Shown here piece by piece: positions 1 through 64,000 of a stretch of 64,000 nt of DNA. The stretch lies in NCBI GenBank assembly GCA_002862125.1, contig PHSP01000003.1, positions 1 through 64,000 of the forward strand, given 5' to 3'. How positions within the stretch are numbered: position 1 is the stretch's first letter; every line of letters begins with the position of its first letter. The DNA comes from Methylobacter sp. KS41. GTDB taxonomy: Bacteria > Pseudomonadota > Gammaproteobacteria > Methylococcales > Methylomonadaceae. The notes below the pieces were generated by a model that ran no database searches, was not told the origin of the DNA, and saw only the letters and a list, made by a program, of their open reading frames with translations. The translations under genes were made by a program, and so were the position numbers.

Positions 1-96
1 TCAGCTTGAAACCAGAATCAGTGTTCAACTTAATTCAGAATAGGTGTTCAGATTGATCCAGAATCGGTGTTCAGGTTGGGCCAGAATACGCAGTTT
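1..96 (+). repeat. Four imperfect 23-24 bp tandem repeats at IS left end
   Basis: Four direct copies of a roughly 23-24 bp unit lie head to tail, beginning near positions 1, 25, 48 and 71. Each starts TCA, has TTG or TTA at positions 6-8, a CAGAAT core, and most end in GTGT. They stand in front of a decayed IS3-like transposase pair, so they are probably transposase-binding repeats at the element end (inference). The array may continue to the left of the window. A single related copy lies near 11975-12001, and a degenerate direct copy lies near 1555-1582 at the other end of the element. Confidence 0.75.
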
Positions 97-164
97 GCTG
101 GTTTTTGATTAAACATAAACAATCTATGAGGCGGAGTTTATGAAATTCAAGGGGAAATAACTAA

Positions 165-502
165 ACGGCAACAGCCCCTAATAAAACTACAAAACGTCCT
201 GCCGACTGGACACCCGAGGAACGCTTTCAGGCGTTAATGGCTAGCCATGGCTTGGAAGATGAGGATTTAAACGCTTTCTGCCGAACGCAAGGCATATTCT
301 TTCATCACCTGGAGGCCTGGCGACAGGATTTTATCAACAGCACTCACAAGTCAGCTCAGGAGTCATCTGGCAAAAGCTTGCGCGATGAAAACAAGCAACT
401 CAAAAAAGACTTACAACGTAAGGAGAAAGCCTTGGCGGAAACCGCGGCTTTACTGGTATTACAAAAAAGTTCCAAGCGTTCTGGGAGGAAAAGGCGTCAT
501 GA
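165..502 (+). pseudogene. IS3-like orfA transposase subunit, frameshifted and with degenerate start
   Basis: The small DNA-binding subunit of an IS3-type transposase is readable from position 165. There an ACG follows a GGGGAA ribosome-site-like stretch, exactly where homologues would have ATG. The first real in-frame ATG is at 237. The frame runs through a leucine/lysine-rich coiled coil (about 365-460). At an A6 run (463-468) the zero frame leaves the family-like ending and stops at 542. Reading one base back gives the ending LQKKFQAFWEEKAS and a stop at 500-502, overlapping the orfB ATG at 499. Either one A has been lost or this is a -1 slippery site. I favour decay because the start codon also looks mutated. 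Confidence 0.6.
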
Positions 503-1566
503 TTTTACTCGCAGAACGCAGACTACTCATAGCATGGATTGACCTCGCAGTGAGCGAAGGCGCAAGGCTTAACAAGGCCTGCGGCATTATTGGCTTAAGT
601 ACGCGCACGCTCCAGCGCTGGCGGCAACCCGAAGAACTCCAGGCAGACGGACGGATGACTCGAGCCTTCACGCCCGCCAATAAGCTATCCTCGGCAGAAC
701 GCGCGCAGGTCATCGCCACCGCCAATTGCGAGGAGTTTAAACAGTTAACACCGCACCAGATTGTACCGCGCTTGGCTGAGCGAGGGGAATACCTCGCCTC
801 GGAATCCACTTTTTATCGTATTCTAAAAGCTGAGAACCAACTGGCTCATCGCCATGCCAGTCAACCACCCCGGCAGGTTTCAAAACCCAAGGCCTTATCA
901 GCAACAGCGCCCAATCAACTGTATAGCTGGGATATTACCTATCTGACGACCGCCGTCAAAGGTCAATTCTTCTATCTGTACCTTTTTATGGATATTTTTA
1001 GCCGGAAAATAGTCGGTTGGCAGGTCTACATGGAAGAAAACAGTGCCTATGCGGCCGACGTCATCCGCGATATTTGCCGACGTGAAGGCATTACCGAGGG
1101 ACAAGTGATCTTACATTCTGACAATGGCAGTCCGATGAAAGGTGCCACTATGCTGGCAACCCTTCAGCAGCTCGGCGTCATGCCCTCCTTGAGCCGCCCG
1201 TCAGTCAGCAATGACAATCCCTATTCAGAAGCCTTGTTCAAAACCTTGAAATATCGCCCTGAATATCCTTTGCAACCATTCTCTACGCTATCAGAAGCCA
1301 GAGCATGGGTGACGGATTTTGTGGCTTGGCACAACCTTGAGCATCGGCACAGTAGCATCCATTTTGCAACCCCAGAACAACGACATAGAGCTGAAGATCA
1401 AGCGATTCTCAAAGCAAGAAAGGACACCTATAGCGCTGCTAAAGTAGCGAACCCCGCACGATGGAGCAAGGAGATCAGAAACTGGGAATGGCAAGCAGAG
1501 GTGTTCTTAAATCCCGATAAACCGAACACTCAGCCGACAAATTGCACGACTAATAGTGTTCATTAA
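499..1566 (+). CDS. IS3-like orfB transposase, DDE integrase core
   Basis: Transposase catalytic subunit of about 355 residues. The start at 499 is chosen because a GGGAGGA ribosome site sits just upstream and the codon overlaps the presumed orfA stop. A helix-turn-helix segment spans about residues 22-42, followed by a second helical domain (about 60-115). The rve-type core carries D145 (YSWDIT), D208 (HSDNGS) and E244 (NPYSEALFK), with 35 residues between the last two, as in IS3 elements. The ORF is intact, so if orfA is broken the element is probably immobile unless frameshifting or another copy supplies orfA (inference). Confidence 0.8.
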   Translation: MILLAERRLLIAWIDLAVSEGARLNKACGIIGLSTRTLQRWRQPEELQADGRMTRAFTPANKLSSAERAQVIATANCEEFKQLTPHQIVPRLAERGEYLASESTFYRILKAENQLAHRHASQPPRQVSKPKALSATAPNQLYSWDITYLTTAVKGQFFYLYLFMDIFSRKIVGWQVYMEENSAYAADVIRDICRREGITEGQVILHSDNGSPMKGATMLATLQQLGVMPSLSRPSVSNDNPYSEALFKTLKYRPEYPLQPFSTLSEARAWVTDFVAWHNLEHRHSSIHFATPEQRHRAEDQAILKARKDTYSAAKVANPARWSKEIRNWEWQAEVFLNPDKPNTQPTNCTTNSVH

Positions 1567-1578
1567 TTTTCATCATAG

Positions 1579-2052
1579 GCGACAAGTACTTTGACATTTT
1601 CCGTGTTTTTTGAACCGTTAGAAGGAAAACGGCAGGTGGTGGTAACGGATCAAAGAACAGCGGTGGATTGGGCGCATCAAATTCGCAACTTGGTTGATGT
1701 GCAGTACCCTCGCGCTGAACTCATTACCTTGGTTATGGATAATTTAAACACTCACACAGGAGCATCTCTGTATAAAGCATTCGCCCCTGAGGAAGCACGA
1801 AGAATTCTGGATAAATTGCAAATCCACTACACCCCCAAGCATGGTAGTTGGTTAAATATGGCGGAAATAGAATTGAGCATCTTATCTCGTCAATGTTTAG
1901 ATCGACGCTTTCCAGACCAAGAAACATTAAAGATGGAAATCGCAGCATGGCAAGAAAAAAGAAATGCTATTGCTCAACCTATGGAATGGCGTTTTACAAA
2001 TGAGGACGCTCGGGTAAAATTGAAAAAACTTTACCCGACATTACAAGAATGA
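1579..2052 (+). pseudogene. IS630-family transposase, C-terminal fragment
   Basis: The reading frame from about 1579 encodes roughly the last 155 residues of an IS630/Tc1-like DDE transposase, a family of about 340 residues. A stop (TAG at 1576) precedes it in frame, and the first usable start is TTG at 1591. Visible hallmarks are FFEPL near the N-end, MDNLNTH (second catalytic Asp, residue 50 counted from 1591) and HGSWLNMAEIE (catalytic Glu, residue 92). The C-terminus ending LYPTLQE appears complete. The N-terminal half and first catalytic Asp are missing, consistent with disruption by the adjoining IS3-like element. Confidence 0.8.
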
Positions 2053-2151
2053 CTGAGTACTAGATATAAATCAACAACTGTTAAATTATTTCTGAAATCC
2101 ATTTTGAGCGGTTACTCTGAGCATTATTCCGGCAGTAAACCAGCTTGATCA

Positions 2152-2784
2152 TTAGATCGTAACGAGCGCCCGGTAACGCGCCAGATCATTTGGCGCATCT
2201 AAATCCCACTGCTGTTTGAGAGTATGATAGGCAAGATTATATTGTTTGAGGCGAGTGCAGGTATGTTCATGCACAAGCCCGGTTCCCCAAGGCATATTAT
2301 CAAAAAGCTCCGGATGAGGTTGATTAAGACCAATCAACACATAGCCGCCGTCTTCTGCAGGCGCTAAAACACAACAATTTTCCTGATTTAAGGCTTCTAA
2401 TGCAGCTTCCAGATCCTGACCGGTTAAAGATGGACAATCACAGCCAATTATCAATGCGCTGGAATAGCTATCAAACGCCAGACAAAATGCGTTGTTCATT
2501 CGCGCCCCTAAATCCTCACCCTGTTGTTGCCGGAGAATTACCTGAAAGCTTTGCTCTGACGCTTTAAAAAATGCATGGTCAATAGATGGTGTACACCAAA
2601 GTTGGATGGGGCATAAATTACTTTGAATCGCCAGTTGCAGCGTTCTTTGAGTGAGCTCGATATGTACCTGCATGGCCTGTTCGGGAGTTAAGTCAGTTGT
2701 TAAACGAGTCTTAACCTGACCAGCGATTGGAGCTTTACAGAAAATCATCAAAACAGCATCAGAATATTTATAAGCCATATTCAC
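2152..2784 (-). CDS. TIGR04282-type glycosyltransferase (DUF2064 family)
   Basis: A 210-residue protein of the DUF2064/TIGR04282 family, related to nucleotidyltransferases such as CofC and often called an arsenosugar-biosynthesis or rSAM/selenodomain-associated glycosyltransferase. The N-terminus has the sugar-nucleotide-binding signature FCKAPIAGQVKTRL, and IIGCDCPSL supplies the D-x-D-like motif. It is the last gene of a minus-strand operon: its ATG overlaps the stop of the sterol desaturase by 4 bp, and the TIGR04283 partner is two genes upstream. The substrate is unknown. No rSAM gene of the arsenosugar type is seen nearby. Confidence 0.85.
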   Translation of the reverse strand: MNMAYKYSDAVLMIFCKAPIAGQVKTRLTTDLTPEQAMQVHIELTQRTLQLAIQSNLCPIQLWCTPSIDHAFFKASEQSFQVILRQQQGEDLGARMNNAFCLAFDSYSSALIIGCDCPSLTGQDLEAALEALNQENCCVLAPAEDGGYVLIGLNQPHPELFDNMPWGTGLVHEHTCTRLKQYNLAYHTLKQQWDLDAPNDLARYRALVTI

Positions 2785-3572
2785 CGTTCCCTTAGGGATT
2801 TAAAAGGCAGCAGCAAAAGCTGCATGAAACCCAGTTCTTTTTGCTGGCGGAAAGGCTTTAAACCAATCTCCATCGAAATTTGAGGCAGCCTGGGTTCGGC
2901 AACATAAGTTTTACAAAGGCGGTCCCACCAGGAAATCGAAAAGCCGTAGTTACTGTCTGTTTCTGCCGGAATTGTCGAATGATGAATGCGGTGCATATCC
3001 GGTGTAATGATAAGCCAGCGTAATTTTTTTTCAATCGCTGAAGAAATATTGACGTTGCTGTGATTAAACGTCGCGGCGCCGTTAAGAATAATCTCGAAAG
3101 CTATCACTGCCCAAGGATTTGCGCCAATCAAATAAATGCACAGGACTTTATAAAGCATCGAAATCATGATCTCCAAAGGGTGAAAGCGCACAGCTGTAGT
3201 GGCATCAAATTCCAGATCAGTATGATGCACCTGATGCAAATGCCAAAGCGGGGACCATTTATGCGAAACAATATGCTGGCAGTAAATGGCAAAATCAAGA
3301 AATAACAAAGTAACTATAATCGACAGCCATTGAGGAGCCGCCAACCAGTTTAAAAGGCCCAGGGATTTCCCTATTGCATCTACGGCGCTTAAATAAGCAA
3401 TACCGCCGATCGTTAAACGCATTAGAACTATGTTAAAGGCGGCAAGCCCAAGATTAACCGGCCAGCGATGTTTACGGCAAATCCGTTGTGTTCTTCTGGG
3501 GCTGAAATATTCCCAGCAAATCATAATGAAAAAAATACCTAACGATGCTGCCAGACGAATTATAGATTCCAT
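2781..3572 (-). CDS. Sterol desaturase / fatty acid hydroxylase family protein
   Basis: A 263-residue integral membrane di-iron enzyme. Hydrophobic segments occupy about residues 5-20, 35-55 and 75-95. The diagnostic histidine boxes are HIVSH (HxxxH), HLHQVHH (HxxHH) and HRIHH, which bind the non-haem di-iron centre that hydroxylates or desaturates lipid C-H bonds in this superfamily. It lies between the TIGR04283 and TIGR04282 glycosyltransferases, overlapping the latter by 4 bp, so a lipid or glycolipid modification pathway is plausible (inference). The real substrate (sterol, hopanoid, carotenoid or fatty acid) cannot be read from the sequence. Confidence 0.85.
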   Translation of the reverse strand: MESIIRLAASLGIFFIMICWEYFSPRRTQRICRKHRWPVNLGLAAFNIVLMRLTIGGIAYLSAVDAIGKSLGLLNWLAAPQWLSIIVTLLFLDFAIYCQHIVSHKWSPLWHLHQVHHTDLEFDATTAVRFHPLEIMISMLYKVLCIYLIGANPWAVIAFEIILNGAATFNHSNVNISSAIEKKLRWLIITPDMHRIHHSTIPAETDSNYGFSISWWDRLCKTYVAEPRLPQISMEIGLKPFRQQKELGFMQLLLLPFKSLRER

Positions 3573-3613
3573 ATATGCCCTCTTGTAATATCCAGGAAAT
3601 CTTGCGGTAATTT

Positions 3614-4348
3614 TTAGTCGCCCTTGGGCGGATTAATCCGTTCCCACAAATCCCTGAATTTGAATTGAGTGAGTACACTATTTGTATAAAGAAAAGCCAA
3701 GGTTTGCGGGTCTGCCCCAAAATAGTAACGCAGCCGAATACTCCACATCAGCAGCACAGTCTTGTAAATACCATTTTGCTCCCAGCGTCGTCCAGAACTG
3801 ATGACTTTATCTCTCAGGCAAATGGGCCGACTGATTTTCTTTAGCGCTTTACAAAGAGCGATGTCTTCCATCAAATTGATTTCAGGATAGCGCCCAGCCT
3901 TTTCAAAGGCGCTTCTCGTAACAAAAATAACCTGATCGCCAGTTGCTACCCCCGTTAACCGGGAACGCCAGTTCATCATTTGCGCAATGACTTTTAACAT
4001 GAACGGGTCACCGCTCAGTTGAATATCAAAACGCCCCCATTGGCGGGTATCGCTGATATTTTGTTGGATCAGCGGCAATGCGTTTGCTGGTAAACCGGTG
4101 TCGGCATGCAGGAATATCAATACATCCCCCTTTGCATGCCTGGCACCGTTATTCATTTGTCTGGCCCGGCCCTTTGCCGAAATTATTACTTCATCAGCCA
4201 AGATCGACGCAAGAGTTCGCGTGTTATCGTTGCTGTCCCCATCAACAATAATAATCTCACATTCGTTTCTTAACGGTTGCAACGCTGATAAGCTGGGTTG
4301 AATGGTTTCCTCTTCATTCAGTGTCGGAATAATAATAGAAAATTTCAT
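3614..4348 (-). CDS. TIGR04283 family GT2 glycosyltransferase
   Basis: A 244-residue GT-A fold glycosyltransferase family 2 protein. It opens with FSIIIPTLNEEETI and carries IIVDGDSND plus a D-x-D-like HAD (LIFLHADTG) for nucleotide-sugar and metal binding. The overall sequence fits TIGR04283, which is commonly encoded beside TIGR04282, as here with one gene between. It starts 43 bp downstream of the GumC-like gene and 42 bp before the sterol desaturase, so all four genes may be cotranscribed. There is no signal peptide or membrane span, so a cytoplasmic enzyme is expected. Donor and acceptor sugars are unknown. Confidence 0.87.
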   Translation of the reverse strand: MKFSIIIPTLNEEETIQPSLSALQPLRNECEIIIVDGDSNDNTRTLASILADEVIISAKGRARQMNNGARHAKGDVLIFLHADTGLPANALPLIQQNISDTRQWGRFDIQLSGDPFMLKVIAQMMNWRSRLTGVATGDQVIFVTRSAFEKAGRYPEINLMEDIALCKALKKISRPICLRDKVISSGRRWEQNGIYKTVLLMWSIRLRYYFGADPQTLAFLYTNSVLTQFKFRDLWERINPPKGD

Positions 4349-4390
4349 TGTCTAAAATCACGCTTCCAGATCCATAATAAGGCCCAGAGC

Positions 4391-6367
4391 TCAGCCAATA
4401 CTCTCTAAAGCGGGATGAAGCAGTTCTATATCAGCAATGTTGAGACCTTGTTGAGGCGGAGAATAGGGGCTGTAACTTGAAATAACGGAAGGCTCCAGAT
4501 AGCCAGTGATTTGCTCAAGATCTGATAAGCGTAGCCCTTGGCGAACAAGATAGACGATATAACTATGTCGAATTGTTTCGGCAGTGATTTCATCAGGATT
4601 GGGCAAACCTGAGTCAACCGCCGCACATAGCAGAACAGCGGCAAGATCGTTAGGAGACGCTGGTTTATCGTTATCCCATGCAGGGCGGCCGTCTGATTGG
4701 GCAAATAGAGAATTGAGCGCGCGACTAATGGTAAGGATTCTCGGTGCGGAGCCTGTGATGGCTATAGTTGACGTTACCAGATCAATTTGCTCGGCTTTAA
4801 GAGAGGCCGCTTCATCAAGGGTCAGTCCGCTGAGCAGTAAACTGATTACCTGCTTGCCTTTCAGGTTCGAAGCGTTAAGCAACATCCTCAGTTGAAGAAC
4901 GGAAAGCTCCCTGTACAGAGGACTTGCAAGGGCATTCTTCTGTTTTTGTTCTATGGGCTGCGCGGCCGCTTGTTGATAATTGAGCATATCTGACACATTG
5001 GGGTTATATAAATGAATGCCGGAAAGTGTGATAGGCGAGGGTTGCTCATGTTTTCGAGTTAAATATTCGAAAATCCATACTGCGAAAAGGCCTAGCAATA
5101 AAGAACTGACCAGTGCGATAAGAGCATCACGGCTATAATCAGGTCTTACCGGATCCATTGACAGGTATGCACGGCTTATAACCGTGACCTGAGGGTATTT
5201 TTCCTTTTGACTGGTTTCAATCTGTACTAATCGTTCCTGCGTTTCACGGTAGAGCTGTTCCAGGCCTTCCAAATCCGATTTTAATGCATCGTGTTCAGCA
5301 AATTTTGTAGTAAATGCCGCCGAAAGCTTTTTTTGATCCGCAAGTTGGGCGCGAATTTCTATAACGGTTTGCTGAGCGGCTGCATACTTGTTTTCTGCTT
5401 CAGTCAGCGCCAGGTCTTTGCCATAGGCCCGTTTTTTTATAATTTCGGCTTCAAGTTTTTTAATCTGCTCGGGGATAATTTTTAATGCGGGTTGTTTATT
5501 CAAGTAGTCCCTGGTAAATTTTTTATCAAACTCAACCATTTTCTCGCGCAAGTCTTGCAAGCGTTTTTCAAGGTCTTGCAAACTGCCACGATCTTGATCA
5601 GGAACAACTGCCTGGTCACGGGCGATAGCTGATTTGATGGCATCAAGATTTGCTTTCGCCTTGACTTCATCCTCACTGGCTTTATTAAGGGAGTCATTTA
5701 TGCCATTAAGCCGGGCTAGCGGCTCATTTTCATCGCGTCCAGCCGAAGAAATATCATTGATTTCCCTAAAATTTTCGAGTTCAGCCCGCTTGGCTTCAAT
5801 TTTTTCAGCCAAACCTTTCATTTCGTCTTCAATAATACGCGACGTATTACCCGTTAATTTTTTGATGTCATCAGCCCTAGCATCCTGGTAAACATCAACC
5901 CAGGTATTAACGAGCAACGGTAAAAATTCAGGGTCGGTTCCTTCCGCTCGAATTTCAACAAGATTAGTGTCGGTAATTGGTTCAACGGTCAAGAAATTTT
6001 GAATATCATAAGCCGTCAACTTAAGCACTGCTTCGTCAGTGCTTGATGCTTGAAGTCGAGTCAAGGTTTCGGCAACCAGTTCGTGTCCAAGTAAAATCTG
6101 TTTTTGAATGGCGACATGTTGAACGTTTGCCGTGGTAGTTTCTTCCCGATCTATAGCAGTCATTGCCGAGGTTAGCAAGGTTGCGCTACTGCGGTAAATT
6201 GCGGGCCGGCTGTAGTTATAGGCCAGGCTTGCGATTGCGCTAATTAAAAACACTGTGACAAAAATAATAAATCTGTGTGACCGGAACCAAGGTTTTTGAT
6301 TGAAGCCAGACGGCGCATAGAAACTGTCGTCTGGAAAAATATCAATTTTCGGTAAATAATTTTTCAT
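4391..6367 (-). CDS. GumC/Wzz-like chain-length protein fused to a degenerate tyrosine-recombinase-like domain
   Basis: A 658-residue protein. Residues 1-440 fit a Wzz/GumC polysaccharide co-polymerase: TM1 at about 33-51, a periplasmic domain, long coiled coils (about 170-390) and a closing TM2 at about 414-434 after DPVRPDYSRD. These proteins set chain length of exported polysaccharide in the inner membrane. Instead of a kinase, residues about 480-640 resemble the catalytic domain of tyrosine recombinases: LYRELSVLQLRMLLNA, LLLSGLTLDEAASLKAEQID, then TIRHSYIVYLVRQG and ITGYLEPSVISSYS. The first catalytic Arg is Thr (T516) and the HxxR box reads ExxR (R600), so recombination activity is unlikely. 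It heads the glycosyltransferase operon. Confidence 0.75.
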   Translation of the reverse strand: MKNYLPKIDIFPDDSFYAPSGFNQKPWFRSHRFIIFVTVFLISAIASLAYNYSRPAIYRSSATLLTSAMTAIDREETTTANVQHVAIQKQILLGHELVAETLTRLQASSTDEAVLKLTAYDIQNFLTVEPITDTNLVEIRAEGTDPEFLPLLVNTWVDVYQDARADDIKKLTGNTSRIIEDEMKGLAEKIEAKRAELENFREINDISSAGRDENEPLARLNGINDSLNKASEDEVKAKANLDAIKSAIARDQAVVPDQDRGSLQDLEKRLQDLREKMVEFDKKFTRDYLNKQPALKIIPEQIKKLEAEIIKKRAYGKDLALTEAENKYAAAQQTVIEIRAQLADQKKLSAAFTTKFAEHDALKSDLEGLEQLYRETQERLVQIETSQKEKYPQVTVISRAYLSMDPVRPDYSRDALIALVSSLLLGLFAVWIFEYLTRKHEQPSPITLSGIHLYNPNVSDMLNYQQAAAQPIEQKQKNALASPLYRELSVLQLRMLLNASNLKGKQVISLLLSGLTLDEAASLKAEQIDLVTSTIAITGSAPRILTISRALNSLFAQSDGRPAWDNDKPASPNDLAAVLLCAAVDSGLPNPDEITAETIRHSYIVYLVRQGLRLSDLEQITGYLEPSVISSYSPYSPPQQGLNIADIELLHPALESIG

Positions 6368-6515
6368 ATCCGGACTTGTCTTATTATGGCGAGAACAGAA
6401 TATGTCATGAAAAAATGAAAAGGTCTAGTTTCTCAGGATCTGCTGTTAGCAACAAATAGAAATTATGTCAGCCATTATTTGAAGCTAACCCGTCAACCAC
6501 TTCTTTATTCCGGGC

Positions 6516-6546
6516 AAAAAAAACCCGCTGTTAAAGCGGGTTTTTT
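6516..6546 (-). terminator. Strong Rho-independent terminator, bidirectional
   Basis: A perfect hairpin of ACCCGCT and AGCGGGT with a short GTTAA loop is flanked by eight A's on the left and six T's on the right. It therefore works on both strands. On the minus strand it lies about 60 bp past the ompA-like stop codon and should end that transcript before the GumC operon. Confidence 0.92.
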
Positions 6547-6603
6547 GTTTCAGGAAACTCTCAATTTCTTTAAGAGGTTCCAGTCTGGCAACTTCTGTTA
6601 ACC

Positions 6604-7686
6604 TTATTGAGGGTTAATAAGCGGATCTCGCAGAGGGTTTAGAGGTTGTTGAGATTCACCATTAACTTCCAATTGCACGCGACGGTTATTGGCGCGTCCT
6701 TCTTCAGTGTCATTGGTGTCAATGGGGCGAGTCCAGCCATATCCACGCGTAGTTAGATTGGGAAGATGCTCTCCATCAACCAGATACTTTTTGACTGCCT
6801 CTGCGCGGCGGTCAGACAACAGCATATTATGCTTGAATCCGCCTGTTTTACTGGTATGGCCTTGTATCTCAATTTTTAACTCAGGATGTTCTTTAATGAC
6901 TTTGGCCGTATTGTCAAGATTTGCAAAGTACTGCGATGGGATGACAGCAGAATCATTGGCAAATTTGACATCAACAATCCAGCAGCCTTTTATGCTGACT
7001 GAAACGCCGGGCAACGAATTCGGACATTCATCGTTGCAATTATTGACGCCGTCATGATCGTCATCAAGAGTTGAGCAATCCGGCGCAGCAACAGGAGTTG
7101 GTGCTGGAGGCGGCACTTCAGCGACTACCGCTTTTGGTTTCGCGCCAAATGGAATGACGAAGCCAACATTAACAACCATGTCATGATATTCGTTTGTGCC
7201 TGGTTGCAGGTTGGCGTTGAAATTTTGATTGTAACGATAGCGCACATCACTACGGACCAGGAAGTTATCGCTAACTTCATAGGTAAAACCAGCGCCCGCT
7301 TCGCCGATGAGGCCTGCGCCGCTTTTAAAGTTGTGGCTGGTGTTCATGCCGCCTAAACCAAGTACGGTATAGGGCGAAAATTTATCACGAAAGATGTAAT
7401 ATTGCACTTCCGCAATACCCCCGGTCATGTCCGAGCCTCCGTATTTACCGCCGCTCAAGTTTTGATAAAAACCTTTCAACTCGACGTTGAAATGTTCATC
7501 AAGCATTTTGCCAAAGCCCATGCCGCCGCCCCAGCCATTATTGGATTGACGATCGCCACCGGGTTGAACAAACGTGCCAAAAGGCGACACGTACCATCTC
7601 TTATCCACAACATCGTCAGCTTGAGCCATTTGCAAAAACCCTAAGACCGATAATGCTACAAGAGCAAGCATTTGTTTCTTAAACAT
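6604..7686 (-). CDS. OmpA-family outer-membrane protein with TSP3-like linker
   Basis: A 360-residue outer-membrane protein. A signal peptide (about 1-23, cut after QAQA/MAQA) is followed by an eight-stranded beta-barrel with alternating aromatic strands (about 25-185), a Pro/Ala hinge, an Asp-rich calcium-binding TSP3-like repeat (DDDHDGVNNCNDECP) and a C-terminal OmpA peptidoglycan-binding domain (about 235-345) with the conserved NDTEEGRANNRRV signature. It anchors the outer membrane to the cell wall. The start has an AAGGAGA ribosome site 6-7 bp upstream. It is monocistronic, bounded by a strong terminator downstream and a long AT-rich region upstream. Confidence 0.92.
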   Translation of the reverse strand: MFKKQMLALVALSVLGFLQMAQADDVVDKRWYVSPFGTFVQPGGDRQSNNGWGGGMGFGKMLDEHFNVELKGFYQNLSGGKYGGSDMTGGIAEVQYYIFRDKFSPYTVLGLGGMNTSHNFKSGAGLIGEAGAGFTYEVSDNFLVRSDVRYRYNQNFNANLQPGTNEYHDMVVNVGFVIPFGAKPKAVVAEVPPPAPTPVAAPDCSTLDDDHDGVNNCNDECPNSLPGVSVSIKGCWIVDVKFANDSAVIPSQYFANLDNTAKVIKEHPELKIEIQGHTSKTGGFKHNMLLSDRRAEAVKKYLVDGEHLPNLTTRGYGWTRPIDTNDTEEGRANNRRVQLEVNGESQQPLNPLRDPLINPQ

Positions 7687-8414
7687 AACATTCTCCTTCG
7701 ATTAACTTTCAAGAAATAACGGTAAAAAGTAAAATAAAAATTTTAAATCCACTAATCCTCTCCTTGGCACGTGAGTCCAGATCATAGGGTAGCTTAAAAA
7801 CCACAATTCTTATGTATTATGCCACAATTTTTTATTATGTCATTTTTATTTGCATGTATTTATTAACTGAATCATTCGTTACATGGCGTATTCCAGTTAA
7901 TTGGAGCACCAATTATGTTCTAACAACAAAAAAAAGGCGATTTTGTCATTATTAATATCTATGATCAACTTTCCCCTGACTTTACTTTAAAAAGCCATAA
8001 TTGTTAATAAAGCCGCCACAACCTAAAATAATGCTCGCCTTTTCGGCATGCTTCTCAAAAATAATATCATTTATTATTAAACAATAAAATTCAATCATAT
8101 GAAGATTCTTGAAAATGCCTTGCCGCAGGCGCGCTGAACTTACTTCACTCAGCATAACGGGAAGTATCTAGGAGTCTGTCGGACTTAGCGAATCGATATT
8201 AGAAAAATTCCACTTTGAGTTTTAAAATATGTGTTTTCATGAAGAATTTCAACACTTAGACGTGTGTTTTTATCAATATATGCCTTTATAAATCCACTCA
8301 TGAGTGAAAAATAGCTTCTACCCGACAGACTCCTAGATTCAAACAATTTAAGATATCCGCTTTTGTTAGCGTCAACGGTATAATACCGGATCAAGAATTA
8401 ACATTGGAAAAAAC
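7687..8414. other. AT-rich gene-free region upstream of the ompA-like gene and SirB2
   Basis: About 730 bp between divergent genes. The part next to the ompA-like start holds its ribosome site and presumably its promoter. The right part contains a 171 bp MITE-like element (8167-8337). I see no convincing coding region: the short minus frame inside the element is AT-rich and has no domain signature. Confidence 0.7.
8167..8337. mobile_element. MITE-like element with perfect 16 bp terminal inverted repeats
   Basis: TCTAGGAGTCTGTCGG at 8167-8182 is exactly mirrored by its complement at 8322-8337, enclosing about 140 bp of AT-rich sequence with no transposase. The outer bases make TCTAGA at the right end, hinting at a CTAG- or TA-type target. 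This size and structure fit a non-autonomous miniature element mobilised by a transposase elsewhere (inference). Confidence 0.75.
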
Positions 8415-8777
8415 ATGATTAAAATCTTTCATCTTACTTTTGTCTTGCTATCCATTCTCAGTTTTGTCGGGAGAGTCATATTGTCAGAATCTCATCCGGC
8501 AATTCTTAAACAGAAATCTATCAAAGTTGCACCCCATATCATTAACACCCTATTGGTGATCAGTGGTATTACCCTGGTTTTTCAGGGAGGATGGCTTTCC
8601 ACCGATTACGGCTGGATTATCGCCAAAATAGTGGCATTGCTTGGCTATATCGGCTTAGGCGTGATCACCATGCATAATCGTGGAGCTGTACGGTGGCTGG
8701 CTTTTGTTGGCGCGATGGCCAGTTTTGCTTATATCAGTATTGTCGCTGTCACCAAAAACGCATTTTTCTTTTTATAA
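8415..8777 (+). CDS. SirB2 family membrane protein
   Basis: A 120-residue protein with four predicted membrane helices (about 1-20, 43-60, 68-86 and 92-112). The order and composition fit the SirB2/invasion-gene-expression-up-regulator family: an N-terminal HLTFVLLSILSFVGR, then HIINTLLVISG and LLGYIGLG. Despite the family name, no molecular activity is established. The ATG follows GGAAAAAAC. It is transcribed alone, converging with the nucleoside-phosphorylase-like gene, and the adjacent MITE-like element lies less than 80 bp upstream. Confidence 0.85.
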   Translation: MIKIFHLTFVLLSILSFVGRVILSESHPAILKQKSIKVAPHIINTLLVISGITLVFQGGWLSTDYGWIIAKIVALLGYIGLGVITMHNRGAVRWLAFVGAMASFAYISIVAVTKNAFFFL

Positions 8778-8792
8778 ACCCGCGCCAACCCG

Positions 8793-9617
8793 TTATAAAT
8801 AAAAGCCTGGTTTATTGATTTTTTTATCCAGCCAGCGCAATACATCCTTACCGTTATGTAGCCGGGTTTCGTCAAACTCAAGGAGCTGGTGACCGGTGAC
8901 TAAATTCCAGCGGGATAACTGGTTTTTCAATTGCAGCTTTTCATTAAAGCTAAAATGATATCGTTGTATCAACTGCTCAAATAATCCGGTTTCAGGCGTT
9001 TTTATCAGCTCGACCTTTGCAAATACTGTCATCAGCAATGTTTCAATCGAAGAAAGATGAGCAGCTATTAATCCGGCAACCTGTTTAGGCTGAATATTTC
9101 CGGCAGGAGATAACTGATTATCTGAAATAATCTTAAGGCAAAGGATCAGCTCACTTGAAGAAAAACGCATCGCCGTTTCATAAAACGCAGAGGCTTCCAT
9201 GTCGCAAAGATGTAACTGATCATAGTTTAACAGTGGTTTTGATACTGTCTGGAGACTGCCGCTAGGGCATGGCGGGGTAAAAATCAAAGATGGATAATAG
9301 CTTCTTCGGCTGTCAACATCGATAATTTTATCGATTAAAAACAAGTCTCCCAATGGATAGTCCTTATGCCCGGCAATACCTATATTGAGCATAACCGGAT
9401 GTTCAATTGAAGCAAATAGTGCTTGAGTATAGGCTACTCCGGCGGCCATCGCGCTTTTCCCAAGCCCGGTCACAGTTAAGCAGATTTCATGATTTAAATA
9501 AACGGTGAATGGCTGAACGGCGGCATCTTTTTTTAAGCTGAAATGTTCTATTAAAGGTTTAGCTTCGCAAGGCAATGCTGTATATATAAAAATCTTGTAT
9601 GCATTTTTGTGCGTCAT
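8793..9617 (-). CDS. Nucleoside phosphorylase-like protein with C-terminal extension
   Basis: About 274 residues from the ATG at 9617; an in-frame ATG at 9716 exists, but the extra 33 residues look unrelated to the family. The N-terminal portion fits the PNP/MTAN nucleosidase fold: FIYTALPCEAKPLIEHF, then LTVTGLGKSAMAAGVAYT, LNIGIAGHKDYPLGDL and the catalytic-site-like CDMEASAFY. Such enzymes split nucleosides or 5'-methylthioadenosine; the exact substrate is not apparent. The last about 80 residues (from FAKVELIKTP) form a helical extension absent from simple nucleosidases. It converges with the SirB2 gene. Confidence 0.75.
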   Translation of the reverse strand: MTHKNAYKIFIYTALPCEAKPLIEHFSLKKDAAVQPFTVYLNHEICLTVTGLGKSAMAAGVAYTQALFASIEHPVMLNIGIAGHKDYPLGDLFLIDKIIDVDSRRSYYPSLIFTPPCPSGSLQTVSKPLLNYDQLHLCDMEASAFYETAMRFSSSELILCLKIISDNQLSPAGNIQPKQVAGLIAAHLSSIETLLMTVFAKVELIKTPETGLFEQLIQRYHFSFNEKLQLKNQLSRWNLVTGHQLLEFDETRLHNGKDVLRWLDKKINKPGFYL

Positions 9618-9817
9618 TAAGATATGTACTGGGTTTCGGTGAAATATTATTGGCACTTCATACTTGGCATCGCTTAAAAATAAATAACTTTTTCCGGAGC
9701 AACCGAGACAGCACATGCAGGGGGAAAATTCGAAATTTTTACAGCTATATTGTTGTTACCGGAATCACCTTAATAAAAACTGTCTTGAAAAAAGGTAATT
9801 TACACTAATTTCTGAAC

Positions 9818-10330
9818 ATGTTTATAAATACGTTCCCCATAATTTTTACCTATACCAGCCTATTTTCGCCTGTTGAGGCTGTCATATTTTTGGCAGCCAT
9901 TTTTTTTCTGGTTTATTATTATACGCCTGAGGTTAATAAAAACCGGACCAACAAATCCGGCAACGGTTTGTATAAGTATTTACATTCCGCATGGCTGGGA
10001 AATTCAGCGTTATGGCTTGTATTTTGGCCGTTTTTCCTGTTAGTCAATGCTGTACTTTATTATATCGATTACCGGGTAACTAACGTAACTTATACCATAG
10101 CCAGCTGGAAAACAGTGCATGGAATGCTGTTTTTGCCTATCGTTTGGTGGACGGCGTCAGTCTGGCGATGCTCCAAAAATACCGGTTATAAAGTTTGGAG
10201 CAGTGTTGCGCGCACCATCACTCTTTATCTGTTTTTTGAATATATTTTACGCTTTATTATCGGCACTCAATACCCCAATGCCTTTTTTGACTGCCGGCTT
10301 TTAATTATGGAGTACGGTGATTGTCTGTAA
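9818..10330 (+). CDS. Small polytopic membrane protein, unrecognised
   Basis: A 170-residue protein with four likely membrane helices (about 17-38, 60-84, 103-117 and 128-145), rich in Phe, Tyr and Trp. No catalytic or transport motif is recognised. Aromatic-rich LVFWPFFLLVNAVLYYIDYR and the Cys-containing C-terminus are the only notable features. No clear ribosome site precedes the ATG. It stands alone between the nucleoside-phosphorylase-like gene (divergent) and a 500 bp gap. It could be an orphan lipid-associated or uncharacterised envelope protein, and I cannot assign a function. Confidence 0.6.
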   Translation: MFINTFPIIFTYTSLFSPVEAVIFLAAIFFLVYYYTPEVNKNRTNKSGNGLYKYLHSAWLGNSALWLVFWPFFLLVNAVLYYIDYRVTNVTYTIASWKTVHGMLFLPIVWWTASVWRCSKNTGYKVWSSVARTITLYLFFEYILRFIIGTQYPNAFFDCRLLIMEYGDCL

Positions 10331-10833
10331 AACCACCCATAAACTGCTCATACATAGAAAAATTGCCTGCCTAAAGCAGATTTTTCACCACAAAGTATCT
10401 CCTAAAAAGAAATAATAATTAAGTAAATATCGCTATTGGTGCAAATTATTGAAACAATTGCACTCAATTGAATCACCCAGACACCCCAAGTCTGACTGTA
10501 TTCCGGCAATCAACAGCACACGTTCAAATGGATAAGATAGCCTTGTCCATTGCAAGTTAGAGTCTACAGCGATTTTATCCACCACCTAACAAAAACTTAC
10601 TTAAGTTATGGCTCATAATTTGCTGCACATAAAGTTAAGAGAAATAAGTTAGCTCAATTTACCGGATGAATCAAAAACAACTTAAATTTAAGGTTATGTT
10701 ATTCAGTCGTTGTTAATTATTGATGCTCATAATTCTGGTAAAGGCGACATTTTGAGAAACCTTTGGTCATCATCCTGTCATTAATAACTCTTATGATTAA
10801 TGTGCCTGTAGGCTATATAGCGAGGAAAAGACA
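10331..10833. other. AT-rich gene-free region before sterol desaturase
   Basis: About 500 bp with no credible coding frame and no obvious inverted repeat. It probably holds the promoter of the downstream sterol desaturase, whose GAGGAAAAG ribosome site is at its right edge. Confidence 0.6.
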
Positions 10834-11874
10834 ATGTTAAGCCTAACTACTTTACTCGAAATTAATTTCAAATGGCCGGCAATGGCGCCAAGTACAGTAA
10901 TTGCATTAACGCTGCTCACGGCTTTCGCGGTTCTGGCGATCCTTGAATTCCACACGCCACGAGAAAAATTGCCAAAAAATCACCTACGCCGGTCCTATAA
11001 AACAAACATCAGTTTGTTGGTCGTAAACAGTATTGCAATGTCGTTAATGTCAGCCTCTTTCTTATTGTTACTGGCCGAACGTCATTCATACAAAGGATTG
11101 CTTGACACTCTGTCCAGTCCCGATTGGAAGGCAGTCCTGTCTTTTTTATCGCTCGATTTGCTGATGTATTTCTGGCATAAAGCCAGTCACAAATTTGATA
11201 TTCTGTGGATGTTTCACAAGGTGCATCACAACGATCCTTATTTGAATATTTCAACAGCATTTCGAATACATTTCGTGGAGCTTTTTATAACCCACATCCT
11301 GAAAGCGATTTTAATTATTATCTTAGGCATAGAACAAACGATTGTGCTAACCAGTGAAGCAATCATGACTTTTTTTATCATGTTTCATCACACCAACATT
11401 TCCTTCATGGGTGAAAAATTACTGGGACATCTCATTATCGTTCCATCGCTGCACCGTACTCATCATTCAACGCAACGTACAGAGCATGATAGTAATTATG
11501 GCGCCGTTTTATCGCTCTGGGACCGGCTTTTTGGCACCCTGTCTGAGCAGCAACCGGCTGAAATAGGTATCAGAGGAAATACTCCACAAGATCTTGTCAA
11601 TCTGATAAAGTTCGGTTTTACCCAATACACTCCGCCAGCCATTCAACCTGTAAATCTCGATGCCATGATCGCCGAGGCGGCTTATTTCAAAGCGGAAAAA
11701 CGCGGGTTTTATCCCGGCAATGACATTCGTGACTGGTTGGAAGCAAAAAGAGAAATTATAGCCCTGGTCTACGGAAATAAACCGGTTAAAAATATTTCAA
11801 AACACAGACATCAACGTAATTACCTTAAATTCATGAACTTAACCATAGATCATAGACGTATACAGGATTTTTAA
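10834..11874 (+). CDS. Sterol desaturase / fatty acid hydroxylase family protein (second copy)
   Basis: A 346-residue membrane di-iron oxygenase. Hydrophobic helices lie at about 20-40, 60-80, 105-120 and 150-185. The histidine clusters are HKASH, FHKVHH and LHRTHH, matching the HxxxH/HxxHH/HxxHH pattern. The C-terminal about 90 residues are hydrophilic and longer than in the copy at 2.8 kb, and the two are only distantly alike. The start has a GAGGAAAAG ribosome site. It is a single-gene unit, and an insertion-sequence end remnant lies shortly downstream. It probably modifies a membrane lipid such as a sterol or fatty acid; the substrate is not determined. Confidence 0.85.
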   Translation: MLSLTTLLEINFKWPAMAPSTVIALTLLTAFAVLAILEFHTPREKLPKNHLRRSYKTNISLLVVNSIAMSLMSASFLLLLAERHSYKGLLDTLSSPDWKAVLSFLSLDLLMYFWHKASHKFDILWMFHKVHHNDPYLNISTAFRIHFVELFITHILKAILIIILGIEQTIVLTSEAIMTFFIMFHHTNISFMGEKLLGHLIIVPSLHRTHHSTQRTEHDSNYGAVLSLWDRLFGTLSEQQPAEIGIRGNTPQDLVNLIKFGFTQYTPPAIQPVNLDAMIAEAAYFKAEKRGFYPGNDIRDWLEAKREIIALVYGNKPVKNISKHRHQRNYLKFMNLTIDHRRIQDF

Positions 11875-11974
11875 GATTGCCAGCCTCTACATTCATGCTG
11901 TGCATAAATTCTGGGTTATTAATCAGAGCCCTATAAAAATTTATCATTTCAAACCGGCCTGGATGAGCATGAGC

Positions 11975-12001
11975 GTTCAGGTTGAGCCGGAATATGCAGT
12001 T
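11975..12001 (+). repeat. Solo copy of the IS end repeat found at 70-96
   Basis: This 27 bp stretch matches positions 70-96 at 24 of 27 bases (GTTCAGGTTG then GCC, GAATA and GCAGTT are shared). A TCTGGTTTT tail follows in both places with a small shift. No transposase accompanies it, so it looks like the remnant of an element end left after excision or deletion. It sits between the sterol desaturase and the FAH-family gene. Confidence 0.75.
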
Positions 12002-12019
12002 CCAGATTCTGGTTTTAAC

Positions 12020-12892
12020 TTAATACAGCGCCTGATTCTCAGGCTCTTCAATAACCGGATTGGCAAGCGCGCCTATGCCTTCAATTTCAATTCTGGCGGT
12101 TTGTCCCGGTTTCATATAGCCGCGCGGCTGCATTTTTACACCGACACCGCCGGGCGTGCCTGTAGTGATGACATCGCCGGGTTCCAGCGTCATTGCTTGG
12201 GATAAATAAGCGATCATGTCGTAGCAATTAAATATCATTTGCCGGGTGTTGGCGTTCTGCCGCAGCTCATCATCAATCCAGGTTTTAATGTTCAGATTAT
12301 GCGGGTCGCCGAGTTCATCGGAGGTGACTATCCAGGGCCCCAGCGGACCGCAGGTATCAAACGATTTTCCAATCATCATGGTGGGTGAGCGCATTTGCCA
12401 GTCGCGCACGGATACATCATTGGCGATGGTAAAACCGGCAATCACCTGATGGGCCTTGTCGACCGGGACATGGCGGCAGCGTTTGCCGATAACAAAAGCC
12501 AGTTCGCCTTCATAGTCCAGTTTATCCGATACCCTGGGCCGGTGTATCGCGTCACCGCAGCCAATCACACAGGTGCTTTGTTTGGTAAAAAAGCTGGGGT
12601 ACGCGGGTTGATCGCGACCCGTTTCGGAAATGTGGCCGGCATAGTTCAGGCTTATCCCTAAATATTTACCCGGCCTTGGCACCGGCGCATTCAGCTTGAC
12701 TTCATTCAAGGCAATGCGCGCGCTACCGCTTTCGATGAGCCCTTGCATGGCCTGCAAGGCTGTGGAACCGGCACCGAGAAACTCTATCATCGAGGCCGGA
12801 ATATCTGCACAGCCTTGACTATCAACAACGGAGTCATCGATAACCGCGCCGACACGCGTTTGTTTGTTATGAGTAAAGGTCACTAGTTTCAT
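12020..12892 (-). CDS. Fumarylacetoacetate hydrolase (FAH) family protein
   Basis: A 290-residue member of the FAH superfamily (fumarylpyruvate hydrolase, 2-hydroxyhepta-2,4-diene-1,7-dioate isomerase, ureidoglycolate lyase-like). The N-terminal subdomain is KLVTFTHNKQTRVGAVIDD. The metal-binding core carries DYEGELAFVIGKRC (two acidic ligands) and ANDVSVRDWQ (Asp ligand), and the C-terminus has the conserved LEPGDVITTGTPGGVG. These enzymes cleave C-C bonds of diketo acids in the cytoplasm using Mg or Mn. The start has an AGGAAA ribosome site. It is divergent from rpe. The exact substrate is uncertain. Confidence 0.88.
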   Translation of the reverse strand: MKLVTFTHNKQTRVGAVIDDSVVDSQGCADIPASMIEFLGAGSTALQAMQGLIESGSARIALNEVKLNAPVPRPGKYLGISLNYAGHISETGRDQPAYPSFFTKQSTCVIGCGDAIHRPRVSDKLDYEGELAFVIGKRCRHVPVDKAHQVIAGFTIANDVSVRDWQMRSPTMMIGKSFDTCGPLGPWIVTSDELGDPHNLNIKTWIDDELRQNANTRQMIFNCYDMIAYLSQAMTLEPGDVITTGTPGGVGVKMQPRGYMKPGQTARIEIEGIGALANPVIEEPENQALY

Positions 12893-12994
12893 CGATTGTT
12901 TTTCCTGTTATGATGGCATGCGGCGTTATTTTATAACGAAGATCAACCGTTAAAAAAAAGATATAATAATCGAATTTACACAGAGGAACAGAAC

Positions 12995-13666
12995 ATGAAC
13001 GAAAACTGGATTGCCCCATCCATTTTGTCAGCTGATTTTGCCAAATTGGGCGAGGAAGTAGATAACGTATTAAAAGCCGGCGCTGATATTGTGCATTTTG
13101 ATGTCATGGACAACCATTTTGTACCCAATCTGACCATCGGGCCGCTGGTTTGCGAGGCCTTAAGAAAACACGGCGTGACTGCGCCTATTGATGTGCATTT
13201 GATGGTTGAACCCGTTGACCGGATTGTTCCTGACTTTGCCAAAGCCGGAGCCAGTATTATTACCTTTCATCCCGAAGGTTCGGTGCATATTGACCGCACC
13301 TTGCAATTGATTAAAGATTGCGGCTGCAAGGCGGGCCTGGTTTTTAATCCGGGCACGCCGCTAAATCATCTGGATTATGTCATGGACAAACTGGATATAA
13401 TTTTGTTGATGTCGGTGAACCCTGGTTTTGGCGGGCAATCGTTTATTCCATCAGCACTGGACAAATTACGTCAAGTCAGAAAAAGAATCGATGATAGCGG
13501 TTTTAATATTCGTCTGGAAATTGACGGCGGCGTAAAAACCGATAATATCCGTGAAATTAAAGCGGCAGGAGCCGATACCTTTGTGGCGGGTTCAGCGATT
13601 TTCAGCCAGCCTGATTATAAAAAAGTCATTGATGACATGCGCGCGGAATTGGCTAAAGCAGTTTAA
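12995..13666 (+). CDS. rpe: Ribulose-phosphate 3-epimerase
   Basis: A 223-residue TIM-barrel enzyme that interconverts D-ribulose 5-phosphate and D-xylulose 5-phosphate in the pentose phosphate pathway. In methanotrophs this also feeds the ribulose monophosphate cycle. Signature stretches are [15 protein letters not shown] at the N-terminus, [17 protein letters not shown] (metal site), [26 protein letters not shown] and EIDGGV. Length is typical of the family. An AGAGGAA ribosome site lies 7 bp before the ATG. It precedes the trp genes by 220 bp, with a repeat element in the gap, so cotranscription with trpE is uncertain. Confidence 0.95.
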
Positions 13667-13681
13667 AGGCCGGCCTTATAG

Positions 13682-13863
13682 GTTGGGTTAGCGATAGCGA
13701 AACCCAACATTGAGTAGCCTCGATGCAGTAAAGCGGAATCGAGGGCGTATCGACTTCCCGTTCTCCTTAATTCCAATGCATTGCATCAAGGCTACTTGCT
13801 GTTTGGCAAACCAACTTTTTGAACTTTGATGTGTTAAGTTTACGATAAAGCCATTAACCCAAC
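13682..13863. repeat. Compound inverted repeat (REP/MITE-like) between rpe and trpE
   Basis: The block is bounded by GTTGGGTTA (13682-13690) and its complement TAACCCAAC (13855-13863). Inside, GTTGGGTT also pairs with AACCCAAC at 13701-13708. AGTAGCCTCGATGCA (13713-13727) pairs with TGCATCAAGGCTACT (13782-13796) at 14 of 15 bases, and CCTCGAT (13718-13724) pairs with ATCGAGG (13738-13744). It has no coding potential and looks like a dispersed genomic repeat. Confidence 0.75.
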
Positions 13864-13884
13864 AATACGCTATACACACGCTGA

Positions 13885-15381
13885 ATGCCAAAAATGACTC
13901 CAGAACAATTCAAACAATTTGCAGAGCAAGGCTACAACCGTATCCCGGTTAGCCGCGAAGTCCTGGCTGATCTGGATACGCCTTTAAGCGCTTATCTGAA
14001 ACTTGCCGATGACGCGTATTCCTATTTATTTGAATCTGTCCATGGCGGCGAGCAATGGGGCCGTTATTCCATCATAGGATTGCCGTGCAAAACAATTGTT
14101 AAAGTCTGCGGCAATCAGATCCGGCTGGAACAAAACGGTGAAATTCTGGAAACAGTGACGCTTGATAATCCGCTGGACTGGATCGAGCAATTCAAGCAGC
14201 GCTATAAAGTACCTGACATTGAAGATTTGCCGCGCTTTAACGGCGGACTGGTCGGCTATTTTGGTTATGAAACAATCCGCTATATCGAACCTCGCTTGAG
14301 AGGAACAGAAAAACCCGACTCACTGGGATGCCCCGATATTTTACTGATGGTGTCGGAAGAAATACTGGTGTTTGATAATCTGTCCGGCAAAGTGTTGTTG
14401 CTGACTCACGCAAATCCGGAAGAAGCCGACGCTTATAATCGAGCGCTGGCGCGAGTGTCTGAATTGGCGGACAGACTGCGTGAAATGCACGCCAAATCCG
14501 AAAAACATGACAGACCCTGCAAGGTTGAAGAAGCTGATTTTGTCTCGGGTTTTACCCGGCAGGGTTATGAAGATGCAGTACGCAAAGCCAAGGACTACAT
14601 AACCGATGGCGACATCATGCAGGTGGTTTTATCACAGCGCCTGTCTATTCCTTATACCGCTTCACCGCTGAATTTATACCGCGCCTTGCGATGCCTGAAT
14701 CCATCACCATACATGTTTTATCTTAATCTGGATGATTTCCATATCGTCGGCTCATCTCCGGAAATACTGGTCAGGCTGGAAGATAACACCGTCACCGTGC
14801 GCCCGATTGCCGGAACACGCAGGCGCGGGACAACGCCAGAACAGGATGTCGCCCTGGAACAGGAATTATTGGCGGACCCGAAAGAACTGGCGGAACATTT
14901 GATGCTGATCGATTTGGGCCGCAATGATGCGGGAAGGGTTGCTGAAACCGGCAGCGTGCAACTGACCGATAAAATGATTGTTGAACGCTATTCCCATGTC
15001 ATGCACATCGTTTCCAATGTCAACGGAACGCTACAGCAAGGTAAAAACGCCTTTGATGTGCTGGCGGCGACCTTCCCGGCGGGAACAGTCAGCGGCGCGC
15101 CGAAGATACGCGCCATGGAAATTATTGATGAGCTGGAACCGGTAAAGCGCGGCGTTTATTCAGGCGCTGTCGGCTATATCGCCTGGTCCGGTAATCTGGA
15201 TACCGCCATTGCCATTAGAACCGCAGTAATAAAAGACAACATGCTGCATATACAAGCCGGCGCCGGCATCGTTTACGACTCCGTACCCGCGAACGAATGG
15301 GATGAAACCATGAACAAGGGCCGCGCCATTTTCCGTGCAGTCAGTATGGCCGAAGCAGGCCTGGAAGGAGAGCAGGCATGA
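13885..15381 (+). CDS. trpE: Anthranilate synthase component I
   Basis: A 498-residue chorismate-utilising enzyme that, with TrpG, makes anthranilate from chorismate and glutamine, the first step to tryptophan. The N-terminal domain contains [22 protein letters not shown], which includes the tryptophan feedback-site region. The C-terminal chorismate-binding domain has [43 protein letters not shown] and the [12 protein letters not shown] block. The ATG at 13885 lacks a clear ribosome site; ATG 13894 (MTPEQ) is an alternative. The stop overlaps trpG by 4 bp. No trp leader peptide is visible upstream. Confidence 0.96.
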
Positions 15382-15968
15382 GTGCAGTAAAAGTTGTCAT
15401 GGTCGATAACTACGACTCGTTTACTTATAATCTGGTGCAGTATTTGGGAGAATTGGGCGCCGATGTTACTGTCGTGCGTAATGATCAGGTGACGGTCGCA
15501 GACATAGAAAAGCTTGCGCCGGATAAAATCGTCATATCCCCTGGCCCATGCACGCCCAAAGAAGCCGGTGTATCCGTTGAGGCCATTTTAAAGTTTGCAG
15601 GGCAAATTCCCGTCCTGGGCGTTTGCCTTGGCCATCAAAGCATAGGCTATGCCTTTGGTGGCCATATCATCCACGCCAAACACATCATGCACGGCAAAAC
15701 CTCGGCTATTTATCACCACAATTCCGGCGTGTTCAAAGGACTCGCTAATCCCTTCACTGCCACGCGTTACCATTCCCTTGTAATCGAACAGGAGACCTTG
15801 CCCGATTGCCTGGAAATAACAGCCTGGACTCAAGATGAAGAAGGCAAAATCGATGAAATCATGGGCATAAGGCACAAGACCCTGGATATCGAAGGCGTGC
15901 AATTTCATCCCGAGTCGATATTGACCGAGTTTGGGCATGAGTTATTAAAGAATTTTTTGGAAAGGTGA
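15378..15968 (+). CDS. trpG: Anthranilate synthase component II (glutamine amidotransferase)
   Basis: A 196-residue class I glutamine amidotransferase subunit supplying ammonia to TrpE; in many bacteria the same protein serves p-aminobenzoate synthase. It begins with [20 protein letters not shown]. The nucleophile is C83 in [13 protein letters not shown], and the catalytic His177/Glu179 pair lies in FHPESI. The oxyanion strand ISPGPCTP is intact. It overlaps the trpE stop by 4 bp and is followed 69 bp later by trpD. Length and motifs are those of TrpG/PabA. Confidence 0.95.
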
Positions 15969-16037
15969 TATCAAGTGATTTCTTGCCAAGAATTTACTCT
16001 GGCAGGCTTTCGTATGCTGCTTTTGCGTTAAACCAAA

Positions 16038-17057
16038 ATGATGCTCATACAACAAGCCCTGCAAAAACTGCTTAACAAGCAAAATCTTGCTGCTGATGAA
16101 ATGCGTGGCGTTATGCGCCTGATCATGTCTGGTAAAGCCACCGATGCGCAAATCGGCGGCTTTTTAATCGCGTTGCGTTGCAAAGGCGAAACCATAGAAG
16201 AAATTGCCGCAGCCGCTGAAGTGATGAGGGAATTAGCCGGCAAAGTAGCTATTACAGGCGAACATATCATAGATACCTGCGGTACCGGCGGCGATGGCTC
16301 GAATACTTTCAATATTTCCACCACCTGCGCTTTTGTAGTTGCCGCCGCAGGCGGGCAGGTTGCCAAACATGGAAACCGTTCCGTATCCAGTAGTTGCGGA
16401 AGTGCTGATCTGCTGGAAGCCTCCGGCTTCAATCTGGATTTAAACGCCGAACAAGTATCCCGATGCGTTAATGAAATCGGCGTCGGGTTTTTATTTGCTC
16501 CCAGGCACCACGGCGCAATGAAACACACCATTCATGTCCGTAAAGAAATGGGCGTCAGAACCCTGTTTAATTTATTGGGTCCGTTATCCAACCCCGCCGG
16601 AGCGCCCAACCAGTTGATTGGCGTCTTTGCTAAAGAATGGGTCGAACCCCTGGCGCGGGTATTAAAAGAGCTTGGCAGCCGGCATGTGCTGGTCGTGAGT
16701 GCTGATGACGGTCTGGATGAAATAAGCATTGCATCTGCTACTACGATCGCGGAATTAAAAGATGGCGAGGTCTCTACTTATTCGATTACGCCGGAACAGT
16801 TTGGCTTTGAGCGGGCAAGCCTGGATGTATTGGCTGTTGATGGTGCGGAAAACAGCTTGATGATGGTAAACTCGGTGCTGGATAATCAAGCCGGAGCAGC
16901 AAGGGATATTGTGCTATTAAATGCCGGAGCCGCGATTTATGCGGCAAATATTACCGGTTCCCTGGCTAAAGGCATAGAAAAAGCCGGTCAGGTTATCGCC
17001 AGCGGAGCAGCAAAAGCTAAATTCGACGCGTTAATCGCTTACTCAAAAATTGTTTAA
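16038..17057 (+). CDS. trpD: Anthranilate phosphoribosyltransferase
   Basis: A 339-residue enzyme that transfers phosphoribose from PRPP to anthranilate, the second step of tryptophan synthesis. It contains the glycine-rich PRPP site [17 protein letters not shown], the KHGNRSVSS anthranilate/metal loop and the [15 protein letters not shown] motif. The ATG at 16038 is directly followed by a second ATG. It lies 69 bp after trpG and 12 bp before trpC, in the trpE-G-D-C order common in beta- and gammaproteobacteria outside the enterics. Confidence 0.96.
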
Positions 17058-17069
17058 AGAGTAAAAACA

Positions 17070-17870
17070 ATGACCAATACCCCCGACATTCTAAAAACTA
17101 TTCTTGCAAAAAAAGCCGAGGAAGTAGCCAAACGCAAATTCAGCATGCCTATGGTCAATCTTGAGGATATTGCTACCGGCGTGGAACGCCCGCGCGGATT
17201 TTATAATGCCATCCAAAACAGGGTGGCGCTAAAAAATCCGGCGATTATTGCCGAAATCAAAAAAGCATCGCCCAGCAAGGGGGTGATTAGAGAGGATTTT
17301 CATCCCATAGCAATAGGTCAGGATTACGCCATGAACGGTGCAACCTGTTTATCGGTATTAACCGACAAGGAGTTTTTCCAGGGCTCGGAAGCATACCTGC
17401 AAATGGTCAGAGAACGTTGTCCATTGCCGGTCTTAAGAAAAGATTTTATGATCGATCTTTATCAAGTCTATGAAGCGCGCGCTTTGGGCGCGGATTGTAT
17501 TTTGCTGATCGTTGCAGCCCTTGAAGACAGCCTAATGCACGAATTGGAGAATGCAGCCGCAAAATTGGGCATGGATGTATTGGTGGAAGTTCATGATGCC
17601 GATGAACTGCAAAGAGCGCTTAAGCTGGACACCAAACTGATCGGCATTAACAACCGCAATTTGCGCACCTTCGAAACATCGCTGCAAACGACTTTAAATT
17701 TAAAAAAACAAATCCCTGATAATCGCATCATCATCACCGAAAGCGGCATTCATACCCATGACGATGTGCAACTCATGCTGGATAACGGCATTTACGCCTT
17801 TTTAGTCGGCGAGGTATTTATGAGAGCCGAAAGCCCAGGGCAAAAAATGCGCGAGTTGTTTGCTTTGTAA
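17070..17870 (+). CDS. trpC: Indole-3-glycerol-phosphate synthase
   Basis: A 266-residue TIM-barrel enzyme converting CdRP to indole-3-glycerol phosphate. Hallmarks are [32 protein letters not shown] (catalytic Lys and Glu region), [20 protein letters not shown] and [11 protein letters not shown]. It stands alone and is not fused to TrpF. trpC ends the visible cluster; trpF, trpB and trpA are not in the window, so the pathway is split. The ATG is 12 bp past trpD with an AGAG ribosome site. Confidence 0.96.
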
Positions 17871-18050
17871 AGACCAAATGACAGGGGCTAACGGCAATCA
17901 AATATTAAATTCCTCTATTCTGCTGTAGCGGAATTTTACCTGGAACATAAGGGTTTTATTTTTTGGTATCCGCATAGAAAGCTGTCACGGTTTCGATTAC
18001 AGACGGTTAAACGGCGCATTGATGACAATACAGTTAAAAGTGACGGATAA

Positions 18051-18077
18051 ACCCGGCGCGTTCAGACAGGGTTTTTG
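18051..18077 (+). terminator. Possible terminator downstream of trpC
   Basis: AAACCC and GGGTTT form a short stem around a 14-base loop and are followed by a T-rich stretch in the plus direction. The stem is weak and could equally serve the converging pilU transcript. Confidence 0.4.
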
Positions 18078-18083
18078 ATGGTA

Positions 18084-19214
18084 TTAATAAAGTCTTTTAT
18101 CCTCATCCGTTTCGGTCAACAGCATTTGATCTTCTTCAAAATCAGCTGCATTTCCAGTGCTCAGCTTGATCATCAAACGAACTTCGTTTCTTGAGTCCGC
18201 GGAATTCAAGGCATCTTCGTAACTGATTTTTCCAGCTTCATACAAATCAAAGAGCGCTTGGTCAAAAATTTGCATTCCCTGTTCACGGGATTCTTTCATT
18301 AATTCTTTAATCTTGTGAATCTCGCCTTTACGGATATAATCCTGAATCAAAGGCGTATTAATCAATATTTCGACCGCTGGATAACGGCCTTTTCCATCAG
18401 CTCGCCTGATCAACTGTTGAGCAACGATGCCTTTCAGGTTCAGCGACAAATCCATCAATAACTGATCATGCATTTCTTCAGGAAAGAAGTGCAAAATCCG
18501 GTCCAGCGCCTGGTTGGCGTTGTTTGCATGCAGGGTAGACAGGCACAAATGCCCGGTTTCAGCGAAAGTAATCGCATTCTGCATGGTTTCCCGCGTCCTG
18601 ATTTCACCAATCAGGATTACATCAGGCGCCTGGCGGAGAGTATTTTTTAAAGCCACTTCATAAGATTCAGTATCAATCCCCACTTCGCGCTGGGTGATTA
18701 TGCAACCCAGATGCGGGTGTTGAAACTCTATCGGGTCTTCAATAGTAATAATATGACCCTTACTGTTTTGATTGCGATGCTTGATCAAGGCGGCTAATGA
18801 GGTTGATTTACCTGTGCCCGTGGCTCCCACAAATAGAATGAGGCCGCGCTTTTCCATAATCATGTCTTTTAAAATAAGCGGCAAATTCAAAGACTCTGCA
18901 TCCGGTATTTCATTTTCAATTCGTCGCATGACCATGCCGGCAGAATTGCGCTGGGTAAACACACTCACTCTGAATCGTCCTATATCCGGCACGCCGATGG
19001 CAAACTGGCACTCCTGGGTTTTTTCAAACTCATCTTTCTGCTTCTGATTCATAATGCTCAGAACAACCTCACGCGCCTGATCCGCTGTCAGAGGCGTCTT
19101 AGAAGTCTCAATGAGTTCGTTATCAACCTTGATCGTCGGCGCTCTACCCGCGGTTATAAATAAATCAGAGGCTTTTTTCTGAAGCATCAATGTAAATAAT
19201 GCGTTGAAATTCAT
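18084..19214 (-). CDS. pilU: Type IV pilus retraction ATPase PilU
   Basis: A PilT-like secretion ATPase of about 376 residues, the accessory retraction motor acting with PilT at the inner-membrane base of type IV pili. The start at ATG 19214 is preferred because AGGAG lies 6 bp upstream; the longer frame would begin inside pilT. Motifs are Walker A GATGTGKS, the Asp box TIEDPIEFQH, Walker B ILIGEIRTRETM and the His box LSTLHANNA. The C-terminal acidic tail is typical of PilU. It follows pilT by 10 bp on the same strand, forming pilT-pilU. Confidence 0.93.
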   Translation of the reverse strand: MNFNALFTLMLQKKASDLFITAGRAPTIKVDNELIETSKTPLTADQAREVVLSIMNQKQKDEFEKTQECQFAIGVPDIGRFRVSVFTQRNSAGMVMRRIENEIPDAESLNLPLILKDMIMEKRGLILFVGATGTGKSTSLAALIKHRNQNSKGHIITIEDPIEFQHPHLGCIITQREVGIDTESYEVALKNTLRQAPDVILIGEIRTRETMQNAITFAETGHLCLSTLHANNANQALDRILHFFPEEMHDQLLMDLSLNLKGIVAQQLIRRADGKGRYPAVEILINTPLIQDYIRKGEIHKIKELMKESREQGMQIFDQALFDLYEAGKISYEDALNSADSRNEVRLMIKLSTGNAADFEEDQMLLTETDEDKRLY

Positions 19215-19224
19215 AGCCTGCTCC

Positions 19225-20262
19225 TTAACGGAATCCATCTTTATTAACGGCTTTGACCATGGCTGTTTTTGAGGTTATCAAGCCTTTATCAACAAGTTCC
19301 TTGAGGTTTTGGTCCAGCGTCTGCATACCGTCCCTGCGCCCGGTTTGAATTGCGGAATACATTTGTGCGACCTTGGCTTCACGTATCAGGTTTTTGATAG
19401 CGGATGTGCCTACCATAATTTCATGCGCGGCAACACGGCCGCCGCCAATTTTTTTCAGGAGTGTTTGTGAAATAACGGCCTGCAATGACTCCGACAGCAT
19501 GGATCGAATCATGTCTTTTTCCGCCGCCGGGAATACATCAATAATACGGTCGATGGTTTTTGCAGCTGAAGTGGTATGCAGCGTACCAAAAACAAGATGG
19601 CCAGTTTCCGCGGCAGTCAATGCCAAACGGATAGTTTCCAGATCCCGCATCTCACCCACTAAAATAATGTCAGGGTCTTCACGCAACGCAGAACGTAATG
19701 CTTCATTAAAGCCATGAGTATCCCGATGAACTTCGCGTTGATTGATTAAACATTTTTGGCTTTCATGAACAAACTCGATGGGATCTTCAACGGTTAGTAT
19801 ATGCGCGTAATCATTGCAATTAATATGATTAATCATCGCCGCCAACGTGGTTGATTTGCCCGAACCAGTTGGACCGGTCACTAAAATAAGCCCCCGCGGC
19901 TTTCTGGTGACTTCCTCAAAAAACTTGGGCGCTCTTAAATCTTCCAATGATAATACCTTGGAGGGAATCGTTCTAAAAACGCCGGCTGCGCCACGCTGCT
20001 GATTAAAAGCATTGACACGAAACCGGGCTATTCCAGGCAATTCAAACGAAAAATCGGTTTCTAAAAATTCCTCGTAATCACGGCGTTGCTTGTCATTCAT
20101 TATGTCATAAATCAAAGCATGAACAGCCTTATGCTCCAGTGCGGGAATATTGATCCGGCGTATGTCGCCATCAACCCGGATCATGGGGGGCAAGCCCGCA
20201 GATAAATGTAAATCCGATGCGTTATTTTTAACTGAAAAGGCCAGTAATTCAGCAATATCCAT
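19225..20262 (-). CDS. pilT: Type IV pilus retraction ATPase PilT
   Basis: A 345-residue hexameric ATPase that depolymerises type IV pili and powers twitching motility. Signatures are the N-terminal SDLHLSAG, Walker A GPTGSGKST (130-138), Asp box TVEDPIEFVH, Walker B IILVGEMRDLET, His box FGTLHTTSA and the AIRNLI-like motif (here AIKNLIRE). It is the first gene of the pilT-pilU pair. yggS is divergently transcribed from the same intergenic region, an arrangement conserved in many gammaproteobacteria. An AGAGAA ribosome site precedes the ATG. Confidence 0.96.
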   Translation of the reverse strand: MDIAELLAFSVKNNASDLHLSAGLPPMIRVDGDIRRINIPALEHKAVHALIYDIMNDKQRRDYEEFLETDFSFELPGIARFRVNAFNQQRGAAGVFRTIPSKVLSLEDLRAPKFFEEVTRKPRGLILVTGPTGSGKSTTLAAMINHINCNDYAHILTVEDPIEFVHESQKCLINQREVHRDTHGFNEALRSALREDPDIILVGEMRDLETIRLALTAAETGHLVFGTLHTTSAAKTIDRIIDVFPAAEKDMIRSMLSESLQAVISQTLLKKIGGGRVAAHEIMVGTSAIKNLIREAKVAQMYSAIQTGRRDGMQTLDQNLKELVDKGLITSKTAMVKAVNKDGFR

Positions 20263-20386
20263 AAAATTCTCTGGTAAAGTACTAAAAAAAACAACTGAAT
20301 GTTTATACCATAACTCAACTATTTGATTTTTTGAAGTTGAGCTGTTTAATAATAGTTCATATTGCTTTGATTATTCCCTGATAACC

Positions 20387-21064
20387 ATGATAAATACCAG
20401 ACTTAACAATATACTTGCACAAATCAGACAGGCAGAAACGGCTTACAAGCGCATGCCGGGATCAGTTCTATTATTGGCCGTAAGCAAAACCAAAACATCT
20501 AAAGACATTGCCGCGGCTTATCAGGCTGGTCAACGCCATTTTGGCGAAAGTTACTGCCAGGAAGCGCTGAAAAAACAACAGGAGCTGGGCGCGTTTGACA
20601 TCACATGGCACTTCATCGGACCTGTTCAATCCAATAAGACCAAAGCGCTAGCCACGCATTTTTCTTGGGTACACAGCGTAGATAGTTTGAAGGTTGCCAA
20701 ACGCCTTAGCGATCAGCGCCCCAGCGCATTGCCGCCGTTAAATATTTGCCTGCAAGTCAACATCAGCGGTGAACTAAGCAAATCCGGCATTGCTCTTAAT
20801 GAATTGCAGCATCTGTGCGGGCAAGTGGCTGAACTGCCAAACATTAAGCTGCGCGGCGTGATGGCGGTTCCAATGCCTGAAAGAAATTTTGAATTGCAAC
20901 GCCTGCCTTACAAAACGCTTTATCAGGCTGTTGCAGAACTGCACAATCCCGGACTGGATACTTATTCATTTGGAATGAGCGGGGATTTATGCGCGGCGAT
21001 TGCCGAGGGCGCTACTATTGTCCGGATCGGCACCGCATTATTTGGCGAACGGGAATATGCCTAA
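20387..21064 (+). CDS. YggS family pyridoxal-phosphate homeostasis protein
   Basis: A 225-residue PLP-binding TIM-barrel protein of the YggS/PROSC family, which maintains vitamin B6 homeostasis and has no confirmed catalytic reaction. PLP would attach to K34 in LLAVSKTK. Other family blocks are FGESYCQEALKK, WHFIGPVQSNKT, LQVNISGELSKSG, GVMAVP and SFGMSGDLCAAIAEGAT. It is divergent from pilT, as in Pseudomonas; proC and yggT, often beside it, here lie 35 kb away. The ATG has only a poor ribosome site. Confidence 0.93.
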   Translation: MINTRLNNILAQIRQAETAYKRMPGSVLLLAVSKTKTSKDIAAAYQAGQRHFGESYCQEALKKQQELGAFDITWHFIGPVQSNKTKALATHFSWVHSVDSLKVAKRLSDQRPSALPPLNICLQVNISGELSKSGIALNELQHLCGQVAELPNIKLRGVMAVPMPERNFELQRLPYKTLYQAVAELHNPGLDTYSFGMSGDLCAAIAEGATIVRIGTALFGEREYA

Positions 21065-21073
21065 CACTTATCA

Positions 21074-21775
21074 TTAGCACCAAGTGTTTTTTCTGCTTAC
21101 AAAGTAATGGGCGTCAAGCACGGCAATGATTTCTTCACATTCGATTATATTTTTACTGTCCGTTAAAATATAATCGGCCAAAGCCATAATTGCGCGCCAA
21201 TTCTCTCTGTCATTTACAAAATTGAATGCAGCCAAAAATAATCCGGATAGTATATTTTCCTGCCGTGCTCTGTTGAAACTAAGACAGTCAAGATATTCGT
21301 TGATAGCCTCCAAATCAGAAGAGCCTCCATAATGATGCAGGGCGTTCAGATTTACCAGACGTGGATTAATCGGTTCATCGTCGCGCATGGCTACATAATT
21401 CGCCTCCGCCAGGGGACCGGCCAGCAAATTGATAATATCTGCTTCAAAAGCGTTTTTATAAGCCTGTTTCTGTGTTGAAGAGAAATCACTTATTGCTTCA
21501 TCAACTGAGTAAGGTAAAGTATGAATCAAACGGCCGCCTTCGATTTTAGTAATGCAATTATTACAACTAGCATAAGATTTACATAAACATCCGGTTGATT
21601 GAAAGCCGCTATTGTGTTTTTTAATAAATATTTGAAAAAAAACCGGCGGTAATTGTTTTTGTTTGTTGCCGAGATAAATAGCCGCCGCATGACCAGCTTC
21701 ATGAATAGCCGTTTTCCTGCTGAGTTCGGTATGATTTATCGGGTGAAAATCGATTGAGGTATGCAAACGTTTCAT
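21074..21775 (-). CDS. Small HEAGH metalloprotease-like protein (M41-like)
   Basis: A 233-residue protein with a zinc-binding HEAGH motif (H25, E26, H29) near the N-terminus, followed by AAAIYL, and with LLAGPLAEANYVA at about 120-132. This resembles the protease part of FtsH (peptidase M41), but there is no AAA ATPase and no membrane anchor. Four cysteines in a short cluster (CLCKSYASCNNC) could bind metal. Function and substrate are unknown. A GAGG ribosome site precedes the ATG, and a terminator-like hairpin with a U8 tract sits directly upstream, suggesting leader attenuation. It converges on yggS. Confidence 0.65.
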   Translation of the reverse strand: MKRLHTSIDFHPINHTELSRKTAIHEAGHAAAIYLGNKQKQLPPVFFQIFIKKHNSGFQSTGCLCKSYASCNNCITKIEGGRLIHTLPYSVDEAISDFSSTQKQAYKNAFEADIINLLAGPLAEANYVAMRDDEPINPRLVNLNALHHYGGSSDLEAINEYLDCLSFNRARQENILSGLFLAAFNFVNDRENWRAIMALADYILTDSKNIIECEEIIAVLDAHYFVSRKNTWC

Positions 21776-21788
21776 AATAACCTCGTTT

Positions 21789-21821
21789 AAAAAAAATGCG
21801 GACCAACTTTGCAGTCCGCAT
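21789..21821 (-). terminator. Leader terminator/attenuator before the HEAGH gene
   Basis: On the minus strand ATGCGGAC and GTCCGCAT form a perfect 8 bp stem with a 10-base loop, followed by eight U's, then the GAGG ribosome site and ATG of the HEAGH gene. A factor-independent terminator so close before a start codon suggests either leader attenuation or the 3' end of a small upstream RNA. Confidence 0.75.
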
Positions 21822-22229
21822 TATCGAGAGGAAGGAGGATTAACCTATGTTGTATAGAGCGCAACGACAAGTTAAGTAAAAGTTTAATGACTAAATCAGG
21901 ACTTGAAAATGCGGCATATCGACGCGCGGCAAAATGCCGCTACTTTTGGCATTATATTTGCTATTAACGTCTGATTTACTTGCCGAAAATTCCACGGGCA
22001 CTAGGCTAAAAGCCACGGAAAATTTAAATTTTGCTCGTATTTTACGGCATATCACCTATTCGAATACGCCATATCACCTGCTTTCCAGGAAAAATATAAT
22101 TGACCAGCTTAAGCCGGTTGATAGCCGGGGTGATTTTAAAAATCGCGTAAGTTTTATTTTGACTGATAACGGCGCTATGAATGCCGATATTGCGGCTTGC
22201 AGAGCGAAAAACCTTTTTGACAAAACAAG

Positions 22230-22241
22230 ACAACCGGTCGT
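22230..22241. promoter_or_regulatory. Putative TetR operator upstream of tetR
   Basis: ACAACCGGTCGT is a near-perfect inverted repeat ending 11 bp before the tetR start codon. It matches the perfect repeat ACGACCAGTCGT in front of the DUF4242 gene; the shared form is AGAC, then A or G, then ACC, then G or A, then GTCGTAT. This fits autoregulation plus control of the next transcript by the same protein. Confidence 0.65.
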
Positions 22242-22252
22242 ATCATCTGTCT

Positions 22253-22849
22253 ATGCCAAGAACATTGCAAAAACTAACCAATAGAGAAAACCTGTTAAGC
22301 CAGGGCGTAACTTTGCTTATGCAGCAGGGTTACCATGGCACGGGACTGAAAGAAATTCTGGATGCCGTGCAAATTCCCAAGGGCTCTTTCTACAACTATT
22401 TCGGCAGTAAAGAAAACTTTGCCGCCGAAGCCATTCAACACTATATAAATCCCTTCATAGATCAATTAAGCGGCCATTTACAAAATCCGGGCAATGACGC
22501 CTTAAGCGCTTTACAGTGTTATTTCAATGAACTGATTACGGAATTGGAAAAGGCAGACTATAAAGGCGGTTGTTTATTAGGCAATTTAATGGGCGAAATC
22601 GGTGATACCAGCGATCTTTGTAAGAAATCCCTGCAATCGGCGGTTCATCGCTATCGAAATTTATTGCAAGATAGCCTGCTTAAGGCGCAGCAAGAAGGTA
22701 CTGTAAGAACCGATAAAACAGCTGAAGACATGGCTGACCTATTGGTTAATATGTGGCAAGGCGCCTTATTAAGAATGAAAATTGAACAATCCTCAGCGCC
22801 CCTCAAACAATGCTGCGAGAATTTATTAGGTGATTTTTTTAAAGCCTAA
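22253..22849 (+). CDS. TetR/AcrR family transcriptional regulator
   Basis: A 198-residue regulator. The start MPRTLQKLTNRENLL at 22253 is preferred over the longer frame because the helix-turn-helix domain begins there and the upstream operator would otherwise be coding. The DNA-binding domain (about 8-55) has GYHGTGLKEILDAVQIPKGSFYNYFGSKENF in two short parts. The ligand domain contains GCLLGNLMGEIGDTSD, a pattern seen in NemR/AcuR-like regulators that sense reactive small molecules (family inference). It is followed by DUF4242 and mtoX on the same strand, with matching palindromes before tetR and before DUF4242. Confidence 0.85.
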   Translation: MPRTLQKLTNRENLLSQGVTLLMQQGYHGTGLKEILDAVQIPKGSFYNYFGSKENFAAEAIQHYINPFIDQLSGHLQNPGNDALSALQCYFNELITELEKADYKGGCLLGNLMGEIGDTSDLCKKSLQSAVHRYRNLLQDSLLKAQQEGTVRTDKTAEDMADLLVNMWQGALLRMKIEQSSAPLKQCCENLLGDFFKA

Positions 22850-22867
22850 TGTTATTACAATTTTGAG

Positions 22868-22879
22868 ACGACCAGTCGT
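22868..22879. promoter_or_regulatory. Putative TetR operator upstream of DUF4242-mtoX
   Basis: ACGAC-CA-GTCGT is a perfect inverted repeat with a two-base spacer, 19 bp downstream of the tetR stop and 26 bp before the DUF4242 start. It is nearly identical to the site before tetR, so the TetR protein probably controls this transcript too (inference). Confidence 0.65.
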
Positions 22880-22905
22880 ATTTAATAAAACCAGGAGATA
22901 CTACC

Positions 22906-23181
22906 ATGCCAAAATATATTATCGAACGCGAAATTCCCGGCGCAGGCTCATTAGCTTATCGGGAGCTGCAAAGTATTTCGCAAAAATCTTGCGGAATCCT
23001 TAATGATATGGGACCAAAAATTCAGTGGGTGGAAAGCTACGTAACGGACGATAAAGTCTACTGCGTCTATATTGCACCCGATGAAGAGACCGTAAGAGCA
23101 CATGCTGAACAAGGCGGATTCCCAGCAAATCGTATTTCCCAAATCAGAACCATGATCGATCCCACTACCGCCGAAATCTAA
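22906..23181 (+). CDS. DUF4242 domain protein
   Basis: A 91-residue protein of the DUF4242 family (nickel-binding SCO4226-like ferredoxin-fold proteins). It starts KYIIEREIPGAGSL and has the central IQWVESYVTDDKVYCVYIAP and the conserved HAEQGGFPANRI. The family is a small alpha/beta barrel often encoded beside oxidoreductases; its role is not established. A CAGGAGATACTACC ribosome site precedes the ATG. It lies between tetR and the methanethiol oxidase gene and is probably cotranscribed with the latter through the 23192-23228 hairpin. Confidence 0.85.
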   Translation: MPKYIIEREIPGAGSLAYRELQSISQKSCGILNDMGPKIQWVESYVTDDKVYCVYIAPDEETVRAHAEQGGFPANRISQIRTMIDPTTAEI

Positions 23182-23191
23182 GAGCTGTAAG

Positions 23192-23228
23192 CAGGTTCGC
23201 GGACAGTCTCTGAATGTTCGCGAACCTG
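23192..23228 (+). ncRNA. Strong intercistronic hairpin between DUF4242 and mtoX
   Basis: CAGGTTCGCGGACA (23192-23205) pairs with TGTTCGCGAACCTG (23215-23228) along 14 bp with one G-U pair and a 9-base loop. No U-tract follows, so it is more likely an mRNA-stabilising or processing hairpin, or a partial terminator, than a classic terminator. The mtoX ribosome site begins about 18 bp downstream. Confidence 0.6.
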
Positions 23229-23260
23229 GATAATTATAATAATAAAGAGAGGAAATGAGG

Positions 23261-24655
23261 ATGAAAATAAACCATAAAATAAACAAGCCGCTGAATCATT
23301 TAATCACTGCTTGTGCATTTACGGGATTTACACTTTTGCTAGGCGGTATCAGCATGACCCCGGCACAGGCTGATGAAACGTGCCAATCACCCTACATGGC
23401 TAAAATTGTCGGACAAGAGGATTTTGTATATGTCTGGACTCTTGGCGTAGAAGGTATAGGCGATGAGCAGGATAAACTGGTCACCGTTGACGTTAATCCG
23501 AAGTCGTCCAATTACGGCAAGGTTGTCAGCAGTCTTTCAGTCGGTGGACGCAATGAAGCTCATCACTCCGGTTATACCGATGATCGCCAGTATTTATGGG
23601 CTGGCTCACTGGATACCAGCAAGCTGTTCATTTTTGATGTGCACACAGATCCCGCCAAACCCAAACTGACCAAAACTATCACCGATTTTGTAGCGAAGAG
23701 CGGCGGCGTAGTCGGCCCGCACACCACTTATGCCTTACCCGGCCGTATGATCATTACCGGGCTATCCAACAATAAAGATCACGGCGGCCGCACCGCCATT
23801 GTTGAATACACCAATGAAGGCGAATACATAGCCACGCACTGGACACCTACCGACAGCAATCTTGAAGGGGCCATTAAATCCGGAAAATACGCCGATGGTT
23901 ACGGCTATGATTTGCGTGTTCTGCCCAGACGCAATCTAATGTTGACCTCGTCATTCACCGGTTGGTCCAATTACATGATGGATTTCGGCAAGATGCTTGC
24001 CGACCCTGAAGCCATGAAGCGTTTTGGCAATACGGTCGTGCAGTGGAATTTGCACACCAAGCAACCCAAAAAGGTCTTTGATGTGCCCGGAGCCCCTCTG
24101 GAAATCCGCTGCGCGTGGGGCGAGAATCATAATTACTGCTTCACCAGCACCGCTCTCACTTCAAAAATATGGCTGATCTATGAAGACAAAGACGGCGCAT
24201 GGCAGGCCAAGGAAGTTGCCGACGTTGGCGAACCCAGCAAAATACCTTTGCCCGTGGACATCTCCATACAAAGCGACGACGAAATGCTGTGGGTTAATAC
24301 CTTTATGGACGGCAAAACCCGCGCCTTTGATATTTCAGATCCCTATAAGCCAAAACAGGTATTCGAGCAAAAAATAGGCGCGCAGGTCAATATGGTGTCA
24401 TCGAGCTGGGACGGTAAACGTCTTTATTACACGTCATCACTATTAGCCAACTGGGATAAAAAAGGCGTTGATAACGAGCAGTTTTTAAAAGCCTATGACT
24501 GGGATGGCAAGCACTTGAAGGAAAAGTTTTCGATAGACTTTACCAAGGAAAAACTGGGCCGCGCGCATCAAATGGTTCTGAATGCGTATTCGCTTTATAG
24601 TGCAAATAAGCCGGCGGCACCGGAAACCTTGTTGTCAAAAATCGATTTGAAATAG
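23261..24655 (+). CDS. mtoX: Methanethiol oxidase (SBP56 / selenium-binding protein family), exported
   Basis: About 464 residues of the SBP56 family. A signal peptide (hydrophobic core ACAFTGFTLLLGGI, cleavage near AQADE) sends it to the periplasm. It then shows SPYMAKIVGQEDFVYVW, EAHHSGYTDDRQYLWAGSLD, GPHTTYALPGRMIITGLSN and PLEIRCAWGENHNYCFT, with the His residues that bind copper in this family. MtoX oxidises methanethiol to formaldehyde, hydrogen sulfide and hydrogen peroxide. The start at 23261 is chosen for its AGAGAGG site; ATG 23255 is possible. It forms a probable operon with DUF4242. The SCO1 and mauG genes known from other mtoX loci are not adjacent here. Confidence 0.88.
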   Translation: MKINHKINKPLNHLITACAFTGFTLLLGGISMTPAQADETCQSPYMAKIVGQEDFVYVWTLGVEGIGDEQDKLVTVDVNPKSSNYGKVVSSLSVGGRNEAHHSGYTDDRQYLWAGSLDTSKLFIFDVHTDPAKPKLTKTITDFVAKSGGVVGPHTTYALPGRMIITGLSNNKDHGGRTAIVEYTNEGEYIATHWTPTDSNLEGAIKSGKYADGYGYDLRVLPRRNLMLTSSFTGWSNYMMDFGKMLADPEAMKRFGNTVVQWNLHTKQPKKVFDVPGAPLEIRCAWGENHNYCFTSTALTSKIWLIYEDKDGAWQAKEVADVGEPSKIPLPVDISIQSDDEMLWVNTFMDGKTRAFDISDPYKPKQVFEQKIGAQVNMVSSSWDGKRLYYTSSLLANWDKKGVDNEQFLKAYDWDGKHLKEKFSIDFTKEKLGRAHQMVLNAYSLYSANKPAAPETLLSKIDLK

Positions 24656-24677
24656 ACCGTTGAAAGGCCGGAACGTA

Positions 24678-24726
24678 GATACCTTAAATTGACGTACTGG
24701 TAAAACCAAGCGTGAATTTAGGTATC
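24678..24726. repeat. Inverted repeat downstream of mtoX
   Basis: GATACCTTAAATT (24678-24690) pairs with AATTTAGGTATC (24715-24726), apart from one extra T. It lies 22 bp past the mtoX stop. It lacks a T-tract, so it could stabilise the mRNA or be a dispersed repeat. Confidence 0.55.
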
Positions 24727-25924
24727 GATGTTGGGTTTTCAAATCAACGGATTATGTCAGAATGACTTCCTCACGCAACCCTCTCATTCCGGGCTTGTTT
24801 TCAGTTCCCGGAAAATAGAAAAACTCTGCCGTGAAGATTTATCCTTTATGTTTATTACGCAATAAACCGCCCCAATTTTCGTGTGCTCAGCGACTTTAGA
24901 AAAGACCATGAAATTTTTCAAGATTGTTTTAAGCAGACCGTCAAACTGGTTATAGAGTCGGGCAGGCATCATTAGTCCATATCAACCTCGATGGCTCCAA
25001 TCCCGCCCTGAGCGAAACCGAGGAATTTAAAGCCAACACACCTCCAAGCACAAAGTCATGAGTTACGGACGTTTAAAAGAAAAGGACCAAGCCCTGGTGC
25101 CGAAATTGATGGCTTGAGTGAGAAAGCAAACCGTTGCGACCAGGATGAATACAAGATCTACAAAAATAAAACCGGCCATGTAATCCCGGAAGACTCGAAG
25201 CCTTCGGCTTCGCTCAGGACTGGCATCAAGCAAGCAAGATAGACTGGCTAAAATCAAAACGGTCAAGAAAGCCCTTCGTAAGTTGAAATGCTTTTTATAT
25301 TCTATTTGAATCTTTGTCGAAAAAGGAAAGCTAACAAAAGCAGCGATTCAAAACAATTACCGGTTTATTTCACTTTGGATGCAAAGTAATTTTAAAACTA
25401 GACGATTGATTGTTTATGACCTAAAGTTTCCAGTGCTTCTTGCTTTGTTCTTTTATCCTTGCCGGTTGAAGCAAAACTTATTAAACCGCAATACACTGCG
25501 GAATATAGTGCATTCATCAAAATGGCGGCTAATATTGAACATACACAGAACAGTGTTCATAAGCATTTGTAGTGATCTAGGAACAGCTTGCTAATCCGGG
25601 ATAATTTGCATGTAGTCTCTAAAAATTCAGTAATTGATTAAACCAATACCAGTAAGTCATTACCTTTATTATATTATTAATCTGATTAATAAGGGTTAAC
25701 AGTATTAATTTTATTTTATGCGCTTCTATTAAACATGAGGAGCATGCTTTAGCGATGTAAAATCCGCTCATCAATACCTGGAGCAATCCAAGCTAGAGTC
25801 AAACTACTGGTAAGGACTAACACGCTTGTTGAAGTAGAAGCTTGAACAGGCAATACAACCGGCAGCATCACCTGAGTTGCCCGGTCGCTACTTTGAAGAG
25901 CATAAATTGATCGTTCAACTAAAT
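24727..25924. other. Long gene-free region with fragments of repeats
   Basis: About 1.2 kb between mtoX and the diguanylate cyclase. Reading all frames I find only short interrupted frames with no domain signature. The stretches around 25010-25030 and 25190-25225 carry the GAAGCC/GGCTTC and CCTGAGCG-type repeat also seen near 30490. The region could be the scar of a deleted gene or mobile element. Base composition changes sharply to GC-rich at the right border. Confidence 0.55.
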
Positions 25925-27568
25925 ATGACACAGCGCTTGATATTCAGGATAACTATTTGCTTGGTCACATGCCTCATGGCGTGGCTGGCTGCTTGTCAGG
26001 CCGACACACGCGAGCTTGCCGGACGCTGGTACCAGGCCCCGGGAAGCTGGGTCTACCGGGGGCAGACCGATCTTGCCATGGAGGGGCTGAGGCCGGTAGG
26101 CAAAGTGGAATTGACCGGCGGTCATTTTTGGCAGCAGGCGGACTTCGAGATCAAAACCGCCGGCCGCCATGTGCTTGATTTCAAAAATACCAGTACAATA
26201 GGACGTTTTCATCACATTATCTTCAATGCTCAGGGACGCCAGGTTGCCGATGAGCACGGCGGGATGCAGAGCAGCGAGAAGAATCCTTTTTTCCTTCGGC
26301 ATGGCCGTGAAATAAATCTCCCCCCCGGTCGATACCGTTTGCTGACCGAACTAAATTCACCGTTCTTCCTGGCCAGCCCGCAACCTTATCTGGATAGGCT
26401 GGACAACTACCGGCAAGCGATCAAGCCGGGGGACGCCCTGACTCTGATTTGCATGGGCATATTTACGGGTTTGATGATCTATTACGCAGCCCAGGCGGTT
26501 GCGCGCAGGAACTTGTCTGCAGCGATGTACTCGGCCTTCATCTTAGGCAACCTGCTGTTCGACGGCTCAGCTTTGCAGGTGTTCCCGGAACTGTTCGGCA
26601 TTCACTGGATTTATATGGTCAGCGTTCCCATCTTGTTTTCCAATACCGCCTATATTTTGTTCGTGATGGCCCTGCTGGAACTCCGGCGTGACATCCATCC
26701 GCGTCTGCACCTTGCCGGCAAATGTTTGTTGACCCTGCTGGGCGGCATGGTAATGCTGGCTGCGGTAATGCCGCACTGGTCATTGGAAATAGATCGTTAC
26801 GGTGTCGGCCTGTTTTTGGCGTATGGTCTGATTGCCGGAATTACGCTCGCACGCGAGGGCAGCATTACCGCCCGGTTTTATCTTTGCGCCATTGGTACGT
26901 TTTTCGTACTGGGAATCATGACAATTTCGGTCAGCAGTTTCAAATCCAATGTCCTATATATAGAGCACATGGGCTTGTTTTCAGTGTCGGTCGAGGTCTT
27001 GTTGCTTGCACTGGTGCTTTCCTATCAGATCGCGCAGCTCGCCCGTCAAAAGGATTACGCGCTTGAACGCATGGAGCATAGCATACTGGCTGCACGTACC
27101 GATTCCTTGACCGGCCTGTCCAACCGTGTGGCGCTTGATTTGGCGCTGGAATGCCTGCCGCGGCATGGCAGCCTCACATTCGTCGATATGGATGGCCTTA
27201 AGTTTTACAACGACCGTTTCGGGCATAAACGCGGTGACGAATTGTTGTGCGCCCTCGCCCGGCACTTGAGCGAGCGCTTGGGCGCGAAGGCGCATGCACA
27301 CCGTTTGGGCGGAGACGAGTTTGCTATTACCTGCGAGGAAGGCGATATATCGTGGGTTGAAAGGATGCTGTCGCTGGCATTGGAAGACCTGCGCGCCAAT
27401 GGCTTTGAATCGGCCGGCGCCAGTTCCGGCTCAGTGCATGTCTCTGAAGCTCCGAATAAAGAAGAACTCAAGCACATGGCCGATTGCCGGATGTTCGCGA
27501 ATAAACGTCTTCGCAAGCGGAGCCGCTATGATGATATGCTGGATCAAGATATTTCAAAGCAGATCTAA
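25925..27568 (+). CDS. Diguanylate cyclase with 7TM-DISM sensor
   Basis: About 547 residues from ATG 25925; the longer frame from 25877 adds 16 residues before the signal peptide. An N-terminal signal-like helix is followed by an extracytoplasmic 7TMR-DISM-type domain (about 25-170), seven membrane helices (about 180-375), a short coiled coil and a GGDEF domain. The GGDEF motif at about residue 462 is intact (RLGGDEFAIT), and LTGLSNRVALD and FVDMDGLKFYND are present. No RxxD inhibitory site is seen five residues upstream. It should make c-di-GMP in response to an envelope signal. Its GC-rich codons differ from neighbouring genes. Confidence 0.88.
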   Translation: MTQRLIFRITICLVTCLMAWLAACQADTRELAGRWYQAPGSWVYRGQTDLAMEGLRPVGKVELTGGHFWQQADFEIKTAGRHVLDFKNTSTIGRFHHIIFNAQGRQVADEHGGMQSSEKNPFFLRHGREINLPPGRYRLLTELNSPFFLASPQPYLDRLDNYRQAIKPGDALTLICMGIFTGLMIYYAAQAVARRNLSAAMYSAFILGNLLFDGSALQVFPELFGIHWIYMVSVPILFSNTAYILFVMALLELRRDIHPRLHLAGKCLLTLLGGMVMLAAVMPHWSLEIDRYGVGLFLAYGLIAGITLAREGSITARFYLCAIGTFFVLGIMTISVSSFKSNVLYIEHMGLFSVSVEVLLLALVLSYQIAQLARQKDYALERMEHSILAARTDSLTGLSNRVALDLALECLPRHGSLTFVDMDGLKFYNDRFGHKRGDELLCALARHLSERLGAKAHAHRLGGDEFAITCEEGDISWVERMLSLALEDLRANGFESAGASSGSVHVSEAPNKEELKHMADCRMFANKRLRKRSRYDDMLDQDISKQI

Positions 27569-27661
27569 CCATGATTTCGAAGTTTATTACCTCGATTCGA
27601 CAGAGGAGAACGAGGGACAGAGAAAAATTTATATCTAAAATAATCAGCGAGGAGAAGAATA

Positions 27662-28819
27662 ATGCAACGTATCTGTGGCTTGGTCTGGCCGATCGTGTTG
27701 TCGATCATTTTGCCGCTTGTAGCGGCTTGGTTTGCCTATCCGGAAACCCATTTACCACCCGGCTTCGGCGTATTTCCACCGTTGTCCGTGGAGCCTCCTC
27801 CGGGTTTCAACCTGGTAATTTTCATCGCGCTGGCGCTGGTGGAAGCCGTCGTCATCCTGTTTCTGCTGTTTCCGCAATGGTTTGGCTTCACTATCCCAAT
27901 CCCGGCACCCAAGCCTGCCACCCCGGTGCAGTTTCCGGCGTGGTTCTGGATAGGCGCGGCTCTGATGTTGTTTTTCTGGTGGTTGATGTGGACCCGTGTT
28001 ACGCCTTTCGGCAGCCTCGTGTATTACGCCTTTACGCCTTTGTGGTGGTGCTTCATCTTGACGCTGGATGGCTTGGTTTATCACCGCAGCGGCGGATATT
28101 CGCTATTGGCTGCGCGCCCCCAAACCTTGCTCATCAGTGCAGCAGTCTCGTTGTTCGGTTGGTTTTATTTCGAATACTTCGATTATTTCGCGCTAGGCAA
28201 TTGGTATTACCCTAACAGCACGATGCCGGAGCTGAGTCATGCCATGGTAGTGCTGCTATATATTACCGCCTATACGACGGTTTGGCCTGTCATCTTCGAG
28301 TGGTACACTCTGCTTAACACCTTTCCAGGTCTGGTGAGCCGGTATAGCAAAGGCCCAAAAATAGCGTTACCGGGCGGATTGTTGTTTTGGGGCGGCTTTC
28401 TCATGATCTTCGCAGTTGTATTCTTTCCCTATCCACTGTTCTGGGTGATGTGGATCGGACCTTTGGCGATATTTTCCGGACAACTGATACGAAAAGGTAT
28501 ATGGAACCCGTTTACCGGAATGGCGGAAGGCAATTGGGGGCCTGCCTTGCTAATGGCGCTAAGCGCGCTGTTCAACGGGTTTTTCTGGGAATTGTGGAAC
28601 TGGGGTAGCGCCCATCCGGCAGAACCGGTAACCAATCCCAATTACTGGATATATGATATTCCCTACGTCAATGTTATTCACATTTTCGCCGAAATGCCTC
28701 TGTTGGGATATCTGGGCTACATGCCTTTCGGCATTTTGACCTGGGCAGTATTTATCTGGCTGGGAGCATTGTTCGGATTTGACACTACGCTGCTCAATAG
28801 CGATCAGGACAAAGGTTGA
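27662..28819 (+). CDS. Polytopic membrane protein, unrecognised
   Basis: A 385-residue, very hydrophobic protein with about ten membrane helices and many Trp, Tyr and Phe residues. There are several conserved-looking motifs (WFYFEYFDYF, NGFFWELWNWGS, GYLGYMPFG) but none tied to a known family that I recognise. A GAGGAGAAG ribosome site precedes the ATG. It lies 93 bp after the GGDEF gene on the same strand and has the same GC-rich style, so the two may have arrived together. The aromatic motifs suggest a lipid- or pigment-related role, but that is speculation. Confidence 0.75.
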   Translation: MQRICGLVWPIVLSIILPLVAAWFAYPETHLPPGFGVFPPLSVEPPPGFNLVIFIALALVEAVVILFLLFPQWFGFTIPIPAPKPATPVQFPAWFWIGAALMLFFWWLMWTRVTPFGSLVYYAFTPLWWCFILTLDGLVYHRSGGYSLLAARPQTLLISAAVSLFGWFYFEYFDYFALGNWYYPNSTMPELSHAMVVLLYITAYTTVWPVIFEWYTLLNTFPGLVSRYSKGPKIALPGGLLFWGGFLMIFAVVFFPYPLFWVMWIGPLAIFSGQLIRKGIWNPFTGMAEGNWGPALLMALSALFNGFFWELWNWGSAHPAEPVTNPNYWIYDIPYVNVIHIFAEMPLLGYLGYMPFGILTWAVFIWLGALFGFDTTLLNSDQDKG

Positions 28820-29021
28820 AAGATTCGCAGGGAAGGAGACGTATCGAGACCGCAGCAGATACGCTCCACTCTCAAACGCTTCAGTTGCAATCTGTATTGC
28901 CGCCACCAGATTTCTAGCATAAGCAAAATATTAAATCCATGCTTCGCAATGAAAAATTCACATTGACCATTTGAACATTTATCAAGTTTACTTTTGAAAC
29001 AAATTCATTGCCTGCAAGCTC

Positions 29022-30380
29022 CTAATCCGCATCATTCATTATTACAACTGAGCCAAGCGCGGCGGCTTTGCCCCGGCTTTCATTGACTTTGGACAACAAG
29101 ACCAGACCAATGATAAAAAACGATAGAGTCGAAAGCAATGACATCCGGTGATCGCCATGGCTCCAATAATTTATCAATCCGTAACTCAAGGGCCCGACTA
29201 TTGCCGATAAGCGGTTGACCAAGCCCCACAAACCTAAAAACTCTCCCGCCCGCTCGGCTGGTGAAAACTTGCTGACCAAAGCCCGCCCGACAGACTGGCT
29301 TGCGCCCATGGCCAGACCGATTATATTTCCGGCTATCCACATATCCGAAGGCTTGCTGGCTAATAAAGCCAACACCACCGCGACAATCCAGATAAGCAGA
29401 GTGATAGACAGCGTGGGAACCGATCCTATGCGATCTTGTAAATGCCCGCAAATAAAAGCGCCAACTGCAGCAGTCACATTCACAACCATAATGAGTACAA
29501 TCAACGACTGGGTATCAAAGCCCATTACTTCCTGCGCATAAATGGCAGACAAAACCACCACGGTGCTGACACCGGACTGATAAACGCCCAGGGTTATTAA
29601 AAACCAGAGCAGATCGCGAAATCGCGCCGCTTCCTTAAATGTGTGTGTCAACCGGGCATAACTTACCTGTAGATTGGTCAAGCTGTTGTCCCAGACAACA
29701 GGTATTGCCCGCTCACGCAGCCATAGAAAAGTGGGGGCCGCCGCCAAGGCAAAGATTGCCGCGGTGATTAGTAAAGTAACAGGAACGTAATGGGTTGCAG
29801 AGAAACCGTGATGCTTGGCCCAGGTAATGTAGGCCAGGCAAACTCCTAATGTCAGTAAACCGCCAAAATAACCCAGGCTCCAGCCATAACCGGACATTTT
29901 GCCCATACTCTTCTCAGGAACAATCTCCGGCAAAAATGCGGCAATCAGGTTTTCACCGCTGGCAAACATGATGGCTGAAACGATAACCAGCGCCATTCCC
30001 AGCCATACATCACCGGGACCTACCAGCGCTAAAAGGGCTGTTGAACCAATGCAGCCTATCGAGGAAACCAACAAAAAAAGTTTCTTGCACGCCCGATGAT
30101 CGGCAATCGCGCCTATCAATGGGCCGCTGATCATGACTATAAAATTGGCGATGCCTATTGCCAGCGACCAAAGCAGGGTAGGCAGGCCCGGAGTAACGCC
30201 TTGCGCAGCACCGGCAACCACGGCAACGAAATAGGCGCTGAATATAGTTGTTTGTACTACGGTGGTATAACCGGAATTGGCAAAATCATATAAAGCCCAC
30301 GCCAGCAATTCCTTATTCCCGGCATTACCAATAAGCCGGCTATCCTCATCAACAGGCGCTTTATTCTGATTGCTATTCAT
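29022..30380 (-). CDS. MFS transporter, UMF1/Atg22-like family
   Basis: A 452-residue transporter with about 12 membrane helices. The N-terminal WALYDFANSGYTTVVQT is the signature of the UMF1/Atg22-like branch of the major facilitator superfamily. An internal GPLIGAIADHRACKK loop (helices 2-3), a long central loop after helix 6 (WLRERAIPVVWDN) and a GHLQDRIGSVP loop follow. Substrates of bacterial members are mostly unknown; amino-acid efflux has been proposed for related proteins. It is a single-gene unit on the minus strand, with a dispersed repeat upstream (30443-30610). Confidence 0.85.
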   Translation of the reverse strand: MNSNQNKAPVDEDSRLIGNAGNKELLAWALYDFANSGYTTVVQTTIFSAYFVAVVAGAAQGVTPGLPTLLWSLAIGIANFIVMISGPLIGAIADHRACKKLFLLVSSIGCIGSTALLALVGPGDVWLGMALVIVSAIMFASGENLIAAFLPEIVPEKSMGKMSGYGWSLGYFGGLLTLGVCLAYITWAKHHGFSATHYVPVTLLITAAIFALAAAPTFLWLRERAIPVVWDNSLTNLQVSYARLTHTFKEAARFRDLLWFLITLGVYQSGVSTVVVLSAIYAQEVMGFDTQSLIVLIMVVNVTAAVGAFICGHLQDRIGSVPTLSITLLIWIVAVVLALLASKPSDMWIAGNIIGLAMGASQSVGRALVSKFSPAERAGEFLGLWGLVNRLSAIVGPLSYGLINYWSHGDHRMSLLSTLSFFIIGLVLLSKVNESRGKAAALGSVVIMNDAD

Positions 30381-30442
30381 ATAGTTGTAATCCTTCGATA
30401 TTGAGGGAGAAGTTTTATAATTAATTCTACTTTGTCAGGGTA

Positions 30443-30610
30443 TGCTCGATCTCGTCATACCCGCCGTGAAGCGGGTATCCAGTGCCATGGCCTGCCCTGA
30501 GCGTAGTCGAATGGGACGGTAAGCTTAATTCCATCCATGGAACCTGGATTCCGGCAATCCATGCCGGAAAAGACGATACTGGAAAATAATGATCATGTAA
30601 TTTGACAATG
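30443..30610. repeat. Dispersed repeat with ATACCCGC/GCGGGTAT hairpin
   Basis: ATACCCGC and GCGGGTAT form a perfect 8 bp stem around CGTGAA (about 30459-30480). They are followed by CCCTGAGCGTAGTCGAATGGG-type and GGATTCCGGCAATCC-type segments. This mosaic resembles short intergenic repeats common in many proteobacterial genomes. There is no coding potential between the UMF1 gene and tetR. Confidence 0.65.
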
Positions 30611-30690
30611 TAGAATTAAAGAAGCGTGAACAATCTGAAAACACGATATCCGCTCAGCTATAAATGCTAATTCTCCTGAATGGCATGGGA

Positions 30691-31296
30691 TCATGTATTT
30701 GAACCCGCAACCCAGCCGCGCATAAAATTCCTGACTAAAAAAACTAGCGTTTCTTCTATGTCATTAAGGCTGTCCTTATCCTGTTTGCCAGTTAACGAGA
30801 GTACACAGATTCCATGGACGCCGCACCATAAAGCTTGCACGGCGCGCTTTCTATGGTCTTCCGGGAGCTCTGGCGCAAGTTCGGTAAACTTCGCGTGAAC
30901 AGGCGCAGGCACATTATCAACTTTCTCCTGATACCAGTCCGGGATATCGGCATTTGCCGCTAAAGGACATTCAAAAATATTGCTCCAGCGATTAAAATTC
31001 TGGCTGGCATAACTTAAATAAGCCCTGGCCAGTGTTTCAATTGACTGTTCCGGACTGCTATCCTGCACCTGCCCTAACCGCGCCGCAATTGCATCCAGGG
31101 TTCTCGCGTTAATGTGCATAACCAAATCAGACATGTTTTTGAATACCATATAAATACTGCCTACGGTATAACCGATCTCCATGGCGATCTTGCGCACTTT
31201 TAGTCCCGAAAAGCCTTCCTCAATAACAATGGATTCCGCCGCATCAAGAACCATCGCCTTTAATTCTTCCAGACTGTGTTCACTTCGTTTTGCCAT
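30691..31296 (-). CDS. TetR/AcrR family regulator with WHG-type ligand domain
   Basis: A 201-residue regulator. The helix-turn-helix (about 10-55) includes IVIEEGFSGLKVRKIAMEIGYTVGSIYMVFKN. The C-terminal domain has QALWCGVHGICVLSL, the WHG motif region of a large TetR subfamily. It overlaps the LysR gene upstream by 17 bp on the same strand, so the two regulators are probably cotranscribed. Targets are unknown; the divergent carbonic anhydrase gene and the flanking transporter genes are candidates. Confidence 0.88.
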   Translation of the reverse strand: MAKRSEHSLEELKAMVLDAAESIVIEEGFSGLKVRKIAMEIGYTVGSIYMVFKNMSDLVMHINARTLDAIAARLGQVQDSSPEQSIETLARAYLSYASQNFNRWSNIFECPLAANADIPDWYQEKVDNVPAPVHAKFTELAPELPEDHRKRAVQALWCGVHGICVLSLTGKQDKDSLNDIEETLVFLVRNFMRGWVAGSNT

Positions 31297-32245
31297 GTTT
31301 TACCGCTTTGATTTCTTTAAGGGAGGTTATCACTGAAGGCCGGATATTGCTGCGCCCCGCATTTTCTGTAAAGTATTTAACCATAAAATCAACAAACGTC
31401 GTTAACTTCGCGGGTAAAAAGCGTCTCTGTAGATAAGTGGCATAAATGGCTAATGACGGGACACAAAAATCCTCCAATATTTCGATTAATTGTCCCTGCG
31501 CTACAAAATTCGCTGCTGATATTTCCGGCGCCTGGACTATACCCATTCCTAACGCGGCGGCCTGACATAGCGCCCTGCCATTGTTTGAAGCAAAATACCA
31601 GTCCGGTTTAATTTTTATCACTTCTGCATTGAAATTAAATAGCCAATAATCCTTATGCGGAGTATCAATGTAATGCAAACACCGGTGTGAACTTAATTCA
31701 TCGATATGTTCAGGCTTGCCATATTCGGACAAATAATCTGGCGATGCATAAGTACATAAACTGGTTTGGGCGATTTTCCTGGCAACAACGCCTAACTCAA
31801 GACTATCCGTCACTAAAATTGACAAATCAAAACTGCCTTTACTTAAATTTACGTGACTGTTATGTAGCGTCATCAAAATTTTAACGTCGGGATACAGGCG
31901 TTGATAAGCATCAATTGCAGGCACCATATAAAGCCCGCCAAAATCTATTGGCGCGCTGACTTTTAATGTGCCTTTTATATGTAGGCCCAACTGGGCGGTA
32001 GTTTCATCCAGTTCCGAGAAATCGTCCATAAGTTGTTTTCCACGGTAATAATAGATTTCCCCTGCTTCAGTCAAACTGATTTGACGCGTCGTTCTGTTTA
32101 ACAAGGCAACACCCAGGGATTCTTCCAACTGAGCCATATATTTGCTTATCATCATCGCAGAAAGATTCATTTCCCTGGCTACCGCCGCAAAAGTGCCCAA
32201 CTCAACAATACGGCAAAACACTTGAATGTTATTTAATTTATTCAT
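31280..32245 (-). CDS. LysR family transcriptional regulator
   Basis: A 321-residue LysR regulator. The winged helix-turn-helix (about 1-60) reads NNIQVFCRIVELGTFAAVAREMNLS and VALLNRTTRQISLTEAG. The C-terminal two-lobed periplasmic-binding-like effector domain runs from about residue 90 to 295, in the CrgA-type branch. It precedes the TetR gene, overlapping it by 17 bp. It is divergent from the beta-carbonic anhydrase gene across a 176 bp region, the usual position for a LysR target, so control of that gene is plausible (inference). Confidence 0.88.
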   Translation of the reverse strand: MNKLNNIQVFCRIVELGTFAAVAREMNLSAMMISKYMAQLEESLGVALLNRTTRQISLTEAGEIYYYRGKQLMDDFSELDETTAQLGLHIKGTLKVSAPIDFGGLYMVPAIDAYQRLYPDVKILMTLHNSHVNLSKGSFDLSILVTDSLELGVVARKIAQTSLCTYASPDYLSEYGKPEHIDELSSHRCLHYIDTPHKDYWLFNFNAEVIKIKPDWYFASNNGRALCQAAALGMGIVQAPEISAANFVAQGQLIEILEDFCVPSLAIYATYLQRRFLPAKLTTFVDFMVKYFTENAGRSNIRPSVITSLKEIKAVKHGKTK

Positions 32246-32347
32246 ATATCGTGGTATTGTAAACCTCAGGTTTATATTTTATAAATTTATTATGCTATTT
32301 AAAATCCTGGTTTATTTAAGTAGACTTTATCCCGGAGATAGTTATTT

Positions 32348-32394
32348 ACCGTTTGGTCTTTTTCATTCACAGTGATAGGATCAAACGGTTTTTT
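32348..32394 (+). terminator. Terminator-like hairpin in the carbonic anhydrase leader
   Basis: ACCGTTTG (32348-32355) pairs perfectly with CAAACGGT (32382-32389) across a 26-base loop and runs into six T's. It lies 28 bp before the carbonic anhydrase start codon and well past the divergent LysR start, so it could attenuate transcription into that gene. The long loop makes it only moderately convincing. Confidence 0.45.
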
Positions 32395-32421
32395 ATTGTC
32401 CAATAAAAATAAGAGGTATTT

Positions 32422-33003
32422 ATGAGTAAAATTCTTAATGAAGTTTTATCAGCGAACAGGGATTATGTGAATGATTTTGGCGACAAAGGCTCATTGCCTA
32501 TGCCGCCGGGAAGACATTTTGCAATTTTGACCTGCATGGATGCCCGTTTGGATCCAGCCAAATATGCGGGCTTATCCGAAGGCGATGCCCACGTAATTCG
32601 CAACGCCGGCGGCCGCGCCAGCGACGACGCCATCCGTTCCCTGGTCATCTCCTATAAATTATTAGGAACCCGTGAATGGTTTGTCGTTCATCATTCCGAC
32701 TGCGGCATGGAAACTTTTACCGATGACATCATGCGCGGCTTGTTAGGCAGCAGTTTGAAAACCGCCTCTATCGATGCCGATGGCTGGCATGATTGCTGTG
32801 AGGGACCCGGTTCTAGCGAAGGTAAATATATCGACTGGCTGACCATTAAAAATCAGGAAGAAAGTGTTCTGGAAGATGTAGTTCGCATAAAAAGCCATCC
32901 TTTGGTCCCTTCTAATATCCCTGTATATGGTTATATCTATGACACTAAATCAGGCAGACTGATCGAAGTACCGGCTGCAACGGAAGCAGGTAAAGCAAGC
33001 TAA
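32422..33003 (+). CDS. Beta-class carbonic anhydrase
   Basis: A 193-residue beta-carbonic anhydrase that interconverts CO2 and bicarbonate in the cytoplasm. Zinc ligands are C38, H91 and C94, and the catalytic D40-R42 dyad lies in CMDARLD. Other conserved parts are [18 protein letters not shown] and VHHSDCGM. It belongs to the short, Rv1284-like branch. A GAGGT ribosome site precedes the ATG. It is a single gene, divergent from a LysR regulator and converging on the sugar transporter gene. In a C1-utilising organism it may supply bicarbonate for carboxylations. Confidence 0.93.
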
Positions 33004-33084
33004 AATTAAGTTTCAACCCTGTCCATATCATGATATCCGGGCAGGGCTGAATTCTTGAGTGGTTTTTGCAAATCACTTTATTTC

Positions 33085-34395
33085 TTAAAACCTGTGGCCT
33101 TTCCATCCATAGTGAGCAATGAAACAATAACAAAGAACCGGAATAAAAAAAGCGCTTTGAATACCGATCCAGTCGGCAAAAATGCCTTGCACAACCGGGA
33201 GAATTGCGCCTCCGACTATTGCCGCGCATAAAATTCCGGAACCCTGTCCGGTATGCTTTCCCAAGCCGTTAACGGCAAGTGAAAAGATGGTTGGGAACAT
33301 GATGGAATTAAACAGCCCTACTGAAAGAATGGCCCACATGGCGACAGAACCGCTGCTAATGATGGTTATTAAAACCAAAGCAGCTGCTGTTACTGCGTTA
33401 AATGCCAGCACTTTACCAGGTTGTATTTTTTGCATGACCGCCGCTCCGAAAAATCGCCCAACCATCGCTCCGCCCCAGTAAAACGAAATATACTTTCCCG
33501 CATCCTTCTGCTCCAGCCCGGCAATTGAGGGCTCTCCCAGGAAATTGATCAGAAAACTGCCAATGCAGACTTCGGCTCCGACATAAACAAATATGCCGGC
33601 TGCTCCTAATAGGAGATGCTTATATCCCCAGGCGCTGTTATGCTCATCACTGGAAGACATCTTGTCAGTGTTTGCAAATTGGTGTCCGGTTGACTTGATT
33701 TCAGGTAATTTGATCATTACAAAAATGATCGCCACGCAAAATAAAACCGCTGCAAGAAACAGATAGGAATTTTGCACTGCCGCCGCTTGCGCAGCCTGAT
33801 AAGCCGAAAGATCATCAGCGTTGAGCAATTTAATTTCGCCGACGCTTTTGACAGCAGTAGAAAGAATTAACAAGGCGCCAAAATACGGCGCAATAGCGGT
33901 ACCCAGGGAATTGAAGGCCTGAGTCATGGTTAACCGGCTTGAGGCGGTTTCCGGTTTTCCTAAAATGGTGACGTAGGGATTGGCGGCAACCTGCAATAAA
34001 GTAATTCCCGACGCCAAAACAAAAAATGCGGCTAAAAACAAGAGATATGAATGCCGGCTTGCCGCCGGGTAAAACAGCAAACAGCCTATGCCGGCTATTG
34101 ATAAACCGGCAATAATCCCTCCTTTATAATCGATTTTTTCGACCAGATAACCGCTGGGTACAGACACAACAAAATAGGCGGTAAAAAAGCAAAACTGAAC
34201 CAGCATGGCTTGCGTGTAGTTAAGGGTAAATACTGATTTCAAATGCGGAATCAAAATATCATTTAAACAGGTTATGAAACCCCAGATAAAAAACAATGAA
34301 GTTAAAATGATTAACGAGCCAAAATAAGGATTTTTTCCGGAATCCTTCCCAGGAAAATTTTCCCTTGTTATTCTTGCCTCGGTTACATCAGTCAT
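33085..34395 (-). CDS. Sugar MFS transporter, FucP/GluP (FHS) family
   Basis: A 436-residue transporter of about 12 helices. N-terminal [24 protein letters not shown] and [22 protein letters not shown] are the signature of the fucose-galactose-glucose:H+ symporter family. Later helices have [16 protein letters not shown] and [20 protein letters not shown]. It would import a hexose through the inner membrane. It lies 11 bp downstream of the GH3 glucosidase gene on the same strand, so hydrolysis and uptake are probably coupled. Confidence 0.9.
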
Positions 34396-34406
34396 TTAAA
34401 CTTAAC

Positions 34407-36653
34407 CTATTGTTTTGTTAATGAGAAATTGACGGTTTCATTGCCTGTCATCAGCTTGAAATCCCCCAGCTCAACTATCCGCTCAAGGTCAACGCCAATA
34501 AATGACAACGCGTAAGGCGGCAAGGTAAAGTTGATCCGTTCCGTCTGGCCGGGATCAAGCTCGATTTTTTTAAACGCTTTTAATTGTTTATTGGGCCGGG
34601 TCACTGAAGCGGCAACATCGTTTAAATAAAGCAAAACCGTTTCCTTGCCTGTTAACGAGCCCGTATTTTTAACATTAACACTGACCTTGATAGCTTCGCC
34701 CTTATTAATTTTGTCTTTTTCCACTCTCAAGCCGCTGGTTTCAAATGAGGTATAGCTCAAGCCATGCCCAAACGGATACAGCGGGTTATACGTATTTTGT
34801 TCAAACGATTCGATGGGCTTGTAATCATACGGTGTAATTCCGTTGGTGCTGCGTGGATAGGAAATGGGCAATTTGCCGTTGGGGTTATAGTCGCCGTATA
34901 AAATATCGGCAATAGCCTCGCCGCCTTCCATGCCCGGCAGAAACCCCAGAATAACGCCGGGGACCTGTTCAGCAACCGGTGTAATAATTCGCGGACGGCC
35001 CTCCAAAACGACCAGAATGACCGGTTTTCCAGTTGCAATCATGGCGTTGGCAAGATCGAGTTGAGCCTGATCGAGAGTTAATGAGTCAATATTGCCTTGC
35101 GTTTCAGCGTAAGGTTTTTCACCCAGACACAGCACGATAACGTCGTGTGTTTTAGCCGCCTCAACGGTCTTTTGAAGATCGATCGGGGCGTCAAACGAAG
35201 CTCCTCCGGCATAAGTCACTTTGCCCGTGGACTTTTTTTGCAGGGCTTTAAAAATCGTCAATTTGTCACGGGGATATAAACTTTCCTGATCGCCTTGCCA
35301 GGTAATGGTCCAGCCCCCATTCAACACGCTCAACAAATTGGCGGCGGGTCCGGTCACAAGGATATTGGCGTCTTTTTTTAACGGCAGAACGTGGCCGTCA
35401 TTTTTGGCAAGCACAATCGATTCCCGGGCCGCCTGACGATTGGTTTCAATGGCCTCGGCCGTGGCAAAATTACCGGCTTCCGCCAACAGCGGTTTTGGTT
35501 CGAACAATCCGGCCTGATACTTGACCGTCAGTATTCTGGACACCGCTTCATCTATCCTGGATAACGGCACTTCTCCTGATTTGACCAATTCCAGCAGCAA
35601 CTCATAAAATGAAAAATCAAAAGGCACCATGCTCATGTCTACGCCCGCCAGTACCGCAATTTTTACCGCTTCTTTTTCCGATGCGGCGAGCTTATCACGG
35701 CTATAAAGACGTTTTATGTCCTCCCAGTCGGATACTGTAAAGCCTTTAAAACCCATCTCACCGCGCAAAATAGTGGTTAAATAATGATAGTTGGCATGTC
35801 CCGGAATGCCGTCAACTTCCGCTGAATTAACCATAACCGCCGGAGTTCCGGCTTTCACGCCCGCCTCAAACGTGGGCAAAAAATACTCGCGAAGCATTCT
35901 TTCGCCAATCCAGGCCGGGGTTCTGTCCTTGCCGTTAATTGGAAAGCTGTAACCCACATAATGCTTCAAACAAGTGGGCAGTTTATCAGCAGCCGATAAA
36001 TCGTCGCCTTGATGACCTTTTATAAAAGACGTACCCAAAACAGTTGCCAGATAAACATCTTCTCCATAGGTTTCCCACAGTCGCGGCCAAAGCGGCTGGC
36101 GGCCAATATCCATTACCGGCGAAAAATTCCATTGCAGCCCGGCAACGCGCAGTTCTCTGGCTGTGATTTCGCCTTCCTTGAAGCTCAATTCGGGATTAAA
36201 GGTAGCCGCCATGTTGATGGCTTGCGGAAACAAAACCGAGTTCTGCGTGTAATTGGCTCCATGTACGGCATCAATCCCGTAGATAACAGGAATTTTCAAG
36301 CGGGTTTTTTCGGCGGCAGCCTGCACTGTCCGCATCATTTTCCGCCATGTTTCAATGGATTGCGCTTTGTTATGCGGTGTATAAGGCGCATTTAGAATGG
36401 AACCTACATGGTGGTTTAACACAGCATCTTCCAGCTTGGCCTGATCAATTGGATTTTCCAAGTTAAGCTGCTCCGGAGCGCCAATGACAGCAAAGTCAAC
36501 CTGTGTCATCTGTCCTATTTTTTCTTCAAGCGTCATGCTTGATAGCAGATTTCTGACCTTATTTCCTATTTCCCTATTTGATTCTTGAGCATTCACAGAA
36601 CACCCCGCAATTACATATAGTGTGAAAAATAAACCGATACTTTTTATTTGCAA
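34407..36653 (-). CDS. Glycoside hydrolase family 3 beta-glucosidase, lipoprotein
   Basis: A 748-residue BglX-type enzyme. A lipoprotein signal ends at VIAGC (Cys18), so it should be membrane-anchored in the periplasm. The GH3 N-terminal TIM barrel carries IYGIDAVHG, CLKHYVGYS and the catalytic nucleophile D309 in GFTVSDWED. The C-terminal alpha/beta domain and a fibronectin type III-like domain (about 665-735) complete the usual layout. It cleaves terminal beta-glucosides. The next gene is a FucP-like sugar symporter, forming a small saccharide-utilisation unit that is unexpected if this is a methanotroph. Confidence 0.93.
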   Translation of the reverse strand: MQIKSIGLFFTLYVIAGCSVNAQESNREIGNKVRNLLSSMTLEEKIGQMTQVDFAVIGAPEQLNLENPIDQAKLEDAVLNHHVGSILNAPYTPHNKAQSIETWRKMMRTVQAAAEKTRLKIPVIYGIDAVHGANYTQNSVLFPQAINMAATFNPELSFKEGEITARELRVAGLQWNFSPVMDIGRQPLWPRLWETYGEDVYLATVLGTSFIKGHQGDDLSAADKLPTCLKHYVGYSFPINGKDRTPAWIGERMLREYFLPTFEAGVKAGTPAVMVNSAEVDGIPGHANYHYLTTILRGEMGFKGFTVSDWEDIKRLYSRDKLAASEKEAVKIAVLAGVDMSMVPFDFSFYELLLELVKSGEVPLSRIDEAVSRILTVKYQAGLFEPKPLLAEAGNFATAEAIETNRQAARESIVLAKNDGHVLPLKKDANILVTGPAANLLSVLNGGWTITWQGDQESLYPRDKLTIFKALQKKSTGKVTYAGGASFDAPIDLQKTVEAAKTHDVIVLCLGEKPYAETQGNIDSLTLDQAQLDLANAMIATGKPVILVVLEGRPRIITPVAEQVPGVILGFLPGMEGGEAIADILYGDYNPNGKLPISYPRSTNGITPYDYKPIESFEQNTYNPLYPFGHGLSYTSFETSGLRVEKDKINKGEAIKVSVNVKNTGSLTGKETVLLYLNDVAASVTRPNKQLKAFKKIELDPGQTERINFTLPPYALSFIGVDLERIVELGDFKLMTGNETVNFSLTKQ

Positions 36654-37248
36654 TTTGTTTTCTCTAATAAATTTTTGCGATCCAAAATCCGAAGTTTATG
36701 TTGCCTCGGATAGAGAACAGTTATAGTGTTTTCCATATCCATGAGCGCACAAAGTATAACATCGCCGGTCCCGTCATCAACATCTGATCGGCAATGAAAT
36801 AGGACTCCGCCAGAAAACCCGACTCTGAAATTTTCGGCGCAATAAGTTGCGCCTGCTTTCCATATTAAGCGCTCTATAAAGTTTTGAATTTTCTGGAATT
36901 TGCATTCACGGACAGACTACTGGCGTTGCCGTAAAATCCACCCCCCCCCCTCATTTTTATGTTATCTGGATACTCAAAAGAGCTGGAACAGTAAGTACAA
37001 GAAATCATTGTCCGCTTGCCGGAAAAAACAAAAGGAAGCGTGCAGCCAGTGAAGCCCTTAAACTTTGGTAGCTACGTCAAAAGCAAGGAGTTAAAGAGGA
37101 AGCCACCGTTAGGCATGTCAATTGTAACGCCCAGTTTGAGCATCCCGGCCATCCGGCAGGATTATGGAACAGCGGGTAATCCCATCAGAGTGTTGATACC
37201 AAGAAAAACGATCTGTCGGGTAATATCCACCGAAAGAGATTTCCTGAG
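36654..37248. other. Gene-free region with a C10 tract
   Basis: About 600 bp between the GH3 gene (divergent) and the 3' end of the TIGR04073 gene. It contains a run of ten C's (36941-36950). A plus-strand frame (37016-37273) has no ribosome site or recognisable domain and overlaps the 3' end of the TIGR04073 gene, so it is not called. The rest shows no structure I can name. Confidence 0.55.
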
Positions 37249-37869
37249 TTATTTCTGCATTTTATTGTTATAGAGCATGTCCGGATTTTTGTTGAGTTCT
37301 TGGTTGTATTGACTGGAACGATCAACTACCTGCGCCTTTGGCGGCGTCGCCACTACAGTTGGCACAGGCCGCGGGACTGGAGCCTTAATGACAGGTTGAT
37401 CTGTCTTTTTGGTGGTATCCAGCCGAAACACTTCACCATAACCGGTGTCTGCATCAAAATCATCCCAGATATACACGGGGTATACAATCGGCTTGGTAGG
37501 CAATGGTATGGTAATAAAATCAGCAATGCCGCAACCTGTCCGCCCCAGGGTATTAACCAGACCTTTCAGGAATCCGCCAAATACGCCATAAAAGAAATTG
37601 CTTTGATTCATTGTGTTAATGATATTTTTGGGCAACTCCAGTGGACTCGTAGTCATATTGGCGAAGGCATTGAGTGCTTTATTGGCGACCTTTTCACCAT
37701 AGGATTGCTCTAGCGGATTATCATTGTTACCGATAGGGGGGAAGGTTCTGTTCATGCCGGCAGTACCGTCATAAACCTGCTGCTGCATATCGGCCAGTAT
37801 CACCTGCGTATAGACCATAAACAGGGAAGAGAAAAGAAGGAAAACATAAAAACGATTGAATTTAGTCAT
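37249..37869 (-). CDS. Exosortase system-associated protein, TIGR04073 family
   Basis: About 206 residues from the ATG at 37869, chosen because AGGA lies 6 bp upstream and a signal peptide (FYVFLLFSSLFMVYTQVILA) begins there; the longer frame adds 20 hydrophilic residues. The central part, ANKALNAFANMTTSPLELPKNI and GFLKGLVNTLGRTGCGIADFITIPLP, matches TIGR04073, a family found with exosortase/PEP-CTERM systems. It is probably periplasmic or outer-membrane associated. No exosortase gene or PEP-CTERM substrate is in the window. The C-terminus is rich in Pro, Gln and Asn and is probably disordered. Confidence 0.8.
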   Translation of the reverse strand: MTKFNRFYVFLLFSSLFMVYTQVILADMQQQVYDGTAGMNRTFPPIGNNDNPLEQSYGEKVANKALNAFANMTTSPLELPKNIINTMNQSNFFYGVFGGFLKGLVNTLGRTGCGIADFITIPLPTKPIVYPVYIWDDFDADTGYGEVFRLDTTKKTDQPVIKAPVPRPVPTVVATPPKAQVVDRSSQYNQELNKNPDMLYNNKMQK

Positions 37870-38217
37870 ATCAAATCCTGCGGGCATGTTAATGGGTTGG
37901 CTTTTGTTATTGATCGGGTTTATGTGCAATCAGGTTGGTAAATATAGCTGAGCCCGTAGAATCTACGCTCAAACCATGGATATCTAAAGATTTCGCAATG
38001 CCGTCACTGGATTGGTTGCACATCAGGTTATTCTGTTCAGACACCCTTCGGGATAGTGCAAATCAGTTCCAGGCAGATTCATGCCGGACCCCTTATAAAG
38101 CGATGCGAATCCAGGCGCCATGGATGAATTAAGCAAGCCCATACATGGCGCGGATATCTGCTTTTCCCGGCGGGCATGGCGATTTCTGCATGCTCGATTT
38201 ATTTCACATAAATCTAT

Positions 38218-40497
38218 TTACTTTTTCAGCGCCTTTGCAAAAGCGTTAGCCATCAAACCCTGGGCTGGCGCTTGTTGTTTGGCCTTATTGGCTGGCTTTT
38301 GGCTAGTATTTCGGCCGGATCTGGCTTCAACTGCTTCTGTACTGGTTTTCATGGTTAAGGAAATGCGCTTGCGCTCAATATCCACTTCCAGTACTGTAAC
38401 TTTTACCATGTCGCCGGTTTTTACTGCGTCTCTGGGATCTTTGATAAAGGTATCAGACAAATGAGAGATATGCACCAGGCCATCCTGATGCACGCCAATA
38501 TCAACAAATGCGCCAAAGTTAGCAACATTGGTAACAACGCCGTCCAGCCTCATGCCAGGTTCAAGGTCGGATATTTTTTCGATGCCTGCTTTAAACTCCA
38601 CGCTTTTAAATTCCGGCCTGGGATCTCGCCCGGGCTTTTCCAGTTCTTGTAGAATATCAGTAACCGTCGGCAGACCAAAATGTTCATTGGTATAGTTTGC
38701 GGGATCAAGAGTGCGTAAAAAGCCGCTCTGACCAATAAGATCACGGATAGACTTTTCCGTGCCGGCAATAATAGCTTCAACTACGGGATAAGCTTCGGGA
38801 TGAACCGCAGAGGCGTCCAGCGGGTTGTCGCCATTCATGATGCGCAGGAATCCCGCAGCCTGTTCATAAGCTTTGTCACCCAGTCTGGGTACTTTTTTCA
38901 ATTGCTTGCGGTTAACAAATGGACCGTTCTCATTGCGGAAGGCTACGATATTTTCACTCACGCTGGCTGACAGGCCGGATACCTGTTTTAACAAGGACAC
39001 GGACGCCGTGTTTACATCAACACCAACTGCATTCACGCAATCCTCAACGATGGCATCAAGTCCTTTCGCCAATTGAAATTGATTGACATCATGCTGATAT
39101 TGACCCACGCCAATGGATTTGGGATCAATTTTAACCAGTTCCGCGAGCGGATCCTGCAAGCGTCTGGCGATAGAAACCGCGCCGCGCAGCGACACATCCA
39201 AACCGGGAAATTCTTTAGCCGCGAGTTCGGATGCAGAATAAACCGATGCGCCCGCTTCTGAAACCGTAATTTTAGTAAACTTAAGTTCGCCATGCCGCTT
39301 CATAACATCCGCCACCAGTTGATCGGTTTCCCTGGAGCCTGTGCCATTGCCAATGCTGACCAGATCAACTCGGTGCTTTTGTATTAGTTTTGCCAATGTG
39401 GCTATTGACTCATCCCATTGTTTGCGCGGCGGGTGCGGGTAAATAGTCTCGGTGTCCAGCAGTTTCCCGGTAGGATCGACGATAGCAACCTTAACACCGG
39501 TGCGTATGCCAGGGTCCAGCCCCATCGTGGCTTTCGGGCCGGCAGGCGCAGCCAAAAGCAAATCCCTTAAATTACTGGCAAAAACCCGGATGGCTTCCAG
39601 TTCAGCCGCTTCGCGCAATTTTAGCTTTAAGTCCAGATCAATGCGGGTGAACAGCTTGATTTTCCAGGCAAGGCGGGCCGTTTCCGCCAGCCAGGCATCG
39701 GCCGGTTTTGAAATATCGTTAATATCAAGATGCCGGGCGACAAACCGGGCGCAAAGGTCATGTTCTTGTTTGTCGTCCGCGCCGGGTTTTAGCGTTATTG
39801 ACAATAAATCCTCATTACGCCCCCGAAACAAAGCTAACGCCCGGTGCGAAGGAATTTTGTTGATTGCTTCCTGATAATCGAAATAATCCTTGAATTTTCC
39901 GGCAGTCTGTTCTTTTCCTGTAACGACGGCGGCGTGAATAAGCCCTTTTTGCCATACCTGTTCGCGCAGTTCGGCCAATAATGCCGCATCCTCAGAAATG
40001 CGTTCCATGATGATTTGCCGCGCGCCTTCCAGGGCGGCGACAGTATCCGGCACGCCCCTGTCTGAATCTATATAACTGGCGGCGATGTGTTCCGGAATCA
40101 GACTGCGGTCATCCAGGATTGCATTAGCCAGCGGCTCAAGTCCCGCTTCACGGGCAATCTGGGCTTTGGTCCGCCGTTTGGGTTTGTAGGGCAAGTACAA
40201 ATCTTCAAGCAGGGTTTTGGTGTCGGCCTCGTTAATGGCCTTTTCAAGTTCAGGCGTCAGTTTGTCTTGCGAGCTGATGCTATCCAGAATGGTTTTTCGC
40301 CGTTCGTTTAGTTCACGTAAATAGCTTAAACGTTCTTCCAGCTGTCTTAATTGCGTATCATCCAGACCGCCGGTCACTTCTTTGCGGTAGCGGGAAATAA
40401 AAGGTACGGTAGCTCCATCATCAAGCAATTCTACCGCTGCGCTGACTTGTTTCCTATTAACAGATAATTCTTCGGCAATGCGTTGGATTACGTCCAT
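38218..40497 (-). CDS. tex: Tex family RNA-binding transcription accessory protein
   Basis: A 759-residue nucleic-acid-binding protein. The N-terminal helical region, YqgF-like RNase H fold (about 325-450, MGLDPGIRTGVKVAIVD), helix-hairpin-helix domain (DVNTASVSLLKQVSGL, about 495-560) and C-terminal S1 domain (about 645-715, GMRLDGVVTNVANFGAFVDIG) occur in the usual order. Tex binds RNA and the transcription machinery; the ruvC-like fold is usually inactive. A charged Gln/Lys/Ala tail follows. It is a single-gene unit with about 300 bp free upstream. Confidence 0.95.
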   Translation of the reverse strand: MDVIQRIAEELSVNRKQVSAAVELLDDGATVPFISRYRKEVTGGLDDTQLRQLEERLSYLRELNERRKTILDSISSQDKLTPELEKAINEADTKTLLEDLYLPYKPKRRTKAQIAREAGLEPLANAILDDRSLIPEHIAASYIDSDRGVPDTVAALEGARQIIMERISEDAALLAELREQVWQKGLIHAAVVTGKEQTAGKFKDYFDYQEAINKIPSHRALALFRGRNEDLLSITLKPGADDKQEHDLCARFVARHLDINDISKPADAWLAETARLAWKIKLFTRIDLDLKLKLREAAELEAIRVFASNLRDLLLAAPAGPKATMGLDPGIRTGVKVAIVDPTGKLLDTETIYPHPPRKQWDESIATLAKLIQKHRVDLVSIGNGTGSRETDQLVADVMKRHGELKFTKITVSEAGASVYSASELAAKEFPGLDVSLRGAVSIARRLQDPLAELVKIDPKSIGVGQYQHDVNQFQLAKGLDAIVEDCVNAVGVDVNTASVSLLKQVSGLSASVSENIVAFRNENGPFVNRKQLKKVPRLGDKAYEQAAGFLRIMNGDNPLDASAVHPEAYPVVEAIIAGTEKSIRDLIGQSGFLRTLDPANYTNEHFGLPTVTDILQELEKPGRDPRPEFKSVEFKAGIEKISDLEPGMRLDGVVTNVANFGAFVDIGVHQDGLVHISHLSDTFIKDPRDAVKTGDMVKVTVLEVDIERKRISLTMKTSTEAVEARSGRNTSQKPANKAKQQAPAQGLMANAFAKALKK

Positions 40498-40798
40498 TTC
40501 TCAAGTTCTTGTACGGGTTCAAAAGGAGCTATTGTAGCAGTTGGATGACGGTTTCTTCAGAATTGTTGGGGTCATGCGCATTGGATACGTTGAGAGTTTC
40601 GTTCGAGCGCCAGTTAATTTTTAGCCGGCTTTCCCGGACAGCCTGGCTATCACCTTCAAATAACGATCTAACCAGACACTATGTTCAGTTCATATTAAGT
40701 CTTCAGGATACAGAATATTTTCTAATAACTCGGATTAAGCATGATCGAGTTGCTGGACCGGTTAATCATTTATTAAATGGTCTCCATTGGAGGGGATA
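40498..40798. other. Gene-free region between tex and the glycine-zipper gene
   Basis: About 300 bp separating divergent genes. It probably holds both promoters. I see no repeat, RNA gene or coding frame with domain support. Confidence 0.5.
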
Positions 40799-41167
40799 GT
40801 GAAAAAATTAGTGCTTTTGATATGGTTATTTACAGTAGCGATGTCTTATTCGTCATACGCATCCGCTGACGATGATGATTACTATGACCGCGATGACGGC
40901 TATCGCAATTTTCAACCCGGAGGCGGCTATATTCGTGAAGAGATTATTTATTACCCGCAGCCGCCAGTTCAATATTATGCCCCGCCGCCTCAGGTCAATT
41001 ATTATTACCCGCAACCACCGCCAAATGCGTATTATGACCAGCGTTCTCCACAAGGTTTAATGGGTGGGATGCTTGGCAGCGCTTTAGGGTATGAAATGGG
41101 TCAGGGGAATCCTATTGGGGCGGGATTAGGCGCGGCAGTCGGTTCGTATATGGGAAATGGTTGGTAA
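40799..41167 (+). CDS. Secreted protein with C-terminal glycine-zipper repeat
   Basis: A 122-residue envelope protein. The start is the GTG at 40799, preceded by a perfect GGAGGGG ribosome site; an upstream ATG at 40787 lies inside that site. A signal peptide (KKLVLLIWLFTVAMSYSSYASA) leads into an Asp/Tyr-rich segment, a Pro/Tyr/Gln-rich linker and a C-terminal glycine zipper (GGMLGSALGYEMG, GAGLGAAVGSYMG) typical of outer-membrane small proteins. It overlaps the following lipoprotein frame by a few bases, so the pair is one operon. Function is unknown. Confidence 0.75.
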   Translation: MKKLVLLIWLFTVAMSYSSYASADDDDYYDRDDGYRNFQPGGGYIREEIIYYPQPPVQYYAPPPQVNYYYPQPPPNAYYDQRSPQGLMGGMLGSALGYEMGQGNPIGAGLGAAVGSYMGNGW

Positions 41168-41171
41168 GAGC

Positions 41172-41453
41172 ATGTATATTATCCGAGTTCGTTCGATAGC
41201 GGGAATCTTTATTCTTACCTTAATGAGCGGCTGCGTTGGCTACTCTTACCCGTATGGAAACTATGGCTATGGAAGTTATCAAGCGAATCAAGCTTTTGGC
41301 GTCCGCTACCCCGGTCAAGCGCAGTATGGAAACTATGGTTATAGAAGTTATCAGCAATATCAGCCTCATCGTGAATATGGGGAATACCGCGAACATGGAT
41401 ATAATCGTGGAGGCGGGGGTTATGGTCAGTACCGGCGGCATGATAATGATTGA
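41172..41453 (+). CDS. Small Gly/Tyr/Arg-rich lipoprotein
   Basis: About 93 residues from the ATG at 41172; an in-frame ATG at 41157 is also possible and lies within the previous gene. A lipobox LMSGC marks a lipoprotein signal, so the mature protein should be lipid-anchored. The body consists of low-complexity repeats of Tyr-Gly-Asn-Tyr-Gly and Tyr-Arg-Ser-Tyr-Gln type, ending in Gly-rich and charged residues. Such composition is seen in surface or matrix proteins but gives no specific function. It follows the glycine-zipper gene, with which it overlaps or touches. Confidence 0.6.
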   Translation: MYIIRVRSIAGIFILTLMSGCVGYSYPYGNYGYGSYQANQAFGVRYPGQAQYGNYGYRSYQQYQPHREYGEYREHGYNRGGGGYGQYRRHDND

Positions 41454-41762
41454 TTAATGACAGGGAGCTTTTTCAAATCATTTAACAGATAACCCGGATG
41501 CGGCCTGAATAAGTGAACCGGAAAAAAGCTGCCAATATTTGCCTCTATACCGTAGGATTTGTCCTGTCCTGTATGACGCTCGGGAACTCCTGAACAATGT
41601 TCTCGTCATTATAGCGGCAATAATCATCATGTCATTTTTCGCTGCTGAAACCGGACCGGTGAAAAATTTCAGAAGGTATGCAATTTAATGGTTTTACTGC
41701 TCATTCGTTAGCGTATTTTTAAGCCATTTCCTGACCCTAATTCTTAAAAGAGAGTAACAAGC
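41454..41762. other. Gene-free region upstream of the Nif11-DUF4407 gene
   Basis: About 310 bp with no supported coding frame. An AGAGAG ribosome site lies just before the next start. No strong hairpin or repeat is visible. Confidence 0.5.
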
Positions 41763-43406
41763 ATGTCGCTTGGAGAAGTGCAGCGTTTTTATCAGAGAAT
41801 CCAGCATGACGCCGGTTTTTTTCAGCTTTTTACTAAAGCTTTACAAGCGATCCCCAATGAATATCGAGACCAAACCCTTGATAATTTTGCCAAGGAACAT
41901 GGCTTTGATTTTTCCATGGACGAATTTAAGCATTTTACAGAAACGCTTGAAAATTCGGATGTAAATAATAACTTACCTGAAGCCAAACTTTCGGTTAATA
42001 AACTCGAAAGACTATTTATTTGGCTATCAGGAGTCAGTCCCAAAATTTTGGCGACGTGCCCGGAATCAGAACAAAAGAAACATGCCGCACTCGGTGGAAC
42101 CGTTTTAATTCCAGCCCTGTTGGCGATTGTTACTGCGTCGTTTTTGCTCTACACCTTAAACTTTAGTATCTATGCCATAGTCCCCGTAGCACTCTTATGG
42201 TCATGCATGATTTTGCTGATGGATAGAGCATTATTGGCGACTTACCGGAAAGGCTTTTCTTTTTTGGGCAAGCTCGGACAATTTTCCTTAAGATTTTCAA
42301 TTGCTTTGCTCATTGCTGTAACTGTCGCTCACCCGGTTGTCCTGCTTTTGTTCAGCGAACGCATTGATGCGGCTTATAACGAAGGCCGCATTAAATCCGA
42401 ACGCAATAAATTGGCCCTGGAGTGCGATCTAAAAAATCCCCAAAGCGAACTTAGCTTGCTGGATGAAAAAATGGTCATGCTTCGCAACGAATTAAAAAAC
42501 AGCAATCAACTTTTTGAACCTGCCATTTGTAACAGCACGCCAATTTCAAGCCAGGCGGAAGCGCCTGCTATTGAAAAGCTGAGCCAGGAGGTGGAAGTTC
42601 TAAAAGCCAAAAAAATACAGGCCGACCAGGATGTTGCATTATTTATTGCCAACGCCGAGAAAGAAAAACAAGGAACTCCAGGCAGTGGTTTCACCGGCGT
42701 TCGCGGTTGCAAAAAAGGCACGCAATGCAAAAAATGGTTGAGTCAGGCAAGTGACCGTAAAGATGATAGTATCAGGATAGGTAAAGAAATTGTTGGGTTA
42801 GAGGAGCAAATAGGCCAGCTTAACGAGAAAATTGCAAACCAATTAATCGAAGCTAATCAAGCCTCAAAAAAACAATGCGAGAAAGAACGCGACGAATTAA
42901 AAGCGACTCGTATAAAACAACACGATTTGGATCAAAAGAGCATCGAGTCGCTGAGCGGCCAGCAAAACCTCATGAGCCGTCGTTGCGCGGAAAAAGAGGC
43001 CATCATTACCCATTTAAAGCCTGATATATTGACCCAAACAGAAATACTCACGCAACTGATTTTCCCTAATCACACTGTTTCCTGGCACAACTTACTGGTT
43101 TTTTTGATTTTTATGCTGTTGTTTTTGTCCATCGACATGTTGGCGGTAGTGCTAAAGATGGCGCGGGTCGGCGTCTATGAAACAAAGGTCGATATGATAG
43201 AAACCCGGAACTTATTACTGGATTTTATCAATCAACGTCATCAGACAGTAAGGCAGTTTTCTGAACTTGCAAGCCGGGAACAAACCATTATTGAGCATTT
43301 AAAGGTCAATATGCTCAAACAGGATCTGGATGAAAACTTTAAGAGTCTGATTCGTTCATTTACTCAATCAGACCGGCACAAGGTCGATAACTTTTTCAAG
43401 GATTAG
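41763..43406 (+). CDS. Nif11-like N-terminal domain fused to DUF4407 membrane protein
   Basis: A 547-residue protein. Residues 1-62 resemble the Nif11 domain: MSLGEVQRFYQRIQHDAGFF, then a linker and FAKEHGFDFSMDEFKHFTETL, a domain best known from nitrile-hydratase-like (NHLP) natural-product leader peptides. The remainder fits DUF4407: membrane helices at about 112-131, 136-154 and 175-196, a long coiled-coil region (about 210-420) with a Cys-containing GCKKGTQCKKW segment, and a fourth helix at about 442-463. The C-terminal part contains charged helices. Function is unknown. It is a single-gene unit before a diguanylate cyclase. Confidence 0.7.
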   Translation: MSLGEVQRFYQRIQHDAGFFQLFTKALQAIPNEYRDQTLDNFAKEHGFDFSMDEFKHFTETLENSDVNNNLPEAKLSVNKLERLFIWLSGVSPKILATCPESEQKKHAALGGTVLIPALLAIVTASFLLYTLNFSIYAIVPVALLWSCMILLMDRALLATYRKGFSFLGKLGQFSLRFSIALLIAVTVAHPVVLLLFSERIDAAYNEGRIKSERNKLALECDLKNPQSELSLLDEKMVMLRNELKNSNQLFEPAICNSTPISSQAEAPAIEKLSQEVEVLKAKKIQADQDVALFIANAEKEKQGTPGSGFTGVRGCKKGTQCKKWLSQASDRKDDSIRIGKEIVGLEEQIGQLNEKIANQLIEANQASKKQCEKERDELKATRIKQHDLDQKSIESLSGQQNLMSRRCAEKEAIITHLKPDILTQTEILTQLIFPNHTVSWHNLLVFLIFMLLFLSIDMLAVVLKMARVGVYETKVDMIETRNLLLDFINQRHQTVRQFSELASREQTIIEHLKVNMLKQDLDENFKSLIRSFTQSDRHKVDNFFKD

Positions 43407-43836
43407 TATTTTTGGCCGGAAATTTAACTGGAGGAGTTTTGCAGAAGCCAGCCTTGATACTGCAATTAAATTTCCAATGCAAATGGTAAAATCGACCGCT
43501 CTATTTCGTTAGAATCCGGCGTTATCATTTTTTAGTAACCGGAAACAGATTGGAAACCAATTCGCTGATTATAACGGTTCTTCTGCGCCGGTTTAAATTG
43601 GCTTCTGTTCAACTTATTTAATCGTCATTCCTTAGCGGCCCGGTTGCGCCAGCGGGTTTCACCCCTGGCTCTCAAAAAAACGCAACACAAGCCAATTTTA
43701 TCCCTTATTTCATTTCACTCTGCACTGGCTTGTCTAACACCGGACATATTTTTCATTAAATGTTAAAATGCTAAAAAGCAAAGATTGACCTGCTATTACT
43801 CTCTATTGCCCAATCCATCAATCGGGAAACTTCGCT
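43407..43836. other. Gene-free region before diguanylate cyclase
   Basis: About 430 bp. A GGAGGAG-like stretch near 43431 is not followed by a credible frame. No terminal repeats are seen. It probably holds the promoter of the downstream gene. Confidence 0.5.
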
Positions 43837-44889
43837 ATGCTCAAGCAACCTTTTTTTCGTCTTAATCAGGACCCCGACGCTCTTAGCGGTTTTTCCCGCA
43901 CTGTCGCGGAAATCGAATGGTTACTGCTTGTCCTGATGTTGTTCTATCTGGTGGTTGGTCATATCAATGAAGACTTTAAAATCTTTTTATTAGGCGGACT
44001 CTGCGCTTTCGCCGGCTTCATAATGCTGTTCCATTACCTCTTCAGCTTTTTCGCCAAAGGCAAGGTTTGGAAAATGGCTTTAGAAACCTGGGTTATGATC
44101 TTGTTGATTACCTGGTTCGTTTGGCACACCGGCCGGCAAGACAGCCCGCTGCTTAACTTGTACTTTCTACCCATTATCACCAGCGCTTTGGTCTTGGGCA
44201 GGCTAACCACATTACTGGAAGTGCTGTTAATCGGCGCCTGTTATGTGTATTTAGATTCAAGCGCCGTTCCAGTCAACGAGCTGCTTTCCCTACGCCAGGG
44301 CAGCGTGTTGCTGGCCTGGCTGTTTCCCATGCTTCTGGTGGGCTACGTCACTACGATGCTGTCCAGCGACATATTCGATGCTTTCAGTCATATCAAAACC
44401 ACCGCACAAACCGATGAATTAACCAGCCTCTACAACCGCCGGGGTTTCATGGAACTATTGGCAAAACAATTTCAACAAGCCCGGCGCGGCGGATACATTT
44501 TTAGTGTAATAATGGGAGATTGCGATAATTTAAAAATCATCAACGACAAATACGGTCATGAAGCTGGAAACCTGTTATTACAATCCATAGCTCAAAACTT
44601 TCGCTACTGTTTACGAGGCAGTGACTTTGCAGCCCGTTATGGGGGCGATGAATTCATCGTGTTGCTGCCAAATACCACATTGGAAACGACTGAGCTGGTG
44701 GCTAAACGCATCAAAGAAACATTGGCTGCAAACAGTTTTAACTACAATGGCAATCTAATTTCATCCACTATCAGTATCGGCATTGCTTCCTATCCACAAC
44801 ACGGCGAGACGGCGGAATTATTGTTACGATATGCCGACGAAGCAATGTATGCCAACAAGCGCAAAAGTAAAAACCAAGTTACCGCGTAG
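43837..44889 (+). CDS. Membrane diguanylate cyclase (GGDEF) with I-site
   Basis: A 350-residue enzyme. Six membrane helices (about 25-190) form a small sensor unit, followed by a GGDEF domain (about 190-350). The motif reads RYGGDEFIVLLP at about 269-273. The upstream RGSD with five residues between it and GGDEF fits the RxxD inhibitory site, so product feedback is expected. LTSLYNRRGFMELL and MGDCDNLKIINDKYGH are intact. It would make c-di-GMP controlling motility or surface behaviour. It is monocistronic and converges on sorB. Confidence 0.9.
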   Translation: MLKQPFFRLNQDPDALSGFSRTVAEIEWLLLVLMLFYLVVGHINEDFKIFLLGGLCAFAGFIMLFHYLFSFFAKGKVWKMALETWVMILLITWFVWHTGRQDSPLLNLYFLPIITSALVLGRLTTLLEVLLIGACYVYLDSSAVPVNELLSLRQGSVLLAWLFPMLLVGYVTTMLSSDIFDAFSHIKTTAQTDELTSLYNRRGFMELLAKQFQQARRGGYIFSVIMGDCDNLKIINDKYGHEAGNLLLQSIAQNFRYCLRGSDFAARYGGDEFIVLLPNTTLETTELVAKRIKETLAANSFNYNGNLISSTISIGIASYPQHGETAELLLRYADEAMYANKRKSKNQVTA

Positions 44890-44966
44890 AAAACCGGCTG
44901 ATGAGTCTATTTGCTTCATGGCTTCAAATCCACACATCCTAAGCCGGAAGCAAAAATGCGCAACCC

Positions 44967-45242
44967 TTATTTCCCGTAATTTTGCGCCAGATAATCGATG
45001 ATGATCCGTTTGTCGGCATCATTGATGGGCGCCCCCATTACATTGATCATCTTGCCGACTGTTTTTTCCCAGCCGGCCCGGTTTAGAATCGAGGCATGCA
45101 TGGTGATATAGTCCAGGCTGTGGCACACAGAGCATTGCGCAACGACCTGGTTTTTGCCGAGACGGTCCTTCAGAACTATCAGGCTTTCCCCGGCTGTTGC
45201 CGTGGCGGCGAAAAACGATAACAACAAAATCAGCGTTCGCAT
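44967..45242 (-). CDS. Monohaem cytochrome c subunit (SorB-like)
   Basis: About 91 residues from the ATG at 45242, which has an AAGGAGA site; the frame extends 6 codons further upstream. A signal peptide (LILLLSFFAATATA) is followed by a single haem motif CSVCH (C37, C40, H41) and a distal methionine candidate in GKMINVMG. It is the electron acceptor subunit for the sulfite dehydrogenase encoded 10 bp upstream, and would pass electrons from sulfite to the respiratory chain in the periplasm. Confidence 0.85.
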   Translation of the reverse strand: MRTLILLLSFFAATATAGESLIVLKDRLGKNQVVAQCSVCHSLDYITMHASILNRAGWEKTVGKMINVMGAPINDADKRIIIDYLAQNYGK

Positions 45243-45252
45243 AACGTTCTCC

Positions 45253-46458
45253 TTAAGCAACCTGGATAATTATCTTTTGCACGGCGTTGTGGTGGTAACC
45301 GGAAGGGTTTGGAACCGGCTCTAATGGCTGGCTGGCACCGGAATGGCTGGTAGCGCGCGCCATGATCCGGTATTCACCGGTACGCTTGGGCTCAAAGACA
45401 TAATGCCATTGACGCCATGAAAAGCGTCCCAAATCCTGCTTAAGCGTGGCCTTATGCCAGCTGATGCCGCCGTCCGTGGAAACTTCCATTTGGGCGATGC
45501 CATTGCCGCCATCCCAGGCTACGCCTTTGATTTCGGTGGGTTTGTCCGCAGACAAGGTCTGGCCATTGGCCAGGTTGGTGATCAATGAATTGACTACCAT
45601 CTCCGTGACCGGCGTAGTTGTCGCGGTTTCCTGTGAGCTAAATTGTCCGCTTGGGAAGCGATCCTTGGGTATGCGGTAAGCAGTTTTCATCCAGAAACCG
45701 TCGAAGGGTTTGGATAGCACATTGACCGCAGTCAGATGCTTCATCCAATAGGTGGCGGTCCAGCCCGGAATGACCAGACGTGCGGGAAAGCCGTTCCAGT
45801 GCGGCAAGGGTTCACCGTTCATCTCGAAGGCAATGAGGGTGTTTTCATCCAGCGCTTTCGCCAGCGGCAGGCTTTTGATAAAGTCCGGCGTTGTTTTCAG
45901 TACGCCGGAATCGGCACCGTCCAGACTTACTTCCACGGCAGACTTGCCGATTCCGGCTCCAGCGAGCACATCTTTCAGGAGAACGCCGCGCCAGCGCGCA
46001 TTGCCCATTGCGCCGGAACCCCACTGTACACCAGGTACATGCGGTTGAAATAAACCGCGGCGATTACCGGAGCAAAGGCACAATGCAGCAATTTCAACCG
46101 GCTTGAAATCCTTGCGCAATTGTTCAAGAGTGAGTTCCAGCGGCGTGCGAACGGCATCACCACCGACGTGCAGCCGCCACTCGGAAACCTTCACTTCGGG
46201 AATCACGGCGTTATGGTAGCGTACAAAGAAGCGGTTATTGGGGGTAAAAGGCGTATCGAAATAACTGACTGGCGTTTCATAATTGGGAGGCCGGTAAGTT
46301 TTTTTAATCAGCGCCTCCTTTCCGGGGAGAGCATCCAGTATCGCCGATTCCTCCGCACCCGTAGCAGCCGCAAAGACTGATCGCTGCAACAGGGACAAGC
46401 CCCCTAGCGATGCCAGACTGCCTGCGGCCTTCTTGAGAAACTGTCTTCTGCCGACCAT
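45253..46458 (-). CDS. Sulfite dehydrogenase, molybdopterin subunit (SorA-like)
   Basis: About 401 residues from the ATG at 46458, placed by a GAGGAGG site. A twin-arginine signal (GRRQFLKKAAGSL) exports the folded protein. The sulfite-oxidase fold binds the Mo cofactor through C129 in ALCLCSGNRRG, and the dimerisation domain follows (about 285-400). SorA oxidises sulfite to sulfate and hands electrons to SorB, encoded immediately downstream. In this cell it could remove sulfite formed from reduced organic sulfur (inference). It sits as a two-gene unit next to the methionine-salvage genes, separated by a repeat element. The pair is assigned by homology of motifs and gene order. Confidence 0.88.
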   Translation of the reverse strand: MVGRRQFLKKAAGSLASLGGLSLLQRSVFAAATGAEESAILDALPGKEALIKKTYRPPNYETPVSYFDTPFTPNNRFFVRYHNAVIPEVKVSEWRLHVGGDAVRTPLELTLEQLRKDFKPVEIAALCLCSGNRRGLFQPHVPGVQWGSGAMGNARWRGVLLKDVLAGAGIGKSAVEVSLDGADSGVLKTTPDFIKSLPLAKALDENTLIAFEMNGEPLPHWNGFPARLVIPGWTATYWMKHLTAVNVLSKPFDGFWMKTAYRIPKDRFPSGQFSSQETATTTPVTEMVVNSLITNLANGQTLSADKPTEIKGVAWDGGNGIAQMEVSTDGGISWHKATLKQDLGRFSWRQWHYVFEPKRTGEYRIMARATSHSGASQPLEPVPNPSGYHHNAVQKIIIQVA

Positions 46459-46504
46459 AAAATACCTCCTCGGTTGGATGTACAACTCACTGTCATTCAG
46501 TTAA

Positions 46505-46627
46505 GGAATGTGCATGAAATAAAATCGCCAATGCAACGTTATCTAGTCAGCGTGCAGGGGCGGATTTATCCGCCCTGGGCGAATGAATTCGCCCCTACAG
46601 ATGCTCAACTTATTTCATGCACATTCC
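46505..46627. mobile_element. MITE/REP-like element with perfect 18 bp terminal inverted repeats
   Basis: GGAATGTGCATGAAATAA (46505-46522) is exactly complementary to the 18 bases at 46610-46627. Inside are two perfect 18 bp palindromes: GGGCGGAT-TT-ATCCGCCC (46558-46575) and GGGCGAAT-GA-ATTCGCCC (46577-46594). The nested structure of 123 bp has no coding potential. It separates the sorAB and mtn operons. Confidence 0.85.
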
Positions 46628-46698
46628 CGAGCTGATTCCAATTAAGAAAACCGTTGTTGGGGCGGACTTGTAACCTCGACAGCCTTGCCTAATCCCGC

Positions 46699-47394
46699 TC
46701 AGGTGGAAATTTCAGCTTCCAATGCTATAAGATCAAAGCTGCTTACCTGCCCGTGCTCCGCTTTGGGATCAGGCGCGCTATTCCTGGTTAACCAGAATGT
46801 TTGAAAACCGGCTGCTTTAGCGGCATCAAGTTCCTCTTTAATATCAGATAAAAATAATAACTGGTCCGCGGGAATGCCAATTTGTTTGGCAATCTTGCAA
46901 TACGATTCCCGGTCTTTCTTGCCTCCGGCATGAGTATCAAAGTAGCCGGAAAACAGCGGCGTTAAATCGCCGTACTCGGTATGGGAGAATAACAGTTTTT
47001 GAGCATGCACCGACCCGGACGAATAAATATATAAATCCATTCCCATGCGTTTCCATTCCTTTAGGCTAGCTGCGGCGTCCGGGTAAACATGACCTTTGAA
47101 ATCGCCCTTTTGATAGCCGGCTTCCCATATCAAGCCTTGCAATGATTTTAACGGCGTCACTTTTTTATCTTCATCCAGCCACTGGATTAGCTGTGCGATT
47201 AACTGACCGGTATCAAGATCCGCCCCCGCTTCTGTGCAGGCATCTTCCAGCAATGTTTTAACTTGCGGATCTTCTTCATGAAGACGGACATAATCAGCCA
47301 GATTTGCCCTTGCGTAGGGAAACAACACTTCCTTAACAAAGGAAAGCGACGATGTCGTGCCTTCTATATCGGTGACGATGGCTTTAATCTTCAC
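46699..47394 (-). CDS. mtnC: Acireductone synthase (enolase-phosphatase E1)
   Basis: A 231-residue HAD-family bifunctional enzyme of the methionine-salvage pathway. It enolises and dephosphorylates 2,3-diketo-5-methylthiopentyl-1-phosphate to acireductone. The HAD nucleophile motif is DIEGTTSSLSFV (D9). Later boxes are IYSSGSVHAQKLL, GKKDRESY and LFLSDIKEELDAAKAAGF. It is the last gene of mtnB-mtnD-mtnC, overlapping mtnD by 4 bp. mtnA and mtnP/mtnN are not in the window. Confidence 0.95.
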   Translation of the reverse strand: MKIKAIVTDIEGTTSSLSFVKEVLFPYARANLADYVRLHEEDPQVKTLLEDACTEAGADLDTGQLIAQLIQWLDEDKKVTPLKSLQGLIWEAGYQKGDFKGHVYPDAAASLKEWKRMGMDLYIYSSGSVHAQKLLFSHTEYGDLTPLFSGYFDTHAGGKKDRESYCKIAKQIGIPADQLLFLSDIKEELDAAKAAGFQTFWLTRNSAPDPKAEHGQVSSFDLIALEAEIST

Positions 47395-47948
47395 AGCTCG
47401 GCGGCATATTGATCAAGTGTTGGAAAAGTTTTGGCAATTTCACTGCCGGTAAAATCGGCTACCCAGCCGTCGGGCGAGGTAAACAGGCGTATGCAGGTAA
47501 ATCCGGGGTTTTCGCCCATATCAAACCAGTGCGCGGTTTTCGCCGGCACGCTGATTAAATCGCCTTGCTCGCACAATACCGCGTAAACATTATCATCGAC
47601 ATGCAAATAAAACAGTCCACGGCCTTCGACAAAAAAGCGCACTTCGAAATCATCGTGAATGTGTTCAGCCAGAAATTTTTGTCTAAGGGCGTCCTTTTCC
47701 GGGTGATCCGGGTTTAATTTAACCACATCAACGGACTGAAAACCGTATTGTTGCTTTAATCTATCAATAGAATCAGCGTAAGCTGCTAGTATTGATTCCT
47801 GATCCGCATCGGGAGATAGTTCACAGTTGGCATTCCAACGTTCAAACTGCACCCCTATGTTTTTAAGCTGATTCCTGATAGCTGTAAAATCGGTGTATAG
47901 CTCACCGTATTGAGGCTCGTTATCAAGATAAACAGTTAATGCACTCAT
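47391..47948 (-). CDS. mtnD: Acireductone dioxygenase
   Basis: A 185-residue cupin enzyme that oxidises acireductone to 2-keto-4-methylthiobutyrate and formate (Fe form), completing the route to methionine. Metal ligands are H96, H98, E102 and H140 (AEHIHDDFEVRFF, TAH). Family blocks FFVEGRGLFYLHVDD and LISVPAKTAHWFDMGE are present. It overlaps mtnB upstream and mtnC downstream by 4 bp each, so tight translational coupling is expected. Confidence 0.95.
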   Translation of the reverse strand: MSALTVYLDNEPQYGELYTDFTAIRNQLKNIGVQFERWNANCELSPDADQESILAAYADSIDRLKQQYGFQSVDVVKLNPDHPEKDALRQKFLAEHIHDDFEVRFFVEGRGLFYLHVDDNVYAVLCEQGDLISVPAKTAHWFDMGENPGFTCIRLFTSPDGWVADFTGSEIAKTFPTLDQYAAEL

Positions 47949-48565
47949 TTGTTATTGACTCCATGCAGTCGTATTTCACAATCAAATAAAAAGTCCAATG
48001 CCTCAAGATGACGCAAGGTTTCCTGCACCGAACTTCCCCAGGTATAAAGTCCGTGTCCGTGGATAATATAGGCATAGCAGGCTGCGTTGCTATCCAGGTA
48101 CTGTTCTACAAGCTCCGCCAAGCGGGGAATATTTTGGTCATTGGCAAAAATTGGCACCACAATCCGGCTTTCATGTGTAGTAATACCACGCAGTGCCTTT
48201 AATAGTTCATAATTTTCCAGCACAATTTCATTTTTAAAAAGCCTTGAAATCAGCGTAGCATTAAGCGAATGCGGGTGCAATATTGACTGAATGTCCGGAA
48301 AACGCTTATATAACGAGGTATGCAGCACTGTTTCCGCTGACGGTTTTTTGCCGTCCAGAGGATTGGCCGCTGCGTCAATCAGCATGATATCATCCAGTTG
48401 TAACTGTCCCTTATGTTTACCGGAAACGGTAATCGCAATAGTTCCATCAGGCAAGCGCGCGGAAAAATTGCCGCTGGTTGCCGGAACCCAGCCTTTACTG
48501 TCAATAAAGCGCCCGGCATCAATCAATTGCTGCGCGGCGATAAAAAAAGCTTCACTATATTTCAT
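47945..48565 (-). CDS. mtnB: Methylthioribulose-1-phosphate dehydratase
   Basis: A 206-residue class II aldolase-fold zinc enzyme, the first gene of the mtnB-mtnD-mtnC operon. It dehydrates 5-methylthioribulose 1-phosphate. Conserved features are GWVPATSGNFSARL, ITVSGKHKGQL, SILHPHSLNATL (zinc His pair) and YIIHGHGLYTWG (third His). No signal peptide is present. The upstream 300 bp shows no obvious SAM riboswitch or terminator. The operon recycles the methylthio group of methylthioadenosine. Confidence 0.94.
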   Translation of the reverse strand: MKYSEAFFIAAQQLIDAGRFIDSKGWVPATSGNFSARLPDGTIAITVSGKHKGQLQLDDIMLIDAAANPLDGKKPSAETVLHTSLYKRFPDIQSILHPHSLNATLISRLFKNEIVLENYELLKALRGITTHESRIVVPIFANDQNIPRLAELVEQYLDSNAACYAYIIHGHGLYTWGSSVQETLRHLEALDFLFDCEIRLHGVNNK

Positions 48566-48879
48566 CGGGATAAAAAATCACCTGTTTCGTAGCCAAAATA
48601 GCAAGAAATTGCCTTAAGTATAAATCGAGTGCATGGCGGCAACAGCAGGTTTAATTACGCCGCTGATTGGTTTTTTGCTGCTGCATCCAGGCGCTCGAAA
48701 CCCGGCATTTTAATTTAAAGAGCTTAAAAAGCTGCAAACCTTGCCCTGCTATGATGATAAAGTTTAATAGCCCCTTCTACAAGCCATAAAGGTTTCCATG
48801 CGCTTTCTAATAATCGTATCAATGCGCACAGGTCGAACCAGAGCAACTTTAATCTCCGTTAAGCGCTTGTAAGTCCGGC
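48566..48879. other. Gene-free region between mtnB and the HupE-TonB receptor gene
   Basis: About 310 bp holding the presumed mtn promoter on one side and the 3' end of the receptor gene on the other. No hairpin with a T-tract or known riboswitch was recognised. Confidence 0.5.
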
Positions 48880-51537
48880 CTAAAAATTGAGCGTAAAAGT
48901 CGCCCGCACCATTCTCGGTTCGACAGGATGTTTCATAATGCCTGTCTGCGGAACTGCTCCCGCAGGATAGGCATATTGATAAGCGTAGGCGATATCGTTG
49001 CTTGTCGAGCCGAGTACATTGAAGATATCGACTTCCAGTTTATATTTATTTTGTAGTTGGTAACCCCCGCCTAAATTGACGATGCTGGTATTGCCGGCCC
49101 GGAATGTGCCCGACGGGTCCAGCGGTACGTCGCCGAAATGACGCAGGCGCATTGTGCCAAACAAACCGTTAGGGGCGGCAACAGTGGCGCCGGAACTGAT
49201 GACTCTGCCCACTGAGTTTGGTATATAGCTATTGGTTTCACCCGCCGGTGTTGTCACGTAATGTGCCGAAGTAAAGGCAAAGTCGGCATCCAGCGTCAAC
49301 CATTCTGTTGGCTTGTAGTAATTGGTCCATTCAACGCCGTAACGATGGGACTTTCCGTTTACTTCAGTGGTGCCAGCATCACCGGTAAATACCAGTTCCT
49401 GACTGCTCTCCAGCCACCATAATGCCAGAGTGCTGTTCAGACCCTGGATAAAATTGCTGCGGACCCCGGTTTCGCCGCCGCGCGACCAGGCCAACGGAGT
49501 GATCCTGGCAGAACCGATGTCCAGCGCTGTACCTGTATTCGGATCAAATTGCAGGGTAGTGCCGCGCGCATCGTTGGAGTGGAAACCGTAACCGGCGTTG
49601 ACAAAGTATTCAGTATCGTACCAGGGGCCGAGAATCAGGCTTAGCTTGGGACTCGCCAATAATTGACCCCGATGGCCTGAATTTGCAGCATTAACAATTG
49701 GATCATGCGTGGCTGTGTCGAGCACAGTCACATCGTTATTGATAAAATCGCCCCGTAACCCGGCTATGGTGCGTACTTTGTCATGCCAATAGGTCTGGTT
49801 TTTGAAATAAGCGCTCGCCATGCTCTCGCTGACATTGCCGTGGCTGACCGTGCTGAGATATTGCCTGTTAACGGTGTGATCAAGGCCCAGGTTCATGATT
49901 TCATCGTGGCGAAACTGCAAACCGAAGGTATTGTCCATATCAAACCCGAACAGTTTGTTGTAGCGGGTATGTTCGATATTGCCCCCTGACTGAACCCGGT
50001 GTTCAAACTGGTGAATCTGGTCGCCGTAAACCGGATTGTCCAAATAACCGGTAAAATTGGAATACAGGTTCACGTCGTAATAAAGCGCATAGATATTCGC
50101 GTCATTTTTCCAGCTGTCGCCTTTGTTCCAGAGATTGCTTGAAAAACTGTAGCGGTTCGTGCTGCCGCCGTCGCTCGGATCCATGGTGCCGTACAGGCCA
50201 AGCGTGCCGTTATCAACAGCTGTCTGCGGAATCTGATTGGTCGCCGTCCAGTTGTTGGTATACGCCTTGGCAAAAACGGACGATCCCCAATTATCCTTAT
50301 TCAGCGTATAGCGCAGCATGCCGTTAAATTTCCTGGAACCTTCAGGCTGCTGCCAAACGCCGTTATAGAAATTAAATTCGCCGGCGTAAAGCAAATCGCC
50401 CGTGCCAAGTTTGTTGGAACTGGCGATCAGGGTACGGTAATAATCGAATTGGCCGCCGGTAAACTTAAAAATTCCCTGGGGCAAATTGTCCATGGAAAAC
50501 ATCCTGGCATAGCCGGCCGCCGAAAAATCGCCTAACTCCGCATAATAGGGCCCCTTGCCGTATTCAATATTTTTCACCAGTTCGGGAATGACACTGTTAA
50601 GGTCCATATAGCCCTGGCCGTGGGCGTGGGTGGGCATATTCATCGGAATGCCGTCGACATAAGTCGTAAAGTCGGTGCCGTGATCGAGATTGAAACCGCG
50701 CAGAAAATACTGATTTGCCTTGCCCGATCCGCTGTGTTGGGTAGCAACAGCGCCAGGCACAACTTCCATAAGTTCGCCGATCCGGGACAGCGGACGGTAT
50801 TCAAATTGCGCCTGGGAAACTTCGCCTTGCGATGCCGATCCGGCCATCCCGATAAGATTTTTTGCTCGCCCATCTCCGGTAACGACCATTTCTTCGAGTT
50901 CTACGCTTGCATTTTTACTGGTTTTAGACTTGGCCTTTACAGTAGATTCAGTGGAATCTTTGGCAGCGACTTCTGTTTCCTGGGCATTAGCGTTGCTGCC
51001 GAGAAAACAGGCGAAGGTCAGAAGAACCAGACGCGCAGCCAGGATTCCCGCGCCGTGCAACAGCATGGTCGCCAGCATGAAGCCCAAAGCGAATGACAGG
51101 AGGCTGGCCGAAGCAGGCATTTCCTGCCCGTGCGCGTAGCCATGAAAAAAGGCGAAGAAAACCACGATGAGTATGCTGACCGTTGCTTGTAGACGGATGT
51201 TGCGGACGACCAGAAAACCGAACACCAAAACGGAGAGCAAAATCATTATTTCCACGCACGGCACGGACACGCCCGTCATACCGGCCAGCCCCCCGATACT
51301 CATCACGCCGGCGAACGCGAGCGGAAGCCGCCATACAGCCCGTCCGCCCAGTTGCGCAGCCCAAACGCCGACCGCCAGCATGGTCAGGAGATGGTCCCAT
51401 CCGTGCAGAGGATGATTAAAGCCGTTAGTCCAGCCGCTCATCGCATTACCGCCGGTATGCGCCTGGACGAGCGAGGGCGTCAGCAACAGCAGAAAAAGCC
51501 ATAAAAGAGGCGGCAGTGTCATTTTATTTAAGCGCAT
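48880..51537 (-). CDS. HupE/UreJ metal permease fused in frame to a TonB-dependent receptor
   Basis: A single 885-residue frame. Residues 1-180 fit HupE/UreJ nickel/cobalt permeases: a signal-like first helix, HPLHGWDHLLTM (42-53), several membrane helices and FFHGYAHGQEMPAS (about 130-143). The last HupE helix (LVLLTFACFLG) runs into an AxA-type cleavage site SNANA|QE at about 185. From 200 on it is a TonB-dependent outer-membrane receptor: a TonB box-like VELEEMVVTG, plug domain (GELMEVVPG, FLRGFNLDHGTDF) and a 22-strand-type barrel ending in an aromatic terminus (TFTLNF). Cleavage could release the receptor from a HupE precursor. No stop or frameshift separates the parts. Confidence 0.8.
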   Translation of the reverse strand: MRLNKMTLPPLLWLFLLLLTPSLVQAHTGGNAMSGWTNGFNHPLHGWDHLLTMLAVGVWAAQLGGRAVWRLPLAFAGVMSIGGLAGMTGVSVPCVEIMILLSVLVFGFLVVRNIRLQATVSILIVVFFAFFHGYAHGQEMPASASLLSFALGFMLATMLLHGAGILAARLVLLTFACFLGSNANAQETEVAAKDSTESTVKAKSKTSKNASVELEEMVVTGDGRAKNLIGMAGSASQGEVSQAQFEYRPLSRIGELMEVVPGAVATQHSGSGKANQYFLRGFNLDHGTDFTTYVDGIPMNMPTHAHGQGYMDLNSVIPELVKNIEYGKGPYYAELGDFSAAGYARMFSMDNLPQGIFKFTGGQFDYYRTLIASSNKLGTGDLLYAGEFNFYNGVWQQPEGSRKFNGMLRYTLNKDNWGSSVFAKAYTNNWTATNQIPQTAVDNGTLGLYGTMDPSDGGSTNRYSFSSNLWNKGDSWKNDANIYALYYDVNLYSNFTGYLDNPVYGDQIHQFEHRVQSGGNIEHTRYNKLFGFDMDNTFGLQFRHDEIMNLGLDHTVNRQYLSTVSHGNVSESMASAYFKNQTYWHDKVRTIAGLRGDFINNDVTVLDTATHDPIVNAANSGHRGQLLASPKLSLILGPWYDTEYFVNAGYGFHSNDARGTTLQFDPNTGTALDIGSARITPLAWSRGGETGVRSNFIQGLNSTLALWWLESSQELVFTGDAGTTEVNGKSHRYGVEWTNYYKPTEWLTLDADFAFTSAHYVTTPAGETNSYIPNSVGRVISSGATVAAPNGLFGTMRLRHFGDVPLDPSGTFRAGNTSIVNLGGGYQLQNKYKLEVDIFNVLGSTSNDIAYAYQYAYPAGAVPQTGIMKHPVEPRMVRATFTLNF

Positions 51538-51758
51538 AAAATTATTCTTTTAATTCGAATCCGTGGCGGGTTACCGGCAACGTCCAGCATGGCAAATGTC
51601 ATGGTTATACAGCATTGCACTGCTTAAATTGCATGAAAAGCAATAGCGTCGAGGTATTATCACAAGCTGCAATTGCTTATAAAAGGTAAAAGTATTGATT
51701 TTAAAATAAATGCCCCTATAGTTACTCAAATTTAAACTTTATAAATGAAGAGTATCGC

Positions 51759-52766
51759 ATGCAGCATTTTCGTCTTTCTTTTATCATTACGGCCGTTTGT
51801 CTGTCCATAGCCCTTTATTGGGGAGGAATAATAGGCGCGTTCATCGCCATTATTCTGGGCGTTCTTGAGGTGAGTTTGTCATTCGATAACGCAGTTGTGA
51901 ACGCGTCCATATTAAAGCGCATGGATGAGCGCTGGCAGCAATATTTTTTAACCTGGGGGATTTTAATCGCGGTTTTCGGTATGCGTCTGCTATTTCCAAT
52001 TGCAATTGTTTCGGCGGCCACGGGTATCGATTTTATCGGCGTAGGCGACATGGCGTTACACGATCCCGGTACTTATGCCGGACATTTAGCCGAGTCGCAT
52101 GTGCAAATCGCGGCATTTGGCGGAATGTTTTTGCTGATGGTGTTTTTTTCCTTTATTTTTGATGAAGGCAAGGAATTGCATTGGCTCGGCTACGTAGAAG
52201 AAAAAATGGCCTCATTCGGAAAGCTTGAAGCTATTGAAATTATTCTGGCTTTAGCGCTGTTGATGATTATGAATAATTTTTTGCCGGAGGAAATTCATGT
52301 AAAAGCGCTGGTTTCAGGAATTTATGGCGTCATGTTATTCGTCATCGTGGATAGCCTGGGGGCTTTATTCGAGGATGAAGAGGAAGGCGAAGCGGTTTCG
52401 GAAGCCATAAAAAAAGGCAGCGTCATGAGTTTTCTATATCTTGAAGTTCTGGATGCCTCGTTCTCATTTGACGGGGTTATCGGCGCCTTTGCAATCACCA
52501 ATGATGTCATCATTATTATGCTGGGCTTGGCGATTGGCGCGATGTTCGTCAGAAGCCTGACCGTATATCTTGTTCGCAAGGGCACGCTGGATGAATATGT
52601 GTTTCTGGAACACGGCGCTCATTACGCCATCGGCTCGCTGGCGGCAATTATGCTAATCAGCATGACCCATCATATTTCCGAAGTGATTACCGGCCTGGTT
52701 GGGGCGGTGTTAATCGGCTTGTCGGTTTTGTCGTCGATTCTATATAAAAGAAAGCACGCAGAATAA
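51759..52766 (+). CDS. DUF475 / TerC-like integral membrane protein
   Basis: A 335-residue protein with about nine membrane helices. N-terminal VLEVSLSFDNAVVNASIL and central LEVLDASFSFDGVIGAFAITN form two conserved acidic helix pairs (SFDNA, SFDGV) characteristic of the DUF475/TerC-related family, implicated in metal-ion handling. Long cytoplasmic loops include the acidic FEDEEEGEAVSEA. Function is not experimentally settled. It is divergent from the HupE-TonB receptor gene across 220 bp, so a link to metal transport is possible (inference). Confidence 0.85.
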   Translation: MQHFRLSFIITAVCLSIALYWGGIIGAFIAIILGVLEVSLSFDNAVVNASILKRMDERWQQYFLTWGILIAVFGMRLLFPIAIVSAATGIDFIGVGDMALHDPGTYAGHLAESHVQIAAFGGMFLLMVFFSFIFDEGKELHWLGYVEEKMASFGKLEAIEIILALALLMIMNNFLPEEIHVKALVSGIYGVMLFVIVDSLGALFEDEEEGEAVSEAIKKGSVMSFLYLEVLDASFSFDGVIGAFAITNDVIIIMLGLAIGAMFVRSLTVYLVRKGTLDEYVFLEHGAHYAIGSLAAIMLISMTHHISEVITGLVGAVLIGLSVLSSILYKRKHAE

Positions 52767-52836
52767 ATTGGCTCGTTGGCTCGTTCTCAAAATGGCGGAC
52801 TCGGGAATGGGCTCGATTGAGTGATGAGGGGGACAT

Positions 52837-53724
52837 TTGTCCACGAATTGGCAAGCTATTTCTGAACAGATTAATGCAGTAACCGGACGGCCTTTTAAAG
52901 TTGTGTCCGCGCAAGCGCTTTCTGGGGGCGATATAAATTCCGCCTTTCGTCTTCAAGGTGACGATAGGTCGTATTTTGTTAAACTTAATCGCGCTGCTTT
53001 AGTAACCATGTTTGAGGCGGAGTTTGCCGGACTGCAGGAAATGGCAAAGGCTCAGGCGGTTCGCGTTCCGGCCCCGATTGTTTGCGGTAAAACAGACGGG
53101 CATGCATTTCTGGTGCTGGAGAATATAGAATTTGGCTGCTCAAACAAAGACTCTGACCGTTTATTGGGCCGGCAACTTGCGCTCATGCACCAGCAGCAAC
53201 AGCCGTTTTTTGGCTGGCGCCGGGACAATACGATCGGCAGCACCTTGCAAATTAATAGCCAAAGCAATGACTGGCTGAGTTTCTGGCGTGAACAACGCTT
53301 GGCTTTTCAATTAAAACTGGCTGCAAACAAGGGCTATGGCGGCATGCTTCAAGCCAATGGCGAAAGGCTTTGCAGCGACATGGCGGCGTTGTTTGCCAAT
53401 TACTTGCCGCAGCCCTCGTTATTGCATGGCGATTTATGGGCGGGTAATGCGGCTGTTGATAAGCAGGAATGTCCGGTTATTTTTGATCCCGCCTGTTATT
53501 ATGGCGACAGGGAAGCAGACTTGGCGATGACGGAATTATTTGGAGGTTTTAGCCGGGATTTTTACGCGGCTTATCAGGCTGTTTGGCCGCTGGATCATGG
53601 CTATGGCATTAGAAAAAATTTTTACAATCTGTACCATATTTTGAATCATGTGAATTTATTTGGCGGCGGCTATTTGCGGCAGGCTGAAAGCATGATGGCG
53701 ATGCTTCTGTCAGAAATACGCTGA
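52837..53724 (+). CDS. Fructosamine kinase family protein
   Basis: A 295-residue FN3K-type kinase that phosphorylates ketoamines or related sugars and helps repair glycated proteins or metabolites. It starts with TTG at 52837, preceded by a GAGGGGG site. Kinase features are GGDINSAFRL, YFVKLNR (ATP-site Lys49), the catalytic loop LLHGDLWAGN (H197, D199) and the metal DPACYYGDRE (D217). Length is as expected for bacterial FN3K proteins. It follows the DUF475 gene by 70 bp. Confidence 0.9.
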   Translation: MSTNWQAISEQINAVTGRPFKVVSAQALSGGDINSAFRLQGDDRSYFVKLNRAALVTMFEAEFAGLQEMAKAQAVRVPAPIVCGKTDGHAFLVLENIEFGCSNKDSDRLLGRQLALMHQQQQPFFGWRRDNTIGSTLQINSQSNDWLSFWREQRLAFQLKLAANKGYGGMLQANGERLCSDMAALFANYLPQPSLLHGDLWAGNAAVDKQECPVIFDPACYYGDREADLAMTELFGGFSRDFYAAYQAVWPLDHGYGIRKNFYNLYHILNHVNLFGGGYLRQAESMMAMLLSEIR

Positions 53725-53783
53725 TTTTTGTAAGCGCAATAAAATCTCGATGCGGTTTATTCAGATATTGGGATACCCGCGGG

Positions 53784-54122
53784 CTAGTTCCATTCCAGGA
53801 TTTTCCACATATTGATATTGCTGCCTTTATCAGCCTCATTGCGGAGGACATCCATTCTGCCGTCGCCATTGTTATCAATAAAATAATAAGGGGGGCCAAC
53901 ATCCGGTATTACTTTAATCATATAGAGCTTACCGCCGCTGCGATATTCTTGTATGGTGTTTTTACCTTTACGAATAATGGTAATGTCCGGCTCCAGGGTT
54001 TCTCCGCTTTGCACCGGCAAAGGCGGCTCAGGCGCCTCGGGCAGCGCTTCTAGTCTGGGTGGTTTCTCGTCAACCGCAAATACCGGGAAAGCAAGAAAAC
54101 TCAGCAAAATAAAACGACGCAT
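53784..54122 (-). CDS. DUF2782 family exported protein
   Basis: A 112-residue protein with a signal peptide (FILLSFLAFPVFA) and a Pro/Glu-rich segment. A compact domain follows with ITIIRKGKNTIQEYRSGGKLYMIKV in parts, VGPPYYFIDNNGDG (Asp/Asn-rich loop) and a C-terminal WKILEW, which fits DUF2782. It is presumably periplasmic; no activity is known. It converges with the fructosamine kinase gene and is divergent from dut. Confidence 0.85.
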   Translation of the reverse strand: MRRFILLSFLAFPVFAVDEKPPRLEALPEAPEPPLPVQSGETLEPDITIIRKGKNTIQEYRSGGKLYMIKVIPDVGPPYYFIDNNGDGRMDVLRNEADKGSNINMWKILEWN

Positions 54123-54322
54123 GGTTATAGCTCTTTTATAGTAGATATTTATATTATCTTATTACAGTTTTTATCCGTGCGCTTAACAAAAAAGTCAGCG
54201 GACAGAATTTACTGCTTTCCGATGGCGGCAAGCAAAAATGATTATCCAGAAATTCGCAAGCGCAACAGTGTCCAAGTATAGGACAGGTTATAATAATGGT
54301 TTTATTTAATGGTATTTAGCGG

Positions 54323-55754
<1,432 letters not shown>

Positions 55755-55774
55755 GGCAACTCGCAAAAATAAAC

Positions 55775-55930
55775 TGCCACGGTTCACAGATTAAACGTCT
55801 AATTAATCCGTGAATCCGTAGCAATTATAGAGGGGATTTATTGCTAGTTACCAAATCTCGATAACTTTAACAAAATGGCGCAGGAGTGGCTTTAGCCGCG
55901 AAGAGCGAAGCCAAAGCCACTCGTTGCAGT
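55775..55930. repeat. Hairpin repeats downstream of argB
   Basis: GAGTGGCTTT (55884-55893) pairs perfectly with AAAGCCACTC (55913-55922). An imperfect stem involving CGGTTCACAGATTA and TAATCCGTGAATCCG lies just before it. No T-tract follows, so this looks like a dispersed repeat serving as a transcript boundary between converging argB and yggT. Confidence 0.65.
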
Positions 55931-55944
55931 TGCCGGATTCAGGC

Positions 55945-56520
55945 TTAACTGATTAAACCGGCTAATTCATGCAGTGGCGGCAAAGTGACCATTTTTGCCA
56001 GTTGCAACAATAACAGGGCAACCAGCGGCGATAAATCTATGCCGCCCATGTCAGGAATAACTTTGCGGCAGATATCAAGCAACGGCTCGGTCAAGGTAGC
56101 TAAAATCGAGGCCGCCGCGCTAAAGGTTCCAGGGTTCAACCAGCTGAGTATTGCCCTGGCGAAAACCGCGAATACAAACACATTGATCAGTAAAGAGATC
56201 AACTGGGTAATTGATAAAATAGTCAATGCGCCAATGCTGATCGTGACTCCTTTTAGCAGCAATATTGAGAAATCGGCAAGCATTTGCAAGGCGAGAACGA
56301 GAACCAGCGCCGAGGTATCTATTTTTCCGATGGATGGCACAAACCGGCGCAGAATTTTTAAAGGCGGATGAGTTGCCTTAACCAGAAACTGGGAGATAGG
56401 GTTGTAATACTCCGCCCCGCACCATTGTAGCAAAAAGCGCAGCAATACTGCCAGGATATAGAGTGAAAACAGGGTGTCGATTAAAAAAATAATCGGGTCG
56501 GTCATGTAAGTTGAACCCAT
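55945..56520 (-). CDS. YggT family membrane protein
   Basis: A 191-residue protein with two YggT domains, each a pair of membrane helices with a short re-entrant segment (FSLYILAVLLRFLLQWCGAEYYNPIS and VFAVFARAILSWLNPGTFS, with matching PLLDICRKVIPDMGGIDLSPL). Its role is unclear; family members are linked to osmotic or membrane stress and cell-envelope growth. Its ATG at 56520 shares a base with the proC stop (TGATG); ATG 56505 is an alternative. proC-yggT is a conserved pair. Confidence 0.88.
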   Translation of the reverse strand: MGSTYMTDPIIFLIDTLFSLYILAVLLRFLLQWCGAEYYNPISQFLVKATHPPLKILRRFVPSIGKIDTSALVLVLALQMLADFSILLLKGVTISIGALTILSITQLISLLINVFVFAVFARAILSWLNPGTFSAAASILATLTEPLLDICRKVIPDMGGIDLSPLVALLLLQLAKMVTLPPLHELAGLIS

Positions 56521-57356
56521 CAGCTATTCTCCGTTTGCTTGGACATTTCAATAGAACGATCTCGCGCTCCGTGTAATGCTTTTGAAACCAGCTCAGTAAA
56601 TCCGCCTAGTTCAAAAGTTTCTATGGCTCGTTGCGTTGTCCCTCCTGGTGAAGTGACCCGTTTGCGTAATTCTTCAGGCGACTCGGACGATTCCAGCGCG
56701 ATTTTAGCAGCGCCTAATGCGGTTTGCTGGACCAATAAGCGGGCTGTTTCTTCGCTTAAACCCAACTCTAAAGCGGCTTTTTCCATCGCCTCCATAAGCA
56801 GAAAATAATACGCTGGCCCGCTGCCGGAAACAGCGGTTACGGCGTCCAGCTCGCTTTCATCCTCGACCCAAAGCGCAATGCCGACGGAACGCATAATATT
56901 TTCCGCCAGATTGCGCTGCTCAGCCGTTACCTTTGCATTGGCGTGCAGCGCTGTAGCTCCGGTCAGAACCAGCGCAGGCGTGTTCGGCATGCAGCGGACA
57001 ATGGCGGCATCCGCGCCTAACCAACGGCTGAGGCTTTGTTGGCTAATTCCGGCGGCAATGGAAACGACCAGCGGTTTTTTTTGCTGGATCAAGGCGGCCG
57101 CGCTTTTTGCAACGGAACTCAGTACCTGTGGTTTGACGGCCAGCACAATGACATCAACTGAATTAATGATCACTTCATTGTTCGCTGAAGTATTAACATT
57201 ATGATGTTCCGCCAGAAGTTTCAGCGTATCCGGATTGATATCAGATACCCAAAGATGTTGTGGAGAATGGCCGCTGGCGATCAATCCGCTGATCAAGCTG
57301 GATGCCATATTGCCGCCCCCGATAAAACCAATTTTTTGTATATTCATTTTTGCCAT
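56520..57356 (-). CDS. proC: Pyrroline-5-carboxylate reductase
   Basis: A 278-residue NAD(P)H-dependent enzyme making proline from pyrroline-5-carboxylate. The Rossmann domain starts KIGFIGGGNMASSL and includes VIVLAVKPQ and VSIAAGIS. The dimer domain shows RCMPNTPALV, AVSGSGPAYYFLLMEA and SPGGTTQRAIETFE. ATG 57356 or 57347 (MNIQKIGF) could start it. It is cotranscribed with yggT. Its frequent partner yggS is separated here by 35 kb, next to pilT. Confidence 0.94.
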   Translation of the reverse strand: MAKMNIQKIGFIGGGNMASSLISGLIASGHSPQHLWVSDINPDTLKLLAEHHNVNTSANNEVIINSVDVIVLAVKPQVLSSVAKSAAALIQQKKPLVVSIAAGISQQSLSRWLGADAAIVRCMPNTPALVLTGATALHANAKVTAEQRNLAENIMRSVGIALWVEDESELDAVTAVSGSGPAYYFLLMEAMEKAALELGLSEETARLLVQQTALGAAKIALESSESPEELRKRVTSPGGTTQRAIETFELGGFTELVSKALHGARDRSIEMSKQTENS

Positions 57357-57474
57357 GGGTTGATGATGTTAAAAGTATTTTAACCTATATGAGGGCAGTG
57401 CAATAAATCACAAGACTTTTACTTTAAAATGCGCGGCAACGACAATCCATTTTACTCGTGTTGAACGCTAAACA

Positions 57475-58473
57475 ATGCTTATGATTGAAACGATTTATAT
57501 AGAAGAAGCAATCTTGCAGCATCCGCGTGTTATCGCGATTGTTGCGCGTTTCCCGCAAGCCAGAAAAATTACCTGCGGCAGATATGGCGAAGTTTTCAAT
57601 CCCAAGGCACAAAATTTCCGCTTGCAAAAACAAAAGCCGGCCTTAATCCTGGCGGAAAAATACAAACATTTTGCCATGGCTGCGCCATCGGGTTATGGCA
57701 TCGGGGCAAAAAGAAATTATTATTTTTCACACATGCTCAATTGCCTGTACGATTGCCGGTACTGTTTTTTACAAGGCATGTATCAATCGGCCAATTATGT
57801 ACTGTTTGTTAATTATGAGGATTTTCAGGATGAAATCAGACAATTGTGTTTCGAGACGCCGTCCGAGGCTATTCATTTTTTCTCCGGCTATGATTGCGAT
57901 AGCCTGGCTTTGGAGCCGGTAACCGGATTTGCCCGGGAGTTTTTACCATTTTTTGAGAAAATTCCCAATGCCTGGCTGGAATTAAGGACAAAAAGCACTC
58001 AGGTTAGAAGCCTGTTAAACCGTGAACCCTTTCCCCGGTGCATTGTAGCTTTCAGCCTGAACCCCGTTGAAATAGCCGCTAAAGTCGAGGCTAAAGCGCC
58101 CACAGTGCTGCGCCGGCTCGATGCGCTAAGGAAGCTGCAGGAACATGGCTGGCGGATAGGCCTGCGTTTTGATCCGATTATTTATCAAACCGGCTACCAG
58201 CAACAATACCGGGAATTGTTCGAGCAGGTTTTTTCGATCATTAACACTGATCAGCTGCATTCAGTCAGCCTTGGGACATTCAGGCTACCGGAGAAATACT
58301 TTAAAAAAGTGCAAAAACTTTATCCTGATGAAAAATTGTTTGCCAGCCCGTTGGATAATCAGCACGGGATGATTTCGTACAGACAGGAACTGGAACAGGA
58401 AATGATGCATTACTGCGCTGAACAATTATCGCATTATATTCCTGAAGACAGGTTTTTCCCATGCACGCTATAA
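57475..58473 (+). CDS. Spore-photoproduct-lyase-like radical SAM protein
   Basis: A 332-residue radical SAM protein of the SPL family. The [4Fe-4S] cluster motif is CLYDCRYC (C90, C94, C97), spaced CX3CX2C. The N-terminus and YSH-containing region, plus HFFSGYDCDSLALEP and LELRTKSTQVRSLL, resemble bacterial SPL-type enzymes that repair thymine dimers in spores. In non-sporulating bacteria the substrate is uncertain. It overlaps the following SDR gene by 13 bp. Confidence 0.8.
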   Translation: MLMIETIYIEEAILQHPRVIAIVARFPQARKITCGRYGEVFNPKAQNFRLQKQKPALILAEKYKHFAMAAPSGYGIGAKRNYYFSHMLNCLYDCRYCFLQGMYQSANYVLFVNYEDFQDEIRQLCFETPSEAIHFFSGYDCDSLALEPVTGFAREFLPFFEKIPNAWLELRTKSTQVRSLLNREPFPRCIVAFSLNPVEIAAKVEAKAPTVLRRLDALRKLQEHGWRIGLRFDPIIYQTGYQQQYRELFEQVFSIINTDQLHSVSLGTFRLPEKYFKKVQKLYPDEKLFASPLDNQHGMISYRQELEQEMMHYCAEQLSHYIPEDRFFPCTL

Positions 58474-59171
58474 AGCGGACTGTTCTGGTGACGGGAGCCA
58501 GTTCAGGGATAGGCCGGGCCGTCGCAAGGAACTTATTGCAACAGGGACACGCTGTCATTGGCGTGTCACGCGATAGCGCCAAATTTACCCGGCAGATGGC
58601 TAACTTCAGTTTTGTACAACTGGATTTAAGCCGGTTAAATGACCTGCCCCGCAAGGCTCATCAATTGCTGCAAACCTTCCCAGCCATAGATGCCGTGGTG
58701 TTTTCGGCGGGCTTGGGCCGGTTTGGTTCAGTGGAGGAGTTTTCCTATGCTCAAATAGAAGCATTGATGACGGTAAATTTTACCAGTCAGGTATTTTTGA
58801 CCAAGGCTTTGCTGCCGTCTTTAAAACGCAAGGCCAACAGCGATTTGATTTATATCGGTTCTGAAGCGGCGCTGAAAGGCACCCGCAAAGGCGCGGTTTA
58901 TTGCGCCAGCAAGTTTGCCGTGCGGGGATTTACCCAGGCGTTACGGGAAGAGTGCGGCAAAAGCAATGTGCGAGTTTGTTTGATTAATCCCGGCATGGTG
59001 AAAACGGCATTTTTTGAACAGCTGGCGTTTGAACCCGGCGACCATGAGAGCAACGCAATTTTCCCGGAGGATGTGGCGGCGGCGGTATCGTACGTACTAG
59101 GTTCAAGACCGGATATTGTGATAGATGAAATAAATCTGAGTCCTTTAAACAAGGTTGTAAAGTTTAAATAG
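58461..59171 (+). CDS. Short-chain dehydrogenase/reductase
   Basis: A 236-residue classical SDR. The cofactor motif TGASSGIG occupies residues 11-18 and the catalytic set is S134, Y147 and K151 (YCASK). Other features are FSAGLGRFG (NAG-like motif) and NPGMVKTAFFEQ. An Arg follows the second strand (VSRDS), suggesting NADPH preference. Its substrate is unknown. It is encoded with the SPL-like radical SAM protein, overlapping it by 13 bp, so the two probably belong to one pathway. Confidence 0.9.
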   Translation: MHAIKRTVLVTGASSGIGRAVARNLLQQGHAVIGVSRDSAKFTRQMANFSFVQLDLSRLNDLPRKAHQLLQTFPAIDAVVFSAGLGRFGSVEEFSYAQIEALMTVNFTSQVFLTKALLPSLKRKANSDLIYIGSEAALKGTRKGAVYCASKFAVRGFTQALREECGKSNVRVCLINPGMVKTAFFEQLAFEPGDHESNAIFPEDVAAAVSYVLGSRPDIVIDEINLSPLNKVVKFK

Positions 59172-59297
59172 CGTTCACTGTAGAAGATTATGAAGCCGGA
59201 ACTGATTGAAGGATGGCGATAAATTAATAATGCTTTAGTTCTCCCCGCCCTGGAGTAGAATGCAGATTCTATTGTTAATATACATAGGAACATGAAA

Positions 59298-59684
59298 ATG
59301 AAAAAAATAAATCTGGCAGCGGCGATATTGGGATTGTTCATATTCGGGAGCACTGTTCATGCCGATGTAACCCTGCAATCCAAAGATGAAGTACAAGGCG
59401 CATGGAAACTGCAATACACAAAAAATTCCTTAACCGATAAACAAGCAATTGACCGGGAAGATACCTGGGTTTTTAAAGATGGCAAGGTAAATATCCTGCA
59501 TATACCCCGCGAAGGAACTTATTACGATCAACCGCCAGTGCCCTACGAAGTAGAAGACGGTAAATTAAAAATCGCGATTATAGGCAGCAGCCGGTTTGAC
59601 CTGTTTACAGTCGTGGAAAAAACCGACAAAAATATGACCCTGAAAGGGAAATATGGCGGCTATTATTACTTTACTAAAAAGTAA
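59298..59684 (+). CDS. Small secreted protein, lipocalin-like size
   Basis: A 128- to 130-residue protein with a signal peptide (NLAAAILGLFIFGSTVHA, cleavage near VHA|DV). The mature part has alternating beta-strand patterns (GAWKLQYTKNS, DTWVFKDGKVNILHI, KLKIAIIGSSRFDLFTVVEK and NMTLKGKYGGYYYF), which suggests a small beta-barrel. ATG 59292 or 59298 may be used. I do not recognise a family with certainty. It is probably periplasmic. It follows the SDR gene with a 120 bp gap and appears to be its own unit. Confidence 0.7.
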   Translation: MKKINLAAAILGLFIFGSTVHADVTLQSKDEVQGAWKLQYTKNSLTDKQAIDREDTWVFKDGKVNILHIPREGTYYDQPPVPYEVEDGKLKIAIIGSSRFDLFTVVEKTDKNMTLKGKYGGYYYFTKK

Positions 59685-59698
59685 AAGGCGCTCAGTAG

Positions 59699-60019
59699 GT
59701 GTAATCCCTTCGTGCAAGGTCCTTCGATAAACGCTGTGATTCATGCCGGACCACGAACAATTTTAAGATTACCCTTCAGCAAAGCCGCACAGTCGAAGGA
59801 AGGACTTGAACGTTCTGTTCTATCCGGACTTTGGCCGGTTTGCAACGATAGAACTTATGAAGATTTTATAAACTACTGAAATGCCGCCTTGACCGGCAAC
59901 CTGATGAGGTTTGCCGGTACAGGCTTTTTGTCCATAATGAACCGCTGAAAACTCATTACATGTTATTTTTGCCTGAAAATTAAGAAGACCGCCTTTGGCC
60001 AGCGGCAATCCTCATAATT
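59699..60019. repeat. Repeat-rich gene-free region before the K+ channel gene
   Basis: Two structures are visible. GTAATC near 59700 pairs with GATTAC near 59768, enclosing TTCGTGCAAGGTCC and GGACCACGAA, a REP-like element. ACCGGCAA (59892-59899) pairs with TTGCCGGT (59911-59918) and is followed by a short T-run near 59925, a possible terminator. No coding frame is supported in the 335 bp. Confidence 0.6.
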
Positions 60020-61624
60020 ATGTTAACTCGACTGATTGTCAATTTTGCCTGCTTGTTGAAAGCATCTACTAATTATAGAAACACCAAGCTGTTTTTTTAT
60101 AACTTACTGGAAAATCCTGAGAGCCGCATCAAATCGAACTTTAATGTAGTTATGATTTGTCTGGTTCTGTCCAGTGTTTTTTTGCTTATTTACGAAGTCG
60201 ATACTCAATTTACCGGTATTGAAAGGCTGTTTGAATATTTTTTGGTCACCCTGTTTATCATTGAATACCTGCTGCGAGCCTGGCTTTATAATGATGTTCA
60301 CAAAATTATTCTGGAGAATTACGAAAAGGCCGAGTATTTAAACAGTCCGTTTCGATTAGGCAAGGTTGTCAGGCTGATTTTGGCCAAGAAAATTGAATAT
60401 ATCTTTACCCCTTTGGCAGTGATTGATTTACTGGCAATTTTGCCGAGTTACCGGCCGGTTAAGATGCTGCAGGTATTGCTGATTTTCCGCTTGTTAAAGT
60501 TATTAAGGTATTTTAAAAGTCTTAACCTATTTGCCGAGATACTGAGCAGCAAGCGCTTTGAGCTTTATAACCTGATAACATTTCTGGGTTTTCTGGTATT
60601 TATAGGCAGCACCGGAATATATTTATTTGAACACCCAACCAATTCCGGGGAAGTCGGTAATTTATTCGATGCCGCTTATTGGGCGATAGTTACCGTATCC
60701 TCTGTCGGCTATGGCGATATAGCGCCGAAAACAACGGGCGGCCGTCTGGTTGCCATGGCTTTGATTTTAACCGGTTTGGGCGTTTTATCATTTGTCATTT
60801 CCATTATTGTTTCGGCATTTAATGACAAAATGCAGGATTTGCGGGAAAACCGAACCTATGCGGAACTCAAGCGTTATCCGGGTTTTGTCATCATTTGCGG
60901 GTTCGGCAGGGTCGGCCTGCATATTGCCTCGCAGCTTGAAAAGCACCGGCAACGTTTTGTTGTTATCGACAGCGAGGAAGTTAACGCCTTGAAAGCAAGG
61001 CGGCTTGGATATCTCGTTATTCATGCAGACGCCAGCAAATATGAAGTTTTAATCAATGCCGGCATCAGGAACAGGGCGGCGGCTGTTTTATGCGCGACAG
61101 GTGATGATGTGGTCAATGTTTATATTACCCTGACCAGCCGGCATCTGAATCCGGCCATCCGGATTATTTCCCGTGCGAACAGCCAGGACAATGTAAAAAA
61201 ACTCTATCAAGCCGGGGCTGACAACGTTATTCAGCCTTTTGAAATTGCTGCAATGGTGGTCGCTGAATATATTGGTCAGCCCGTCGCCTTTGAAGCCATC
61301 CTGGGCATTATCCGCGAAGAAAAACAGATCATCATGGAAACGTTGATTGTGCATTCAGGATCTGTCATTGACGGAATAAGCATTTTTAATGTTGACCTCG
61401 AGCAAAGAAAATTAATGCTTGTAGGCGTAATCAGTGCAAATCCCGTGCATCGAAAACATAAGAACAGATATAAGCTGAAAAACGAGCATTTCTATTTTAA
61501 TCCCGATCCCAATTTTGTCCTTCAGGCCGGCGATCTGCTGGTGGTTTTAGGCAGGGTAATCGCAATTGATTATTTCCGGGACCAGATTGAAAAAAGCCGG
61601 ATAGGAAACGGGCTCAAACCATGA
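60020..61624 (+). CDS. Voltage-gated-type potassium channel with RCK/TrkA domain
   Basis: A 534-residue channel. Six membrane helices span about residues 40-265, with an Arg/Lys-containing fourth helix (FRLLKLLRYFKSL) and a pore filter TVSSVGYGD (225-233). The cytoplasmic part starts at about 288 with a TrkA-N/RCK domain (GFGRVG, 294-299) for nucleotide binding and ends in a TrkA-C-like domain (about 425-530). Such channels let K+ through and are gated by nucleotides or ions. The stop overlaps the next TrkA-like gene by 4 bp. Confidence 0.9.
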   Translation: MLTRLIVNFACLLKASTNYRNTKLFFYNLLENPESRIKSNFNVVMICLVLSSVFLLIYEVDTQFTGIERLFEYFLVTLFIIEYLLRAWLYNDVHKIILENYEKAEYLNSPFRLGKVVRLILAKKIEYIFTPLAVIDLLAILPSYRPVKMLQVLLIFRLLKLLRYFKSLNLFAEILSSKRFELYNLITFLGFLVFIGSTGIYLFEHPTNSGEVGNLFDAAYWAIVTVSSVGYGDIAPKTTGGRLVAMALILTGLGVLSFVISIIVSAFNDKMQDLRENRTYAELKRYPGFVIICGFGRVGLHIASQLEKHRQRFVVIDSEEVNALKARRLGYLVIHADASKYEVLINAGIRNRAAAVLCATGDDVVNVYITLTSRHLNPAIRIISRANSQDNVKKLYQAGADNVIQPFEIAAMVVAEYIGQPVAFEAILGIIREEKQIIMETLIVHSGSVIDGISIFNVDLEQRKLMLVGVISANPVHRKHKNRYKLKNEHFYFNPDPNFVLQAGDLLVVLGRVIAIDYFRDQIEKSRIGNGLKP

Positions 61625-62316
61625 AGCGAATCGCCGTATTTGGCTACAGCATCATGTCGTTAGAAGTGATGAGCCGGTTAAACGAGGATCAATACAGCCT
61701 TGTTTTTATCGGACAGGATGAGTCTGAGGCGGCATTGGTTGAAGAGAAAGGCTTTGCAAGCAAAATTATTGATTTCCGCAATGATGATGAACTTAGATCA
61801 ATCGGTATTGGTGCGGATATCGATATTATTTTTTGTTTTTACCCAAAAGATTCCGATAATGTGTTTTTAACATTTTCAGCGCGAGCGATAGATAAAGCGC
61901 TTACTATCGTCGCTATTGTGGACGATCCCGAGTCTGCGGAAATACTGTTAGCGGCCGGCGCTAACAAGATCATAGATCCTTATGAAATTTGCGGCAGAAA
62001 AACCCATGACATGCTGGCCAAGCCTGATATTACAAATATTCTGGATGCCGCTGTGTTTGGGAGGCATGACTTGCATATCGCACAAATAGAAATTCCGGAA
62101 GGATCCTATCTGGAGAATACCCGGTCCTGCGATTTAAAGCTGGGTGAAAAATATAATTTAATTCTCATAGGCGTAGTGGATAGAGAATCAGGCGAGGCCC
62201 TGCATTTTGCCGTCGGCGAAAAGGAATGCACCCTGAATGCAGGCGATGTGCTGGTTGTATTGGGGCCATCCAGGGAAATCAGCTCTTTTAAGGAGGAAGT
62301 CGAGGCTGTTTTGTAA
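61621..62316 (+). CDS. Stand-alone TrkA/RCK domain protein
   Basis: A 231-residue cytoplasmic protein with a TrkA-N-like Rossmann domain (RIAVFGYSIMSLEVMSRL at the N-terminus, then IIFCFYPKDSDNVF) and a TrkA-C domain (about 145-230). The nucleotide loop is GYSIMS rather than the common GxGxxG, so nucleotide binding may be altered. It is translationally coupled to the K+ channel gene upstream (4 bp overlap) and may be a second regulatory ring subunit for it (inference). Confidence 0.85.
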   Translation: MKRIAVFGYSIMSLEVMSRLNEDQYSLVFIGQDESEAALVEEKGFASKIIDFRNDDELRSIGIGADIDIIFCFYPKDSDNVFLTFSARAIDKALTIVAIVDDPESAEILLAAGANKIIDPYEICGRKTHDMLAKPDITNILDAAVFGRHDLHIAQIEIPEGSYLENTRSCDLKLGEKYNLILIGVVDRESGEALHFAVGEKECTLNAGDVLVVLGPSREISSFKEEVEAVL

Positions 62317-62417
62317 ATTGTCACACTCTTTTCAAATTTGGACTGTAGTTTTGCATGCCAGTGTAAAATACAGGTCATTTTTTAGTTGTATTGGATATTT
62401 TAAAGAAGAAGTCAAAT

Positions 62418-62924
62418 ATGTTTAAAGTATTAAGGTTTAATCCGAGAATCTGGTTTTTATTAGGCTTTGCCGCTTGCATAGGCTTGTTGGGCATGGGGGC
62501 TTATTTTCAAATTGCTGACGGTCTGGAACCGTGTCCCTTATGTATTTCCCAGCGTCTCGCATTTTTATTGACGGGCCTGGTTTTCCTGGTCGCGGGGCTG
62601 CATAATCCAGGGCAAGCGGGAATAAAACGTTACGCCGTTTTGGGTGCAGTCACAGCGTTATTGGGCGCGTCCATCTCAACCCGGCATGTTTGGCTACAGC
62701 ATTTGCCTCCCGATGAAGTACCGGAATGCGGGCCCGGACTAGAGTATATGTTTCAAAATTTTCCCTTGTTTGACACCCTTAAATTGATGTTAAACGGTAC
62801 CGGGGATTGCGCCAAAGTAGACTGGACGCTATTGGGCTTTAGCATGCCTGCCTGGACGCTGGTTGCTTTTTTAATGCTGGCGGCATTGAGTTTGCTGCAA
62901 ATGTGGAATTGTGAAAAGAAATAA
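62418..62924 (+). CDS. dsbB: Disulfide bond formation protein B
   Basis: A 168-residue membrane oxidase that reoxidises DsbA with quinone. The start at 62418 (MFKVLRF) is chosen for its ribosome site AAGAAGAAG; nine upstream codons are in frame. Four helices are present. The first periplasmic loop carries C39-P-L-C42 and the second C103 and C130, the four redox cysteines of DsbB. Arg46 follows the first pair, as in quinone-binding DsbB. Its DsbA partner is not in this window. Confidence 0.94.
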   Translation: MFKVLRFNPRIWFLLGFAACIGLLGMGAYFQIADGLEPCPLCISQRLAFLLTGLVFLVAGLHNPGQAGIKRYAVLGAVTALLGASISTRHVWLQHLPPDEVPECGPGLEYMFQNFPLFDTLKLMLNGTGDCAKVDWTLLGFSMPAWTLVAFLMLAALSLLQMWNCEKK

Positions 62925-62980
62925 AAGCACAAGTTTTTTAACCTGAGCCTTTTTGACAGAATTTTAATTGAGATTGGATA

Positions 62981-63787
62981 ATGAAAAAATATTTATGGGC
63001 ATTGTTGTTTGCAATAAGCTTTTCATCCGTGCAGGCGGGCGGGGATTCAACTTCCTTGCAGCAGGCAATTGCCGGAAAGCAGCGTTCCGAGGATCATAAA
63101 GACCGCGATAAATACAGGCATCCACTGCAAACGCTGGAATTTTTTGATGTTAAAGACAATATGATGGTGGTTGAAATCTGGCCCGGCGAAGGCTGGTATA
63201 CCGAAATTCTGGCGCCATACTTAAAAGACAACGGCAAGCTGTATGCGGCGCATTTTTCAGCCGATACGGAATCGACTTATCATAAAAAAGTTTTGGAAAA
63301 GTTTGTCACAAAAATGCACAAACAGCCCAAAGTATATGGCAATGTCGAGTTAACAGTGCTGGAGCCGCCTGAACACTTGCAAATTGCGCCTGCTGGATCG
63401 GCGGACAGGATTTTGACGTTCCGTAATGTCCACAACTGGATTAAAAACGATCAAGCCGCCGCGGTATTCAGCGCCATGTTCAAAGCCTTAAAGCCTGGCG
63501 GTATTTTGGGTGTTGTAGAGCATAGAAACAACGCATTAAAGCAGCAGGATGCCAAAGCGGAATCCGGCTATGTCAGCGAGGACTATGTCATAGCGCTGGC
63601 GAGAAATGCCGGTTTTGAGTTTTTGGGCAAGTCGGAAATTAACGCCAATAGTAAGGACACTAAGGATTATCCATCGGGAGTCTGGACGCTGCCGCCCTCT
63701 TTGGCGCTCAAAGACAAGGATCGTAAAAAGTACCTCGCTATCGGTGAAAGCGACAGGATGACAATTAAATTTGTCAAGCCTGAATAA
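62981..63787 (+). CDS. Exported SAM-methyltransferase-like protein
   Basis: A 268-residue protein with a signal peptide (KKYLWALLFAISFSSVQA). The mature part has a methyltransferase-like Rossmann fold: VVEIWPGEGWYTEILAPYL resembles motif I but lacks the strict GxGxG; LTFRNVHNWI and LKPGGILGVVEH match later motifs. Because SAM is cytosolic, an exported methyltransferase-like protein is unusual and may have lost catalysis. It follows dsbB by 56 bp on the same strand. Confidence 0.8.
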   Translation: MKKYLWALLFAISFSSVQAGGDSTSLQQAIAGKQRSEDHKDRDKYRHPLQTLEFFDVKDNMMVVEIWPGEGWYTEILAPYLKDNGKLYAAHFSADTESTYHKKVLEKFVTKMHKQPKVYGNVELTVLEPPEHLQIAPAGSADRILTFRNVHNWIKNDQAAAVFSAMFKALKPGGILGVVEHRNNALKQQDAKAESGYVSEDYVIALARNAGFEFLGKSEINANSKDTKDYPSGVWTLPPSLALKDKDRKKYLAIGESDRMTIKFVKPE

Positions 63788-63821
63788 AGGTTTTACACAC
63801 GCTTAAGTTTCGCGAAAAGAA

Positions 63822-63856
63822 ACCGGCCTGTAAAACTGACACGGGCGGTTTTTTGT
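63822..63856 (+). terminator. Probable Rho-independent terminator after the methyltransferase-like gene
   Basis: An imperfect stem of AAACCGGCCTGT with ACACGGGCGGTTT is followed by six T's, about 35 bp after the stop codon. The stem has a bulge, but the placement and T-tract support termination. Confidence 0.6.
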
Positions 63857-63981
63857 CAACAACTATTTATTAACTTATTGATAATAAAGTAATAATAATT
63901 ATTGGCCGAAAACTGTCCAAATTAACAAAACTGTAAGAAAAACCGCTAGTAAGACCTCATAAAAACAATTTAACCACAAAG

Positions 63982-63990
63982 TTATCCACA
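63982..63990. other. DnaA-box-like TTATCCACA at window end
   Basis: TTATCCACA matches the bacterial DnaA-box consensus and is followed by a CCACAG-CTT-CTGTGG palindrome. The preceding 120 bp are AT-rich. One box alone does not establish an origin, but an oriC-like region could lie beyond the right edge. Confidence 0.4.
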
Positions 63991-64000
63991 GCTTCTGTGG

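What the first reader, a model, noticed from the sequence alone, without database searches (positions are those of the whole stretch)
4391..6367. Polysaccharide co-polymerase carrying a degenerate tyrosine-recombinase domain
The first two-thirds is a GumC/Wzz chain-length protein with two membrane helices and coiled coils. The cytoplasmic C-terminus, where a tyrosine kinase is common, instead resembles an integrase catalytic fold (RELSVLQLRMLL, LLLSGLTLDEAASL, IRHSYIVYLVRQG). The first catalytic Arg is Thr and HxxR is ExxR, implying a captured fold now used for binding or regulation rather than DNA recombination.
Basis: partly seen in the sequence, partly recalled or inferred. Interest (0 to 1): 0.8.

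Follow-up and report, generated by a model that had tools for sequence, protein, structure and literature searches.

The report
Sugar-chain-length protein with dead recombinase domain
Many methane- and ammonia-oxidising bacteria carry a membrane protein of the kind that helps build slimy outer sugars, with the dead remains of a DNA-cutting enzyme fused to its inner end and apparently kept for some new, non-cutting job.

Summary
The gene (4391-6367, minus strand, 658 aa) encodes a Wzz/Wzc-type polysaccharide co-polymerase (PCP) whose cytoplasmic C-terminus is a degenerate tyrosine-recombinase catalytic domain. Evidence: family profile to XerA, IntI4 and XerD (E 1e-11 to 2e-9) and an AlphaFold model whose 24 PDB matches at E<=0.001 are all recombinase-fold proteins; the full-length model matches Wzc/WzzE and XerA. 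The fusion is old: 79 of 80 fetched named loci keep it (the 80th runs off its contig), in methanotrophs, Nitrosomonadaceae and scattered other lineages, with one later loss clade. Catalysis is lost: Arg-I 0/79, His-II 0/79. So is the basic charge (mean net -6.3 against +6.2 in recombinases) and the core-binding domain. Yet the domain stays conserved, with new fixed positions. The gene is an unlinked second PCP in genomes that mostly also hold the canonical XrtA/PEP-CTERM co-polymerase (80/97 carriers, 35/204 non-carriers). Most likely it is a protein-interaction module acting where other PCPs use a tyrosine kinase (inferred). No paper found in the library searched describes the fusion.

The parts
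4391..6367 (-). PCP-YR gene, 658 aa: polysaccharide co-polymerase fused to a degenerate tyrosine-recombinase catalytic domain
6209..6277 (-). transmembrane helix 1 (residues 31-53)
   Evidence: hydropathy; model helix 31-53
5174..6199 (-). periplasmic Wzz-type domain with long coiled coils (residues 57-398)
   Evidence: model strands 57-66, 126-130, 136-143, 394-398 and helices 148-204, 215-249, 257-283, 293-386; full-length model matches Wzc, WzzE and KpsE
5057..5137 (-). transmembrane helix 2 (residues 411-437)
4928..5053 (-). disordered cytoplasmic linker (residues 439-480)
   Evidence: pLDDT below 50 in the model; low conservation 0.33 for residues 453-485
4448..4912 (-). degenerate tyrosine-recombinase catalytic-like domain (residues 486-640)
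4820..4822 (-). Thr516, position of catalytic Arg-I (Arg in 0 of 79 members)
4577..4579 (-). Glu597, position of the His of HxxR (His in 0 of 79)
4568..4570 (-). Arg600, position of catalytic Arg-II (kept in 70 of 79)
4472..4474 (-). Tyr632, position of the nucleophile (Tyr in 72 of 79)
4394..4447 (-). C-terminal tail (residues 641-658) with conserved [HY]P at 651-652
   Evidence: position 651 H45 Y33 F1, position 652 P78 S1, of 79
3614..4348 (-). next gene downstream, 42 bases away: glycosyltransferase TIGR04283; possible operon partner in Methylobacter-like genomes only
   Evidence: name; its family is seen in 7 of 67 neighbourhoods

Best explanation
An inner-membrane polysaccharide co-polymerase of the Wzc/Wzz kind. 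Two transmembrane helices hold a coiled-coil periplasmic domain (shown by profile and model); where Wzc carries a tyrosine kinase, a flexible linker joins a single tyrosine-recombinase catalytic-like domain (shown). That domain no longer cuts DNA and most likely no longer binds it: Arg-I, Lys, His-II and mostly the third His are gone, the domain is acidic and the core-binding half of a recombinase is missing (shown by sequence and model; the consequence is inferred). It is kept by selection as a folded protein-protein module. Inferred: several copies sit under the co-polymerase ring, and the module drives or senses ring assembly independently of phosphorylation, as proposed for the pseudokinase EcpK with its PCP EpsV. 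Inferred from co-occurrence: it serves, as a second and unlinked co-polymerase, the XrtA/PEP-CTERM exopolysaccharide system, whose own co-polymerase is present in most of the same genomes and, where looked for, its separate kinase too.
For: Fold and fusion. Conservation; in the phylum sample the profile drops from 7e-34 (last member) to 3e-14 (first free recombinase). Loss of catalysis. Acidic domain, 79 members net -6.3 against 17 recombinase regions +6.2. Domain columns 0.54 mean identity against 0.61 periplasm and 0.33 linker; R/K613 in 78 of 79 where 15 of 16 recombinases have Asp, Q610 in 76 of 79. XrtA link: TIGR03007 in 80 of 97 carriers against 35 of 204 non-carriers; by genus 25 of 27 against 5 of 23; 19 of 22 chosen genomes of named loci, among them 15 of 15 Nitrosomonadaceae. 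Kinase TIGR03018 over its cut-off in 21 of 21 chosen carriers, by coordinates within 1 kb of TIGR03007 each time. One member, L131, lies beside PrsT and wecB, both over cut-off. Analogue: EcpK/EpsV (PMC12004946).
Against: No interaction, phenotype or expression data. Most neighbours looked at have nothing to do with polysaccharide (SNF2 helicase, PEP carboxylase, purK). A clade of 13 read orthologues lost the domain and kept the co-polymerase part, so the module is dispensable there. The co-occurrence is not corrected for descent beyond genus level; 17 of 97 carriers showed no TIGR03007 at E<=1e-90, nor did 3 of 22 at E<=1e-60 (genomes of L113, L119, L136), and 35 non-carriers have TIGR03007, so neither needs the other. 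Arg600 and Tyr632 are kept in most members, which a pure scaffold does not explain.
Confidence: 0.5

Rival explanations
1. Membrane-tethered DNA-binding regulator: the degenerate domain still binds a DNA site, like MrpR of prophage SP-beta, tying exopolysaccharide synthesis at the membrane to a chromosomal locus or to expression.
For: MrpR (PDB 8A0A, among the fold matches) has lost recombination but binds DNA (PMC10516654 abstract and passages). Arg-II kept in 70 of 79 and Tyr in 72 of 79.
Against: Domain has pI below 7 in 78 of 79 members against 1 of 17 recombinase regions. No core-binding domain, which MrpR keeps. Lys-beta Lys in 3 of 79.
Confidence: 0.12
2. Decaying passenger: the recombinase piece was fused by accident, has no function of its own beyond being tolerated, and is on its way out.
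For: Complete loss in one clade of genus g17 of the window's family (13 orthologues read; nested among domain-bearing ones); its tree neighbours L130 and L170 have lost the Tyr (by eye).
Against: Domain kept without internal stops in 79 of 80 fetched loci across several families; mean column identity 0.54; G514, L607, L617, G622 in 79 of 79 and new fixed positions.
Confidence: 0.1
3. Docking platform for a heterologous partner, for example the XrtA tyrosine kinase (TIGR03018) or the canonical XrtA co-polymerase, rather than a self-assembly switch.
For: Kinase over cut-off in 21 of 21 and canonical PCP in 24 of 24 chosen carriers (these include domain-less carriers). The acidic domain would suit docking.
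Against: No interface evidence; 17 of 97 carriers showed no TIGR03007 at the cut used, though incomplete genomes may explain part.
Confidence: 0.22
4. Active site-specific recombinase on a membrane anchor.
For: Fold and nucleophile-position Tyr are there.
Against: Arg-I 0 of 79, His-II 0 of 79, Lys-beta 3 of 79; no member with more than three of six catalytic residues; no core-binding domain.
Confidence: 0.01

Closest known systems
PCP-2a co-polymerases (Wzc) and the XrtA chain-length determinant TIGR03007
   Same: Two transmembrane helices, Wzz-type periplasmic domain with coiled coils; TIGR03007 is the best NCBIfam hit for P0001 and the one most members hit, 53 of 55.
   Different: Cytoplasmic C-terminus is a recombinase-type domain, not a kinase; the score (65.9 bits for P0001) is far under the TIGR03007 cut-off of 278.85, and on the tree the family is separate from nine TIGR03007 or TIGR03007-like PCPs.
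Xer/integrase tyrosine recombinases (PF00589; XerA 5hxy and 4a8e, XerD, P2 Int)
   Same: Same catalytic-domain fold over nearly its whole length, and shared scaffold residues (G514, E519, R543, G611, G622).
   Different: Catalytic Arg-I, Lys and His-II lost; acidic; no core-binding domain; membrane-bound.
MrpR (YopR), repressor of prophage SP-beta
   Same: A tyrosine-recombinase fold that lost recombination and was given a new job; Arg-I and His-II positions also replaced (PMC10516654, abstract and passages).
   Different: MrpR has a core-binding domain and binds DNA; this one is an acidic C-terminal module of a membrane protein.
EcpK/EpsV and HfsB/HfsA pseudokinase-PCP pairs
   Same: A dead enzyme fold at the cytoplasmic base of a co-polymerase, proposed to act as scaffold without phosphorylation (PMC12004946, abstract, Discussion and passages).
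   Different: EcpK and HfsB have the kinase fold and are separate proteins; here the fold is of recombinase descent and fused.

Membership tests
Tyrosine recombinase superfamily (fold and descent) | Catalytic-domain fold and significant profile similarity | tested here: met
Tyrosine recombinase superfamily (enzyme) | Catalytic residues R, K, H, R, H/W, Y | tested here: not met
   Arg-I 0/79, Lys 3/79, His-II 0/79, Arg-II 70/79, third His 10/79, Tyr 72/79; none keeps more than 3 of 6
Tyrosine recombinase superfamily (enzyme) | N-terminal core-binding domain and basic DNA-binding surface | tested here: not met
   only a disordered linker precedes the domain; net charge negative on average (whole-domain charge, no surface map was made)
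Polysaccharide co-polymerase (Wzz/Wzc) | Two TM helices flanking a periplasmic Wzz-type domain | tested here: met
Polysaccharide co-polymerase (Wzz/Wzc) | Oligomeric ring; control of polymer length | not testable with these tools
   needs protein or mutant
PCP-2a (Wzc type) | Fused BY-kinase domain with Walker motifs and Tyr-rich tail | tested here: not met
   C-terminus is the recombinase-type fold
TIGR03007 XrtA chain-length determinant | Score above the curated cut-off (278.85 bits) | tested here: not met
   65.9 bits
MrpR-like dead recombinase repressors | DNA binding | not testable with these tools
   only indirect: acidic charge argues against
EcpK-type pseudokinase scaffolds (works like) | Dead enzyme domain that binds the PCP and is needed for polysaccharide synthesis | not testable with these tools
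   loss of catalytic residues is shown; binding and need are not

The most novel reading that the evidence does not exclude
A tyrosine-recombinase catalytic domain has been converted, once, into a charge-reversed cytoplasmic protein-interaction switch of a polysaccharide co-polymerase, giving a kinase-free class of PCP that regulates XrtA/PEP-CTERM exopolysaccharide in methane and ammonia oxidisers.
Probability: 0.45. Interest if true: 0.85.

Novelty: new variant of a known kind. Interest (0 to 1): 0.72.

Why it matters
A dead recombinase fold with a new job is known in the DNA-binding repressor MrpR, and domesticated Crypton recombinases are reported (PMC3212892, title and start of abstract seen in the listing). 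One on a membrane sugar-polymer machine, with its charge reversed, would be a different fate for this fold. It also offers a natural test of what the cytoplasmic part of a co-polymerase must do: kinase, pseudokinase, recombinase relic, or nothing (the domain-less clade). The carriers include methanotrophs and ammonia oxidisers, whose biofilms matter for methane and nitrogen turnover (recalled), and the gene seems to have passed between the two groups.

Tried and rejected
Rejected: assembly or frameshift fusion (same architecture in dozens of separate assemblies, no internal stop in the frames of the 80 fetched loci). Active recombinase. Mobile cargo: no match to P0001 in 72,556 plasmid records, none to the domain in 50,697 phage records, none in IMG/VR (IMG/VR was searched with one close-relatives query only). 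Conserved operon: of 67 neighbourhoods compared, the commonest neighbour family occurs in 11, and the glycosyltransferase next door in 7. Domain-less g17 proteins as the ancestral state: they nest inside domain-bearing ones (bootstrap there rough by the program's own word).

Biases I know of. The 16-17 comparison recombinases were the best hits of the fused-domain profile and were picked with a pattern that demands His and Arg of HxxR, so their His-II and Arg-II conservation (16/16) is by construction, and the hhalign result is not fully independent; Arg-I, Lys, third His and Tyr were not selected for. One of the 17 (L148, 166 aa) was dropped from the residue table. One search confirmed 101 relatives but kept 80; 21 were not seen. 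Of the 80, L077 (cut at contig end) and L123 (no N-terminus) were dropped from the counts, leaving 78 plus the window = 79. A2 holds 73 and A3 55 of these. Two searches scored at most 4 and 7 candidates per genome, so weak members can be missed. Genomes were chosen by me from carriers, not at random, and include domain-less g17 carriers. The 15 copies read were chosen mainly because they looked short. Of the 97 carriers, by my hand count 76 show the domain (a few in pieces), 17 (all g17; 13 of them read) end without it, 4 are cut or unclear; the association uses all 97. The handle lists and genus lists were copied by hand. TIGR03007 at E<=1e-90 misses broken genes.

Not decided here: dN/dS, interfaces, oligomer state, surface charge map. 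The 'pdb_via' library was not available.

Full report
What is there. The finding's coordinates hold one ORF on the minus strand, 6367 to 4391, 658 aa, ATG start. NCBIfam places residues 31-451 nearest the XrtA-system chain-length determinant TIGR03007 (E 2e-18, 65.9 bits, cut-off 278.85) and the tail nearest archaeal XerA (E 2.2e-6 in the whole protein, 1.3e-6 alone). Pfam gives PF00589 at E 8.5e-4 for the last 189 residues, below its curated cut-off; PDB 4a8e (XerA-like) E 4.7e-4.

Is the resemblance real. Homologues decide it. A first survey of 61 genomes gave, besides the window, 12 long homologues (L002-L013), 11 with the tail and one cut by its contig. A scan of named genomes (84,980 species) confirmed 101 relatives and kept 80. 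79 of these 80 encode the tail domain; L077 runs off its contig (tails read by eye). A profile of 73 tails finds XerA (1.4e-11), IntI4 (2.2e-11), an S. aureus integrase (4.4e-10), XerD (2.3e-9) and other recombinases before anything else in the PDB; 63 of 73 tails hit PF00589 singly at E<=0.1, best 1.1e-8. Profile against profile, hhalign gives 99.2% over 148 columns (the recombinases had been found with a profile of the same family).

Structure. AlphaFold2 on the tail alone (73 sequences) gives mean pLDDT 84.1, mostly above 90 from residue 51 of the construct on; the linker is disordered. All 24 PDB matches at E<=0.001 are tyrosine recombinases, integrases or their dead relative MrpR (best XerA 5hxy, E 1.1e-6, TM-score 0.59 by query length, rmsd 3.0); of the 50 rows listed one, 9rgl (phage repressor complex SroF-Sar), I did not check. 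The full-length model (pLDDT 81.8, pTM 0.42, so domain placement is not to be trusted) has helices 31-53 and 411-437, a periplasmic coiled-coil part, a disordered linker 439-480, then the domain. It matches Wzc (E 8e-10), KpsE and WzzE with its front and XerA with its back; over the long front superposition is poor (TM 0.2-0.3, rmsd 15 or more for Wzc).

Catalysis is gone. Over 79 members: Arg-I position T41 S27 D6 N2 K2 L1, no Arg; Lys-beta Lys in 3; HxxR His in 0 (E37 D13 A9 Q6 and others); Arg-II 70; third His 10; Tyr 72, Phe 4, Leu 3. No member keeps more than three of the six. The glycine before Arg-I, G514, is in 79 of 79; in MrpR the Gly beside the matching place (G136, next to V137/S138 in the paper's table) is the site of the heat-sensitive mutation (PMC10516654, passages; the match of positions is my reading). 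The domain's net charge averages -6.3 (range -14 to +1), pI 5.1, against +6.2 (range -2 to +15) and pI 9.5 in 17 recombinase regions. There is no core-binding domain.

It is not simply decaying. Mean column identity is 0.54 for the domain, 0.61 for the periplasmic part, 0.33 for the linker. New positions are fixed: R or K at 613 in 78 of 79 where 15 of 16 recombinases have Asp; Tyr606 in 68 of 79 where 16 of 16 have His; Gln610 in 76 of 79. In a tree of 57 sequences the 41 fused domains lie on one side of a 99/98 branch from 16 recombinases, so one capture is enough, though not proven.

Distribution. Named members are Methylococcaceae and Methylothermaceae, Nitrosospira, Nitrosovibrio and Nitrosomonas, and scattered Neptunomonas, Sedimenticola and unplaced proteobacteria. 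In 398 genomes spread over the phylum, the window's own and two others carry it (E 6e-90, 1e-76, 7e-34), then a gap down to free recombinases of about 300 aa at 2.6e-14. In 301 genomes of the window's order 97 carry the gene at E<=1e-30. In genus g17, 13 of 15 fetched copies, chosen mainly for looking short, end without the domain; on the N-terminal tree these 13 form one clade (99/94) inside domain-bearing ones, a secondary loss. Nitrosospira/Nitrosovibrio copies group with Methylobacter copies in both trees, which suggests transfer.

Context. Neighbours differ between lineages. In Methylobacter-like genomes the gene is followed by a TIGR04283 glycosyltransferase, a sterol-desaturase-like gene (name by eye) and, in the window, L068 and L096, TIGR04282. 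Yet the gene goes with one system. In the same 301 genomes the canonical XrtA co-polymerase TIGR03007 (E<=1e-90) is in 80 of 97 carriers and 35 of 204 non-carriers; exosortase PF09721, common in the order anyway, in 90 of 97 and 104 of 204. By genus TIGR03007 is in 25 of 27 against 5 of 23. Of 22 genomes I chose through named loci, mostly outside the order, 19 have it, including 15 of 15 Nitrosomonadaceae; the three without are those of L113, L119 and L136. In 24 of 24 chosen carriers of the order a TIGR03007 over the cut-off lies at another place in the genome, and the kinase TIGR03018 is over its cut-off in 21 of 21 chosen carriers, within 1 kb of TIGR03007 by the coordinates (with 56 and 61). 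Single members outside the main groups sit beside PrsT and wecB (L131, both over cut-off), about 4 kb from an amidotransferase resembling TIGR03108 but far below its cut-off (L136, whose genome showed no TIGR03007), or near an HprK-related kinase (L125).

How it most likely works. PCP-2 proteins are held to cycle between oligomeric states under control of a cytoplasmic kinase; EcpK, a pseudokinase, is proposed to do this by binding alone (PMC12004946, abstract and Discussion). By analogy, the dead recombinase domain is a phosphorylation-free interaction module under a second co-polymerase. The architecture, loss of catalytic residues, acidic charge, constraint and co-occurrence are shown; the interaction, the partner and the effect on polymer length are inferred. 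Kept Arg600 and Tyr632 remain unexplained.

Literature. Searches in the held open library returned no paper that, by title and abstract start, describes such a fusion; subscription papers and preprints are not covered. Seen: PMC12004946 (abstract, Discussion, passages), PMC10516654 (abstract, passages), PMC8138268 (passages; the words fusion, membrane and polysaccharide do not occur in its main text). All other papers: listings only.

Noticed in passing
window 237-2052 (+): Transposase-like ORFs at the very start of the contig (393 aa IS3-type by look, then a 153 aa DDE-type piece); the window's left end is the contig end. Names are by eye, not searched.
   Followed up: no
window 2152-4348 (-): TIGR04283 and TIGR04282 glycosyltransferase-like genes (named arsenosugar biosynthesis) with a sterol-desaturase-like gene (by eye) between them, 42 bases behind the finding; the same three recur in L068 and L096, the first two in L086.
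   Followed up: partly
window 6510-6550 (-): By eye a GC stem with T-run lies between the OmpA-like gene (6604-7686) and the finding, so the two are probably not co-transcribed; the terminator scan did not list it.
   Followed up: no
L062-L076 and L079 (Nitrosospira, Nitrosovibrio among Methylobacter loci): Ammonia-oxidiser copies group with Methylobacter copies in both trees (three and two of them in the trees), suggesting horizontal transfer between methane and ammonia oxidisers.
   Followed up: partly
   Followed up: partly
L181 (G000:C1:378700-380800): The window's genome holds a further TIGR03007-like co-polymerase about 3 kb from an exosortase (C1:375123), besides the one at C2:191994.
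   Followed up: no
L125 5321-6226, L132 4896-5804: HprK-related kinase A (TIGR04352, found in L125; L132 has the same family by clustering) lies a few genes upstream of the co-polymerase in two MAGs.
   Followed up: no
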